From positions 1,043,409-1,082,885 of the forward strand of contig NZ_MTFE01000010.1 of assembly GCF_001953305.1 (NCBI RefSeq): a stretch of 39,477 nt of DNA, given 5' to 3'. Position numbers and translations under genes: made by a program. The notes beneath the pieces are model-generated. The model searched no databases, had not been told where the DNA came from, and was given only the letters and a program-made list of their open reading frames with translations. Of the stretch, positions 1 to 39,477 are shown in pieces. Source of the stretch: Cnuella takakiae. GTDB lineage: Bacteria; Bacteroidota; Bacteroidia; Chitinophagales; Chitinophagaceae. Numbering within the stretch: position 1 is the stretch's first letter; every line of letters starts with the position of its first letter.

Positions 1-8
1 TGGTATTA

Positions 9-44
9 TATAAAAAGGCCTGCAGCGATGCAGGCCTTTTTATA
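9..44. terminator. Bidirectional intrinsic terminator
   Basis: Perfect inverted repeat with 16-bp arms (9-24 and 29-44) and a 4-nt loop (gcga). A GC core (ggcctgca) is flanked by A5 on one side and T5 on the other, so it can terminate transcription from either strand. It sits directly after the stop codon of the minus-strand gene at 46 and would also stop any plus-strand gene entering from the left. Confidence 0.85.
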
Positions 45-45
45 T

Positions 46-498
46 TTAATAGTTTTCTAAAACCTCCATGGGATCTTGTTTGGCCATATACAACATATCA
101 GAAATGCGGTATGCTGTATATTTTCTATTTCCAAGGGGTTCCACTAAGTAGAACTTATCTGTCATTATGGGCGTTTTACTTGCCTTTACATACTCAGTAA
201 ACCGCTTGTAAGTAAGCAGATTCGACTTCACTAATTTTTTTCTTAAAACAATACAGTCATCTTGTAAGTAGGTGAATCTTAAAATTGAGAAGTTGAAATT
301 ACTATCAATTTTTTCTAAGTAAACCCATTGTGTATTATTTGAATCAGGTATCTCAGTAATGTTGATTAAACTAGTCTTGAGAAGATAATATGTTTTATTA
401 TCCTGTGTGGTTTGTCCTTTAGTTATTAATGTTGAAATACCACAACTTAATAGTAGTAAACTTTTTTTGATGAAACCCATTTCCAAAACGTTTATCAT
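46..498 (-). CDS. Small exported protein of unknown function
   Basis: I do not recognise the family. The 150-residue product has a signal-peptide-like start: Lys-Lys at residues 11-12, then a hydrophobic run (LLLLSCGISTLI), then a polar region. The rest has a mixed, beta-rich look with several aromatic residues, which suits a small secreted or periplasmic domain. The start at 498 overlaps the stop of the upstream gene by 4 bp (ATGA), so the two are probably translationally coupled; Met7 (position 480) would give a more typical signal peptide. Base composition is clearly more AT-rich than the genes to the right, which may indicate recent acquisition. It is followed at once by a terminator. A lipid-attached form is possible because a Cys lies in the hydrophobic run, but no proper lipobox is visible. 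Confidence 0.7.
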   Translation of the reverse strand: MINVLEMGFIKKSLLLLSCGISTLITKGQTTQDNKTYYLLKTSLINITEIPDSNNTQWVYLEKIDSNFNFSILRFTYLQDDCIVLRKKLVKSNLLTYKRFTEYVKASKTPIMTDKFYLVEPLGNRKYTAYRISDMLYMAKQDPMEVLENY

Positions 499-986
499 TC
501 TAAAATCAAAGTATAATGCGTTTTTGATTTATACATTTGTCGTCCAATCCTAAATACCGCTTCATGTTTTTTCAGAACTACTGGGTTGTCTAAGTTATTG
601 CCGGAAAAAGAACAACAAGGTGCTTCCGGTAACCTGATATAAGCAACTGCTTTTTGCCCGGAAACAAAGATTAGGTAATTCCATCCCTCTGTCTGATCAT
701 TTTCAGAAAGTAAAAGTTGGTTTCTGTTATCAATATATTTTTGGAGGGTATCTTCCATTGAACGAGAGGCGTACGGTCTTTTAATTACAAGAATATCCCA
801 TTCAAAATCATTTATTGCCGTATCAAGCGATAAATGGGTATTGCTACCCAGCGTTACAGCGCGCTGGAGTTTTGCTCCCAGCACCTCATTGGGTTCCAAT
901 TTTTTACAACTACAAAAACTAAGGGCAGCAAAAACAAGCAGGCTGTACAATAAAGCCTTGTTCCCAATGAATTTGTCAGTAAACAT
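495..986 (-). CDS. Small lipoprotein of unknown function
   Basis: The 163-residue product begins with a lipoprotein signal: a hydrophobic stretch (LLYSLLVFAALSF) followed by Cys-Ser-Cys-Lys-Lys near residues 25-29. The lipid-modified Cys is followed by Lys-Lys. The mature part has no motif I can name; Cys-Cys occurs late, in a stretch reading PEAPCCSFSG, and could bind metal or form disulfides. It is the first gene of a two-gene unit, with its stop codon overlapping the start of the 46-498 gene. Both genes are AT-rich compared with the neighbourhood. Both probably encode cell-envelope proteins that act together, but this rests only on coupling and localisation signals. Confidence 0.7.
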   Translation of the reverse strand: MFTDKFIGNKALLYSLLVFAALSFCSCKKLEPNEVLGAKLQRAVTLGSNTHLSLDTAINDFEWDILVIKRPYASRSMEDTLQKYIDNRNQLLLSENDQTEGWNYLIFVSGQKAVAYIRLPEAPCCSFSGNNLDNPVVLKKHEAVFRIGRQMYKSKTHYTLILE

Positions 987-1165
987 AAGCAGGCTGGTTG
1001 CGGGTGTGTATTGAAGACAGCAGCAATTTAGGCAATCCCTAGGTAGTACAAATAGTAGCTGATACTGCGTAAGTGGCTGAAACAGTAACTTTAGGACAAG
1101 CGGTTTTGCTTAAAACGCGCAAACCCGCATCTTCGAACTCCCTTTTAACCCCAGAAACTAGAACG

Positions 1166-1693
1166 ATGACTGAGCTGCAACACCTGAAAAAACAATTGAC
1201 AGATTCCTGGAGCGGCGAGCCCTGGTTTGGCCGCCCTGCCCTGCAATTGCTGGAAGGCATCACCGACGCGGAAGCTTATTACCAGCCCGCCGGCCAGCAC
1301 AGCATTGCCGAACTGGTATGGCATATGGTCAACTGGCGGGGATTTGCCGTGAGCAGGGTATTGCCGGATAATGAAAAAGACCTCCATTATTTTGAAGCCA
1401 ATGACTGGCGGGAAGTGTCGGCAGACGGGCCCTACAATTGGCCGGAAGCGGTAGCTGCCCTGCACCGTTTGCAGGATGCTTTGTTGCAGGCATTAAACGC
1501 AATGACCGATCAAAAACTAGGAGAAAAAGTGGTGGAGCGTACTTATACTTTCCGTGAACTGCTGCATGGCATCATCCAACACGACATCTACCACTTGGGG
1601 CAGATTGCTTATGTGTTGAAAATAATCAGGGCCGAAAAAAGCAGGGAAACAATTGCGGCAGCAGGAACAGCATTGCTTTTATATAACGGATAA
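1166..1693 (+). CDS. DinB-like / YfiT-type four-helix protein
   Basis: The 175-residue product resembles the DinB/YfiT superfamily: four-helix-bundle proteins, often with a metal held by three His, that include bacillithiol- or mycothiol-dependent transferases and many uncharacterised members. Visible marks are HSIAELVWHMVNWR near residues 45-58 and HDIYHLGQIAYVLK near residues 139-152; His in the first helix pair and the HxxxH of the last helix fit the usual triad. The frame is open upstream to 1073, but ATG at 1166 is the better start because the upstream residues match nothing in the family and 175 residues is typical. It diverges from the 495-986 gene and has no operon partner. Substrate unknown. 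Confidence 0.85.
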   Translation: MTELQHLKKQLTDSWSGEPWFGRPALQLLEGITDAEAYYQPAGQHSIAELVWHMVNWRGFAVSRVLPDNEKDLHYFEANDWREVSADGPYNWPEAVAALHRLQDALLQALNAMTDQKLGEKVVERTYTFRELLHGIIQHDIYHLGQIAYVLKIIRAEKSRETIAAAGTALLLYNG

Positions 1694-1804
1694 GTATAAC
1701 CGTAAACTGTAATCTGCTGGAAATGAGGTGCGCCGGATCGTTGCCGGGTGTTCCTGACAGCTACAGAAAGTCTGGCGTAAAAAAAAGGCCTGCCCTGAAA
1801 AGAG

Positions 1805-1876
1805 CTGGCCGTTGCTAACCTATGAAAAACACCAGTTTCAAATATAGCTGAAAATGTGTTTTCCCACAACGGCCAG
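1805..1876. repeat. Spaced 10-bp inverted repeat
   Basis: Ten-base arms (ctggccgttg at 1805-1814 and its complement at 1867-1876) lie 52 nt apart between the convergent DinB-like gene and the 1885 gene. An A8 run at 1779-1786 lies nearby. It could act as a weak terminator or processing site for the convergent pair, but the long loop makes this doubtful. Confidence 0.35.
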
Positions 1877-1884
1877 TATTTTTC

Positions 1885-2292
1885 CTAATTTTTTCTTCCG
1901 CGGCGGTCATCGCGCAGGTTGTCCATACGATCCTGGCGCAACTGCTTGACGCCTTCAATAAAGTCGCGTTCGTAGCTGAACACATCGTTGCTGCGCTTAT
2001 CGCCCACTACGTTTTTGAACTGGTTGCGGTAGTTAAGGCGCAGTTCCACCACTTTTTGTTGCAGTACCAGGCGGTCGCCTTTATGATCCTGCGTGGTTTT
2101 GCGCAGGTCGTTGAGGTAGTTGAGGTAAATGGGGCTAAACTGCTGCGCTTCGCTTTTGGAAAGGCCCAGCCTTTTTTCAATGTATTCGGTCATGCGTTCC
2201 CGGACGCGGCCACCCGGGCCGTCGTCTTCTTGCGCAAAACCGGCAAAGCTGCATAAGCAGCAGAGGAGTAAAGTGTAAAAATGTTTCATCAT
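1885..2292 (-). CDS. Small periplasmic protein, Spy/CpxP-like in style
   Basis: About 135 residues: a signal peptide (MMKHFYTLLLCCLCSFAGFAQ) and then a highly charged, almost entirely helical mature part. Bacteroidota often carry a small charged periplasmic helical protein of this kind after an ECF sigma/anti-sigma pair. It resembles the Spy/CpxP/heavy-metal-resistor class in size and composition, but I do not see the LTxxQ repeats that define Spy, so the likeness is only general. It is the last gene of a three-gene unit, starting about 13 bp after the anti-sigma stop. The AGGA at the start region favours Met at 2292 over 2298. Likely role: an envelope chaperone or stress sensor acting on the same sigma circuit (inference). 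Confidence 0.75.
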   Translation of the reverse strand: MMKHFYTLLLCCLCSFAGFAQEDDGPGGRVRERMTEYIEKRLGLSKSEAQQFSPIYLNYLNDLRKTTQDHKGDRLVLQQKVVELRLNYRNQFKNVVGDKRSNDVFSYERDFIEGVKQLRQDRMDNLRDDRRGRKN

Positions 2293-2305
2293 CGGCATTT
2301 CCTGC

Positions 2306-3028
2306 TTAATTGATCAATTCTGTTTCTGCGGGCAACTGGTTGAGAAAAGCGTCCAGCTCGCTGCTGGAAACATCTTTCAGCACAGTTCTTACCTCTTTTG
2401 TGTTTCCCTTCTGCTGTGCCATTTCATTTCCACTCACTTCGGTAGACATGATAAAGGCTTCCAGTTCCTGGTTGCTTACCTGGTCCAGGGTATGGGCCAC
2501 CCAGTCATCAGGATCATTGGCTGGGTCTACGGCGCTGGGTTTTTGCTGGTACAAAATTCCGCCTAGCACCAAAGCTCCAGCCAGTACGGCGGCCGCGGCA
2601 TACTGCATCCAGCGGCGGCTGCCCATCGATATCACTTTTGCTGGCTGGGGTTTTACCGCTTTCCATACCTGCTCCGAAACCTGTGAAAAATACCCGGCAG
2701 GTACCGAATATGGGTTTTGACGCCCTTCGGCGGCCCAGCCAGGTATAGAATCTTCCTCCCGGAGGGTACCGGAAGCAAGGTTTTGGGTAAAATAATCTGC
2801 AGGCAAGCTGTAAGGGGTTTTCTTCGACAGGCCGGCCAGTAGGGGGGATAGCCCTTCCATTTCCTCGGCAGCAGTGGCAGCAGTTGTTCCTTTTATCCTA
2901 GCCAGCACTTCAGCGGCAAAGTTTTCAAAGTAACCTTGGGGCAGATCAAAAACGGGCATGTGCACATCAAAAGGCAAACTGCTGTTCTGTAGTTCCAGTT
3001 CTCGCTGTATGTCGTTGCGGCTATTCAT
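2306..3028 (-). CDS. Probable anti-sigma factor with PxGYF repeats
   Basis: The 240-residue protein has a soluble N-terminal half (residues 1-145), one TM segment (YAAAAVLAGALVLGGILY, about 148-165) and a C-terminal periplasmic half. The N-terminal half carries three similar motifs: FDLPQGYFENF, YSLPADYFTQN and YSVPAGYFSQV, spaced about 40-55 residues. The C-terminal half contains two copies of a SxELDAFxxQ-like motif (NQELEAFIM and SSELDAFLN). It lies 35 bp downstream of the ECF sigma gene on the same strand, and the layout (cytoplasmic part, single TM, periplasmic part) fits an anti-sigma factor. No zinc-binding HxxxCxxC (ZAS) motif is visible, so sigma binding would be of another kind. Role is inferred from position. 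Confidence 0.75.
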   Translation of the reverse strand: MNSRNDIQRELELQNSSLPFDVHMPVFDLPQGYFENFAAEVLARIKGTTAATAAEEMEGLSPLLAGLSKKTPYSLPADYFTQNLASGTLREEDSIPGWAAEGRQNPYSVPAGYFSQVSEQVWKAVKPQPAKVISMGSRRWMQYAAAAVLAGALVLGGILYQQKPSAVDPANDPDDWVAHTLDQVSNQELEAFIMSTEVSGNEMAQQKGNTKEVRTVLKDVSSSELDAFLNQLPAETELIN

Positions 3029-3063
3029 GATGCGTTCCTATGACTTTGTATGGAGGCCAAGGT

Positions 3064-3612
3064 TTAATGATTGGTGATAAAGTCCTCTATTTTTTTCACC
3101 GCGTGGTGGTAGCTGGCCTTGAGGGCGCCGGCACTGGTTTCCAGCACCCGGCTCATTTCCTCGTAAGGCATTTCGTCGTAATACCGCAAGGTGAATACCA
3201 CTCTTTGTTTTTCGGGCAGCTGTTGGATGGCCAGTTGTAGCTTCCACTCCAGCTTATTGGCGTCGAAATGCCGGTCGGCCTTTACCTGATTGGCCAGCCC
3301 ACTCTCGCTGTCGTCGAGCGGCAGTGCCGAGCGCTTTTTCATGCTTTCCAAAAAACTCAGCGACTCGTTGGTGGCAATGCGGTAAAGCCAGGTATACAGC
3401 TGCGATTCCTCTTTGAAATTGTCGAGTCCTTTCCAAACCCGGATAAACACGTTCTGGAGCACATCGTTGGCATCATCGTGGGTCACCACCAGGCGGCGGA
3501 TATGCCAGTACAGGCGTTCCTGATATTTTTTGATGATGGCGGTAAAAGCAGGTTCCCGGCTATGGGGCTGGCGAAACCGGGCCAGCAATTCAGGGTCGGT
3601 CAACTCGGTCAT
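3064..3612 (-). CDS. ECF RNA polymerase sigma factor
   Basis: The 182-residue protein has the two-domain ECF plan. Region 2 spans about 20-90, with the DDANDVLQNVFIRVWKGLDNF core and the YTWLYRIATNESLSFL segment that reads the -10/-7 element. Region 4 spans about 125-175: LPEKQRVVFTLRYYDEMPYEEMSRVLETSAGALKASYHHAVKKIE, including the helix-turn-helix. ATG at 3612 is preferred to the upstream TTG at 3618. It heads the operon with the anti-sigma-like and Spy-like genes. A possible TAtcTTTA -7 element lies about 50 nt upstream. Such sigma factors normally respond to envelope stress; the inducing signal cannot be read from the sequence. Confidence 0.93.
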   Translation of the reverse strand: MTELTDPELLARFRQPHSREPAFTAIIKKYQERLYWHIRRLVVTHDDANDVLQNVFIRVWKGLDNFKEESQLYTWLYRIATNESLSFLESMKKRSALPLDDSESGLANQVKADRHFDANKLEWKLQLAIQQLPEKQRVVFTLRYYDEMPYEEMSRVLETSAGALKASYHHAVKKIEDFITNH

Positions 3613-4006
3613 TGGCAAAGCGGGTTTGGGGTCAATCAGTCGTATACTGGACGGTTTGGGGTTAAAGATAGGGTTGTTTCACGCAAAGGCACCAAGGAGC
3701 TAATCCGCAAAGATGGGTGGCTCGCAATGGCGCTAAGCCGCAAAGGTTAGTTTGTATTCGCTAATAATAAGGAGCAAAGCTGCGAACAGCAGTTAGTCAA
3801 TAACGCTGAAGTATACGCAAGACCCTTTGCGCCTTCGCGCCTTTACGTGCAACCTTATCTTATCGTTTCATCTTGGCTGCGTAGCAGCGTTGCGTGAAAA
3901 CCTTTGCGTCTTTGCTCCTTGGCGCCTTTGCGTGAAAACATCAACCTGCAATAAAAAGCCGCTCCCCAAACGCAGGAAGCGGCTCAATAGTATGTATCAG
4001 GTTGCT
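3613..4006. repeat. Spacer with CACGCAAAGG-type inverted word repeats
   Basis: This 394-bp spacer has no convincing gene. It holds a degenerate repeat family. Left arm, 3680-3735: words like cacgcaaaggcaccaagg and ccgcaaag. Right arm, 3820-3934: the reverse complement, with ctttgcg and cctttgcgtg repeated several times. The 33-nt blocks 3680-3712 and 3902-3934 are about 80 percent complementary. Between them (about 3736-3820) I see nothing recognisable. The terminator at 3957-3984 occupies the right end. Open frames across this area change frame at the repeats and carry no family motif, so I do not call them. Confidence 0.75.
3951..3984 (-). terminator. Terminator of galE
   Basis: Read on the minus strand, a stem with 7-bp arms agccgct/agcggct (3978-3984 with 3957-3963) is followed by a T-rich tail (complement of ataaaaa at 3951-3957). 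It lies 22 bp after the galE stop codon. Confidence 0.8.
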
Positions 4007-5065
4007 TTAGTTCAGCTGGGCATCTACCATGGCAAACAGTTGCTTGTCTTCTTTCAGGCGCACTTCCCATTTCCAGGCGGTGTCCATCATCTCGTCCAGG
4101 CCGTACTTGATTTCCCAGCCCAGGCGGGTACGTGCCCGGTCATTGTTGGCATAAATGGCCACCACATCGCCGGGACGGCGCGGACCCATGCTGTAGTTGA
4201 GCTTTTGCCCGCTCACCTTTTCAAAAGCATGGATGGCTTCCAGCACGCTTACGCCGTTGCCGGTGCCCAGGTTCAGCACTTCGCAGCCGCCCAGGTTGCG
4301 GCCTTCTTCCAGGTAGCGGATGGCCAGGGTATGGGCATGCGAAATATCGGAAACATGGATATAGTCGCGGATACAGCTGCCGTCGCGGGTGGGGTAGTCG
4401 GAGCCGTGTACGCTTAGTTGGGGCAGCTTGCCAATGGCGGTTTGGGTGATGGCCGGTACCAGGTTCATGGGCTTGCCAATGGGCAGTTCGCCTATTTCGA
4501 TGGATGGATGCGCACCTACGGGGTTAAAATAACGCAGCAGGATCACACTGGTAGCGGGATTGCTTTTCTGGAATTCGCTCAGGATCTGCTCGCCCATTTG
4601 CTTGGTATAACCATAAGGGGAGGCAGCAGGCTTGGGCGGTGTTTCTTCGGTAACCATCTGTTCGTCGGGGTTGCCATATACGGTACAGGAAGAAGAGAAC
4701 ACAAACCAGGGCGTCTGGAACTCCTGCACGCATTTCAGCAGGTTGATGAGCGATACCAGGTTGTTTTCAAAGTACATCAGCGGCTTTTCCACCGACTCGC
4801 CTACGGCTTTGTAGGCGGCAAAATGAATGATGCCCGCGATGTCGGTATTTTCCTGAAAGATGGCGTGCGTATCGTCGAAGGAGCAGAGGTCAACTTTGTA
4901 GTGCTTTACTTTCTTGCCCGTAATGCGTTCCACGCCCTGCAGGATGCCTGCATTGGAACGGGAATTATTGTCTACGCAAAGCACATCATATCCGTTCTCT
5001 ATCAAATCCACAAGCGTGTGCGAGCCTATATAACCGCACCCACCCGTTACCAGAATTTTAGCCAT
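4007..5065 (-). CDS. galE: UDP-glucose 4-epimerase
   Basis: The 352-residue product is a full-length GalE of the short-chain dehydrogenase family, interconverting UDP-glucose and UDP-galactose (Leloir pathway and polysaccharide precursor supply). The NAD-binding motif GGCGYIGSH is at residues 8-16. The catalytic Tyr-xxx-Lys is Y151...K155 in SPYGYTKQMGEQ, preceded by the SSSCTVYG loop that carries the catalytic Ser/Thr. LRYFNPVGAHPS and the IRDYIHVSDIS substrate-side segment are as in the family. It is a single gene with its own terminator and no galactose-utilisation neighbours, so a housekeeping role in envelope sugar synthesis is likely. Confidence 0.97.
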   Translation of the reverse strand: MAKILVTGGCGYIGSHTLVDLIENGYDVLCVDNNSRSNAGILQGVERITGKKVKHYKVDLCSFDDTHAIFQENTDIAGIIHFAAYKAVGESVEKPLMYFENNLVSLINLLKCVQEFQTPWFVFSSSCTVYGNPDEQMVTEETPPKPAASPYGYTKQMGEQILSEFQKSNPATSVILLRYFNPVGAHPSIEIGELPIGKPMNLVPAITQTAIGKLPQLSVHGSDYPTRDGSCIRDYIHVSDISHAHTLAIRYLEEGRNLGGCEVLNLGTGNGVSVLEAIHAFEKVSGQKLNYSMGPRRPGDVVAIYANNDRARTRLGWEIKYGLDEMMDTAWKWEVRLKEDKQLFAMVDAQLN

Positions 5066-5114
5066 GAGGTAAGAGTTGAGGAACTAAGGTAGGCAAAAAA
5101 AAGGCCATGGATGG

Positions 5115-5133
5115 TGGACGATGGACCATGGAC
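5115..5133. repeat. Left direct repeat of the four-helix-bundle unit
   Basis: tggacgatggaccatggac recurs with one mismatch at 5559-5577, on the other side of the 5146-5499 gene and in the same orientation. It lies in a wider patch of overlapping near-copies of the word gatggac/ccatgga (about 5103-5142). Confidence 0.8.
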
Positions 5134-5145
5134 AATTGACGATGT

Positions 5146-5499
5146 TTAGGGGAGGCTGTTGCGGTAAGCTGTAATCATTTTGCATAACTGTTCATATCTC
5201 GTGTACAGTTGTTGGTATGGTGTGTCTGCAATGTATGTTCTGCGCTTTGCCATCATCAGGCAGGCTACAGTTTCTATAGCAGATTTCAGGGCGATGTTCA
5301 GGAATCTTTTTGTTTCCGGATTGGTGCTGCCAGTCGAGCCTTCCGCTATATTGAGTACAACCGAATCAGCTGCACGTTTTATTTGATGGGACAGGCTAAA
5401 CATTTCAGCTTTGGGAAAGCCCTGTACAGTGCAGTGAATTTCATCTGCCAGATCGAAAGCCAATTGCCAGACACGGAGGGTTTCAAACTTAAAAGGCAT
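5146..5499 (-). CDS. Four-helix-bundle protein (S23 / Avd-like family)
   Basis: The 117-residue product matches the family often annotated as four helix bundle protein, related to the protein encoded by 23S rRNA intervening sequences and to the accessory variability determinant (Avd) of diversity-generating retroelements. Visible marks: FETLRVWQLAFDLADEIH at the start, FSLSHQIKRAADSVVLNIAEGS in the second helix, the conserved ETKRFLNIALKSAIET, and a final helix ending in the C-terminal tail. Avd is a basic pentamer that binds nucleic acid; for solitary homologues like this one the role is unknown. No reverse transcriptase or template/variable repeat pair is present. A 19-bp direct repeat with one mismatch brackets the gene, suggesting it moves or spreads as a unit (inference). 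Confidence 0.9.
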   Translation of the reverse strand: MPFKFETLRVWQLAFDLADEIHCTVQGFPKAEMFSLSHQIKRAADSVVLNIAEGSTGSTNPETKRFLNIALKSAIETVACLMMAKRRTYIADTPYQQLYTRYEQLCKMITAYRNSLP

Positions 5500-5558
5500 C
5501 TTGTTTCCGAAGAAACAAAATGCCTTTTTAAATTACAAGTTTCTGTCACCATCGTCTA

Positions 5559-5577
5559 TGGACGATGGACCATAGAC
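5559..5577. repeat. Right direct repeat of the four-helix-bundle unit
   Basis: tggacgatggaccatagac, one mismatch from 5115-5133, ending 5 bp before the pitA stop codon at 5583. The adjoining bases 5550-5560 form a partial inverted copy. A related 12-mer, gatggaccatgg, also occurs at 15321-15332, beside the end of the phoR-like gene. Confidence 0.8.
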
Positions 5578-5582
5578 CTATC

Positions 5583-6788
5583 TTACAAAAACAGCTTTAC
5601 AATATAAAACACCCCAGCCGCCAGCAGGGCACTCACCGGGATGGTGAGGATCCAGGCCCAGAGGAGGTTGATGGTAACACCCCAACGTACCGCACTCAGG
5701 CGTTTGGTGGCGCCTACACCAATGATGGCACCGGTGATGGTGTGGGTGGTACTTACGGGTATTTTCAGCGCCTCTGTGGTGAAGAGGGTAATGGCACCGG
5801 CCGTTTCGGCAGCAACACCTTCAAAAGGCGTCACCTTGGTGATGCGGGTACCCATGGTTTTTACAATCTTCCAGCCGCCGCTCATGGTACCCAGGCCAAT
5901 GGCTGCATAGCAGGCCAGCGGCACCCAGGTGGGCATTTCTTCAAACGAAGAGATGGAACCATGTGCAATCAGTGCCGCGGTGATGATACCCATTACTTTC
6001 TGGGCGTCGTTGCCGCCGTGGCCGATGGAGAAAGCAGCTGAAGAAACCAGCTGTAGCTTTTTAAACCAGGCGTTTGCGCGGGCTGCATTGAGCGTATTGA
6101 GCCAAAAGGTAAACAGGGCCAGTACCACCAGGATGATGGACAACAGGATCCACTTGAAGTTCTTGGAATAGAAGATCACCTTCATGGCATACGACTCGTA
6201 GTGTGTAGCCAGCTTCTCGGGGTTGGTTTCCAGGTTGGCGTACAGGAACCAGGCCACGCCTGTAAGAATGATCAGGGACAACACCTTGGGACCTGCACCT
6301 TTTTTGAAAGAGAAGATAAACCAGAGGGAAATGATAAAGGCAAAGAGCATGCCCACAAAGGGCGCCAGCAGGATGAAAGAAGCCGTCTTCAGGATCACCG
6401 GCGCATTAACGGCATCGATGCCGCCAGCAGCGATACCCGCACCGGCAAAACCACCGATGAGCGTGTGTGAAGAAGAAGAAGGAATACCAAACCACCAGGT
6501 AAACAGGTTCCATGCAATAGCAGCGATAAGACCTGCAAATACCACGGTGAGCATGCTGGCAGACTCTACATTCTCGGGCTTTACGGTTTTGGCAACCGTA
6601 TCGGCCACGCCGTGGTCTTTAAATATAAAGAAGGCAGCGAAGTTGAACAGTGCCGCCCAAAGCACCGCCTGGAAAGGTGTCAGCACCTTGGTGGATACAA
6701 CGGTGGCTATTGAGTTGGCCGCATCGTGGAAGCCGTTGATATAATCAAAGACCAACGCGAGTGCGATGATGACAATGAGGAAAGTCAT
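5583..6788 (-). CDS. pitA: PiT-family inorganic phosphate transporter
   Basis: The 401-residue protein is an inner-membrane phosphate:cation symporter of the PiT (PHO4) family. The two inverted family signatures are present: GFHDAANSIATVVSTK near residues 19-34 and GHGGNDAQKVMGI in the second half. The paired loops GIPSSSSHTLIGG and VSTTHTITGAIIG are also present. About ten hydrophobic segments are visible, with a central cytoplasmic region. It lies downstream of the DUF47/PhoU-like gene with a 112-bp gap holding a long inverted repeat; this gene pair is a widespread arrangement in which the PhoU-like protein modulates the transporter. The PhoBR-type regulators about 10 kb to the right support a phosphate role. 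Length is normal for short bacterial PiT proteins. Confidence 0.95.
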   Translation of the reverse strand: MTFLIVIIALALVFDYINGFHDAANSIATVVSTKVLTPFQAVLWAALFNFAAFFIFKDHGVADTVAKTVKPENVESASMLTVVFAGLIAAIAWNLFTWWFGIPSSSSHTLIGGFAGAGIAAGGIDAVNAPVILKTASFILLAPFVGMLFAFIISLWFIFSFKKGAGPKVLSLIILTGVAWFLYANLETNPEKLATHYESYAMKVIFYSKNFKWILLSIILVVLALFTFWLNTLNAARANAWFKKLQLVSSAAFSIGHGGNDAQKVMGIITAALIAHGSISSFEEMPTWVPLACYAAIGLGTMSGGWKIVKTMGTRITKVTPFEGVAAETAGAITLFTTEALKIPVSTTHTITGAIIGVGATKRLSAVRWGVTINLLWAWILTIPVSALLAAGVFYIVKLFL

Positions 6789-6802
6789 GGGAGTAATGTG
6801 CT

Positions 6803-6897
6803 AATTAGCTAATTGGCTAATGTGCTAATTGGGCCTCAGCTAAATGTAGTGAACGATTGAACTGAAGCAGATTAGCACATTAGCCAATTAGCTAATT
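6803..6897. repeat. Perfect 27-bp inverted repeat inside the DUF47-pitA unit
   Basis: Arms 6803-6829 and 6871-6897 are exact reverse complements over 27 bp, separated by 41 nt. They are built from the words ttagctaatt, agcacatt and agccaatt. The same words occur in the atp spacers at about 24312-24482 and 24998-25110. In RNA this would be a strong AT-rich hairpin between the two genes, able to act as attenuator or RNA stabiliser. Confidence 0.9.
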
Positions 6898-6900
6898 GTT

Positions 6901-7548
6901 TTAAGCGTATTTAACAATGATGGATTCAATCACGTTGGCAGCGTCTTCACACTTGTCGGTGGCGGTTTCCATCACCTGGTAGATCTCACGCTTCTTGATC
7001 ACTTCCTTCGCATCGGACTCGGTGGCAAAAAGGCGCTCGATGCTCATGTCGTAAATGTCGTCAGCCTGGTTTTCCAGCGAGTTCACTTTTACCAGCGACT
7101 CGGTGATGAGGCGCATGTTCTTCATGTCGCGCAGTTCGCCTACGGCCTTACGTACCTCGCATGCGCTCTGGCCGATGATCTCGGCCAGTTTGTGGAAGCC
7201 GGTATCATTGGGGTTAACACGGTAGAAGTTGATCTTTTTGGCAGAAGCATAAATATAGTCTGCAATATCATCGAGCGAAGAAGCGAGGTAGTGGATGTCT
7301 TCCCGGTCAAACGGTGTAATGAAGTTGCGGCCCAGTTCGGTGAAGATGCGGTGCGTGAGCTCGTCGTTGGCATGCTCCAGGTCTTCCATTTGCGCGGTTA
7401 CCTGTTGGCGTTTGTCAAAGTCAGGTTCGTTCACAACCTGAGAGAGCAGTTTCGCCATTTTCTCAACGTTGTCAGCACATTCTTCAAAAAGGCTGTAAAA
7501 CACTTTGTCCTTTGGCATGAAGAGTTTCATGAAGGAGTTCAAGGCCAT
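6901..7548 (-). CDS. DUF47 / PhoU-like regulator of phosphate transport
   Basis: The 215-residue protein belongs to the DUF47 family (TIGR00153-like), distant relatives of PhoU made of helical bundles that bind metal clusters and usually pair with PiT transporters. Typical stretches are EDLEHANDELTHRIFTELGRNFITPFDREDIHYLASSLDDIADYIYA near residues 55-101 and EIYQVMETATDKCEDAANVIESI at the C-terminus. The conserved acidic E/DxxxD positions are present. The frame is open to 7596, but ATG at 7548 gives the usual family start (MALNSFMKLFMPKD). It is the first gene of the unit with pitA and diverges from the porin gene; the shared 169-bp spacer carries Pho-box-like words. Probable role: controlling or gating PitA. 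Confidence 0.93.
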   Translation of the reverse strand: MALNSFMKLFMPKDKVFYSLFEECADNVEKMAKLLSQVVNEPDFDKRQQVTAQMEDLEHANDELTHRIFTELGRNFITPFDREDIHYLASSLDDIADYIYASAKKINFYRVNPNDTGFHKLAEIIGQSACEVRKAVGELRDMKNMRLITESLVKVNSLENQADDIYDMSIERLFATESDAKEVIKKREIYQVMETATDKCEDAANVIESIIVKYA

Positions 7549-7612
7549 AGAGTATCTGTTTAGAGGCCGCAAAGTTATAGCAATGCATGTTGGCACACTT
7601 GTTAAGGGGATA

Positions 7613-7669
7613 ATTAATGATTTGGTAACATAGCCTATAACATTGAGTTCACAAACGGTCCCAATTTCG
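7613..7669 (+). promoter_or_regulatory. Putative Pho-box array and -7 element before the porin
   Basis: Words ATTAATG (7613), GGTAACA (7624), TATAACA (7636) and GTTCACA (7647) start at steps of 11, 12 and 11 bp. They repeat the vocabulary found before the 9384 gene. Eight bases after the last word is CAATTTCG (7662-7669), a partial match to the TAnnTTTG -7 element. The spacing of box to -7 resembles activation by PhoB-type OmpR-family regulators. The 12-bp step and weaker words make this less certain than the 9305 array. Confidence 0.5.
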
Positions 7670-7717
7670 TGTCCGCATTAATTGCAGGTTATGCCTGCAT
7701 GATCAAATGGTTAATTC

Positions 7718-9028
7718 ATGAAATCTGTTCTTTTTATCGTTGTGGCCGCATGTGCTTTATTCTTAATGCCTTTTAATGCAGCTGCGCAACGATATCTCAC
7801 GGAGTACGACTCTACCTTGTTTATCCGTGATACCGTCCGACCCGTAGTGAAGCGTATGGAAAACCTGTACTTCTCCGGCTATATACAGCCGCAGTTCCAG
7901 GTAGCCCAATCAAAAGGAGCACCTTCTTATGAAGGCGGAAATTTTTCCGAGTTCAGCAATAACCGTTTTATGTTGCGCCGTGCCCGTGTGAAGCTGGATT
8001 ATTTCTTTCCTTCCAAAAACAGCAGTTTCCCTGCAGCGCTTTTTGCCTTCCAGTTTGATGCCACCGAACGTGGGGTAAATGTGCGGGATATGTATGCCCG
8101 TGTATTTGAACCAAAGGGGCACAACTTTGCGCTTACCATGGGTATTTTTGCCCGGCCATTTGGTTATGAAATAAACCTCTCTTCGGCCTTCCGCGAAACG
8201 CCTGAACGTGGCCGTATGTCGCAGATACTCATGCCCACCGAACGCGACCTGGGCGCCATGCTGAGTTACGAGCCACAAAAGAAAAAAGGTAAGTTCAAAC
8301 CCTTTAAGTTAGATGTGGCACTGGTAAACGGTCAGGGACTTGCTCCCGGCGGTACTACCGATTTCGACCAGTATAAAGACCTGGTCAGCCGCTTTACCCT
8401 CAAGCCCATACCCGTTGGCGGTCTGACCCTTTCGGGTGGATTATCGCTGCTGAACGGCGGCTGGCGGCAGGCCACCAAGTACAAATGGACCATGTCCGAT
8501 AATAGCGGCAAATACAACTTCAACCTCGACTCCAGCCTTTCCAACCTGGGTGGAAAGGCCGAACGCCGGTACTATGGCGCCGATGTGCAACTGGTAAAGA
8601 AACATGGCTGGGGTAAAACAGAGTTCCGCGCCGAATACTGGCGTGGCTTGCAACCCGGCACTGCCAAAACCACTACCAACCCCGGCATCCTGCCCCTTGA
8701 TCCTACATTTATCCGTCCTTTCGACGGAGGCTTTTTTTACTTCCTGCAAAACCTGGGCAACAGCAAGAACGAGTTGATGGTGAAATACGATTGGTATGAT
8801 CCCAACCGCAAGGTGGGTGGTCCCCAGATTGGTATGAATGGCGGCGGTTTCACTGCAGCAGATGTGCGTTTTGATACCTGGGGTGTAGGCTTGACGCGCT
8901 GGCTCACCGACCGGGTAAAGTTCCTGGTGTACTACGATTTTGTAAAAAATGAAAAGACCAGTGTAGCCGGGTATACACAAGACCTCAAGGATAATATTTT
9001 TACGGCCCGTTTCCAGTTCCGCTTTTAA
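7718..9028 (+). CDS. Outer-membrane porin, OprO/OprP-like
   Basis: The 436-residue protein has a signal peptide (MKSVLFIVVAACALFLMPFNAAAQ) and a beta-barrel style sequence of alternating aromatic and polar residues ending in ...DNIFTARFQFRF with terminal Phe, typical of outer-membrane barrels. The segment NRFMLRRARVKLDYFFP and the following GIFARPFGYEINLSS region resemble the phosphate-selective porin O and P family. The gene diverges from DUF47-pitA, and Pho-box-like words precede it, so phosphate uptake across the outer membrane is likely. Substrate specificity cannot be proven from the sequence. A strong terminator follows at 9108-9138. Confidence 0.88.
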   Translation: MKSVLFIVVAACALFLMPFNAAAQRYLTEYDSTLFIRDTVRPVVKRMENLYFSGYIQPQFQVAQSKGAPSYEGGNFSEFSNNRFMLRRARVKLDYFFPSKNSSFPAALFAFQFDATERGVNVRDMYARVFEPKGHNFALTMGIFARPFGYEINLSSAFRETPERGRMSQILMPTERDLGAMLSYEPQKKKGKFKPFKLDVALVNGQGLAPGGTTDFDQYKDLVSRFTLKPIPVGGLTLSGGLSLLNGGWRQATKYKWTMSDNSGKYNFNLDSSLSNLGGKAERRYYGADVQLVKKHGWGKTEFRAEYWRGLQPGTAKTTTNPGILPLDPTFIRPFDGGFFYFLQNLGNSKNELMVKYDWYDPNRKVGGPQIGMNGGGFTAADVRFDTWGVGLTRWLTDRVKFLVYYDFVKNEKTSVAGYTQDLKDNIFTARFQFRF

Positions 9029-9107
9029 ACCAGCAGAATTGTATGATCAGGAATGATTGGTAAAATGAAGGACTAGCTGAGTGAAAAATAAATGAACGGT
9101 AATCAGC

Positions 9108-9138
9108 ATTGCCCCGCAAAGACGCGGGGCAATTTTTT
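9108..9138 (+). terminator. Terminator of the porin gene
   Basis: Ten-bp arms attgccccgc (9108-9117) and gcggggcaat (9124-9133), with loop aaagac, are followed by a T6 run (9133-9138). It isolates the porin gene from the receptor gene downstream. Confidence 0.88.
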
Positions 9139-9304
9139 ATAAGGTATTGTGCTGTGGTAAGTTCAATGTTTATTTGGTCAATGGATCTAAATCATTCGAT
9201 GAAGCATAGCCCAGTTCAAAAGCAAAGCGCACCGGGTGTGAATCATGCAAACTGCATCATACAAATTATTCTTAATCATACAAATCTGCGGTTCTTAATA
9301 TTGG
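9139..9304. repeat. Spacer with atttgtatgatt-type repeat
   Basis: Part of the 355-bp gene-free stretch 9029-9383. It contains aatcatacaaatctgcggtt at 9274-9293 and a partial second word (catcatacaaatt) at about 9256-9268. The 20-mer recurs exactly, inverted, at 17344-17363 and with one mismatch at 17554-17573. No gene is visible; the short frame starting near 9109 crosses the terminator and repeat and has no family features. Confidence 0.75.
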
Positions 9305-9372
9305 GGTAACATTCAGTTCACATACTGTTAATGTGGGGGTAACAAAGCGGTAACATACTACGCATTGTTTTG
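9305..9372 (+). promoter_or_regulatory. Five-word 11-bp-periodic Pho-box array and -7 element
   Basis: Five 7-bp words start at exactly 11-bp intervals: GGTAACA (9305), GTTCACA (9316), GTTAATG (9327), GGTAACA (9338) and GGTAACA (9349). Nine bases later is TTGTTTTG (9365-9372), close to the Bacteroidetes -7 consensus TAnnTTTG; no -33 TTTG is found where it should be, because the boxes occupy that place. PhoB and other winged-helix regulators of the OmpR family bind tandem 7-bp half-sites with 4-bp spacers, one site per helical turn, just upstream of the core promoter. An OmpR-family regulator of the PhoB type is encoded at 16570-17247. Confidence 0.72.
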
Positions 9373-9383
9373 CAGGAAATTTG

Positions 9384-12179
9384 ATGCGCATGTCCGTTAG
9401 GCTACTCTTGACCAACTTCCTCATCCTGCTCTGTGCCACTGCCTTTGCGCAAAACCTGCGCCTCACCGGCAAGATCACCAACGATAAAAACGAACCGGTA
9501 CCCGGCGTTTCGGTAAGTGCCAAAGGAGGCAGCGCTACCACTACCAATGTGGAGGGGGTATTTGCCCTTGCACTTGCTGCTGGCAAGTACGAACTCTCCT
9601 TTACCGCTGTAGGATATGCGCCCAAAACCATCAGCGATGTGGAAGTAGCAGCTAGCGGCAACAACCAGCTGAATATTGTACTGGAAACTTCTTCCAAACA
9701 ATTGTCTAATGTAACGGTTTCTACTACCCGCTCTACCGCACGCCGCGAGAGTGTAAATGCCATCGTTGCGTTCCAGAAAAATACCAATACCGTAGCTTCT
9801 GTAATTTCTGCAGAAACCATCCGCCGCTCACCCGACCGCAATACCGGCGAAGTGCTGAAGCGTATTCCCGGCGCCTCTATCCAGGAGGGCCGCTTCCTGG
9901 TGATCCGTGGTTTGGCCGACCGCTATAATATGGCCATGCTGAACGGTGTTCCGCTCAGCTCAACAGAGCCCGACCGCAAAACCTTTTCTTTCGACCTGAT
10001 TCCTTCTTCCATGATTGATAACATCGTTATCAACAAGGCCTTTGTTCCGGAAATGCCCGGCGACTGGGCCGGTGGCCTGGTACAGGTAAACACCCGCGAT
10101 ATTCCTGCCCAGAACTTCTTCAACATCTCCATCGGTACCGGTTTCAACAGCCAAACCATTACCAATAATTTTTACACCTATAAAGGTGGTAAACTCGACT
10201 TCATTGGTGTAGACGATGGTACCCGTGCACTGCCTTCTGGTTATACTACCAAATCGCAGTTCCTGGCTGCTTCGCAAGAGCAAAAGAATGCGGTTGGACT
10301 GGCCATGGATAATGTGTGGTCGGCCAACACCATTGCCACTCCTTTGAATTCCAACTTCCAGGTGAATGGTGGTTTTAAAAGCACTTTGTTCGGTAAAAAC
10401 ATGGGCGGCTCTTTTGGTGTAAACTACCAGCGCAACAGCCGCTTTCAAAAGCTGCAAAACAACCAGTACACCTTTCCCAACCTGGGTGTTGATTACGAGT
10501 TCAATGATGACCGTTACACACAGGATGTGCTGCTGGGGGGCATGGGTAACCTCACCATGGACCTAAACAACAACAACCGCATTTCTTACAAGGCTTTATT
10601 CAACGTAAATACCAACGATTATGTAACACTGCGCAACGGTACCGAGAACTTTGGCAGCACCACATTGGATAGCGTGCGTGCCCGTGAGCTGGGTTTTCAG
10701 CAAAACACTTTCTGGAGCAACCAGCTTACCGGTGAGCACAACCTGCCTTCGGTAAAAACCAAGCTGCGTTGGTATGGTTCCTTCAACATCCTGGATGGCT
10801 ATGTGCCCGACCAGCGCCGTATATTTTACCGCAAAGACAACGGCAGCACCAACGGTTACCAGATGCTGGTATCCAACACGCTCAGCCAGCGCAGCGGCAA
10901 CCGCTTTTACCAGATGCTAAACGAGTATGTGTACACCGGTGGTGGCGACCTTACCAAAACCTATACTGCTTTTGGCAAAACACAAACCCTAAAGGGCGGT
11001 TACCTCTTCCAGGTGCGCGACCGTTTGTTTGATGCCAATCCTTTCTCTATCGCATTGGTTGGTTTTAATAACGACCTTACCCGCCAGGAGCCCGAGCAGG
11101 CTTTTGCACCCGCCAACTTCACCAGCACCGGCGAGCAGGGCAAATTTTACTTTGATGCCATCCCCGGCAACCGCTTCCGCTACATGGCCAACACCATCCT
11201 GAATGCAGGCTTTGTACAGTTCGACAACCAGGTAGGCGATATGCGTGTGGTGTGGGGTGTGCGTGTAGAAGACTACGACCAGCTGGTGGGCAGCCCCAGG
11301 AAAACCGACTCGCGTCATATCAATACGCGGGTGCGCGACTTCCTGCCCGGTTTGAATGCAACCTATAAACTGAATCCTAAAACCAATATTCGCCTGAGTG
11401 CTTCACAAACCGTGGTACGTCCCGAGTTTCGCGAACTGGCACCCTTCGAGTTCTACGACTTTGAGCTGAACGCCGCCGTGGTAGGTAACCCCCGCCTGGA
11501 ACGCACCAAGGTTACCAATGCCGACCTGCGGTATGAGCTTTATCCCCGCGCCGGTGAAACCTTCAACCTGGGTGCTTTCTACAAATTCTTCGATAAGCCC
11601 ATCGAGCAGCTGTTCTTCCAGGCAGGTGGCGGAGCCTCCTCTTTTGCCTTTGCCAACCCACAAAGTGCCCAAACCTTTGGCGCAGAAGTGGAGCTGCGCA
11701 AGCGCCTCGACTTTATTGGGCTGAACAATTTCACCTTCCAAACCAACCTGGCCTATATCCACAGCCGCATCATGGATGACAGCCTGAAGGCTGCCGGCTT
11801 CTCCATCGATCGCCCGTTGCAAGGCCAGAGCCCCTACGTGGTGAATGCCTCCATCATGTACGACAACGAAAAGGCCGGCCTGAACGCCACCCTGTTGTTC
11901 AACCAGATTGGCCGCCGTATTTACCTGGTGGGCAACGTACTGCAGAATGTACCCGATGTATGGGAAAACCCCCGCCAGCTCTTCGATTTCCAATTGGGTA
12001 AAAAGCTGATGAAAAACAAAGGTGAACTGAAGTTGAATGTATCAGACATACTCAACCAACGCCTGATCTTTCATCAGAATGCCGACAGCAACGAAAAGTA
12101 TAACGAAGGCACCGACCGCGTACGCTTCAGCCGCCGCATGGGCAGCAATGTGAGCGTGAGCTTTGGATATAATTTTTAA
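9384..12179 (+). CDS. TonB-dependent receptor, probably phosphate-regulated
   Basis: The 931-residue outer-membrane protein has a signal peptide (residues 1-23), a carboxypeptidase-regulatory-like beta domain (about 24-105: LRLTGKITNDKNEPVPGVSVSA), a plug domain (about 115-255, containing VLKRIPGASIQEGRFLVIRGLADRYNMAMLNGVPLSS) and a 22-strand-type barrel ending in VSVSFGYNF with terminal Phe. It imports a ligand with energy from TonB-ExbBD. AGGA at 9374-9377 favours ATG 9384 over the upstream TTG and the later ATG 9390. It is followed by a beta-helix lipoprotein rather than a SusD homologue. The Pho-box array upstream suggests induction in low phosphate and therefore a phosphorus-containing ligand (inference). 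A metal or siderophore ligand is the alternative. Confidence 0.93.
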   Translation: MRMSVRLLLTNFLILLCATAFAQNLRLTGKITNDKNEPVPGVSVSAKGGSATTTNVEGVFALALAAGKYELSFTAVGYAPKTISDVEVAASGNNQLNIVLETSSKQLSNVTVSTTRSTARRESVNAIVAFQKNTNTVASVISAETIRRSPDRNTGEVLKRIPGASIQEGRFLVIRGLADRYNMAMLNGVPLSSTEPDRKTFSFDLIPSSMIDNIVINKAFVPEMPGDWAGGLVQVNTRDIPAQNFFNISIGTGFNSQTITNNFYTYKGGKLDFIGVDDGTRALPSGYTTKSQFLAASQEQKNAVGLAMDNVWSANTIATPLNSNFQVNGGFKSTLFGKNMGGSFGVNYQRNSRFQKLQNNQYTFPNLGVDYEFNDDRYTQDVLLGGMGNLTMDLNNNNRISYKALFNVNTNDYVTLRNGTENFGSTTLDSVRARELGFQQNTFWSNQLTGEHNLPSVKTKLRWYGSFNILDGYVPDQRRIFYRKDNGSTNGYQMLVSNTLSQRSGNRFYQMLNEYVYTGGGDLTKTYTAFGKTQTLKGGYLFQVRDRLFDANPFSIALVGFNNDLTRQEPEQAFAPANFTSTGEQGKFYFDAIPGNRFRYMANTILNAGFVQFDNQVGDMRVVWGVRVEDYDQLVGSPRKTDSRHINTRVRDFLPGLNATYKLNPKTNIRLSASQTVVRPEFRELAPFEFYDFELNAAVVGNPRLERTKVTNADLRYELYPRAGETFNLGAFYKFFDKPIEQLFFQAGGGASSFAFANPQSAQTFGAEVELRKRLDFIGLNNFTFQTNLAYIHSRIMDDSLKAAGFSIDRPLQGQSPYVVNASIMYDNEKAGLNATLLFNQIGRRIYLVGNVLQNVPDVWENPRQLFDFQLGKKLMKNKGELKLNVSDILNQRLIFHQNADSNEKYNEGTDRVRFSRRMGSNVSVSFGYNF

Positions 12180-12300
12180 GAAGTGAATGGGGAATGGTGA
12201 ATCGTGAAAAGTGAAAGGTGAAACGTCAAACGTGAAAATCACTAATCGCTAATCACCAATCACCAATCACAAATACCCAATACCCAATCCCCTATACCCA
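12180..12300. repeat. gtgaaa / gtgatt word repeats between receptor and lipoprotein
   Basis: After the receptor stop comes a run of gtgaaaag, gtgaaagg, tgaaacg and tcaaacg words (about 12187-12237). It passes directly into ctaatcac/ccaatcac words (12239-12271) and then acccaatacccaa words (to about 12302). The ctaatcac part is the reverse complement of the attagtg tandem at the right end of the window. No gene; it separates two genes that are probably transcribed together. Confidence 0.75.
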
Positions 12301-12323
12301 ACACAACACCCGAATTTCTTTTT

Positions 12324-13784
12324 ATGAAACGCATACTTTTTCTCTCAGTAGTACTTGCATCTGCCCTGTTCAGCTGTCGCAAAATTGAAGTGGACGGCGA
12401 TGGTATCACTGTGGTGCAACCCGGCAATGGTGGCAGTACCCGCCAGACCATTACCCTTACCGGACGTATCGACAGCAATATGACGCTGACTGCAGCCAAC
12501 GATTATGTACTCGATGGCTTCACCTATATCATGCCCAATCGCACCCTTACCATTCAGCCGGGTGTAACCGTTAAAGCGAATTTCACTGGCTCCAATGTAG
12601 GTGCCCTGGTTATTACCCGCGGTGCTAAAATCGTTGCCAGCGGCAATGCTACCAATCCCATCGTATTTACTTCTGCCAACACCACGCCCCGCAGCGGCGA
12701 CTGGGGTGGCATTGTGATCTGCGGTAAAGCGCCTGTAAACACTACTTCTACTGCTGGTGCCGGCACTTTTGTGGTGGAAGGTGGTATCAACACCTCCGAT
12801 GGCCTGGGTGTGGCAGGTGGCACCGATGCTGCCGACAGCTCGGGTGTGCTGCGTTATGTGCGCATCGAGTATGCCGGTTATGCCCAGCAGCCCGACCAGG
12901 AGATCAACTCGCTGACTATGGCTGCTGTAGGTAGCAAAACCGTAGTGGAATACGTGCAGGTTTCGCATGCCAAGGATGATGCTTTTGAATGGTTTGGCGG
13001 TACGGTAAATGCCCGTTACCTGGTGGCTTACAAAACACAGGACGACGACTTCGATACCGACAACGGTTTCAGTGGTTCGGTACAGTTTGGCCTGGTGTTC
13101 CGTGATTCCTCCATTGCCGATATCAGCCGCTCCGAAGCTTTTGAAAGCGACAACGACGCCAGTGGTACCGCCAACCAGCCCAAGACCCTGGCCGTGTTCA
13201 GCAATATCACTGCCATCGGTCCCCGCGCTACACTAACCAATGTAGGCAACCCGCTCTACCTGGCAGGTGCGCAAGTCCGCCGCAACTCCGGCATCTCTAT
13301 TTACAACTCTGTATTTATGGGCTGGCCGCAGGGTGTGCTCATCGACGACAGCCGCGGTCTGGTATGGGACGATGTGCAGGACAGCACCGTACGTTTTGCA
13401 GGCAACCTGATTGCCGGTACTGCTACGCCTTTTGGTTATGCTTCCGGTACCCTTGCTACGCCTCCCGCTACTGCTGCCGGTGTAGACGCCTGGTTCCGCG
13501 ACCCTTTCTATCGCAATACCGTACTGGCCAACAACGAGCAGGTGGGTTATACCCGTCCGTTTGATTACACCAACCCTGACTTTTCGCCCTTTGCTGCTGG
13601 TACCATCAGCATTCCAGGCTTCCCTTCGGGTCCCAACCCCATCGTTGGTGCAGCTAATGTAACCTATACCGATACCCGCATCGCTGCCCGTCCTTACATA
13701 CAGGCGGTAACTTTCCGCGGTGCCATTGGTGCCAGCGGTGAAGCCAACAACTGGTATAAAGGCTGGACCCGTTTTGGCAACTAA
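12324..13784 (+). CDS. Surface lipoprotein with right-handed beta-helix repeats
   Basis: The 486-residue product starts with a lipoprotein signal (MKRILFLSVVLASALFSC, Cys18 followed by Arg-Lys). The mature protein has repeated short strands and turns such as DGFTYIMPNRTLTIQPGVTVKANF, GALVITRGAKIVASG and NPIVFTS, typical of parallel beta-helix proteins. Acidic clusters (HAKDDAFEWFGG, KTQDDDFDTDNGFSG, SEAFESDNDASG) could bind Ca2+ or other cations. It ends without a visible type IX secretion domain. Placed 145 bp after the TonB-dependent receptor on the same strand, it occupies the position a SusD ligand-binding lipoprotein would hold. Probable role: surface capture or release of the receptor's ligand; catalysis cannot be excluded, since beta-helix proteins include esterases and lyases. 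Confidence 0.85.
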   Translation: MKRILFLSVVLASALFSCRKIEVDGDGITVVQPGNGGSTRQTITLTGRIDSNMTLTAANDYVLDGFTYIMPNRTLTIQPGVTVKANFTGSNVGALVITRGAKIVASGNATNPIVFTSANTTPRSGDWGGIVICGKAPVNTTSTAGAGTFVVEGGINTSDGLGVAGGTDAADSSGVLRYVRIEYAGYAQQPDQEINSLTMAAVGSKTVVEYVQVSHAKDDAFEWFGGTVNARYLVAYKTQDDDFDTDNGFSGSVQFGLVFRDSSIADISRSEAFESDNDASGTANQPKTLAVFSNITAIGPRATLTNVGNPLYLAGAQVRRNSGISIYNSVFMGWPQGVLIDDSRGLVWDDVQDSTVRFAGNLIAGTATPFGYASGTLATPPATAAGVDAWFRDPFYRNTVLANNEQVGYTRPFDYTNPDFSPFAAGTISIPGFPSGPNPIVGAANVTYTDTRIAARPYIQAVTFRGAIGASGEANNWYKGWTRFGN

Positions 13785-13794
13785 GGTCAGTTGA

Positions 13795-13860
13795 ATAATA
13801 GCTTCAAGCTATCAGCTTCAAGCTGCAGGTGCGTAATGCAAGCTGCAGTTTCCTTGATCA
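13795..13860. repeat. agcttcaagct word repeat
   Basis: The words agcttcaagct, atcagcttcaagctgcag and gcaagctgcag recur within 60 bp, forming several overlapping small palindromes after the beta-helix lipoprotein gene. Confidence 0.6.
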
Positions 13861-13886
13861 TCAGTGTACAATTTCAGGTATACTTA

Positions 13887-13937
13887 CCCTTTAATAGAAA
13901 AGCGCTCCTTGTAGAGGAGCGCTTTTCTATTAAAGGG
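13887..13937. terminator. Bidirectional terminator, perfect 23-bp arms
   Basis: Arms 13887-13909 and 13915-13937 are exact reverse complements over 23 bp, with a 5-nt loop (tgtag). The core agcgctcct is flanked by A4/T4. It sits between the beta-helix lipoprotein gene (plus) and the transglutaminase-like gene (minus), serving both. Confidence 0.9.
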
Positions 13938-14027
13938 TTATTGATACGATCAGGGCTCATTTGAAACAAAACCGAATCCAACTTGCAGCGAATAGCTTGC
14001 GGCAAAAGATCCTGTTTTACACCGCCA

Positions 14028-15209
14028 TCACTTCGGCGTATAAGCATATGCAATTTCATACGACTGGTGCTTGTATTCCTGCGGTAATTGCCCAACGCCC
14101 AGGTCGTATCGTTGTGGCGAAGGTTCGCAAACAGTATAGCGCTTGCCACCGTATTCAATGGTAGTGCCCGAAGGCTTTTCCAGTTGTACCGCAAGTGTTA
14201 CATGGCTGGGATAAGCCAGCACAATCATGGGCAGGTTGTACAGTTCTTTTACCAGGAAGAAGAACAAGGCAGCGCGGTCTTCACAGTCGCTGTATTCCGA
14301 TAGCAGGGTTTGCTCCGGCGACAACCTTTTTTCACTGCCAAATGCCTCTCCATCGGGTTTGTACAAAAAGGCATAGCGGGTAAAATGAAGCAGGAAATCG
14401 ATGCCTTCTTTTTGCTTCAGCTTGCGCACCTGTTTCCTTAATTCGGGTATCAGCGATTCGTAAGTAGGCCTGCTGATCGGCATGTTGAACTGCACGTTGT
14501 AATCCACTACGGGGTAGTTGGAAAACAACTGCTTCATCTGTGTATTGAGCTTGATGCGAAAGTGGTACTGGCTGTTGCCTGCTTCGTAGGCTACCTGCTT
14601 TACGGTATAATCTGCATCCCTGAAGTTGGGCAGCTGGTGTACCTGGTACGAAAATGCTTTTGCCGTGGTGGTTAAAGGCAATTGAATCGCTTCAAACTTG
14701 TTTTGGTTGAAATCAATGTTGCCATAATCGTGGTAGTTGAGGCAAACGTATTGTTTGCCGTCCTGCATACGGAATGGGATATTGTAGATCGTTTCATCAC
14801 TTTGTACATAAAACAGGAGGTACCTGCCGCTCCAGGTAAGCCGGGTATCGTAACCCGACTGAGCCAGCAGCCACCATTTGTACAAAGTATAGCGGTAGTA
14901 GTTATCAGCCTTTGGACTAAGCTGCTGGGCCACTTTACGCACCAGCTGGTAGTACAACCAGTCATCAATGGGATGCCGCTGGCGGTAGCGCATCAGTGCA
15001 GCAACATAGGGCGCCATTTTTTCGGCAGGCAGTTGTGCTACAAACTGTTGTACCGAAGATGCCGAACAATCGGTTAGGGGAGCGGGTGCAAAAGGCTGGG
15101 GTACCAGCACCGTATCGTCGTAGCAATACAATGGAACCATGGCTTCCTGCGACCAGGAGCTTTTGCCCACACCAAGCAACACCAGCAGTATCAGCACTTT
15201 TATGTTCAA
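14028..15209 (-). CDS. Exported transglutaminase-like protein
   Basis: The 393-residue product has a signal peptide (MNIKVLILLVLLGVGKSSWSQ). The C-terminal region resembles the transglutaminase-like cysteine-protease fold: YSDCEDRAALFFFLVKEL with Cys309, YPSHVTLAVQL with His336, and YTVCEPSPQRY, where Glu362 stands where the third residue (usually Asp in a DPT motif) is expected. The order and spacing Cys, His, acidic residue fit that superfamily. The N-terminal 280 residues show no domain I can name. It would act in the periplasm on a protein or peptide substrate. It is a lone minus-strand gene between terminator 13887-13937 and the phoR-like gene, with no obvious phosphate link. The Glu-for-Asp change is the main reason for caution about activity. 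Confidence 0.75.
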   Translation of the reverse strand: MNIKVLILLVLLGVGKSSWSQEAMVPLYCYDDTVLVPQPFAPAPLTDCSASSVQQFVAQLPAEKMAPYVAALMRYRQRHPIDDWLYYQLVRKVAQQLSPKADNYYRYTLYKWWLLAQSGYDTRLTWSGRYLLFYVQSDETIYNIPFRMQDGKQYVCLNYHDYGNIDFNQNKFEAIQLPLTTTAKAFSYQVHQLPNFRDADYTVKQVAYEAGNSQYHFRIKLNTQMKQLFSNYPVVDYNVQFNMPISRPTYESLIPELRKQVRKLKQKEGIDFLLHFTRYAFLYKPDGEAFGSEKRLSPEQTLLSEYSDCEDRAALFFFLVKELYNLPMIVLAYPSHVTLAVQLEKPSGTTIEYGGKRYTVCEPSPQRYDLGVGQLPQEYKHQSYEIAYAYTPK

Positions 15210-15333
15210 CGTAATTGAAATTACGAAAACATAACAATAAGGTAATATGCAATCTGCGGCTTATGGAGTTGGTGTTGAATTAACCTTAGCTGTAGCTAAG
15301 GGCAACCCGTTGTTGAAGGCGATGGACCATGGC

Positions 15334-16407
15334 CTATCTTCTATCATCCATTGCAGTAAGTTGTCTTTCCCTGCGGGCTACATCCAGCGAAAAGCCAAAA
15401 GTGCTGCCAACGCCTTCCTTGCTGCGTACATGCAGGTTGTAACCATGGGCTTCAATGATGTGTTTACAAATGGATAGACCCAGCCCGCTGCCCTTCAGGT
15501 CGCGGCCCCTGCCTTCCTGGGTGCGGAAGAAGCGTTCAAATACGCGGGAGATATATTTTTCTGGAATCCCCATGCCGTCATCGGAAATCTCTACCAGCAC
15601 GTGTTTGCCATCGGTATTATACACACTGGCGATGGTATTGCCATTGCGGCGGCCGTACTTGATGGAGTTGTCTACCAGGTTGATGAGCACCTGCCGGATC
15701 TTGTCTTTATCGCCAAATACTATTTGCCCCTGTTCACTGCCTTTTTTAAACGAAAAGGTGATATTGTGCTGTTCGGCTTTAAGCGCCAGGGTTTCAAAAG
15801 CTTCGCGAATCAGGTCCTGTACGATAAAGTTCTGGCGGTGGAGCTTCAGTTCGCCGCGTTCCAATTTGGAAATTTCGTCCAGGTCCTGGATCAGCCGCGA
15901 GAGGCGCTCCACGTTCTGGCTTGCTTTTTCAAGGAAGCGCCGGTTGACCTCGGGGTTTTCGAGGGCGCCCTGCAATAAGGTGTCCACATAACCTTGTATG
16001 GCAAAAACAGGTGTTTTAAACTCGTGCGACAGGTTTTGCAAAAACTCTTTGCGGAACTGCTCGTTCTTTTTCAGGATTTCGATCTCGTCCTTTCTTTTCT
16101 GCGCCCATGCCTCCACATCCAGGCGCACTTCATCAAGTGTTTTCTGTGGCAGGATGTACTTATAATAGGTCTCTTCCTTTTTGCTGGCCTTAGTGTGGTA
16201 GATAAACTTGTAGATCAGCTTGATTTTGCGGAATATAAACCGCTCGAACATGGTCATGATCACCAGGTAGCTGCCCAGGAAGAACAGGACAAAGGCACCC
16301 AGGCCATAATGCCAGTTTGCCTCCAGTATCCACACGCCAAGCCCGCTGGGTACAGCCAGGATGAGTGCGGTAAGTGCCGATAGCTGGCGGGAAGTAAGGT
16401 CTTTCAT
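15334..16407 (-). CDS. phoR: Membrane sensor histidine kinase, PhoR-like
   Basis: The 357-residue kinase has two TM segments near the N-terminus (about residues 9-28 and 33-53) with almost no periplasmic loop, as in PhoR-type kinases that sense through a partner and not directly. HisKA has the phosphoacceptor His128 in NLSHEFKTPVFAIQGY. The ATPase domain shows NLVDNSIKYG (N box), DDGMGIP (G1) and GSGLGLSICKHIIEAHG (G2). It lies downstream of the OmpR-family regulator on the same strand, the usual pair. No PAS domain is visible. The phoR name is inferred from architecture, the PhoB-like partner and the phosphate genes nearby; another two-component role remains possible. Confidence 0.85.
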   Translation of the reverse strand: MKDLTSRQLSALTALILAVPSGLGVWILEANWHYGLGAFVLFFLGSYLVIMTMFERFIFRKIKLIYKFIYHTKASKKEETYYKYILPQKTLDEVRLDVEAWAQKRKDEIEILKKNEQFRKEFLQNLSHEFKTPVFAIQGYVDTLLQGALENPEVNRRFLEKASQNVERLSRLIQDLDEISKLERGELKLHRQNFIVQDLIREAFETLALKAEQHNITFSFKKGSEQGQIVFGDKDKIRQVLINLVDNSIKYGRRNGNTIASVYNTDGKHVLVEISDDGMGIPEKYISRVFERFFRTQEGRGRDLKGSGLGLSICKHIIEAHGYNLHVRSKEGVGSTFGFSLDVARRERQLTAMDDRR

Positions 16408-16569
16408 GAGTAGAAGAAGTGAGGGAAGTCAGGAAAGTCAGTAAAGACGGAAATGACAGGAAAGTCGGAGGACGGAAAATTCAGTAAAGACAGGTGTGAA
16501 AGTATTACCTTCTATTTAGGCCCGGTTCTTTCCGGACTTTCCTGTCTTTTCCGTCTTTACCGTCTTCTC
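16408..16569. repeat. ggaaagtcagtaaagac word repeats in the phoB-phoR gap
   Basis: Left arm about 16420-16490 carries ggaaagtc, gtaaagac and ggacgga words; right arm about 16524-16567 is the inverted form (ctttccggactttcctgtcttttcc is split across several near-copies). The 19-mer ggaaagtcagtaaagacgg (16432-16450) recurs exactly at 19841-19859. It separates the regulator and kinase genes of one apparent operon. Confidence 0.85.
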
Positions 16570-17247
16570 TCAGAGCTCAAATTTATACCCTACACCTTTT
16601 ACGGTAGTAATACAATCCACACCCATCTTCTGGCGGATTTTGCGGATGTGTACGTCAATGGTTCGGTCGCCTACAATAACATCATTGCCCCATACCTGGC
16701 TCAGGATTTCGTTGCGCAGGAACACGCGGCCGGGTTTGGTAGCCAGCAGGTGCAGCAGTTCAAATTCCTTTTTTGCCAGGGTGATCTCGCTGCCTTCGTA
16801 TTCGACCACAAACTTTTCGGGGTCGATCACCAGGCTGTCGATGGCAATGGAACTGCTGTCGGGTTGCTTGAGCCGGCGGAAAAGGGCGGCCACCTTGCTC
16901 AGGAACACCTGTGTGCTGATGGGTTTGCTGATATAATCGTCGGCGCCGGTTGTGAGGCCTTTCACCTGGGTGGCTTCGTCGCTCAGGGCAGTGAGGAAGA
17001 GGATCAGGGTGTCTTTGAACTGGGCCTGTGCCCGCAGCAGTTCGCACACTTCCACGCCAGTTTTCCGGGGCATCATGATGTCGAGGATCACCAGGTGGGG
17101 GTTAAACTTCTTGGCTTTATCCAAAGCTTCATCGCCGTCCTTGGCTGTTGCCACCTCGTAGCCTTCCTTTTCCAGGTTGTACTTCAAAAATTCCAAAATA
17201 TCAGGCTCATCATCGGCAAGCAATACCTTTCGGGCCTTGGTACTCAT
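16570..17247 (-). CDS. phoB: OmpR-family response regulator, PhoB/PhoP-like
   Basis: The 225-residue protein has a receiver domain (about 8-122): acidic pocket ADDEPD, phosphoacceptor Asp56 in LVILDIMMPRKTG, Thr in LFLTALSD, Lys in YISKPIS. A C-terminal winged helix (about 135-225) follows, including KKEFELLHLLATKPGRVFLRNEILSQVWG and RTIDVHIRKIRQKMG, the recognition helix and wing. ATG 17247 (MSTKARKVLLADDEPD) is preferred over 17271. It is first in the operon with the phoR-like kinase. A pair of Pho-box-like words lies 1-18 bp before the start codon, consistent with autoregulation. It is the natural candidate to bind the 11-bp-periodic arrays at 9305 and 7613. Confidence 0.9.
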   Translation of the reverse strand: MSTKARKVLLADDEPDILEFLKYNLEKEGYEVATAKDGDEALDKAKKFNPHLVILDIMMPRKTGVEVCELLRAQAQFKDTLILFLTALSDEATQVKGLTTGADDYISKPISTQVFLSKVAALFRRLKQPDSSSIAIDSLVIDPEKFVVEYEGSEITLAKKEFELLHLLATKPGRVFLRNEILSQVWGNDVIVGDRTIDVHIRKIRQKMGVDCITTVKGVGYKFEL

Positions 17248-17248
17248 A

Positions 17249-17266
17249 TGTTTACTAATTGTTACC
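17249..17266 (-). promoter_or_regulatory. Pho-box-like pair overlapping the phoB translation start region
   Basis: On the minus strand GGTAACA-ATTA-GTAAACA ends one base before ATG 17247. The two words start 11 bp apart, as in the 9305 array. The position is downstream of any likely promoter (a TCTATTTG sequence lies about 20 bp further up), so it would act as a repressing or road-block site if real. With only two words, chance is not excluded. Confidence 0.4.
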
Positions 17267-17595
17267 AGCAAACCTAAAACAAATAGATTACCCTGAACGG
17301 GCCTTTACATGAAGTTTATGTAGAGTTAATAAAAACTTAATGGAACCGCAGATTTGTATGATTAGAAGGGATTTGTATGATTTTACCTTCCTGCTCTTTC
17401 ACCTATAGTAAGAGAAAAGTAAGATCCTTTCGAAAATGTTTCTTGTTTGTTCAAATGCATTGTTGCCTTTTGCAAAGCTGTATTAAACAATAAACGCGCT
17501 TTAAGCTGCCTGATTTTCCACTTCTTGCCCCTGAATTCTTTTAAATCATTCCTAATCATACAAATCAGCGGTTATATGGGTATTAAATTTGCGCT
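17267..17595. repeat. Divergent phoB / caspase-like spacer with inverted 20-mers
   Basis: The gene-free spacer 17248-17595 carries an inverted pair: aaccgcagatttgtatgatt at 17344-17363 and its complement with one mismatch at 17554-17573. A second atttgtatgatt word is at 17371-17382. The remaining roughly 160 bp between the arms (17383-17545) shows nothing recognisable. At 17584-17591 TAAATTTG is a perfect -7 element for the 17596 gene. Confidence 0.75.
17584..17591 (+). promoter_or_regulatory. -7 promoter element close to the start codon
   Basis: TAAATTTG matches the Bacteroidetes -7 consensus TAnnTTTG exactly; no clear -33 TTTG is found 19-20 bp upstream. It ends only 4 bp before ATG 17596, so the mRNA would be leaderless or translation would begin at the second ATG (17605). 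Confidence 0.55.
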
Positions 17596-19812
17596 ATGTG
17601 GCTGATGCGTTTTTTAGATCGAACCCTGTTGCTGCTCGTGGTTGTGCTGTTGGGAACCCAGGCGTTTGCCCAAAGCAGTGCCTCATTGGTGGTAAAATAT
17701 AAAGCCGATATCCGTCGGCAATTGTTCCATGATTATGTAGACCGGGAGCAAAGGGCTGCCCTTGCCGCCGATGGCAACAGGAGTACCGGCTTCCAGGTAT
17801 CTGCCGATGATGAACTCAACTACCTGGTTACGGAGGCCCTCACTACTACGGTGGACCGGTTGCAGCGTACCATTGAAACCGATTCGGCCCTCACCCATAC
17901 CCAGAAGGTTGCCTATATCCGCGGACTGGAAAATATCCTGAAGAAATTTGCTGCCGGTTATAAAAGCAGGCAGTTTCTGGCTTCCAGCCTGCCGCAGGCG
18001 CTGAGCCGTTACGAGGAGGCCGTAGTGCTCGACCGTGCCGGTCGTCCAATCGATAACCTGGTGAAAGGCGCCCCCTTTGCCGTTGCCGATATGCTGGTAG
18101 GCAGTGGTGCTTTTGAGCAAAATCCCGGCATCCGGCTGGCCAAGAACGATGTGGTGCGCAAGTTTGTACAAATTCACCCGCAGCGCACCTTCCAGCTGCT
18201 GAACGAAAACCCTGACCTGCCTTTCCGCGATAGCCTCGTGCTGGTAGTGGGCCGCAAGTACCCCCGCCTCCTGTACGATTATGCGGCGGCCAACAATGCC
18301 CTGGGCCGGGCCATCCGTAAAATTGATGACCCGTTGGTGCAAACCGTTTCCAAAATGGCTACCAGCGGCGGCTCGGGACAAATCTATTTTGCTTTTTTGG
18401 ACAACCTGCTAAAAGGCCGCATGTCGCTGTCCACCATTGATTCGGTAAAGAACGATGAAGTAAGGTTTTACCGTTTGCTGGTAAAAACAAGGCTCGATTA
18501 TGTGCGCCGCATCCAGCAGAAAGAAGAAGTGCTGGAACTGGCAGCTCTTACCGATATGCTGGAACGCAGGGCCCGCAACATATTTATCAAGGAGATCAAC
18601 GGCCTGCACGAGCAGCCCGATGGGGTACGTTTCCGTATTCTCAATCAGCTGACGCCGCAGGAATTGTATTACCTGGTAGTGTCGGGTGAAAACGAGATCT
18701 ATACTTCCAGCTATACCCGTGGTGTTTATCCCGTGATGATGCAGAAGATCGGCAACCGCGGCGATTCGCTGCTGGTGTCGGTTGGTTTTGACCGTTTCCG
18801 CAAATTCATCAAGATCGCTGCCGGTTTCAACACCCTCAACGGCTTCCTGAAAACCTTTCCCAGTCCTGACGATTCAAGGGTGCTGATGACTGCTTTTGTA
18901 AACGGCCTGGAGCGTACCACCAACCTCGAAGATGGCGTGGACATTGCCGATTCCTATGTAAGCATTTCGGAAGGCAACCCCGAACTGGCCGACTATGTGC
19001 TGGAGCTTACCAAATATAATTACGAGAAAAACCTGGCCGCCAACAACCAACGCGGCAAGGTGATGTATAACCTGTTGCAAAAGCTGTTTCTCTCTGCCGA
19101 CAGCAGCAATAAGATCGACCTGTCGCAAGAGTTTGGTATTCCGCCGGTGTACAATATTCCTTATAACAACCTTGCCGATACCGCCAGCCGCGTGGTGATG
19201 CAGGTATTTTTTTATGGCGATGAAGACGGCACCAATATTTACCAGGGTTTCCTCCGCCAGTTTGGGGGCAGCAACTGGAAGATTACCTATGCGCCGCAAT
19301 GGGTGCAGATCAGTTCCACCAGGGGCAAGCCCATCCTGATTTTTGCCAACAAACCCCTGCCCGAAGAATCCGGCAAGGACGAGGAAGCACAGGATGCGCT
19401 GAGTGCCTACCTGTCGGAGAAGGGCATGGAGCCATCCATCATCATCCACCGCGGGCATAGCTATTACGCCGAAAGTACCATCGAGCATATACTGCCTTCG
19501 GCTAAAATAGTGTTCATGGGCTCCTGTGGCGGCTACCACCTCATACACGATGTGCTGCAGCATTCACCCGATGCGCACATTATTGCCTCCAAGCAAATTG
19601 GTAAAACGGTTATCAACCAGCCCTTTTTCAACCTGCTGACCGAAAAGATGCGCAATGGACAGGGTATTGAATGGATACCTTTCTGGAACGAATTCAAACG
19701 CACCGCAGGCGGTGTAGACGGTTTTGAAGATTATATCCCGCCGCATAAAAACCTCGGTGCCATCTTTATTAAGGCATATAATAAATCGATGGGAGCGGAG
19801 GAGGAGGAATAG
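17596..19812 (+). CDS. Secreted protein with possible caspase/CHAT-type C-terminal domain
   Basis: The 738-residue product has a signal peptide (residues 1-25, ...GTQAFAQ). A long, mostly helical region of about 500 residues without a domain I know is followed by a C-terminal alpha/beta region (about 570-715). In the latter, PSIIIHRGHSYYAES (His618, His621) and AKIVFMGSCGGYHLI (Cys644) each follow a hydrophobic strand, as in clan CD cysteine peptidases (caspase, CHAT, separase, gingipain). His618 to Cys644 is 26 residues. GKPILIFANKPLPEE before them fits the first strand of that fold. The final region (IPPHKNLGAIFIKAYNKS) may complete the sheet. If active it would cut proteins in the periplasm or outside. 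Alternative: a non-catalytic Rossmann-like domain. No operon partner is clear. Start may be Met4 (17605). Confidence 0.7.
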   Translation: MWLMRFLDRTLLLLVVVLLGTQAFAQSSASLVVKYKADIRRQLFHDYVDREQRAALAADGNRSTGFQVSADDELNYLVTEALTTTVDRLQRTIETDSALTHTQKVAYIRGLENILKKFAAGYKSRQFLASSLPQALSRYEEAVVLDRAGRPIDNLVKGAPFAVADMLVGSGAFEQNPGIRLAKNDVVRKFVQIHPQRTFQLLNENPDLPFRDSLVLVVGRKYPRLLYDYAAANNALGRAIRKIDDPLVQTVSKMATSGGSGQIYFAFLDNLLKGRMSLSTIDSVKNDEVRFYRLLVKTRLDYVRRIQQKEEVLELAALTDMLERRARNIFIKEINGLHEQPDGVRFRILNQLTPQELYYLVVSGENEIYTSSYTRGVYPVMMQKIGNRGDSLLVSVGFDRFRKFIKIAAGFNTLNGFLKTFPSPDDSRVLMTAFVNGLERTTNLEDGVDIADSYVSISEGNPELADYVLELTKYNYEKNLAANNQRGKVMYNLLQKLFLSADSSNKIDLSQEFGIPPVYNIPYNNLADTASRVVMQVFFYGDEDGTNIYQGFLRQFGGSNWKITYAPQWVQISSTRGKPILIFANKPLPEESGKDEEAQDALSAYLSEKGMEPSIIIHRGHSYYAESTIEHILPSAKIVFMGSCGGYHLIHDVLQHSPDAHIIASKQIGKTVINQPFFNLLTEKMRNGQGIEWIPFWNEFKRTAGGVDGFEDYIPPHKNLGAIFIKAYNKSMGAEEEE

Positions 19813-20040
19813 TGGGAAGACGGGAAAGTCGGTAAAGTCCGGAAAGTCAGTAAAGACGGGAAAGACAGAAAAGAAGAAAAGGTCAGTTTGGCAAGCTCCT
19901 TTTCTTTTGCAACCAAGAACATCAATAGCTAATTGGAAGACTTCAAAATCGTCTTTCCGGACTTTACTGACTTTTCTGACTTCCATCTCTCCTTTCTCTT
20001 CCGTCTTTTCCAGTCTTTCCAGTCTTTCCCGTCTCCCTAC
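19813..20040. repeat. ggaaagtc / gactttcc inverted word repeats
   Basis: Left arm 19815-19880 has seven near-copies of words such as gggaaagtcggtaaagtcc and ggaaagtcagtaaagac. Right arm 19950-20036 has the inverted words (ctttccggactttactgac, gtcttttccagtctttcc). About 68 bp lie between. It shares an exact 19-mer with 16432-16450. No gene is visible. Confidence 0.85.
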
Positions 20041-20048
20041 TACCTTTG
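20041..20048 (+). promoter_or_regulatory. -7 element of the ABC exporter gene
   Basis: TACCTTTG is a perfect TAnnTTTG match. A TTTC at 20016-20019, 21 bp upstream and inside the right repeat arm, could serve as the -33 element. Transcription would begin near 20054. Confidence 0.55.
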
Positions 20049-20066
20049 CACCCTAAACCAAAAATC

Positions 20067-21842
20067 TTGAGCACCTCAGAACGGAAGCAGTTTTTCGACA
20101 TGGCCTTATTAAAGCGGGTGCTTCGCTTTACCGATCCTTACAAGGGCAGGTTTGTGCAAAGCCTGGTGCTGTCGGTACTGCTGGCGGCTTTTTCGCCGGT
20201 GCGGCCTTACCTCATCCAGCTTACCGTAGATAAATACATTACCAACCAGGTGGCCCAGATGGTCATCACCATCACTATTATCCAAATTGGTTTCCTGATC
20301 CTGGAGACGGGAATGCGGTTTTACTTTTCCTACATCACTTCCTGGCTGGGCCAGCGCGTGGTACACGACCTGCGCACCAGGGTGTACCACAAGGTGTTGC
20401 ACCTCAACCTGCGCCAGTTTGACAAAACGCCCATCGGTACCCTCACTACCCGCACGGTGGATGATATCGAAAGGGTAAACGACATTTTTGCCGATGGCCT
20501 GATACCGATCCTTGCAGATATGCTGTCTATCCTCTGTATCCTGGGCATTATGTTCTGGACCGACTGGCAGCTCACGCTCATCTGCCTTATTCCTTTCCCC
20601 ATCATGATCGTGGCCACCTATGTGTTCAAGGAAAGTGTCAATAAAAGCTTCCACACGGTGCGCAACGCTGTGAGCAACCTCAACGCCTTTGTGCAGGAAC
20701 ACCTCAGCGGGATGCAGATCGTGCAGGCCTTTGCACGGGAAGAAAAGGAGTACGAGAAATTTAAGGAGATCAACAAGGTGCACCGCGATGCCAATATCAA
20801 GGCCATCTTCGCTTACTCTGTATTTTTTCCCATCGTGGAAATTGTGTTGGCGCTGAGTGTTGGCCTGGTGGTGTGGTGGACTTCAAAAGAAGCACTTGGC
20901 CTCAACGAAAGCCAGTACGGAAAAGTAGTGGCCTTTATCATGTACCTCAACCTCCTGTTCCGTCCCCTCCGCATCATTGCCGATAAATTCAACGTGCTGC
21001 AAATGGGCATCATCGCCTCCGACCGGGTGTTCAAGGTGCTGGACAACGATGATTTTATTCCACCCTCTCCTGCTAATGCTTTTACCCCTGCCGAGGTAAA
21101 AGGAAAGCTTGATTTCGACCATGTCTTCTTTTCTTATGTAGAAAATACGCCGGTGCTGAAGGATGTGGATTTTTCGGTAAACCCCGGCGAAACCGTTGCC
21201 ATCGTTGGTCATACCGGCAGCGGCAAAAGCACCATTATTTCCCTGCTCAACCGCCTGTACGATATCCAGCAGGGCCGCATCCTTGTAGACGACCGCGACA
21301 TCAAGGAGTGGGACCTCGAAACCCTGCGCCGCAACGTGGGCGTGGTGTTGCAGGATGTATTTCTTTTTGCCGGCTCGGTACGCGATAACCTGACCCTGCG
21401 CAACCCGGCAATTCCGCAGGAAAGGGTAGAAGAGGCTGCCCGCCTCATTGGTATGCACGACTTTATCCTGCAACTGCCCGGCGGTTACGACTACAATGTA
21501 ATGGAACGCGGCGCCACACTTTCGCTGGGCCAGCGCCAGTTGCTGTCGTTTATCCGCGCCTTATTATACAACCCCGCCATCCTGATTTTGGACGAGGCTA
21601 CCTCTTCTATTGACACCGAAAGCGAGCAGCTGATTGAGCGGGCCATCCAGAAGTTGATTGCAGGTCGTACTTCCATTATCATTGCCCACCGCCTCAGCAC
21701 CATCCAGCGGGCCGACAAGATCATTGTGCTGGACAAGGGCGAAATCAAGGAAATGGGCAGCCATGCCGAGCTGATGGCAAGGGGCGGCTTTTATCGTAAA
21801 TTGCAGGAAAGCCAGTTGGAAAAGAAAACTATTGTGGTGTAA
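20067..21842 (+). CDS. ABC exporter, fused membrane and ATPase domains (MsbA/MdlB-like)
   Basis: About 591 residues in the half-transporter layout: a six-helix membrane domain (roughly 30-320) and one nucleotide-binding domain (about 345-590). Walker A GHTGSGKST is at 381-389, the signature LSLGQRQ at 485-491, Walker B ILILDEA with Asp509-Glu510, and the switch His in IIIAHRLSTI. It works as a homodimer or with a partner half, exporting lipids, drugs or peptides; substrate unknown. Start is uncertain: ATG 20100 lies inside what looks like a conserved lead-in, and TTG 20067 (LSTSERKQFFDMALLKRVL) fits homologues better and leaves a short leader after the -7 element. The stop overlaps the next start by one base. 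Confidence 0.93.
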   Translation: MSTSERKQFFDMALLKRVLRFTDPYKGRFVQSLVLSVLLAAFSPVRPYLIQLTVDKYITNQVAQMVITITIIQIGFLILETGMRFYFSYITSWLGQRVVHDLRTRVYHKVLHLNLRQFDKTPIGTLTTRTVDDIERVNDIFADGLIPILADMLSILCILGIMFWTDWQLTLICLIPFPIMIVATYVFKESVNKSFHTVRNAVSNLNAFVQEHLSGMQIVQAFAREEKEYEKFKEINKVHRDANIKAIFAYSVFFPIVEIVLALSVGLVVWWTSKEALGLNESQYGKVVAFIMYLNLLFRPLRIIADKFNVLQMGIIASDRVFKVLDNDDFIPPSPANAFTPAEVKGKLDFDHVFFSYVENTPVLKDVDFSVNPGETVAIVGHTGSGKSTIISLLNRLYDIQQGRILVDDRDIKEWDLETLRRNVGVVLQDVFLFAGSVRDNLTLRNPAIPQERVEEAARLIGMHDFILQLPGGYDYNVMERGATLSLGQRQLLSFIRALLYNPAILILDEATSSIDTESEQLIERAIQKLIAGRTSIIIAHRLSTIQRADKIIVLDKGEIKEMGSHAELMARGGFYRKLQESQLEKKTIVV

Positions 21843-22045
21843 TGAACGATACTCCAAAAAATAACACACCTGTTGACACGGACAAGCCCGCCGGTATGCG
21901 GATTTATGCGAGTGCAGCAGAGCAGGAGCTAGACCGTTTAAAGGAGGCTTTACGCCGTACACCAGAGGAAAGGTTTAAATTCTTAATGGTGTTAATGCGT
22001 ATGCAGCGAACCATGCAAGCCGCCAGGTTTATAAATGATAAATAG
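21842..22045 (+). CDS. Small helical protein, possible partner of the nucleotidyltransferase
   Basis: The 67-residue product has no signal peptide. It has a polar N-terminus and a helical C-terminal half, RRTPEERFKFLMVLMRMQRTMQAARFI, rich in Met and Arg. The PEERF...L...R pattern recalls small Bacteroidota proteins that precede nucleotidyltransferase genes; I have no family name for it. Its start overlaps the ABC exporter stop (TAATG), and it ends 2 bp before the nucleotidyltransferase start. The pair is more AT-rich than the ABC gene. It might be an antitoxin-like or adaptor protein for the following gene (inference from arrangement). Confidence 0.7.
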   Translation: MNDTPKNNTPVDTDKPAGMRIYASAAEQELDRLKEALRRTPEERFKFLMVLMRMQRTMQAARFINDK

Positions 22046-22047
22046 GT

Positions 22048-22536
22048 ATGGACCTCTTTGACTCCGCATTTGTTGACCTTTGGCGATGCCTCAACGAGAA
22101 GGGCGTACGCTACATTCTTGTAGGTGGATTTGCTACAAACCTGCACGGCTTTCAAAGATTTACCGGGGATGTCGATCTATACCTAGAGGATACGCCTGAA
22201 AACCGAAAGAAGTTCAGAGCGGCTTATTTTGCCTATGGTATGGGAGATTTTGCAAGCATCGAAACTATTCAGTTTGTACCGGGTTGGATAGATTTTGCTT
22301 TGCAGAACGGCATTCGGTTAGATATAATGACTAGCATGAAAGGGGTGGATGTAGGTTTTGAGGAGTGTTACAATTTAGCCCCCCGTATGGAAATAGGTGG
22401 ACAGGTAATTCCAGTTTTACACTTAAACCATCTGTTGGATAATAAAAGAGCGGTTGCTCGTTTAAAAGACCAACTAGATGTTGAAGAGCTGGAAAAAATA
22501 AAAAAGTTACTTGACCAGGACCAAACTGGCAGCTAA
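22048..22536 (+). CDS. Nucleotidyltransferase-fold protein (AbiEii/DUF6036-like)
   Basis: The 162-residue product has the minimal nucleotidyltransferase pattern: YILVGGFATNLHGFQRFTGDVDLYLED, i.e. a GG motif near residues 26-27 and DxD (Asp41, Asp43) for metal and nucleotide binding. A third acidic site, RLDIMTSMKG, is near residue 92. The C-terminal VIPVLHLNHLLDNKRAVARLKDQLDVEELEKIK resembles the closing helix of DUF6036/AbiEii-type proteins, which include toxins of type IV-like systems and MNT antitoxins. It is the second gene of a tight pair with the 67-residue protein. Target and direction (toxin or antitoxin) unknown. Lower GC suggests acquisition. Confidence 0.82.
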   Translation: MDLFDSAFVDLWRCLNEKGVRYILVGGFATNLHGFQRFTGDVDLYLEDTPENRKKFRAAYFAYGMGDFASIETIQFVPGWIDFALQNGIRLDIMTSMKGVDVGFEECYNLAPRMEIGGQVIPVLHLNHLLDNKRAVARLKDQLDVEELEKIKKLLDQDQTGS

Positions 22537-22689
22537 ATACTTGTTTCTTCCTGCTACTATGAACATGGAAACTGCCCTCAAATGTGGAACCCGCACTTAA
22601 ACGCCACGTCTACAACCGCTTACACACCGGGATAAATGGTAAAGCTCCTATAAAACAGGAATAGCCCCCGGTTTTTAATATGCCCTCCT

Positions 22690-22697
22690 TATCTTTG
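22690..22697 (+). promoter_or_regulatory. -7 element of the atpBEFH operon
   Basis: TATCTTTG matches TAnnTTTG exactly and ends 20 bp before atpB ATG 22718. No TTTG occurs at the expected -33 position (about 22667). Confidence 0.6.
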
Positions 22698-22717
22698 CGC
22701 CAAATTTGCGGAACAGT

Positions 22718-23896
22718 ATGATCAGCAGACGCGTAAAAGGCTTATTGGTGGCGGCTTTCAGCTTCCTGACCCTTACTTTTTCTAATGTATCGGTAGCACA
22801 GGAACACCACAATGATGGCGAAACTGCGCATGAAGAGCAGGTACACCTGGAAGACACTGAAAAAGAAGGTGAAAAGAAGTTTGATGCCAACGAGGTAATC
22901 TTTGGTCACGTTTTGGACGCCCACGAATTCCACTTCTTCAGCTGGAAAGGCGCCGACGGCCACGACCACCATGCCACTATTCCCCTGCCCGTAATCCTGT
23001 ATTCGCCTACCCGTGGCGTAAGCACTTTCATGTCCTCGGCTTTCGAGCACGGACATGCTGAAGTGAATGGCTACAAACTGGTGGGTAACGACGTTGTTCC
23101 TGTTGACGCCAACGAGAAGGTGTATGATTTTTCCCTCACCCGCAACGTGGTGCAGATGTTTATCGCACTGGCCCTGCTGCTGGTACTGATGACCGGTGTT
23201 GCCAAACGTTATAAGAAAGGACATGGTGTTACCTCTGCGCCTACTGGTTTCCAAAACGCCATTGAACCCGTGATCACTTTTGTGCGCGACGAGGTAGCCA
23301 AGCCTAACCTGGGCCACAAGTACGCGAAGTTCATGCCCTTCCTGCTTACCGTATTCTTCTTTATTCTTATCAACAACATCTTTGGCCTGATCCCCGGGTC
23401 GGCCAACGTTACCGGTAATATTGCCTTTACCCTGGTGCTGGGTGTGATTACCCTGCTGGTGGTAAACTTCAGCGGCAACAAGCACTACTGGGGTCACATC
23501 TTTAACCCCCCGGTGCCCGGCTTTGTGAAGTTCATCATGGTGCCTGTGGAAATCCTGTCGATCTTCACTAAGGCATTCGCTCTCATCATCCGTCTGTTTG
23601 CCAACATGCTGGCGGGTCACATCATCATCATCTGCCTGATCTCCCTGATCTTCATCTTTGGTAATATCAGCACCATTGCCGGTGCCGGTTTCTCGCCCAT
23701 CTCTGTTGGCTTTGCCGCCTTCATTTATGTGATCGAAGTACTGGTAGCTTTTATCCAGGCGTTTATCTTCACCAACCTTACGGCGGTATTCATCGGCCAG
23801 GCGGTAGAAGAAGGTCATGGTCACGGCGATGAGCACCACGATGCACATGGTCATGTGGAGGATACGCTGGCACCTACGGAGCCGGTAATAATTTAG
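22718..23896 (+). CDS. atpB: ATP synthase Fo subunit a
   Basis: The 392-residue product is subunit a of F1Fo ATP synthase, the stator channel for protons. An N-terminal signal peptide (residues 1-27, ...SNVSVAQ) and a His/Glu/Asp-rich periplasmic stretch (about 28-145, HHNDGETAHEEQ) precede the conserved core, which is usual in Bacteroidota. The essential Arg is R292 in FTKAFALIIRLFANMLAGH, and FIQAFIFTNLTAVFI is the last conserved helix. The C-terminal tail is again His-rich (HGHGDEHHDAHGH). The frame is open to a TTG at 22706, but ATG 22718 gives the clean signal peptide. It heads atpB-atpE-atpF-atpH. Confidence 0.96.
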   Translation: MISRRVKGLLVAAFSFLTLTFSNVSVAQEHHNDGETAHEEQVHLEDTEKEGEKKFDANEVIFGHVLDAHEFHFFSWKGADGHDHHATIPLPVILYSPTRGVSTFMSSAFEHGHAEVNGYKLVGNDVVPVDANEKVYDFSLTRNVVQMFIALALLLVLMTGVAKRYKKGHGVTSAPTGFQNAIEPVITFVRDEVAKPNLGHKYAKFMPFLLTVFFFILINNIFGLIPGSANVTGNIAFTLVLGVITLLVVNFSGNKHYWGHIFNPPVPGFVKFIMVPVEILSIFTKAFALIIRLFANMLAGHIIIICLISLIFIFGNISTIAGAGFSPISVGFAAFIYVIEVLVAFIQAFIFTNLTAVFIGQAVEEGHGHGDEHHDAHGHVEDTLAPTEPVII

Positions 23897-24248
<352 letters not shown>

Positions 24249-24272
24249 TTGGGCTCAACCCAGAAAAAGTTG

Positions 24273-24482
24273 CTGCTCCCAAAGCACAGGGCGGCGGGAG
24301 CAGATACTTTACTTAATTAGCTAATTGGCCAATGTGCTAATGGGCTAATGATGAAAACAACAGCGGTCATTAGCTAATTAGCCAATGTGCTTATTTGCTA
24401 ATGACAAAACACAAGCAAAACAGTATAAACATCGGGACTTGTCTTAATTAGCACATTATCACATTAGCTAATTAGCACATTT
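24273..24482. repeat. Hairpin and ttagctaatt / agcacatt repeats between atpE and atpF
   Basis: A stem tgctccc (24274-24280)/gggagca (24296-24302) follows atpE without a T run. Then come inverted words: aattagctaattggccaatgtgctaat (in part at 24315-24341), cattagctaattagccaatgtgc (in part from 24366), and the opposite-strand form aattagcacattatcacattagctaattagcacatt (in part at 24445-24480). It belongs to the same family as the 27-bp repeat at 6803-6897. The RNA could fold into long hairpins downstream of the c-subunit gene. Confidence 0.8.
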
Positions 24483-24501
24483 CCTCCTTATCACATTCAT
24501 T

Positions 24502-24996
24502 ATGCAACTGTTAACCCCCTCACTCGGCCTGATCTTCTGGACCCTGCTGGCCTTCCTGATCGTGTTTTTTGTATTGAAGAAATTTGCATGGGGACCCATC
24601 CTCGAGTCGCTGGGCGCCCGTGAAGAAGGCATCGCTGAGTCGCTGGAAAGCGCCAAGCGTGTAAAGGCTGAAATGGCCCAGCTGAAAAGCGAGAACGAAG
24701 ACCTGATGGCCCGTGCCCGCGAAGAGCGCAGCCTGATGCTGAAGGAAGCTAAAGAAACCAAAGACCGCATTGTAAACGAAGCGAAAGAGCAGGCCAAAGC
24801 GGAAGCCAACAAAATCATCGCCGAAGCGCAGCAAGCTATCCAGGCCCAGAAAATGGCCGCCATCACCGAGGTGAAAAACCAGGTAGGCAAACTGGTGGTA
24901 GAAGTGTCGGAGAAAGTGCTGCGCAAAGAGCTGGCCGGCAAAGAAGCCCAGGAGCAACATATCCAGGGGCTGGTAAATGAAGTGAAACTGAATTAA
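24502..24996 (+). CDS. atpF: ATP synthase Fo subunit b
   Basis: The 164-residue peripheral-stalk subunit has an N-terminal membrane helix (about 8-25, LGLIFWTLLAFLIVFFVLKKF) followed by the conserved WGPILESLGAREEGIAESL. The rest is a long charged helix rich in Ala, Glu and Lys (residues 45-160) that dimerises as a coiled coil and contacts delta. ATG 24502 is the natural start. It is flanked on both sides by the ttagctaatt repeat family. Confidence 0.96.
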   Translation: MQLLTPSLGLIFWTLLAFLIVFFVLKKFAWGPILESLGAREEGIAESLESAKRVKAEMAQLKSENEDLMARAREERSLMLKEAKETKDRIVNEAKEQAKAEANKIIAEAQQAIQAQKMAAITEVKNQVGKLVVEVSEKVLRKELAGKEAQEQHIQGLVNEVKLN

Positions 24997-24997
24997 T

Positions 24998-25110
24998 GAG
25001 CTAATTAGCCAATGTGCAAATATGCTAATTGGGAGGTCTACTTCCTGTTAGCCCGCTGCACCTGGCTGTATTCATTAGCACATTATCACATTATCCAATT
25101 AGCTAATTAT
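24998..25110. repeat. ttagctaatt / agcacatt inverted repeats between atpF and atpH
   Basis: Left arm gagctaattagccaatgtgc and tatgctaatt (24998-25030); right arm cattagcacattatcacatt and atccaattagctaatt (25073-25108). The intervening 43 bp has no gene. The left arm begins at the atpF stop codon and the right arm ends 6 bp before atpH. Confidence 0.8.
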
Positions 25111-25114
25111 CTCT

Positions 25115-25678
25115 ATGCCCAATCCACGTCTCGCCGCCCGCTACGCCAAATCGCTGCTCGACCTGTCGGTAGAGCAGAACAGCCTGGAGGCGGTATATAA
25201 TGATATGCTGTTGCTGCAGAGTCTCATCAAGGGCAACAGCGATTTTGCCAGCCTGCTGCGCAGCCCTGTTATCGCTGCCGATAAAAAAGACAAGATCCTG
25301 GCTGCCATCACCGAAGGCCGGGTAACACCGCTCACTGCTGCTTTCAACAAGCTGCTGGTAGCCAAAGGCCGCGAAAGCAGCCTGCCCGAAATTGCAGTAG
25401 CTTTTATCAGCCAGTACAAGCAACTGAAGAACATCCATACCGTGAAGCTCACTACGGCTGCACCGGTTTCTGATGTTGTAAAGAGCGCCATCGTAGACCG
25501 CATCAAGGCTACCACCGACATGCAGCTCATTGAGCTGGAAACAGTAGTGGACGATCGCCTCATTGGTGGCTTTACCCTCCAGGTTGGCGACAAGCTGGTA
25601 GATGCTTCCATCGCTACCGACCTGAAAAGCATCGCCCGTCAGTTTGAGAACAACGACTTCCTGTACAAACTGCAGTAA
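25115..25678 (+). CDS. atpH: ATP synthase F1 subunit delta
   Basis: The 187-residue delta subunit joins the b stalk to the alpha3beta3 head. Typical features are the N-terminal NPRLAARYAKSLLDLSVEQ and the C-terminal domain with IELETVVDDRLIGGFTLQVGDKLVDASIATDLKSIARQF, the conserved end of the OSCP/delta family. It is last of atpB-E-F-H; a strong terminator follows at 25702-25729. In most Bacteroidota atpA would come next, but here it lies 8.5 kb away. Confidence 0.96.
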   Translation: MPNPRLAARYAKSLLDLSVEQNSLEAVYNDMLLLQSLIKGNSDFASLLRSPVIAADKKDKILAAITEGRVTPLTAAFNKLLVAKGRESSLPEIAVAFISQYKQLKNIHTVKLTTAAPVSDVVKSAIVDRIKATTDMQLIELETVVDDRLIGGFTLQVGDKLVDASIATDLKSIARQFENNDFLYKLQ

Positions 25679-25701
25679 GCTTGTAATATCAATATGTGAA
25701 A

Positions 25702-25729
25702 AGCCCTTTCCTGTTGGAAAGGGCTTTTT
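25702..25729 (+). terminator. Terminator after atpH
   Basis: Ten-bp arms agccctttcc (25702-25711) and ggaaagggct (25716-25725), with loop tgtt, are followed by T5. It ends the atpBEFH transcript. Confidence 0.92.
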
Positions 25730-25819
25730 GTATTTGGTGCTTTATCTTTTTTATACCTGTTTGTGTGCCGTCAAAATTGTGCTTTATGCCATCTTCAATT
25801 CAGCAGTTCAGTAATAACG

Positions 25820-25905
25820 GAATATGTCATGCCGAACTTGTTTAGGCATGACATATTCGGCAAGTACCCGCAGGTGGTAAGAGATGCCTAAACAAGTTCG
25901 GCATG
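25820..25905. repeat. Compound inverted repeat (catgccgaacttgtttaggca)
   Basis: Two competing hairpins occupy this site. Inner: 14-bp arms 25820-25833 and 25845-25858. Outer: 21-bp exact arms 25829-25849 and 25885-25905. The two share sequence, so RNA or cruciform DNA can adopt only one at a time. It lies between atpH and the convergent kinase gene. Confidence 0.9.
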
Positions 25906-25950
25906 ACAATCGCCTAGTGTGCAAAACGTACTGCCAAATTGAAAAGAGTA

Positions 25951-27282
25951 TTATGCATCCTTAACAGGCCTTTGGGCTTCTATGCCCAGTTCACCAATCT
26001 TGTAGCCTTTAACGGTATCCATGGGTACACCGGAATGGTTGGGTTCCGGTACGCAGAATATAAAGGTGGCGCCTTCATTTTCCCTGCTCTCCGCAAGCAT
26101 TTGTCCCTTGTGTATTTCTGCAATCTTCTTGCAAATGGACAAGCCCACACCGGTGCCTTCAAAATCGTGGTAGCTGTGTAGCCTTTTGAATGCCATGAAG
26201 ATTTCTTCGGCGTATTTACCATCAAACCCGATTCCATTGTCCTTGATGTATATGCGATGCATGCGACCCCCGGTGTTGTTGCTATCCATCACCGATTCGT
26301 GGTAAATGTGCACTTCGGGACCGATGTCTTTGCGACAAAACTTAAGGGCATTGCTGATCAGGTTTTGAAACAATTGCCTGAGCTGGCTGGGCACACCCCA
26401 CACCACCGGCAGGTCGGAGATAAACATGCTTGCGCCTGTTTGTTCGATATTTACTTCCATATCCGAAAGCACCTCTTTTACAAGGTCGGTCAGGTTTACA
26501 AAAGTAAAATCCTGGTTCTCGGCACTTTGACGCGAGAACTTCAACAGGTCGTTGATCAGCAGGTTCATCCGGCCCGAAGCCTTCATGATCTTTTGCAGGT
26601 CGTTGTTCAAAGCTTCATCCAGCGAGCCCTGGTATTTACGGCAAATGCGGTCGCTGAAAAAAGTGATCTTGCGCAAGGGCTCCTGCAGGTCGTGCGAGGC
26701 CACGTAGGCAAAGCGGTCCAGTTCTTCAATGGTCGATTTCAGGTGCGCATTTTTTTCCATCAGCTGCTGGTTCAGCAGGCGCACTTTTTCTTCCGACATA
26801 CGTCTTTCGTCTATTTCCTTTTCCAGCCTATAGTTGGCAGCCATCAGGCTTTTTTCCTGTTGCAGCAGCTCGTGGGTCTTTCGGTACAGTTCTACAAACA
26901 CACCCACTTTTACCCGAAGCAGTTCGGGGTTGATGGGTTTGTAGATATAATCTACGCCACCGGTTTGATAACCCTGGAAGATGTATTGCTCGTCGTAGTT
27001 GTTGGCGGTTATAAAAATGATGGGGATGTGCTTCAGCTTATCGCGTTCATAAATGAGTGCCGCCGTTTCCAGGCCATTGAGGCCAGGCATCTGCACGTCC
27101 ATCAGGATCAGGGTAAAATCGTGGTCGTGCAGCAAAATTTTTAATGCCGCACGACCCGAATTTGCCTTGATCAAATTATATCCATCATTTTCCAGGATGG
27201 TTTCAATCGAGAAGAGGTTGTCTTCGCGGTCGTCTACCACGAGGATCTTTACCGGTGATTTCTTCAATGTTTTTGTTTCCAT
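25951..27282 (-). CDS. Soluble receiver-histidine kinase
   Basis: About 443 residues with no TM segment: receiver domain (about 10-125; KILVVDDREDN, phosphoacceptor Asp in LILMDVQMPGLNG, Lys in YIYKPIN), a coiled coil (about 130-205), HisKA with YVASHDLQEPLRKITFFSDR, and an ATPase domain with NLISNALKF, DNGIGFD and GTGVGLSICKKIAEIHKG. A receiver placed before the kinase suggests that phosphorylation from another kinase controls output. AGGAGG directly before ATG 27288 leaves ATG 27282 (6 bp away) as the better start. It follows the giant kinase gene by about 10 bp, so the two are cotranscribed; it may receive phosphate from its neighbour. Confidence 0.92.
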   Translation of the reverse strand: METKTLKKSPVKILVVDDREDNLFSIETILENDGYNLIKANSGRAALKILLHDHDFTLILMDVQMPGLNGLETAALIYERDKLKHIPIIFITANNYDEQYIFQGYQTGGVDYIYKPINPELLRVKVGVFVELYRKTHELLQQEKSLMAANYRLEKEIDERRMSEEKVRLLNQQLMEKNAHLKSTIEELDRFAYVASHDLQEPLRKITFFSDRICRKYQGSLDEALNNDLQKIMKASGRMNLLINDLLKFSRQSAENQDFTFVNLTDLVKEVLSDMEVNIEQTGASMFISDLPVVWGVPSQLRQLFQNLISNALKFCRKDIGPEVHIYHESVMDSNNTGGRMHRIYIKDNGIGFDGKYAEEIFMAFKRLHSYHDFEGTGVGLSICKKIAEIHKGQMLAESRENEGATFIFCVPEPNHSGVPMDTVKGYKIGELGIEAQRPVKDA

Positions 27283-27292
27283 GTTCATCCTC

Positions 27293-30200
27293 CTATTTGT
27301 ACAGCCACACACGCATCAGGGAAAGCAATTGGTCGATTTTAACAGGTTTGGTAATGTAGTCGGACGCACCGGCGTCGATACATTTTTCGCGGTCGCCTTT
27401 CATGGCCTTGGCGGTAACGGCAATGATGGGCAGGTTGCTGTTTTTGTGCTCTCTGCGGATCTTTTGCGTGGTTTCGTAGCCGTCCATTTCGGGCATCATA
27501 ATGTCCATCAGCACCATGTCGATATTCCGGTTCTCACCCAGGATATTGATGGCTTCCTGCCCGCTTTCGGCCGTGATGGTGTTGATGTTGTAGCGCTCAA
27601 ATGCAGTAGTAAGGGCAAAGAGGTTGCGTACATCATCATCCACCACCAGCACAGTTTTATTGGCCAGGATGTCTTCCCGCGAACGCAGGTTGTCTATCAG
27701 CTTGCGCTTTTCGGGCAATAGCTGTTTGTGGTCGAGGTGGAGGTGTAGCACCGCCTCTTCCAACAGCATTTCCAGCGAGTTTACATCCTTGAGCAACACC
27801 TTGCTGGCGTATTGCTTCAGCAGGGTTTTTTCTTTAACCGAAAAATCTTTTGCCGAATACACCAACACCGGTGTCATGCCTATTTTCTTGCGGGTGTTCA
27901 GTTGGGAGAGGAATTCAGAACCGCTGATGTCGGGCAGCATATAATCCACGATCATGCAGTCGTAGTTTTCTGCTTCGGCCATTTCCAGTCCCAATGTTCC
28001 CGAGGATGCCACTTGAATATGGATGGCATCTCCGTTATCGAGGATCTTGGCAATCTGCGATGCATCCAGCTCATTGTCTTCCACTACCAGTACCCGTTTT
28101 GTTTTGCGCAGGCTGTACTGGTCGATGTCTTCAAACAATACGGTTAGGGCCTCGTTCTTCAAGGGTTTAAGGTTGAAGCTGCGGGCGCCTCGTTGCATGG
28201 CCAGCAGGCGGTTTTCCTCACCCGAAATCAGGTGTACCGGTATATGCCTGAAGTTGATATCGTGTTTGAATAAATCAAGGATGCGCCAGCCACTTGCATC
28301 CGGCAGCTTTACATCAAGGGTAACGGCTATGGGGTTGTATTTATTGGCCAGCTCAAACACATCGCCAAAGCTGGTAGCTACCACCACTTTCAAACCCAGC
28401 TCGTGGGCCTTTTCGATCATGATCTTGGCAAAACGGATATCGTCTTCCACCACCATCACTACCCGGTCTTCGGGCGAGATGGTGTTGCGGTCATCGCCGG
28501 TTTCGTTGATGATCTCGTTCAGCACATCCAGGTCCTTGGTTTCCGCTACCTTGATGGTAGGCACACTCTGGATGGCAATGTTTTCACCGCTTTCCGCCAG
28601 CTTGTATTCGGTAACCTTCAGGCTGCTTTGCTTTTCGCGCTTCACCGCGTTGGGGTTGTAGTCGATGGGCAGGAAGAGGGTAAAGGTGCTGCCTTTGCCG
28701 GGTTCGCTTTGCAGTTCAATCACACCACCCAACAGGTCGGCCAGGCCGCGGCTGATGGAGAGGCCTAAACCGGTACCGCCGTACTTGCGGCTGGTAGAGC
28801 CTTCTGCCTGCTGGAAGGCTTCAAAGATGATGTTCTGTTTGTCTTTTGAAATGCCGATGCCGGTATCCTTGATTTCGAAGGCCACCACCTTGCGGGCATT
28901 ATCGAGGCTGGGAACGCCTGCCTTCCAGTTGTTTTGCGCCTCGTAGATCTTCAGTTTCACCTCGCCTTTTTCGGTAAACTTGAAGGCATTGGACAAGAGG
29001 TTTTTCAAAATCTGGTTCAAACGCTGGATATCCGTTTCCAGCATGTGCGGCAGGTTCTGGTCTATTTCGGTACCAAAACGCAGGTTTTTGCTTTCCGACA
29101 CATGTTTGAAGGTGCTTTCCACAAAAGAGGCGATCTCGTTGAACCGCACTTTGATGAAATCGGTAGAGATATAGCCCGATTCGATCTTCGACAAATCGAG
29201 AATGTCGTTGATCAGCTGGATGAGGTCGTCGCCACAGCTGTGGATGGTTTTGGCGTACCGCACCTGTTTTTCGGTCAGGTTGCCTTCCTGGTTTTCGAAA
29301 AGTTGCTGTGCCAGGATGAGCAGGGAGTTCAGCGGTGTACGCAACTCGTGCGACATGTTGGCGAGGAACTCCGATTTGTACTTGGAGGTAAGCTGCAGCT
29401 GTTCGGCTTTTTCTTCCAGCGAACGGCGTGCTTCTTCCACTTCCTTGTTCTTGGCTTCCACTTCTTCCTTCTGTTTTACCAGCAGGTGGGCCTTGTCCTG
29501 GAGCTCTTCGTTGGTACGGCGCAGCTCATCGGCCAGCGACTGCGACTGTGCCAGCAGGTCCTCGGTACGCGAGTTGGCCTCGATGGTGTTCAGTACGATA
29601 CCAATGGATTCAGTCAGCTGGCTGAGGAAGTCGAGGTGGGTTTCACTGAAGGTGTCGAAAGACGCCAGTTCAATAACCGCCTTGATCTCCGTTTCAAACA
29701 GTACCGGCAATACAATCAGGTTCACCGGTGATGCCTGTCCGAGACCGGAGCTGATTTTGATATAATTTTTGGGCACATTGGTGAGCAGGATGCGTTCTTT
29801 TTCCAGTGCGCACTGCCCTACCAGGCCTTGGCCCAATGCAAATTCACGGGAAATATTTACTTCTTCGCCGGAAGCATAGGCCGAGAAGAGTTTGAGTTTT
29901 TGGTTTTCAAAATTCTCGTCCTGCTCCAGGATGTAGAACATGCCCTGCTGGGCGCTTACCACCTGCGCCAGTTCCGAAAGGATCTTGCGGGTTACGGTGT
30001 GCAGGTCTTTTTGGCCCTGCAGCATCTGGGTAAACTTAGCCAGGTTGCCTTTCAGCCAGTCCTGCTCCTGGTTGCGGAGGGTGGTTTCTTTCAGGTTGGC
30101 AATCATCTGGTTGATGGTATCCTTCAGTTCCTCCAGTTCGCCCTTGGCTTCTACACGGATGGTACGGGTCAGTTCACCCTTGGTTACCGACAAGGCTACC

Positions 30201-33200
30201 TCGGAGATGGCCCGCACCTGGATGGTGAGGTTTTCCGCCAGCTGGTTTACGTTCTCAGTCAGGTTTTTCCAGATACCCGATGCACCCGGCACCGAGGCCT
30301 GTCCGCCCAGTCGGCCTTCTACACCCACTTCGCGGGCCACATTAGTTACCTGGTCGGCAAAGAGGGCCAGGGTATCAATCATCTCGTTGATGGTGTCGGT
30401 GAGCTGGGCCACCTCGCCACGCGATACAATGGAGAGTTTTTGTTTGAGGTTACCGGTAGCTACCGCGGTTACTACCTTGGCAATACCGCGTACCTGGTTG
30501 GTGAGGTTGGAGGCCATGGAGTTTACCGAGTCGGTCAGGTCCTTCCAGGTACCGGCAACGCCCTGTACCTCGGCCTGTCCGCCCAACTTACCTTCCGTAC
30601 CTACTTCACGGGCTACCCGTGTTACCTCAAAGGCAAAAGAGTTCAGCTGGTCCACCATCGTGTTGATGGTGTTCTTCAGGTCGAACATTTCGCCTTTTAC
30701 GTCGATGGTTACCTTCTTGGAAAGGTCACCCGAAGCCACCGCCTTGGTTACCTCGGCGATGTTGCGCACCTGTGCCGTCAGGTTACCGGTCATCTGGTTT
30801 ACCGAGTCGGTCAGGTCCTTCCAGGTACCGGCAACGCCCGGTACGAAGGCCTGTCCACCCAGTTTACCATCGGTACCCACCTCACGGGCCACACGGGTTA
30901 CTTCGGAGGCGAAGGCACGCAGCTGGTCCACCATCGTATTGAGGGTTTCTTTCAGCTGGAGCATTTCGCCGCGAACGTCCACGGTGATCTTTTTACTCAT
31001 GTCCCCGTTGGCCACCGCGATCGCTACTTCGGCGATGTTGCGCACCTGTCCGGTGAGGTTGGAGGCCATACCGTTCACCGAGTCGGTCAAATCCTTCCAG
31101 GTACCACCTACGCCGGGTACATAAGCCTGTCCACCCAGCTTACCGTCGGTACCTACTTCACGGGCCACACGCGTTACTTCGGAGGCGAAGGAGCGGAGCT
31201 GTTCCACCATCGTGTTGATGGTGTTTTTCAGTTCCAGCATTTCCCCTTTTACGTCCACCTCGATCTTGCGCGACAGGTCACCGTAAGCCACCGCGGTGGT
31301 TACTTCCGCGATGTTCCGTACCTGCGCCGTCAGGTTCGAGGCCATTTTATTTACAGAGTCGGTCAAATCTTTCCAGAGGCCTTCCACACCCGGTACGTCG
31401 GCCTGTCCACCCAGTTTACCGTCGGTACCTACCTCACGGGCAACCCGGAACACTTCCGAACCAAAGGAGTTCAGCTGGTCCACCATGGTATTAATGGTGT
31501 TTTTGAGCTGCAACATTTCACCGCGAACATCCACCGTGATCTTGCGCGAAAGGTCACCTTTTGCTACCGCGGTGGTTACCTCGGCGATGTTGCGCACCTG
31601 GCCGGTAAGGTTGGAGGCCATACCGTTCACCGAATCCGTTAAGTCTTTCCAGGTGCCGCCCACACCCTGTACTTTGGCCTGTCCGCCCAGCTTACCTTCG
31701 GTACCCACCTCGAGGGCCACACGGGTTACCTCGGCGGAGAAGGAGTTGAGCTGGTCCACCATCGTATTAATGGTATTCTTCAGTTCCAGGATTTCGCCCT
31801 GCGCATCTACCGTAATTTTTTTAGAAAGGTCACCTTTTGCCACCGCGGTGGTTACTTCCGCGATTGAACGTACCTGGGTGGTAAGGTTACCTGCCAGCTG
31901 GTTTACGTTGTCGGTAAGGCCTTTCCATACCCCACCAACGCCCTGTACCTTGGCCTGCCCGCCCAGCTTACCTTCCGAACCTACTTCAAGGGCCACACGG
32001 GTCACCTCGGAAGCAAAGGAGTTCAGCTGGTCCACCATGGTGTTGATTACATCCTTGATCTGGAGGATCTCGCCTTTTACATCCACGGTGATTTTCTGGG
32101 TCAAGTCACCGTTGGCAATGGCGGTTGCTACTTTCGATACGTCACGGAGCTGTACGGTAAGGTTGCCCGCCAGCTGGTTTACGTTGTCGGTCAGATCCTT
32201 CCATACGCCTCCCACGCCTTTTACCGTAGCCTGTCCACCCAGCTTACCGTCGGAGCCTACTTCGCGGGCCACACGGGTAACTTCCGCCGAGAAGGAGTTG
32301 AGCTGGTCCACCATGGTGTTGATGGTGTTCTTCAGCTGCAACATTTCACCGCGTACGTCCACTGTAATTTTCTTGGAAAGGTCGCCGTTGGCCACCGCGG
32401 TGGTTACTTCGGCAATGTTCCGTACCTGGTTGGTGAGGTTGGAGGCCATACCGTTCACCGAGTCGGTAAGGTTCTTCCAGGTACCGGCCACACCGGGTAC
32501 CTGGGCCTGCCCACCCAATTTTCCTTCGGTACCCACTTCAAGGGCCACACGGGTCACCTCGGAGGAGAAGGAGTTGAGCTGGTCCACCATCGTGTTGATG
32601 GTGTTTTTGAGCTGGAGGATTTCGCCCTGGGCGTCTACGGTGATCTTTTTGGAAAGGTCACCTTTTGCCACGGCCGTGGTCACTTCCGCAATAGAGCGCA
32701 CCTGGGTAGTAAGGTTGCCGGCCATGCCGTTTACCGAGTCGGTAAGGTCTTTCCATACACCGGCCACGCCTTTTACACGGGCTTGTCCACCGAGCTTACC
32801 CTCGGAGCCCACTTCGCGGGCCACGCGGGTAACTTCCATGGAAAAGAGGTTGAGCTGTTCCACCATGTCGTTTACCTCGCGGGCAATACGGGCAAACTCG
32901 CCCTGCAGGCGGTGGTCGCCAATTTGCAGGGGCATTTCTTTCGACAGGTTACCCTTGGCCACCGAGGAGATCACCGAGGCGATCTCGATGGTGGGGTGCA
33001 CCAGGTCGGAGATGAGCGAGTTGATGGAGTTTACCCCTGTGCGCCAGGCACCCCTCGAGTTCTTGGGAATTTCAACGCGGTGGGTGAGATTGCCTTCCTT
33101 GCCGATGATCTTGTTGGCATCGGTCAATTCCAGCATCAGTATTTCGTTGAGCGTGATGATTTCATTGAGCGTATCGCATATCTTTCCACTGATGCCTACC

Positions 33201-33442
33201 CGGTCTACGGGCATCCGCACGGTGAAGTTGCCGTTCTTGACTTCAGATAATACCCGCAGCAGTTCGCGTCCGTCCAAACCATTGTCCAGCTCTTCGATGG
33301 CAGGCGCTACAATGCGTTCGTTTTGGGTATCAGTTTCGGTATCGGTTGTGTTAACAGGAGCGGGGATAGAAAGGGATAACGGATCGGCCGGAGGAATGGG
33401 CGCATGCGAAGCACTGCCCATACTTTCGTTAGTGCTGTTCAT
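27293..33442 (-). CDS. Giant soluble HAMP-array hybrid histidine kinase
   Basis: About 2,049 residues, no TM segment. A Pro-rich tail (1-60) and divergent HAMP-like units (about 60-202) come first. Then follow ten consecutive 92-residue HAMP/linker units (203-1122; core [19 protein letters not shown], then [16 protein letters not shown], then [10 protein letters not shown] and INTMVDQL). A GAF domain (about 1140-1290), a coiled coil, and HisKA with His1365 in [10 protein letters not shown] follow, then an ATPase domain ([18 protein letters not shown]). Three receiver domains end the protein (about 1655-1770, 1780-1895, 1928-2045), each with its Asp ([24 protein letters not shown]). The plan resembles enlarged fungal group III osmosensing kinases. 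Input may be osmotic or a GAF ligand; unknown. ATG 33442 is preferred over the upstream frame extension. Confidence 0.95.
30077..32836 (-). repeat. Ten tandem 276-bp coding repeats (92-aa HAMP units)
   Basis: Ten in-frame units of exactly 276 bp inside the giant kinase gene. Unit boundaries were checked at 32836 and 30628, exactly 8 units apart. Protein identity between most units is very high; units 9 and 10 are the most divergent. Homologous recombination could change the number of units. Confidence 0.93.
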
Positions 33443-33462
33443 GTTAAGGGATGTTGTAACTG

Positions 33463-33470
33463 TAAACCTA
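33463..33470 (-). promoter_or_regulatory. Possible -7 element of the giant kinase gene
   Basis: TAGGTTTA on the minus strand, one mismatch from TAnnTTTG, lies 20 bp before the start codon 33442. On the other strand TACTTTTA (33562-33569) is an equally imperfect -7 candidate for the divergent regulator gene. Confidence 0.35.
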
Positions 33471-33582
33471 CAGAAAAAGAACATACAAGCCTTTTCCTTT
33501 AGCGCTACAATTGTTGAGCTGCCTGTTAAAATGAGGAACGAAAAGCTGAACAGGAAAGCTGTACTTTTATGAGCCCAATTTT

Positions 33583-34011
33583 ATGACTACCCCATACGAA
33601 CCCGGCCAGGTATTGCGGATCTTGATAGCCGAAGATGATATTGATGACCAGGAGATCCTGGGTGAGACCCTGGATAAACTGCACCCTGCTGCCGAGGTGG
33701 TAATGGTATCCAATGGCTTAAAGGCTGTAAAAAACCTGGAAGCCAGCAGCGATGATGCCCTGCCCAACCTTATGATCCTCGACTACAACATGCCGGAGCT
33801 GAATGGCGAGCAGGTTTTGGAAGCTTTGTCGGGCCACCCGCGTTATAACCGTATTTACAAGGTGGTACTCAGCACATCTTCTTCTCCTTATTATAAATCG
33901 GCCTGTCTGGCCCTGGGTGCCCACGGGTATCACACCAAGCCCACCAGCTTTATTGAGTTTGAAGAACTGATCAGTGCCCTTTTAGAGGCCTGTACCAACC
34001 ACCAGTTCTGA
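33583..34011 (+). CDS. Single-domain response regulator (CheY-like)
   Basis: The 142-residue protein is one receiver domain with no output domain: acidic pocket IAEDDIDDQEI, phosphoacceptor Asp in LMILDYNMPELNG, Thr/Ser in VVLSTSSSPYY, Lys in GYHTKPTSF. It belongs to the branch of small receivers (Rcp1-like) that exchange phosphate with hybrid kinases and phytochromes. It diverges from the giant kinase across 140 bp, so it is a likely phosphorelay partner. Confidence 0.92.
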   Translation: MTTPYEPGQVLRILIAEDDIDDQEILGETLDKLHPAAEVVMVSNGLKAVKNLEASSDDALPNLMILDYNMPELNGEQVLEALSGHPRYNRIYKVVLSTSSSPYYKSACLALGAHGYHTKPTSFIEFEELISALLEACTNHQF

Positions 34012-34081
34012 GTGCCAGTGCCCATCTGCCCCTTCCGGCAAAGTATTTAACGAATAGAACCCCGGTAAACACAATTCCTTT

Positions 34082-34112
34082 TTTGCCGGTAGGCAATCAA
34101 AGCCTACTTTTG
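34082..34112 (+). promoter_or_regulatory. Consensus Bacteroidetes promoter of atpA
   Basis: TTTG (34082-34085), 19-bp spacer, TACTTTTG (34105-34112): full match to TTTG-N19-TAnnTTTG. It lies 66 bp before the atpA start, showing that atpA is transcribed on its own. Confidence 0.8.
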
Positions 34113-34178
34113 CACCCTGAAATTTGGGGTAATACCCATTTTTCAGCCAAAAACAATCAAAAAAGATAAACCAATCAT

Positions 34179-35756
34179 ATGGTAGAGATCAAACCAGATG
34201 AAATAAGTGCCATACTGCGCCAGCAGTTGAGCAACTTCAATGCTGCTGCTGACCTGGAAGAAGTAGGTACGGTATTGCAGGTAGGTGATGGTATTGCCCG
34301 CGTGTACGGCCTGGGCAATGTTCGCGCCGGTGAACTGGTGGAATTCGAAAATGGTGTTCGCGCTATTGCACTCAACCTCGAGGAAGATAACGTGGGTGTG
34401 GTACTGATGGGTGAGATGGGCGATATCCAGGAAGGTTCCAAAGTACGCCGCACCGGACAGATCGCCTCTATCAAAGTAGGCGACGGTATGGTAGGCCGCG
34501 TGGTAAACACCCTCGGCGAACCAATCGACGGTAAAGGCCCCATTGCCGGTGAGCGTTACGAAATGCCCATCGAGCGTAAAGCACCTGGTGTAATCTTCCG
34601 TGAGCCCGTAAAGGAGCCCCTGCAAACCGGTGTGAAGGCGATCGACGCCATGATCCCCATCGGCCGTGGCCAGCGTGAGCTGATCATCGGTGACCGCCAG
34701 ACCGGTAAGACCGCCATTGCGATCGATACCATCATCAACCAGAAAGAGTTTTTCCAGGCGGGTAACCCCGTATACTGTATTTATGTTGCCGTAGGCCAGA
34801 AGGCTTCCACCATCGCCGGTGTAATGAAGACCCTCCAGGACAATGGCGCCATGGATTATACCATCATCGTAGCGGCTTCGGCTTCCGATCCGGCTCCCCT
34901 GCAGTTCTACGCGCCTTTCGCTGGTGCTGCCATCGGTGAGTTCTTCCGCGATACCGGACGTCCTGCCCTGATCATTTACGATGACCTGTCGAAGCAGGCC
35001 GTGGCTTACCGCGAGGTTTCGCTGCTGCTGCGTCGTCCCCCCGGCCGTGAGGCTTACCCTGGTGACGTATTCTACCTCCACAGCCGCCTGCTGGAGCGCG
35101 CCGCCAAGGTGATCAACAACGACGAGATCGTTAAAGATATGAACGACCTGCCCGAAAGCATCAAGCACCTGGTAAAAGGTGGTGGTTCGCTGACGGCCCT
35201 GCCCATCATCGAAACACAGGCTGGTGACGTATCTGCATACATCCCCACCAACGTGATCTCGATCACCGATGGTCAGATCTTCCTCGAATCGAACCTGTTC
35301 CTGTCGGGTATCCGTCCCGCCATCAACGTAGGTATCTCGGTAAGCCGCGTAGGTGGTAACGCCCAGATCAAGTCGATGAAGAAGGTTGCCGGTACCCTGA
35401 AGCTCGACCAGGCGCTGTACCGCGAACTGGAGGCCTTCTCCAAGTTCGGTGGCGACCTCGATGCGGCTACCAAGTCGGTAATCGACAAAGGTGCCCGCAA
35501 CGTGGAGATCCTGAAGCAGCCCCAGTACTCGCCCCTGCCCGTTGAAAAGCAGGTTGCGATCATCTACCTGGGTACCCAGGGTCTGTTGAAGGATGTACCC
35601 GTACGCCGCGTGAAAGAATTCGAAGAGCAGTTCCTGGCCGAGATGGAAACCCGTCTGCCCAACCTGCTGGCCGAGTTCAAGAAAGGCGCACTGCCCGAAG
35701 ATGGCATCAAGAAAATGACCGAGCTGGCGCAGCAAGTTGCCAGCCAGTTCAAATAA
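34179..35756 (+). CDS. atpA: ATP synthase F1 subunit alpha
   Basis: The 525-residue, full-length alpha subunit of the F1 head is regulatory at the non-catalytic sites. Walker A is GDRQTGKT at residues 171-178; [15 protein letters not shown] is the Walker B region; [23 protein letters not shown] holds the conserved arginine that reaches into the beta catalytic site. The N-terminal [22 protein letters not shown] is typical. It stands apart from atpB-E-F-H with its own promoter and terminator. The gamma gene atpG, usually next, is absent here. Confidence 0.98.
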
Positions 35757-35775
35757 GCTTTCCCTTTGGAAACGG

Positions 35776-35804
35776 AAAGGCGGTCCTTGTGGCCGCCTTT
35801 TTTT
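35776..35804 (+). terminator. Terminator after atpA
   Basis: Eight-bp arms aaaggcgg (35776-35783) and ccgccttt (35793-35800), 9-nt loop, then a T7 run (35798-35804). Confidence 0.85.
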
Positions 35805-35870
35805 ATGCATGGATTTTTAGATTGGGTAAACATGTTGGCCCAGGCAATTAGAAATAAATGCACCATTTAG

Positions 35871-35902
35871 TTTGGTTTATAAAATAAACTAGTTTACGTT
35901 TG
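35871..35902 (+). promoter_or_regulatory. Consensus Bacteroidetes promoter of the second receptor gene
   Basis: TTTG (35871-35874), 20-bp spacer, TACGTTTG (35895-35902), ending 17 bp before ATG 35920. No Pho-box-like words are present here. Confidence 0.75.
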
Positions 35903-35919
35903 GTGTAGAATTTATTCGC

Positions 35920-38163
35920 ATGAAACTGCTGCTTTCCCTTCTGCTTTTATCTTGTTCGCTTTGGAGCCAGGCCCAGAAAGCTGTTTCCGGAACAGTAAAA
36001 GATAGCCGCGGAAAGGTCCTGCCCGGTGTAAGCATTACCCTGAAGGATACTTACGATGGCGCCACTGCCGACTCGCTGGGCCGTTTTTCATTTAACACCA
36101 CCGAAGGGGGCAAACAGGTGCTGATTGCTTCCATGATGGGTTATAAATCTTTGGAACTGCCGCTCGATCTGCAGGCAACGCTTTCGCCACTTAACCTGGC
36201 CCTGAAGGAAGACATCACCGAAATGAAAGCGGTGGTGATCTCTGCAGGTTCATTCGAGGCAGGCGACCGCAAAAAAGGCACGGTGCTCACCTCAATCGAT
36301 ATTGCTACCACCGCATCGGGCAATGCCGATATTACCGGTGCCCTCAAAACCCTGCCCGGCGCACAGCAGGTAGGCGAAAGCGAAGGTCTTTTTGTACGGG
36401 GCGGTACGGCTGCCGAAACGAAGACCTTTATCGATGGTACCCTGGTCAATAATTTCTTCTTTTCCTCGGTGCCCAATGTGGCGCAGCGCAGCCGCTTTTC
36501 GCCCTTTATTTTCAAAGGCACGGTGTTTAGCACCGGCGGTTATTCGGCCTTGTACGGACAGGCCCTTTCTTCGGCACTCATCCTCGAAAGCATCGACCTG
36601 CCCGAGCAGGCATCGGCCAACCTGGGCATCAGCATGATTGGCTTTAGCGGCGGTTATCAAAGCCTGGCAAAAAACAAGAAGTCCTCTTTTGGCGGCAATT
36701 ACAGCTATTCGGACCTGCGGCCTGCCTTTTCGCTGATCAAACAGCAACAGGACTTTTTTCAAACCCCGCTTTTTCACAATGCCGATTTCAACTTCCGCAT
36801 CAAAACGTCCCATACAGGCATCCTGAAGTACTATGGTTATTTTAACTGGAGCCGGCTTGGTTTTACCACACCCAGTCTGGATACATTGGGTTACAACGAC
36901 CTGTTTCGTTTGAAGAACATCAATACTTACCACAACCTGAGCTGGCGTGAGTCGCTGGGCCGGGGCTGGAAACTGCAAACAGGCATTTCGTTTACTTATA
37001 ACCGTGATACTGCCCGCTCGGGGCTTGCAAGTGAAAAACAGGAGGAAGTGCTGGTAAAAGGCATGGAGTTTCGCAACCTGGGCTGGAACAACCGGAGCGA
37101 GTATTTCAACGCCAAACTGGTGCTGGAAAAAAAGCTGAAAGGCTTGAGCGCACTGCGTTTCGGTTCCGAGCTGAACCAAGTGGACGAACAGCCCCTGTTT
37201 ACCCTGTATGACGGCACCCGTTTTTCGGGCAAGATCAGGGATAACATCACTGCTGTTTTCAGCGAGGCCGATGTGTATCTCACCAATAACCTGGCTGCTA
37301 AAGTTGGTGGCAGGCTGGAGCACAGCAGCCTGATGGAGCGTACCAACTTAGCGCCTCGTGTTTCGGTGGCTTATAAAGTGGGCAGCAACGGGCAGGCTTC
37401 ACTGGCGTATGGACAATTTTACCAGAACCCCGAAACCCGCTACCTGAACGGGCCTACTACGCTCAACTTCATGCGGGCCACACACTACATCGCGCAGTAT
37501 CAAAAGGTTGCCAATGACCGCACACTCAGGCTTGAACTGTTTCAAAAAGATTATGACAACCTGGTAAAAACTAGTTTGCAGAACAACCGCGAAATGGCCA
37601 ACAGTAACAAGGGCTTTGGTTATGCCCGCGGCTTTGAAGCGTTTTGGCGCGATAAAAGAACCGTGAAAAACCTGGATTACTGGGTATCTTATTCTTACCT
37701 CGATACCGAACGTGATTTCCTGAATTATCCCACGGCCATACAACCCAGCTTCGCGGCAAAGCACACCGCTTCGGTGGTGGTAAAACGATTTGTGACCCAG
37801 TGGAAAACAGGTTTTAACGCAGCTTATAATTTCAACAGCCCGCGTCCTTTCTTTTTCATTGCACCCAATGGTAATGGCGGCAATAAGTTTTTGGACCGTG
37901 GCGAAACACCACCTTACCACAACCTAAGCTTCAGTCTCAACTACCTGCCGGCATTGGGAAAAGGGGGGGCTAAACAGTCGACTGTGCTGGTGTTATCGGT
38001 AAGTAATATTCTTGGTTTGCACCAGGAGTATGGCCGCAGGTATTCGTTCAACGGGCAGCGCTTTGAAGCCATTTTGCCACCTGCAAAAAGGTTTGTATTC
38101 ATCGGCGCTTTTATCTCTTTCGGCGTGGACCGTTCGCAGGATGTGATCAATAGCAACCTGTAG
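35920..38163 (+). CDS. TonB-dependent receptor, ligand unknown
   Basis: The 747-residue protein has a signal peptide (MKLLLSLLLLSCSLWSQAQ), a carboxypeptidase-regulatory-like domain (about 20-105: KAVSGTVKDSRGKVLPGVSITLKDTYDGATADSLGRFSF, cited in parts), and a plug (about 115-230) containing ALKTLPGAQQVGESEGLFVRGG and the later GGYSALYGQALSSAL. The barrel has alternating aromatic strands. It imports a ligand with TonB energy. There is no SusD partner and no Pho-box, unlike the 9384 receptor; the length is that of siderophore, metal or vitamin receptors, but no specific likeness is visible. Its C-terminus (FVFIGAFISFGVDRSQDVINSNL) extends about 14 residues past the last aromatic strand, slightly unusual. 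Own strong promoter; followed by a repeat. Confidence 0.92.
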   Translation: MKLLLSLLLLSCSLWSQAQKAVSGTVKDSRGKVLPGVSITLKDTYDGATADSLGRFSFNTTEGGKQVLIASMMGYKSLELPLDLQATLSPLNLALKEDITEMKAVVISAGSFEAGDRKKGTVLTSIDIATTASGNADITGALKTLPGAQQVGESEGLFVRGGTAAETKTFIDGTLVNNFFFSSVPNVAQRSRFSPFIFKGTVFSTGGYSALYGQALSSALILESIDLPEQASANLGISMIGFSGGYQSLAKNKKSSFGGNYSYSDLRPAFSLIKQQQDFFQTPLFHNADFNFRIKTSHTGILKYYGYFNWSRLGFTTPSLDTLGYNDLFRLKNINTYHNLSWRESLGRGWKLQTGISFTYNRDTARSGLASEKQEEVLVKGMEFRNLGWNNRSEYFNAKLVLEKKLKGLSALRFGSELNQVDEQPLFTLYDGTRFSGKIRDNITAVFSEADVYLTNNLAAKVGGRLEHSSLMERTNLAPRVSVAYKVGSNGQASLAYGQFYQNPETRYLNGPTTLNFMRATHYIAQYQKVANDRTLRLELFQKDYDNLVKTSLQNNREMANSNKGFGYARGFEAFWRDKRTVKNLDYWVSYSYLDTERDFLNYPTAIQPSFAAKHTASVVVKRFVTQWKTGFNAAYNFNSPRPFFFIAPNGNGGNKFLDRGETPPYHNLSFSLNYLPALGKGGAKQSTVLVLSVSNILGLHQEYGRRYSFNGQRFEAILPPAKRFVFIGAFISFGVDRSQDVINSNL

Positions 38164-38275
38164 GGATCGCGGATGTAAAATGTAGGATCTCGGATTTTAG
38201 AAGTTGTAGTATAATAATTCGTTTACTGCTATCAAAAGCTGCCGAAATCCGAAATCCCACATCCAAAATACTCAG
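38164..38275. repeat. cggatttt / gaaatccg inverted word repeat
   Basis: Left arm 38167-38198 (ggatcgcggatgtaaaatg then taggatctcggatttt) is answered by 38243-38271 (gaaatccgaaatcccacatcc). The arms match imperfectly. It lies between the second receptor gene and the 2TM-domain gene. Confidence 0.7.
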
Positions 38276-38305
38276 CTGGCTTATTCAAATTTTAAATAAA
38301 AAGCA

Positions 38306-38602
38306 ATGGAATCGTACAACACAACACCTACTGGCCGCGACCCGCATTTGTGGGAAATTGCACGCCGCCGTGCATCCTTCAAAGGACACCTGGTTACTTA
38401 CTTAATTATGTCGGTATTCTTTTGGGTGATCTGGTTCTTCACCGGTGGCCGCACCTACGGCAGCGGTTTGCCCTGGCCCGTATGGCCCATGTTCGGGTGG
38501 GGTATTGGTGTGTTCTTTCACTATATGGGTGCATATGTACGCCCCCGCAGGGATACCACCGAACAGGAGTATGAAAAGCTGGTAAAAGAAAGAAACCCGT
38601 AA
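38306..38602 (+). CDS. 2TM-domain membrane protein
   Basis: The 98-residue product resembles the 2TM domain family: a cytoplasmic N-terminus with ARRRASFKGHLVTYLIMSVFFWVIWFF (first TM about 29-46) and a second hydrophobic segment WPMFGWGIGVFFHYMGAYV (about 59-77), followed by a charged tail. The paired RR-FK-H...Y pattern before TM1 and the GWGIGVFFH motif are the family hallmarks. Function is unknown; related domains occur in LytTR and histidine-kinase proteins as membrane anchors. Confidence 0.88.
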   Translation: MESYNTTPTGRDPHLWEIARRRASFKGHLVTYLIMSVFFWVIWFFTGGRTYGSGLPWPVWPMFGWGIGVFFHYMGAYVRPRRDTTEQEYEKLVKERNP

Positions 38603-38607
38603 GCAGA

Positions 38608-38820
38608 ATGTATCCAGCAATGAGGGAGTTGGTAACACATAAAAAGCAATGCTGCTTAGCTCTGTGCCTGGCAGGTATATGCTTATTGTTGGCCAGCACC
38701 AGTTGCCATCCGGATGTAAACAAACAACCCAATCAATTTATCCGTCAGCAAATAACAAGTGCACATCATGAAAAAGATATTCTTTTTATCCCTTCTGCTT
38801 TTTGCCTTTGGTTTTGGTAA
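38608..38820 (+). CDS. Doubtful small lipoprotein-like ORF
   Basis: A 70-codon frame begins 5 bp after the 2TM gene. It has a Lys-Lys, a hydrophobic run (LALCLAGICLLLAS) and a Cys (TSC) followed by a short polar tail. It overlaps the start of the 38768 gene by 53 bp, and its last residues (ending in WF) are simply the next gene's signal sequence read in another frame. The lipobox is weak. It could be a short real lipoprotein, a remnant, or chance. Confidence 0.25.
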   Translation: MYPAMRELVTHKKQCCLALCLAGICLLLASTSCHPDVNKQPNQFIRQQITSAHHEKDILFIPSAFCLWFW

Positions 38821-39421
38821 TGCCCAAAGCGAGCGCTACCTGAAAACAATGGAAGCAAAAGTGGCTGCCATTGATACCACCTACAACCCTGCAGGCCTGG
38901 TGGAACTGGCTAACACTTTTGAACGCATCGGCGATGCCGAAAAAACACAGTGGCTGCCTTACTATTATGCGGCACTGGCGCATGTAAACAGCGGACTCAT
39001 GCAAATGAATGGCGGCAGTGTAGATGCTGCCAAAACCGATCCCATTGCCGACAAGGCAGAAGCGGCGCTGAACAAGGCTGCTGCCCTTACCCCGGACAAT
39101 GCCGAAGTGCAGATCCTGCGCAAGATGATTGCCAACCTGCGCATGATGGGTGATCCCATGAACCGCTTTATGACCTATGGCCAGCAGGGTGCACAGGCAC
39201 TGGCTAAAGCCAAGACACTGAACCCAGATAATCCAAGGATTTACATGCTGGAGGCACAGGATAAGTTTTATACGCCCGAACAGTTTGGAGGCAGCAAGGC
39301 CGAAGCCAAAACCCTGTTTGAAACTGCCATGCAAAAGTTTGCTTCGTTTAAGCCCGAATCATCGCTGCACCCGCAGTGGGGCAAGCGCACCGTGCAGTAT
39401 TTTATAGCGCAGGCGAAGTGA
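38768..39421 (+). CDS. Exported helical-repeat (TPR-like) protein of unknown function
   Basis: The 217-residue product has a signal peptide (MKKIFFLSLLLFAFGFGNAQ) and a helical mature part with TPR-like alternation: PAGLVELANTFERIGDAEKTQWLPYYYAALAHVNSG, DKAEAALNKAAALTPDNAEVQIL and GAQALAKAKTLNPDNPRIYMLEAQDKFYTP, quoted in parts. The phrases TPDNAEVQ and NPDNPRIY mark two repeats. Similar periplasmic proteins are common in Bacteroidota without a known role; scaffold or binding function is likely. ATG 38768 is chosen over GTG 38759. The stop codon is the first TGA of the 7-bp tandem repeat that follows. Confidence 0.82.
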   Translation: MKKIFFLSLLLFAFGFGNAQSERYLKTMEAKVAAIDTTYNPAGLVELANTFERIGDAEKTQWLPYYYAALAHVNSGLMQMNGGSVDAAKTDPIADKAEAALNKAAALTPDNAEVQILRKMIANLRMMGDPMNRFMTYGQQGAQALAKAKTLNPDNPRIYMLEAQDKFYTPEQFGGSKAEAKTLFETAMQKFASFKPESSLHPQWGKRTVQYFIAQAK

Positions 39422-39477
39422 TTAGTGATTAGTGATTAGTGATTAGTGATTAGTGATTAGTGATTAGTGATTAGTGA
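39421..39477. repeat. 7-bp tandem repeat (attagtg)n at the right edge
   Basis: Eight full copies of attagtg plus one base, running off the window. The unit contains TGA and TAG in register and, being 7 bp long, puts stop codons in every plus-strand frame. The same words, inverted and degenerate, occur at 12239-12271. Confidence 0.95.

Follow-up and report, generated by a model that had tools for sequence, protein, structure and literature searches.

The promoter studied here belongs to a group of genes in a window of 39,477 nucleotides (the whole stretch of Cnuella takakiae DNA that was analysed), in which a TonB-dependent receptor gene lies among porin-like, lipoprotein-like, phosphate-transporter and two-component regulatory genes. 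The features needed below, with positions counted along the window, are the following:

5583..6788, minus strand: Pit-type phosphate transporter (PHO4) gene, by family match
6901..7596, minus strand: PhoU_div gene, divergent from the porin-like gene
7613..7653, plus strand: second, weaker array (ATTAATG at 7613, GGTAACA at 7624, TATAACA at 7636, GTTCACA at 7647)
7718..9028, plus strand: porin-like gene, 436 aa (PF07396 Porin_O_P at 16.6 of 20.9 bits, below the cut-off)
9294..9300, plus strand: word 1, CTTAATA
9305..9311, plus strand: word 2, GGTAACA
9316..9322, plus strand: word 3, GTTCACA
9327..9333, plus strand: word 4, GTTAATG
9338..9344, plus strand: word 5, GGTAACA
9349..9355, plus strand: word 6, GGTAACA
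9365..9372, plus strand: −7-like element TTGTTTTG, 9 bp past word 6
9384..12179, plus strand: TonB-dependent receptor gene, 931 aa (PF14905, PF13715, PF07715)
12324..13784, plus strand: FII-type lipoprotein-like gene, 486 aa (without a Pfam family; resembles the protein that takes the FII position in the Flavobacterium locus)
15334..16407, minus strand: PhoR/PnpS-like histidine kinase gene, by family match
16570..17247, minus strand: PhoB-like response regulator gene, ATG at 17247-17245
17269..17276, minus strand: likely phoB −7 element, TAGGTTTG, read from the sequence
17303..17342, plus strand: weak array, inverted with respect to phoB (CTTTACA at 17303, GTTTATG at 17314, GTTAATA at 17325, CTTAATG at 17336)

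Upstream of the receptor gene, positions 9294-9355 of the plus strand hold a tandem array of six 7-bp words of the GGTAACA type, all read directly from the sequence, separated by 4-bp spacers and repeated at steps of exactly 11 bp. A preliminary description of this DNA had listed five of these words, starting at 9305, 9316, 9327, 9338 and 9349; all of its coordinates and the 11-bp steps are right, and only its total has to be raised to six, word 1 standing in the same 11-bp register. It had also placed a −7-like sequence 9 bp past the last word and had the boxes covering the −33 position, and this agrees with what is found: the TTTG of TTGTTTTG (9369-9372) lies 13 bp downstream of word 6, so spaced that the words overlap the expected −33 position, and the receptor start codon, ATG at 9384, lies downstream of TTGTTTTG. 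The array thus has the tandem 11-bp direct units (seven conserved and four variable base pairs) of a Pho box, just upstream of the core promoter and over the −35/−33 region, with the start site being a predicted one. The self-identity of 9290-9356 is 0.54 at a lag of 11 and 0.47 at a lag of 22; the remaining 18 lags between 5 and 24 give 0.10 to 0.30. Matches summed over lags 11, 22 and 33 amount to 73. None of 20,000 mononucleotide shuffles attains this value; of the 39,410 segments of the window 7 do, and since these start at 9290-9296, all of them are the receptor array itself. The second array, before the porin-like gene, has a 12-bp step between its second and third words (at 7636), and no good −7 was found 13 bp past it.

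The gene set of the window resembles, as judged from the sequences, the phoBR locus of Flavobacterium johnsoniae (PMC8115612). The corresponding Flavobacterium locus in SLB02 has the order FII, receptor, PhoB, PhoR, porin and glycosyltransferase, which is that of Fjoh_0546 to 0541. Alignment identities between window and Flavobacterium locus are 26% over 984 columns for the receptor, 33% over 264 residues for the lipoprotein, 23% over 189 residues for the porin-like protein and 52% over 221 for PhoB; by sequence comparison, the window proteins are distant homologs of those of the Flavobacterium locus, and the receptor is likely the counterpart of Fjoh_0545, with the same three Pfam families. 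According to Table 1 of the F. johnsoniae study, whose fold changes are read here as log2, the receptor (8.0), FII (9.9), PhoB (3.1) and the glycosyltransferase (5.4) go up at low phosphate, OprP (−1.3, FDR 0.25) and PhoR (0.8) are not significantly up, and PhoX, at 12.5, is the most strongly induced phosphatase (PMC8115612). The same study counts 95 transcripts whose log2 change on phosphate depletion exceeds 4. Elsewhere in the window (27293-33484, minus strand) lies a gene for a hybrid histidine kinase of 2063 aa, with about ten HAMP stretches, GAF, HisKA and HATPase domains and three receiver domains.

Recurrence of the array in the genome and in relatives

A search for the receptor protein covered 58 genomes, the own one among them; 30 loci were fetched, and 29 of these belong to relatives. 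The best 11-bp array outscores all 200 shuffles of the same sequence in 25 of the 29 ortholog promoters, a result that is partly circular because the word matrix (used also for the unanchored recount below) was set by eye from the own motif. Two further promoters carry weak arrays (L073 and L079, 0.015 in the shuffle test), and at L072 and L081 the best array is indistinguishable from shuffles. In an unanchored count, the spacing from the end of the best array to a TTTG is exactly 13 bp in 19 of the 29; L062 and L069 depart from it by a single unit (2 and 24 bp). Fourteen full six-word ortholog arrays, picked for their six good words, share an invariant T at the third and A at the fifth base of every word, and the fourth base of word 3 is C in 8 of them. 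At L057, a second array of four words lies farther upstream of the receptor gene than the promoter-proximal one.

A sequence-only profile, R1, was trained on the receptor promoters of 19 relatives with the own genome excluded: 10 of the 29 relatives' promoters were left out before it was built, and the 19 kept, aligned on the TTTG, match almost gap-free. Its results in the own genome are free of the circularity of the by-eye word matrix. In the own genome (5.7 Mb, 10 contigs, 99.68% complete), R1 scores the receptor site at 60.2 bits (E = 7.2e-16). The best 150 of 759 first-look candidates were scored, with E up to 10, so that further matches may exist; at least ten places are matched, the nine weaker ones at E values of 2.2e-7, 2.1e-6, 0.0014, 0.0026, 0.0098, 0.037, 0.11, 0.15 and 0.29. 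These nine are:

L083/L204: before genes for SusC-SusD, a phosphodiesterase, Phn-HD-like and PhnX-like proteins, DUF5690 and a TIGR03364 oxidoreductase
L084/L210: before a choice-of-anchor-I (choice_anch_I) lipoprotein gene
L085/L207: before PhoX, then CCP_MauG, like Fjoh_2478/2477
L086/L206: before SusC-SusD-GDPD-phosphodiesterase
L087: before a family-less ORF at the opposite end of the phosphonate-type cluster
L088/L205: with a calcineurin-like phosphoesterase gene (MetallophosN/C) 466 bp downstream
L089: no intact gene next to it
L090/L208: before SusC-SusD-Exo_endo_phos
L091: before the porin-like gene at window position 7718, E = 0.285

Seven of these nine thus precede phosphorus-acquisition-type genes or the porin-like gene, L087 and L089 being the two without a phosphorus-type gene; with the receptor included, 8 of the 10 listed matches precede receptor or phosphorus-type genes. 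At L083/L204 the Phn-HD-like and PhnX-like proteins stay below their own cut-offs and the TIGR03364 oxidoreductase is above its cut-off; the gene set is regarded as a phosphonate-type cluster. The TTTG stands 13 bp past the array in four of the ten (receptor, L083, L085 and L089); the −7 position reads TATG at L084, TTCA at L086 and TTCG at L088, and no good −7 was found at L087, L090 and L091. Near the calcineurin-like phosphoesterase gene there are two array matches (L088; L205, 2395-2438 and the region downstream). One precedes a short ORF interpreted as the beginning of a further phosphoesterase, the other a stretch without an intact gene; these are possibly decayed genes with retained arrays.

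The preliminary description had proposed a genome scan with a two-word pattern, expecting hits to gather upstream of pst, phosphatase and porin genes. Gathering at phosphatase and porin genes is indeed seen with the long profile R1, but not with the two-word pattern, which, at up to two mismatches, gives 65+55 matches (120) genome-wide vs 78+81 (159) in the backward control, that is, no enrichment; its strict form occurs twice in the genome, both times inside the receptor array. Nor is a three-word pattern at up to one mismatch enriched genome-wide (21 matches vs 30 in the control), and its only four perfect matches in the genome are all the receptor array. It is the combination of a long array with the −7 that makes the signal specific, rather than the single word.

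Among relatives, R1 matches at E up to 0.01 were found in 18 of the 19 genomes searched, own included. The 42 matches listed comprise 27 loci read gene by gene, six matches of the own genome and nine counted without gene-by-gene reading; one of the 27, L229, was left out as its contig begins close by. Of the 26 loci counted, 22 precede a receptor-type/SusC gene (14), an FII-like lipoprotein gene (3), a porin gene (3), a PstS-family gene (1) or a DUF5690 gene (1), and L226, L227, L232 and L234 are without such a next gene. L235 was counted as a porin because it is 69% identical to L223, a Porin_O_P match. Eight of the 26 are training loci of R1; in the 18 untrained loci, 14 arrays precede genes of the same five kinds.

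The pst part of the expected gathering fared less well. The PstS-family gene preceded by an array belongs to genome G005 (L230/L256), with four words and 13 bp to the TTTG; its protein is over the cut-off of PF12849 and scores 82.6 of 206.6 bits with TIGR02136, below the PstS cut-off. A survey of 19 PstS-family genes (from 30 loci fetched) found no array directly upstream of 17, a clear one at L256 and two words at L242, the latter being the only one of five PstS genes over the cut-off with an array directly upstream. An array was also seen about 1.3 kb upstream of a PstS-family gene, and pointing the same way, in G004 (107.7 bits) and in G009 (99.2 bits); in G004 a Porin_O_P gene stands between the two.

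Two named Flavobacterium genomes, close relatives of F. johnsoniae, were also searched with R1 (E up to 10), giving 15 and 12 matches with best E values of 0.004 and 0.003, much weaker than those in the own order. Ten of these 27 matches precede genes for the receptor (L177, L191), a porin (L179, L180), an FII-like protein (L189), a protein read as beta-helical without a Pfam family (L185), PhoU_div (L182, L187), a FecR protein (L186) or another receptor-type protein (L197); the other 17 stand before no gene of phosphorus or receptor type. Family assignments were checked for L185-L187 and L197 and for the receptor and porin of SLB02. At the phoBR locus itself, the matches stand before the receptor, FII and porin genes. 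PhoX was found in 3 of 10 Flavobacterium genomes searched, two of them over the cut-off; with at most one good word and no clear array upstream of these three PhoX genes, the array does not explain every strongly induced Flavobacterium gene. In SLB02, L178 and L181 are near-identical R1 matches (E 0.004 and 0.008), and no ORF of 100 aa occurs in the range read.

The PhoB-like regulator, its upstream region and the Pst transporter

The PhoB-like regulator that the preliminary description had pointed out nearby is the product of 16570..17247. It scores 214.3 of the 296.2 bits of the PhoB equivalog TIGR02154 and 211.6 of the 270 of NF053854, below both cut-offs; the Flavobacterium phoBR locus encodes a regulator with similar scores (217.2 and 205.8, respectively). 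The DNA-binding domain of the window's regulator and that of E. coli PhoB align with 65 bits; in the helix region, DRTIDVHIRKIR stands opposite DRTVDVHIRRLR. PhoB and the receptor gene or array lie within 20 kb of each other on one contig in 16 of 37 other genomes (G002, G003, G006, G009 to G016, G020, G038, G040, G042 and G044), among which the proteins of G038, G040, G042 and G044 are distant (receptor 30-32%, PhoB 48-56%).

The weak array upstream of phoB may serve as an autoregulatory site. The own genome shares this feature with 14 of 29 relatives, the inverted arrays ending 52-79 bp from the phoB start (p up to 0.03); the test used 100 mononucleotide shuffles with both strands tried, and about 2 of 60 tests are expected to pass by chance. 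Direct arrays before phoB pass the same test in 12 of 30 genomes, and at L293 and L295, from two other families, such an array stands 13 bp from a TTTG. A different candidate for the autoregulatory box, the pair GGTAACA-N4-GTAAACA just before the phoB ATG (17249-17266, minus strand), was rejected: it overlaps the expected transcription start and was not seen at this place in the 29 relatives (L287 has a single GTTAACA), and is probably a chance occurrence.

Another sequence, AATCATACAAATC, has four exact copies in the window, at 9274-9286, 17351-17363, 17370-17382 and 17554-17566, and eight copies at up to two mismatches, vs one expected. The copies adjoin the receptor array and surround the phoB upstream region; it looks like a dispersed intergenic repeat.

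The Pst transporter of a Pst-coupled Pho system was not found in the own genome, in which the best PstB and PstS candidates score 143.5 of 343.2 and 57.9 of 206.6 bits, none over the family cut-off. The genome nonetheless carries a PhoR-PhoB-like pair and a likely phosphorus regulon, and the classical route of PhoR-PhoB sensing thus seems to be missing. Pit and PhoU_div, which both adjoin the second array, are speculative candidates for a signal route, PhoU_div also for its R1 match in both Flavobacterium genomes.

Interpretation of the array

Taken together, the sequence evidence argues that the array is very probably an operator of the phosphate-starvation regulator PhoB, in a form of Pho box belonging to the Bacteroidota. 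The six-word layout with 13 bp to the TTTG is kept before receptor orthologs in many genera, and it recurs at other phosphorus-acquisition genes; 8 of the 10 own matches listed and 14 of the 18 untrained loci in relatives lie upstream of genes expected of phosphate starvation. The link to PhoB itself is drawn from the neighbourhood of the regulator and the similarity of its domains. The probable Bacteroidota Pho box of the preliminary description is thereby strengthened, the array, its spacing, the −7 and the PhoB-like neighbour all being real and R1 finding matches at phosphorus genes.

Under this reading, PhoR would phosphorylate PhoB when phosphate is scarce, and PhoB dimers, up to three of them as the six units suggest, would line up head to tail along the same face of the helix. 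The promoter-proximal dimer would take the place of a −33 element and contact the primary sigma factor, and the receptor gene and the lipoprotein gene downstream would be switched on, together with PhoX, the SusCD-phosphoesterase and phosphonate clusters and the porin-like gene. A smaller number of words, or weaker ones, would make for a weaker response. On balance, we also find it probable that the Bacteroidota have a Pho box of their own, in which six 11-bp units keep a constant 13 bp from the −7 TTTG, take up to three PhoB dimers in tandem and serve promoters with no −33, and which coordinates TonB/SusCD uptake of organic phosphorus and phosphonates. In Pst-less genomes such as this one, the phosphate signal would then have to come to PhoR in some other way, perhaps through Pit and PhoU_div, whose genes lie next to the second array.

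Other explanations have to be weighed against the PhoB operator. Direct repeats of 10-11 bp are often used by OmpR-family regulators, so another of them, global and ArcA-like or PhoP-like, might bind the array with phosphate as one of its outputs; relatives of the regulator have 94 candidate places in the own genome at first look, 78 of them scored. In Riemerella anatipestifer, the DAP-seq motif of PhoP, TTTAACA, is likened to that of E. coli ArcA, and is reported to lie around 579 of 583 peaks, upstream of 764 genes (PMC9603813). We consider such a regulator unlikely here, given the listed own-genome matches before receptor or phosphorus-acquisition genes, the linkage of receptor gene or array to PhoB in other genomes, and the direct array with its 13-bp spacing before phoB itself in two families. 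A tandem repeat born of slippage or chance, without regulatory function, would be in keeping with the ability of slippage to create tandem words and with short word patterns that lack genome-wide enrichment; the array is conserved, however, with the same register and TTTG distance in diverged promoters and a profile of other species that finds the site at E = 7e-16, which makes this explanation so very unlikely as to be nearly negligible.

It is also conceivable, at low odds, that PhoB binds the array mainly to repress or to set basal expression. The overlap of the words with the expected −33 position would suit repression, as would OprP of F. johnsoniae, itself not induced although the porins of its Flavobacterium relatives carry R1 matches. 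An array just upstream of the core promoter has, however, the geometry of an activator site of E. coli PhoB. Furthermore, low phosphate strongly induces what are likely the F. johnsoniae counterparts of receptor and lipoprotein (PMC8115612). We regard a mainly repressing or basal role as highly unlikely, and activation by PhoB as the better account.

If the array is a PhoB operator, the phosphate regulon of the Bacteroidota, a phylum of importance in soil, gut and sea, would have a readable operator sequence, from which the phosphorus regulon of a genome could be listed and SusCD and lipoprotein genes of unknown role assigned to phosphorus scavenging; phosphate sensing in a Pst-less genome would also become testable.

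The E. coli Pho box sits just upstream of the −10, and the PhoP box of Bacillus subtilis has tandem TTAACA-like words, a type to which the preliminary description likened the word found here. No defined Pho box sequence of the Bacteroidota was found in the open-access literature, as far as its accessible text goes. PhoB of Bacteroides fragilis, of the same phylum, binds the pstC promoter in EMSA on a 512-bp fragment, inside which the accessible text maps no site (PMC3547664), and putative Pho boxes are marked upstream of plcP clusters in a study of marine lipids, the portion available giving no sequence (PMC4796936). Riemerella PhoP, also of this phylum and with a motif sharing the TTAACA core, binds in vitro by DAP-seq and EMSA, its own promoter included; its motif is called ArcA-like, and the available text describes no 11-bp multi-unit operator, −7 spacing or phosphorus regulon (PMC9603813). 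The PHO regulon of F. johnsoniae likewise comprises receptor, FII lipoprotein, PhoB, PhoR, OprP, SusCD (Pus) and PhoX with MauG, and the main text of that study has no use of "pho box", "motif" or "promoter" (PMC8115612).

More broadly, the Pho box unit is given by a review as 11 bp (7 conserved and 4 less conserved), with words that depend on the species, such as CTGTCAT and GTTCACC (PMC4415409); 7-bp half-sites with 4-bp spacers had been named at the outset as known PhoB-type geometry. Two or more 11-bp direct units make up the E. coli box as well (PMC4415409), but its word is the Proteobacterial CTGTCAT, from which the GGTAACA found here differs, as had been remarked; in addition, six units occur in the receptor promoter, with a Bacteroidota −7 (TTTG) instead of a −10. 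The PhoP box of Streptomyces coelicolor, from another phylum and promoter type, also consists of 11-bp direct units, GTTCACC, in numbers varying between operators (PMC4415409); only one of the six words here has this form, word 3, GTTCACA, which is one base from it.
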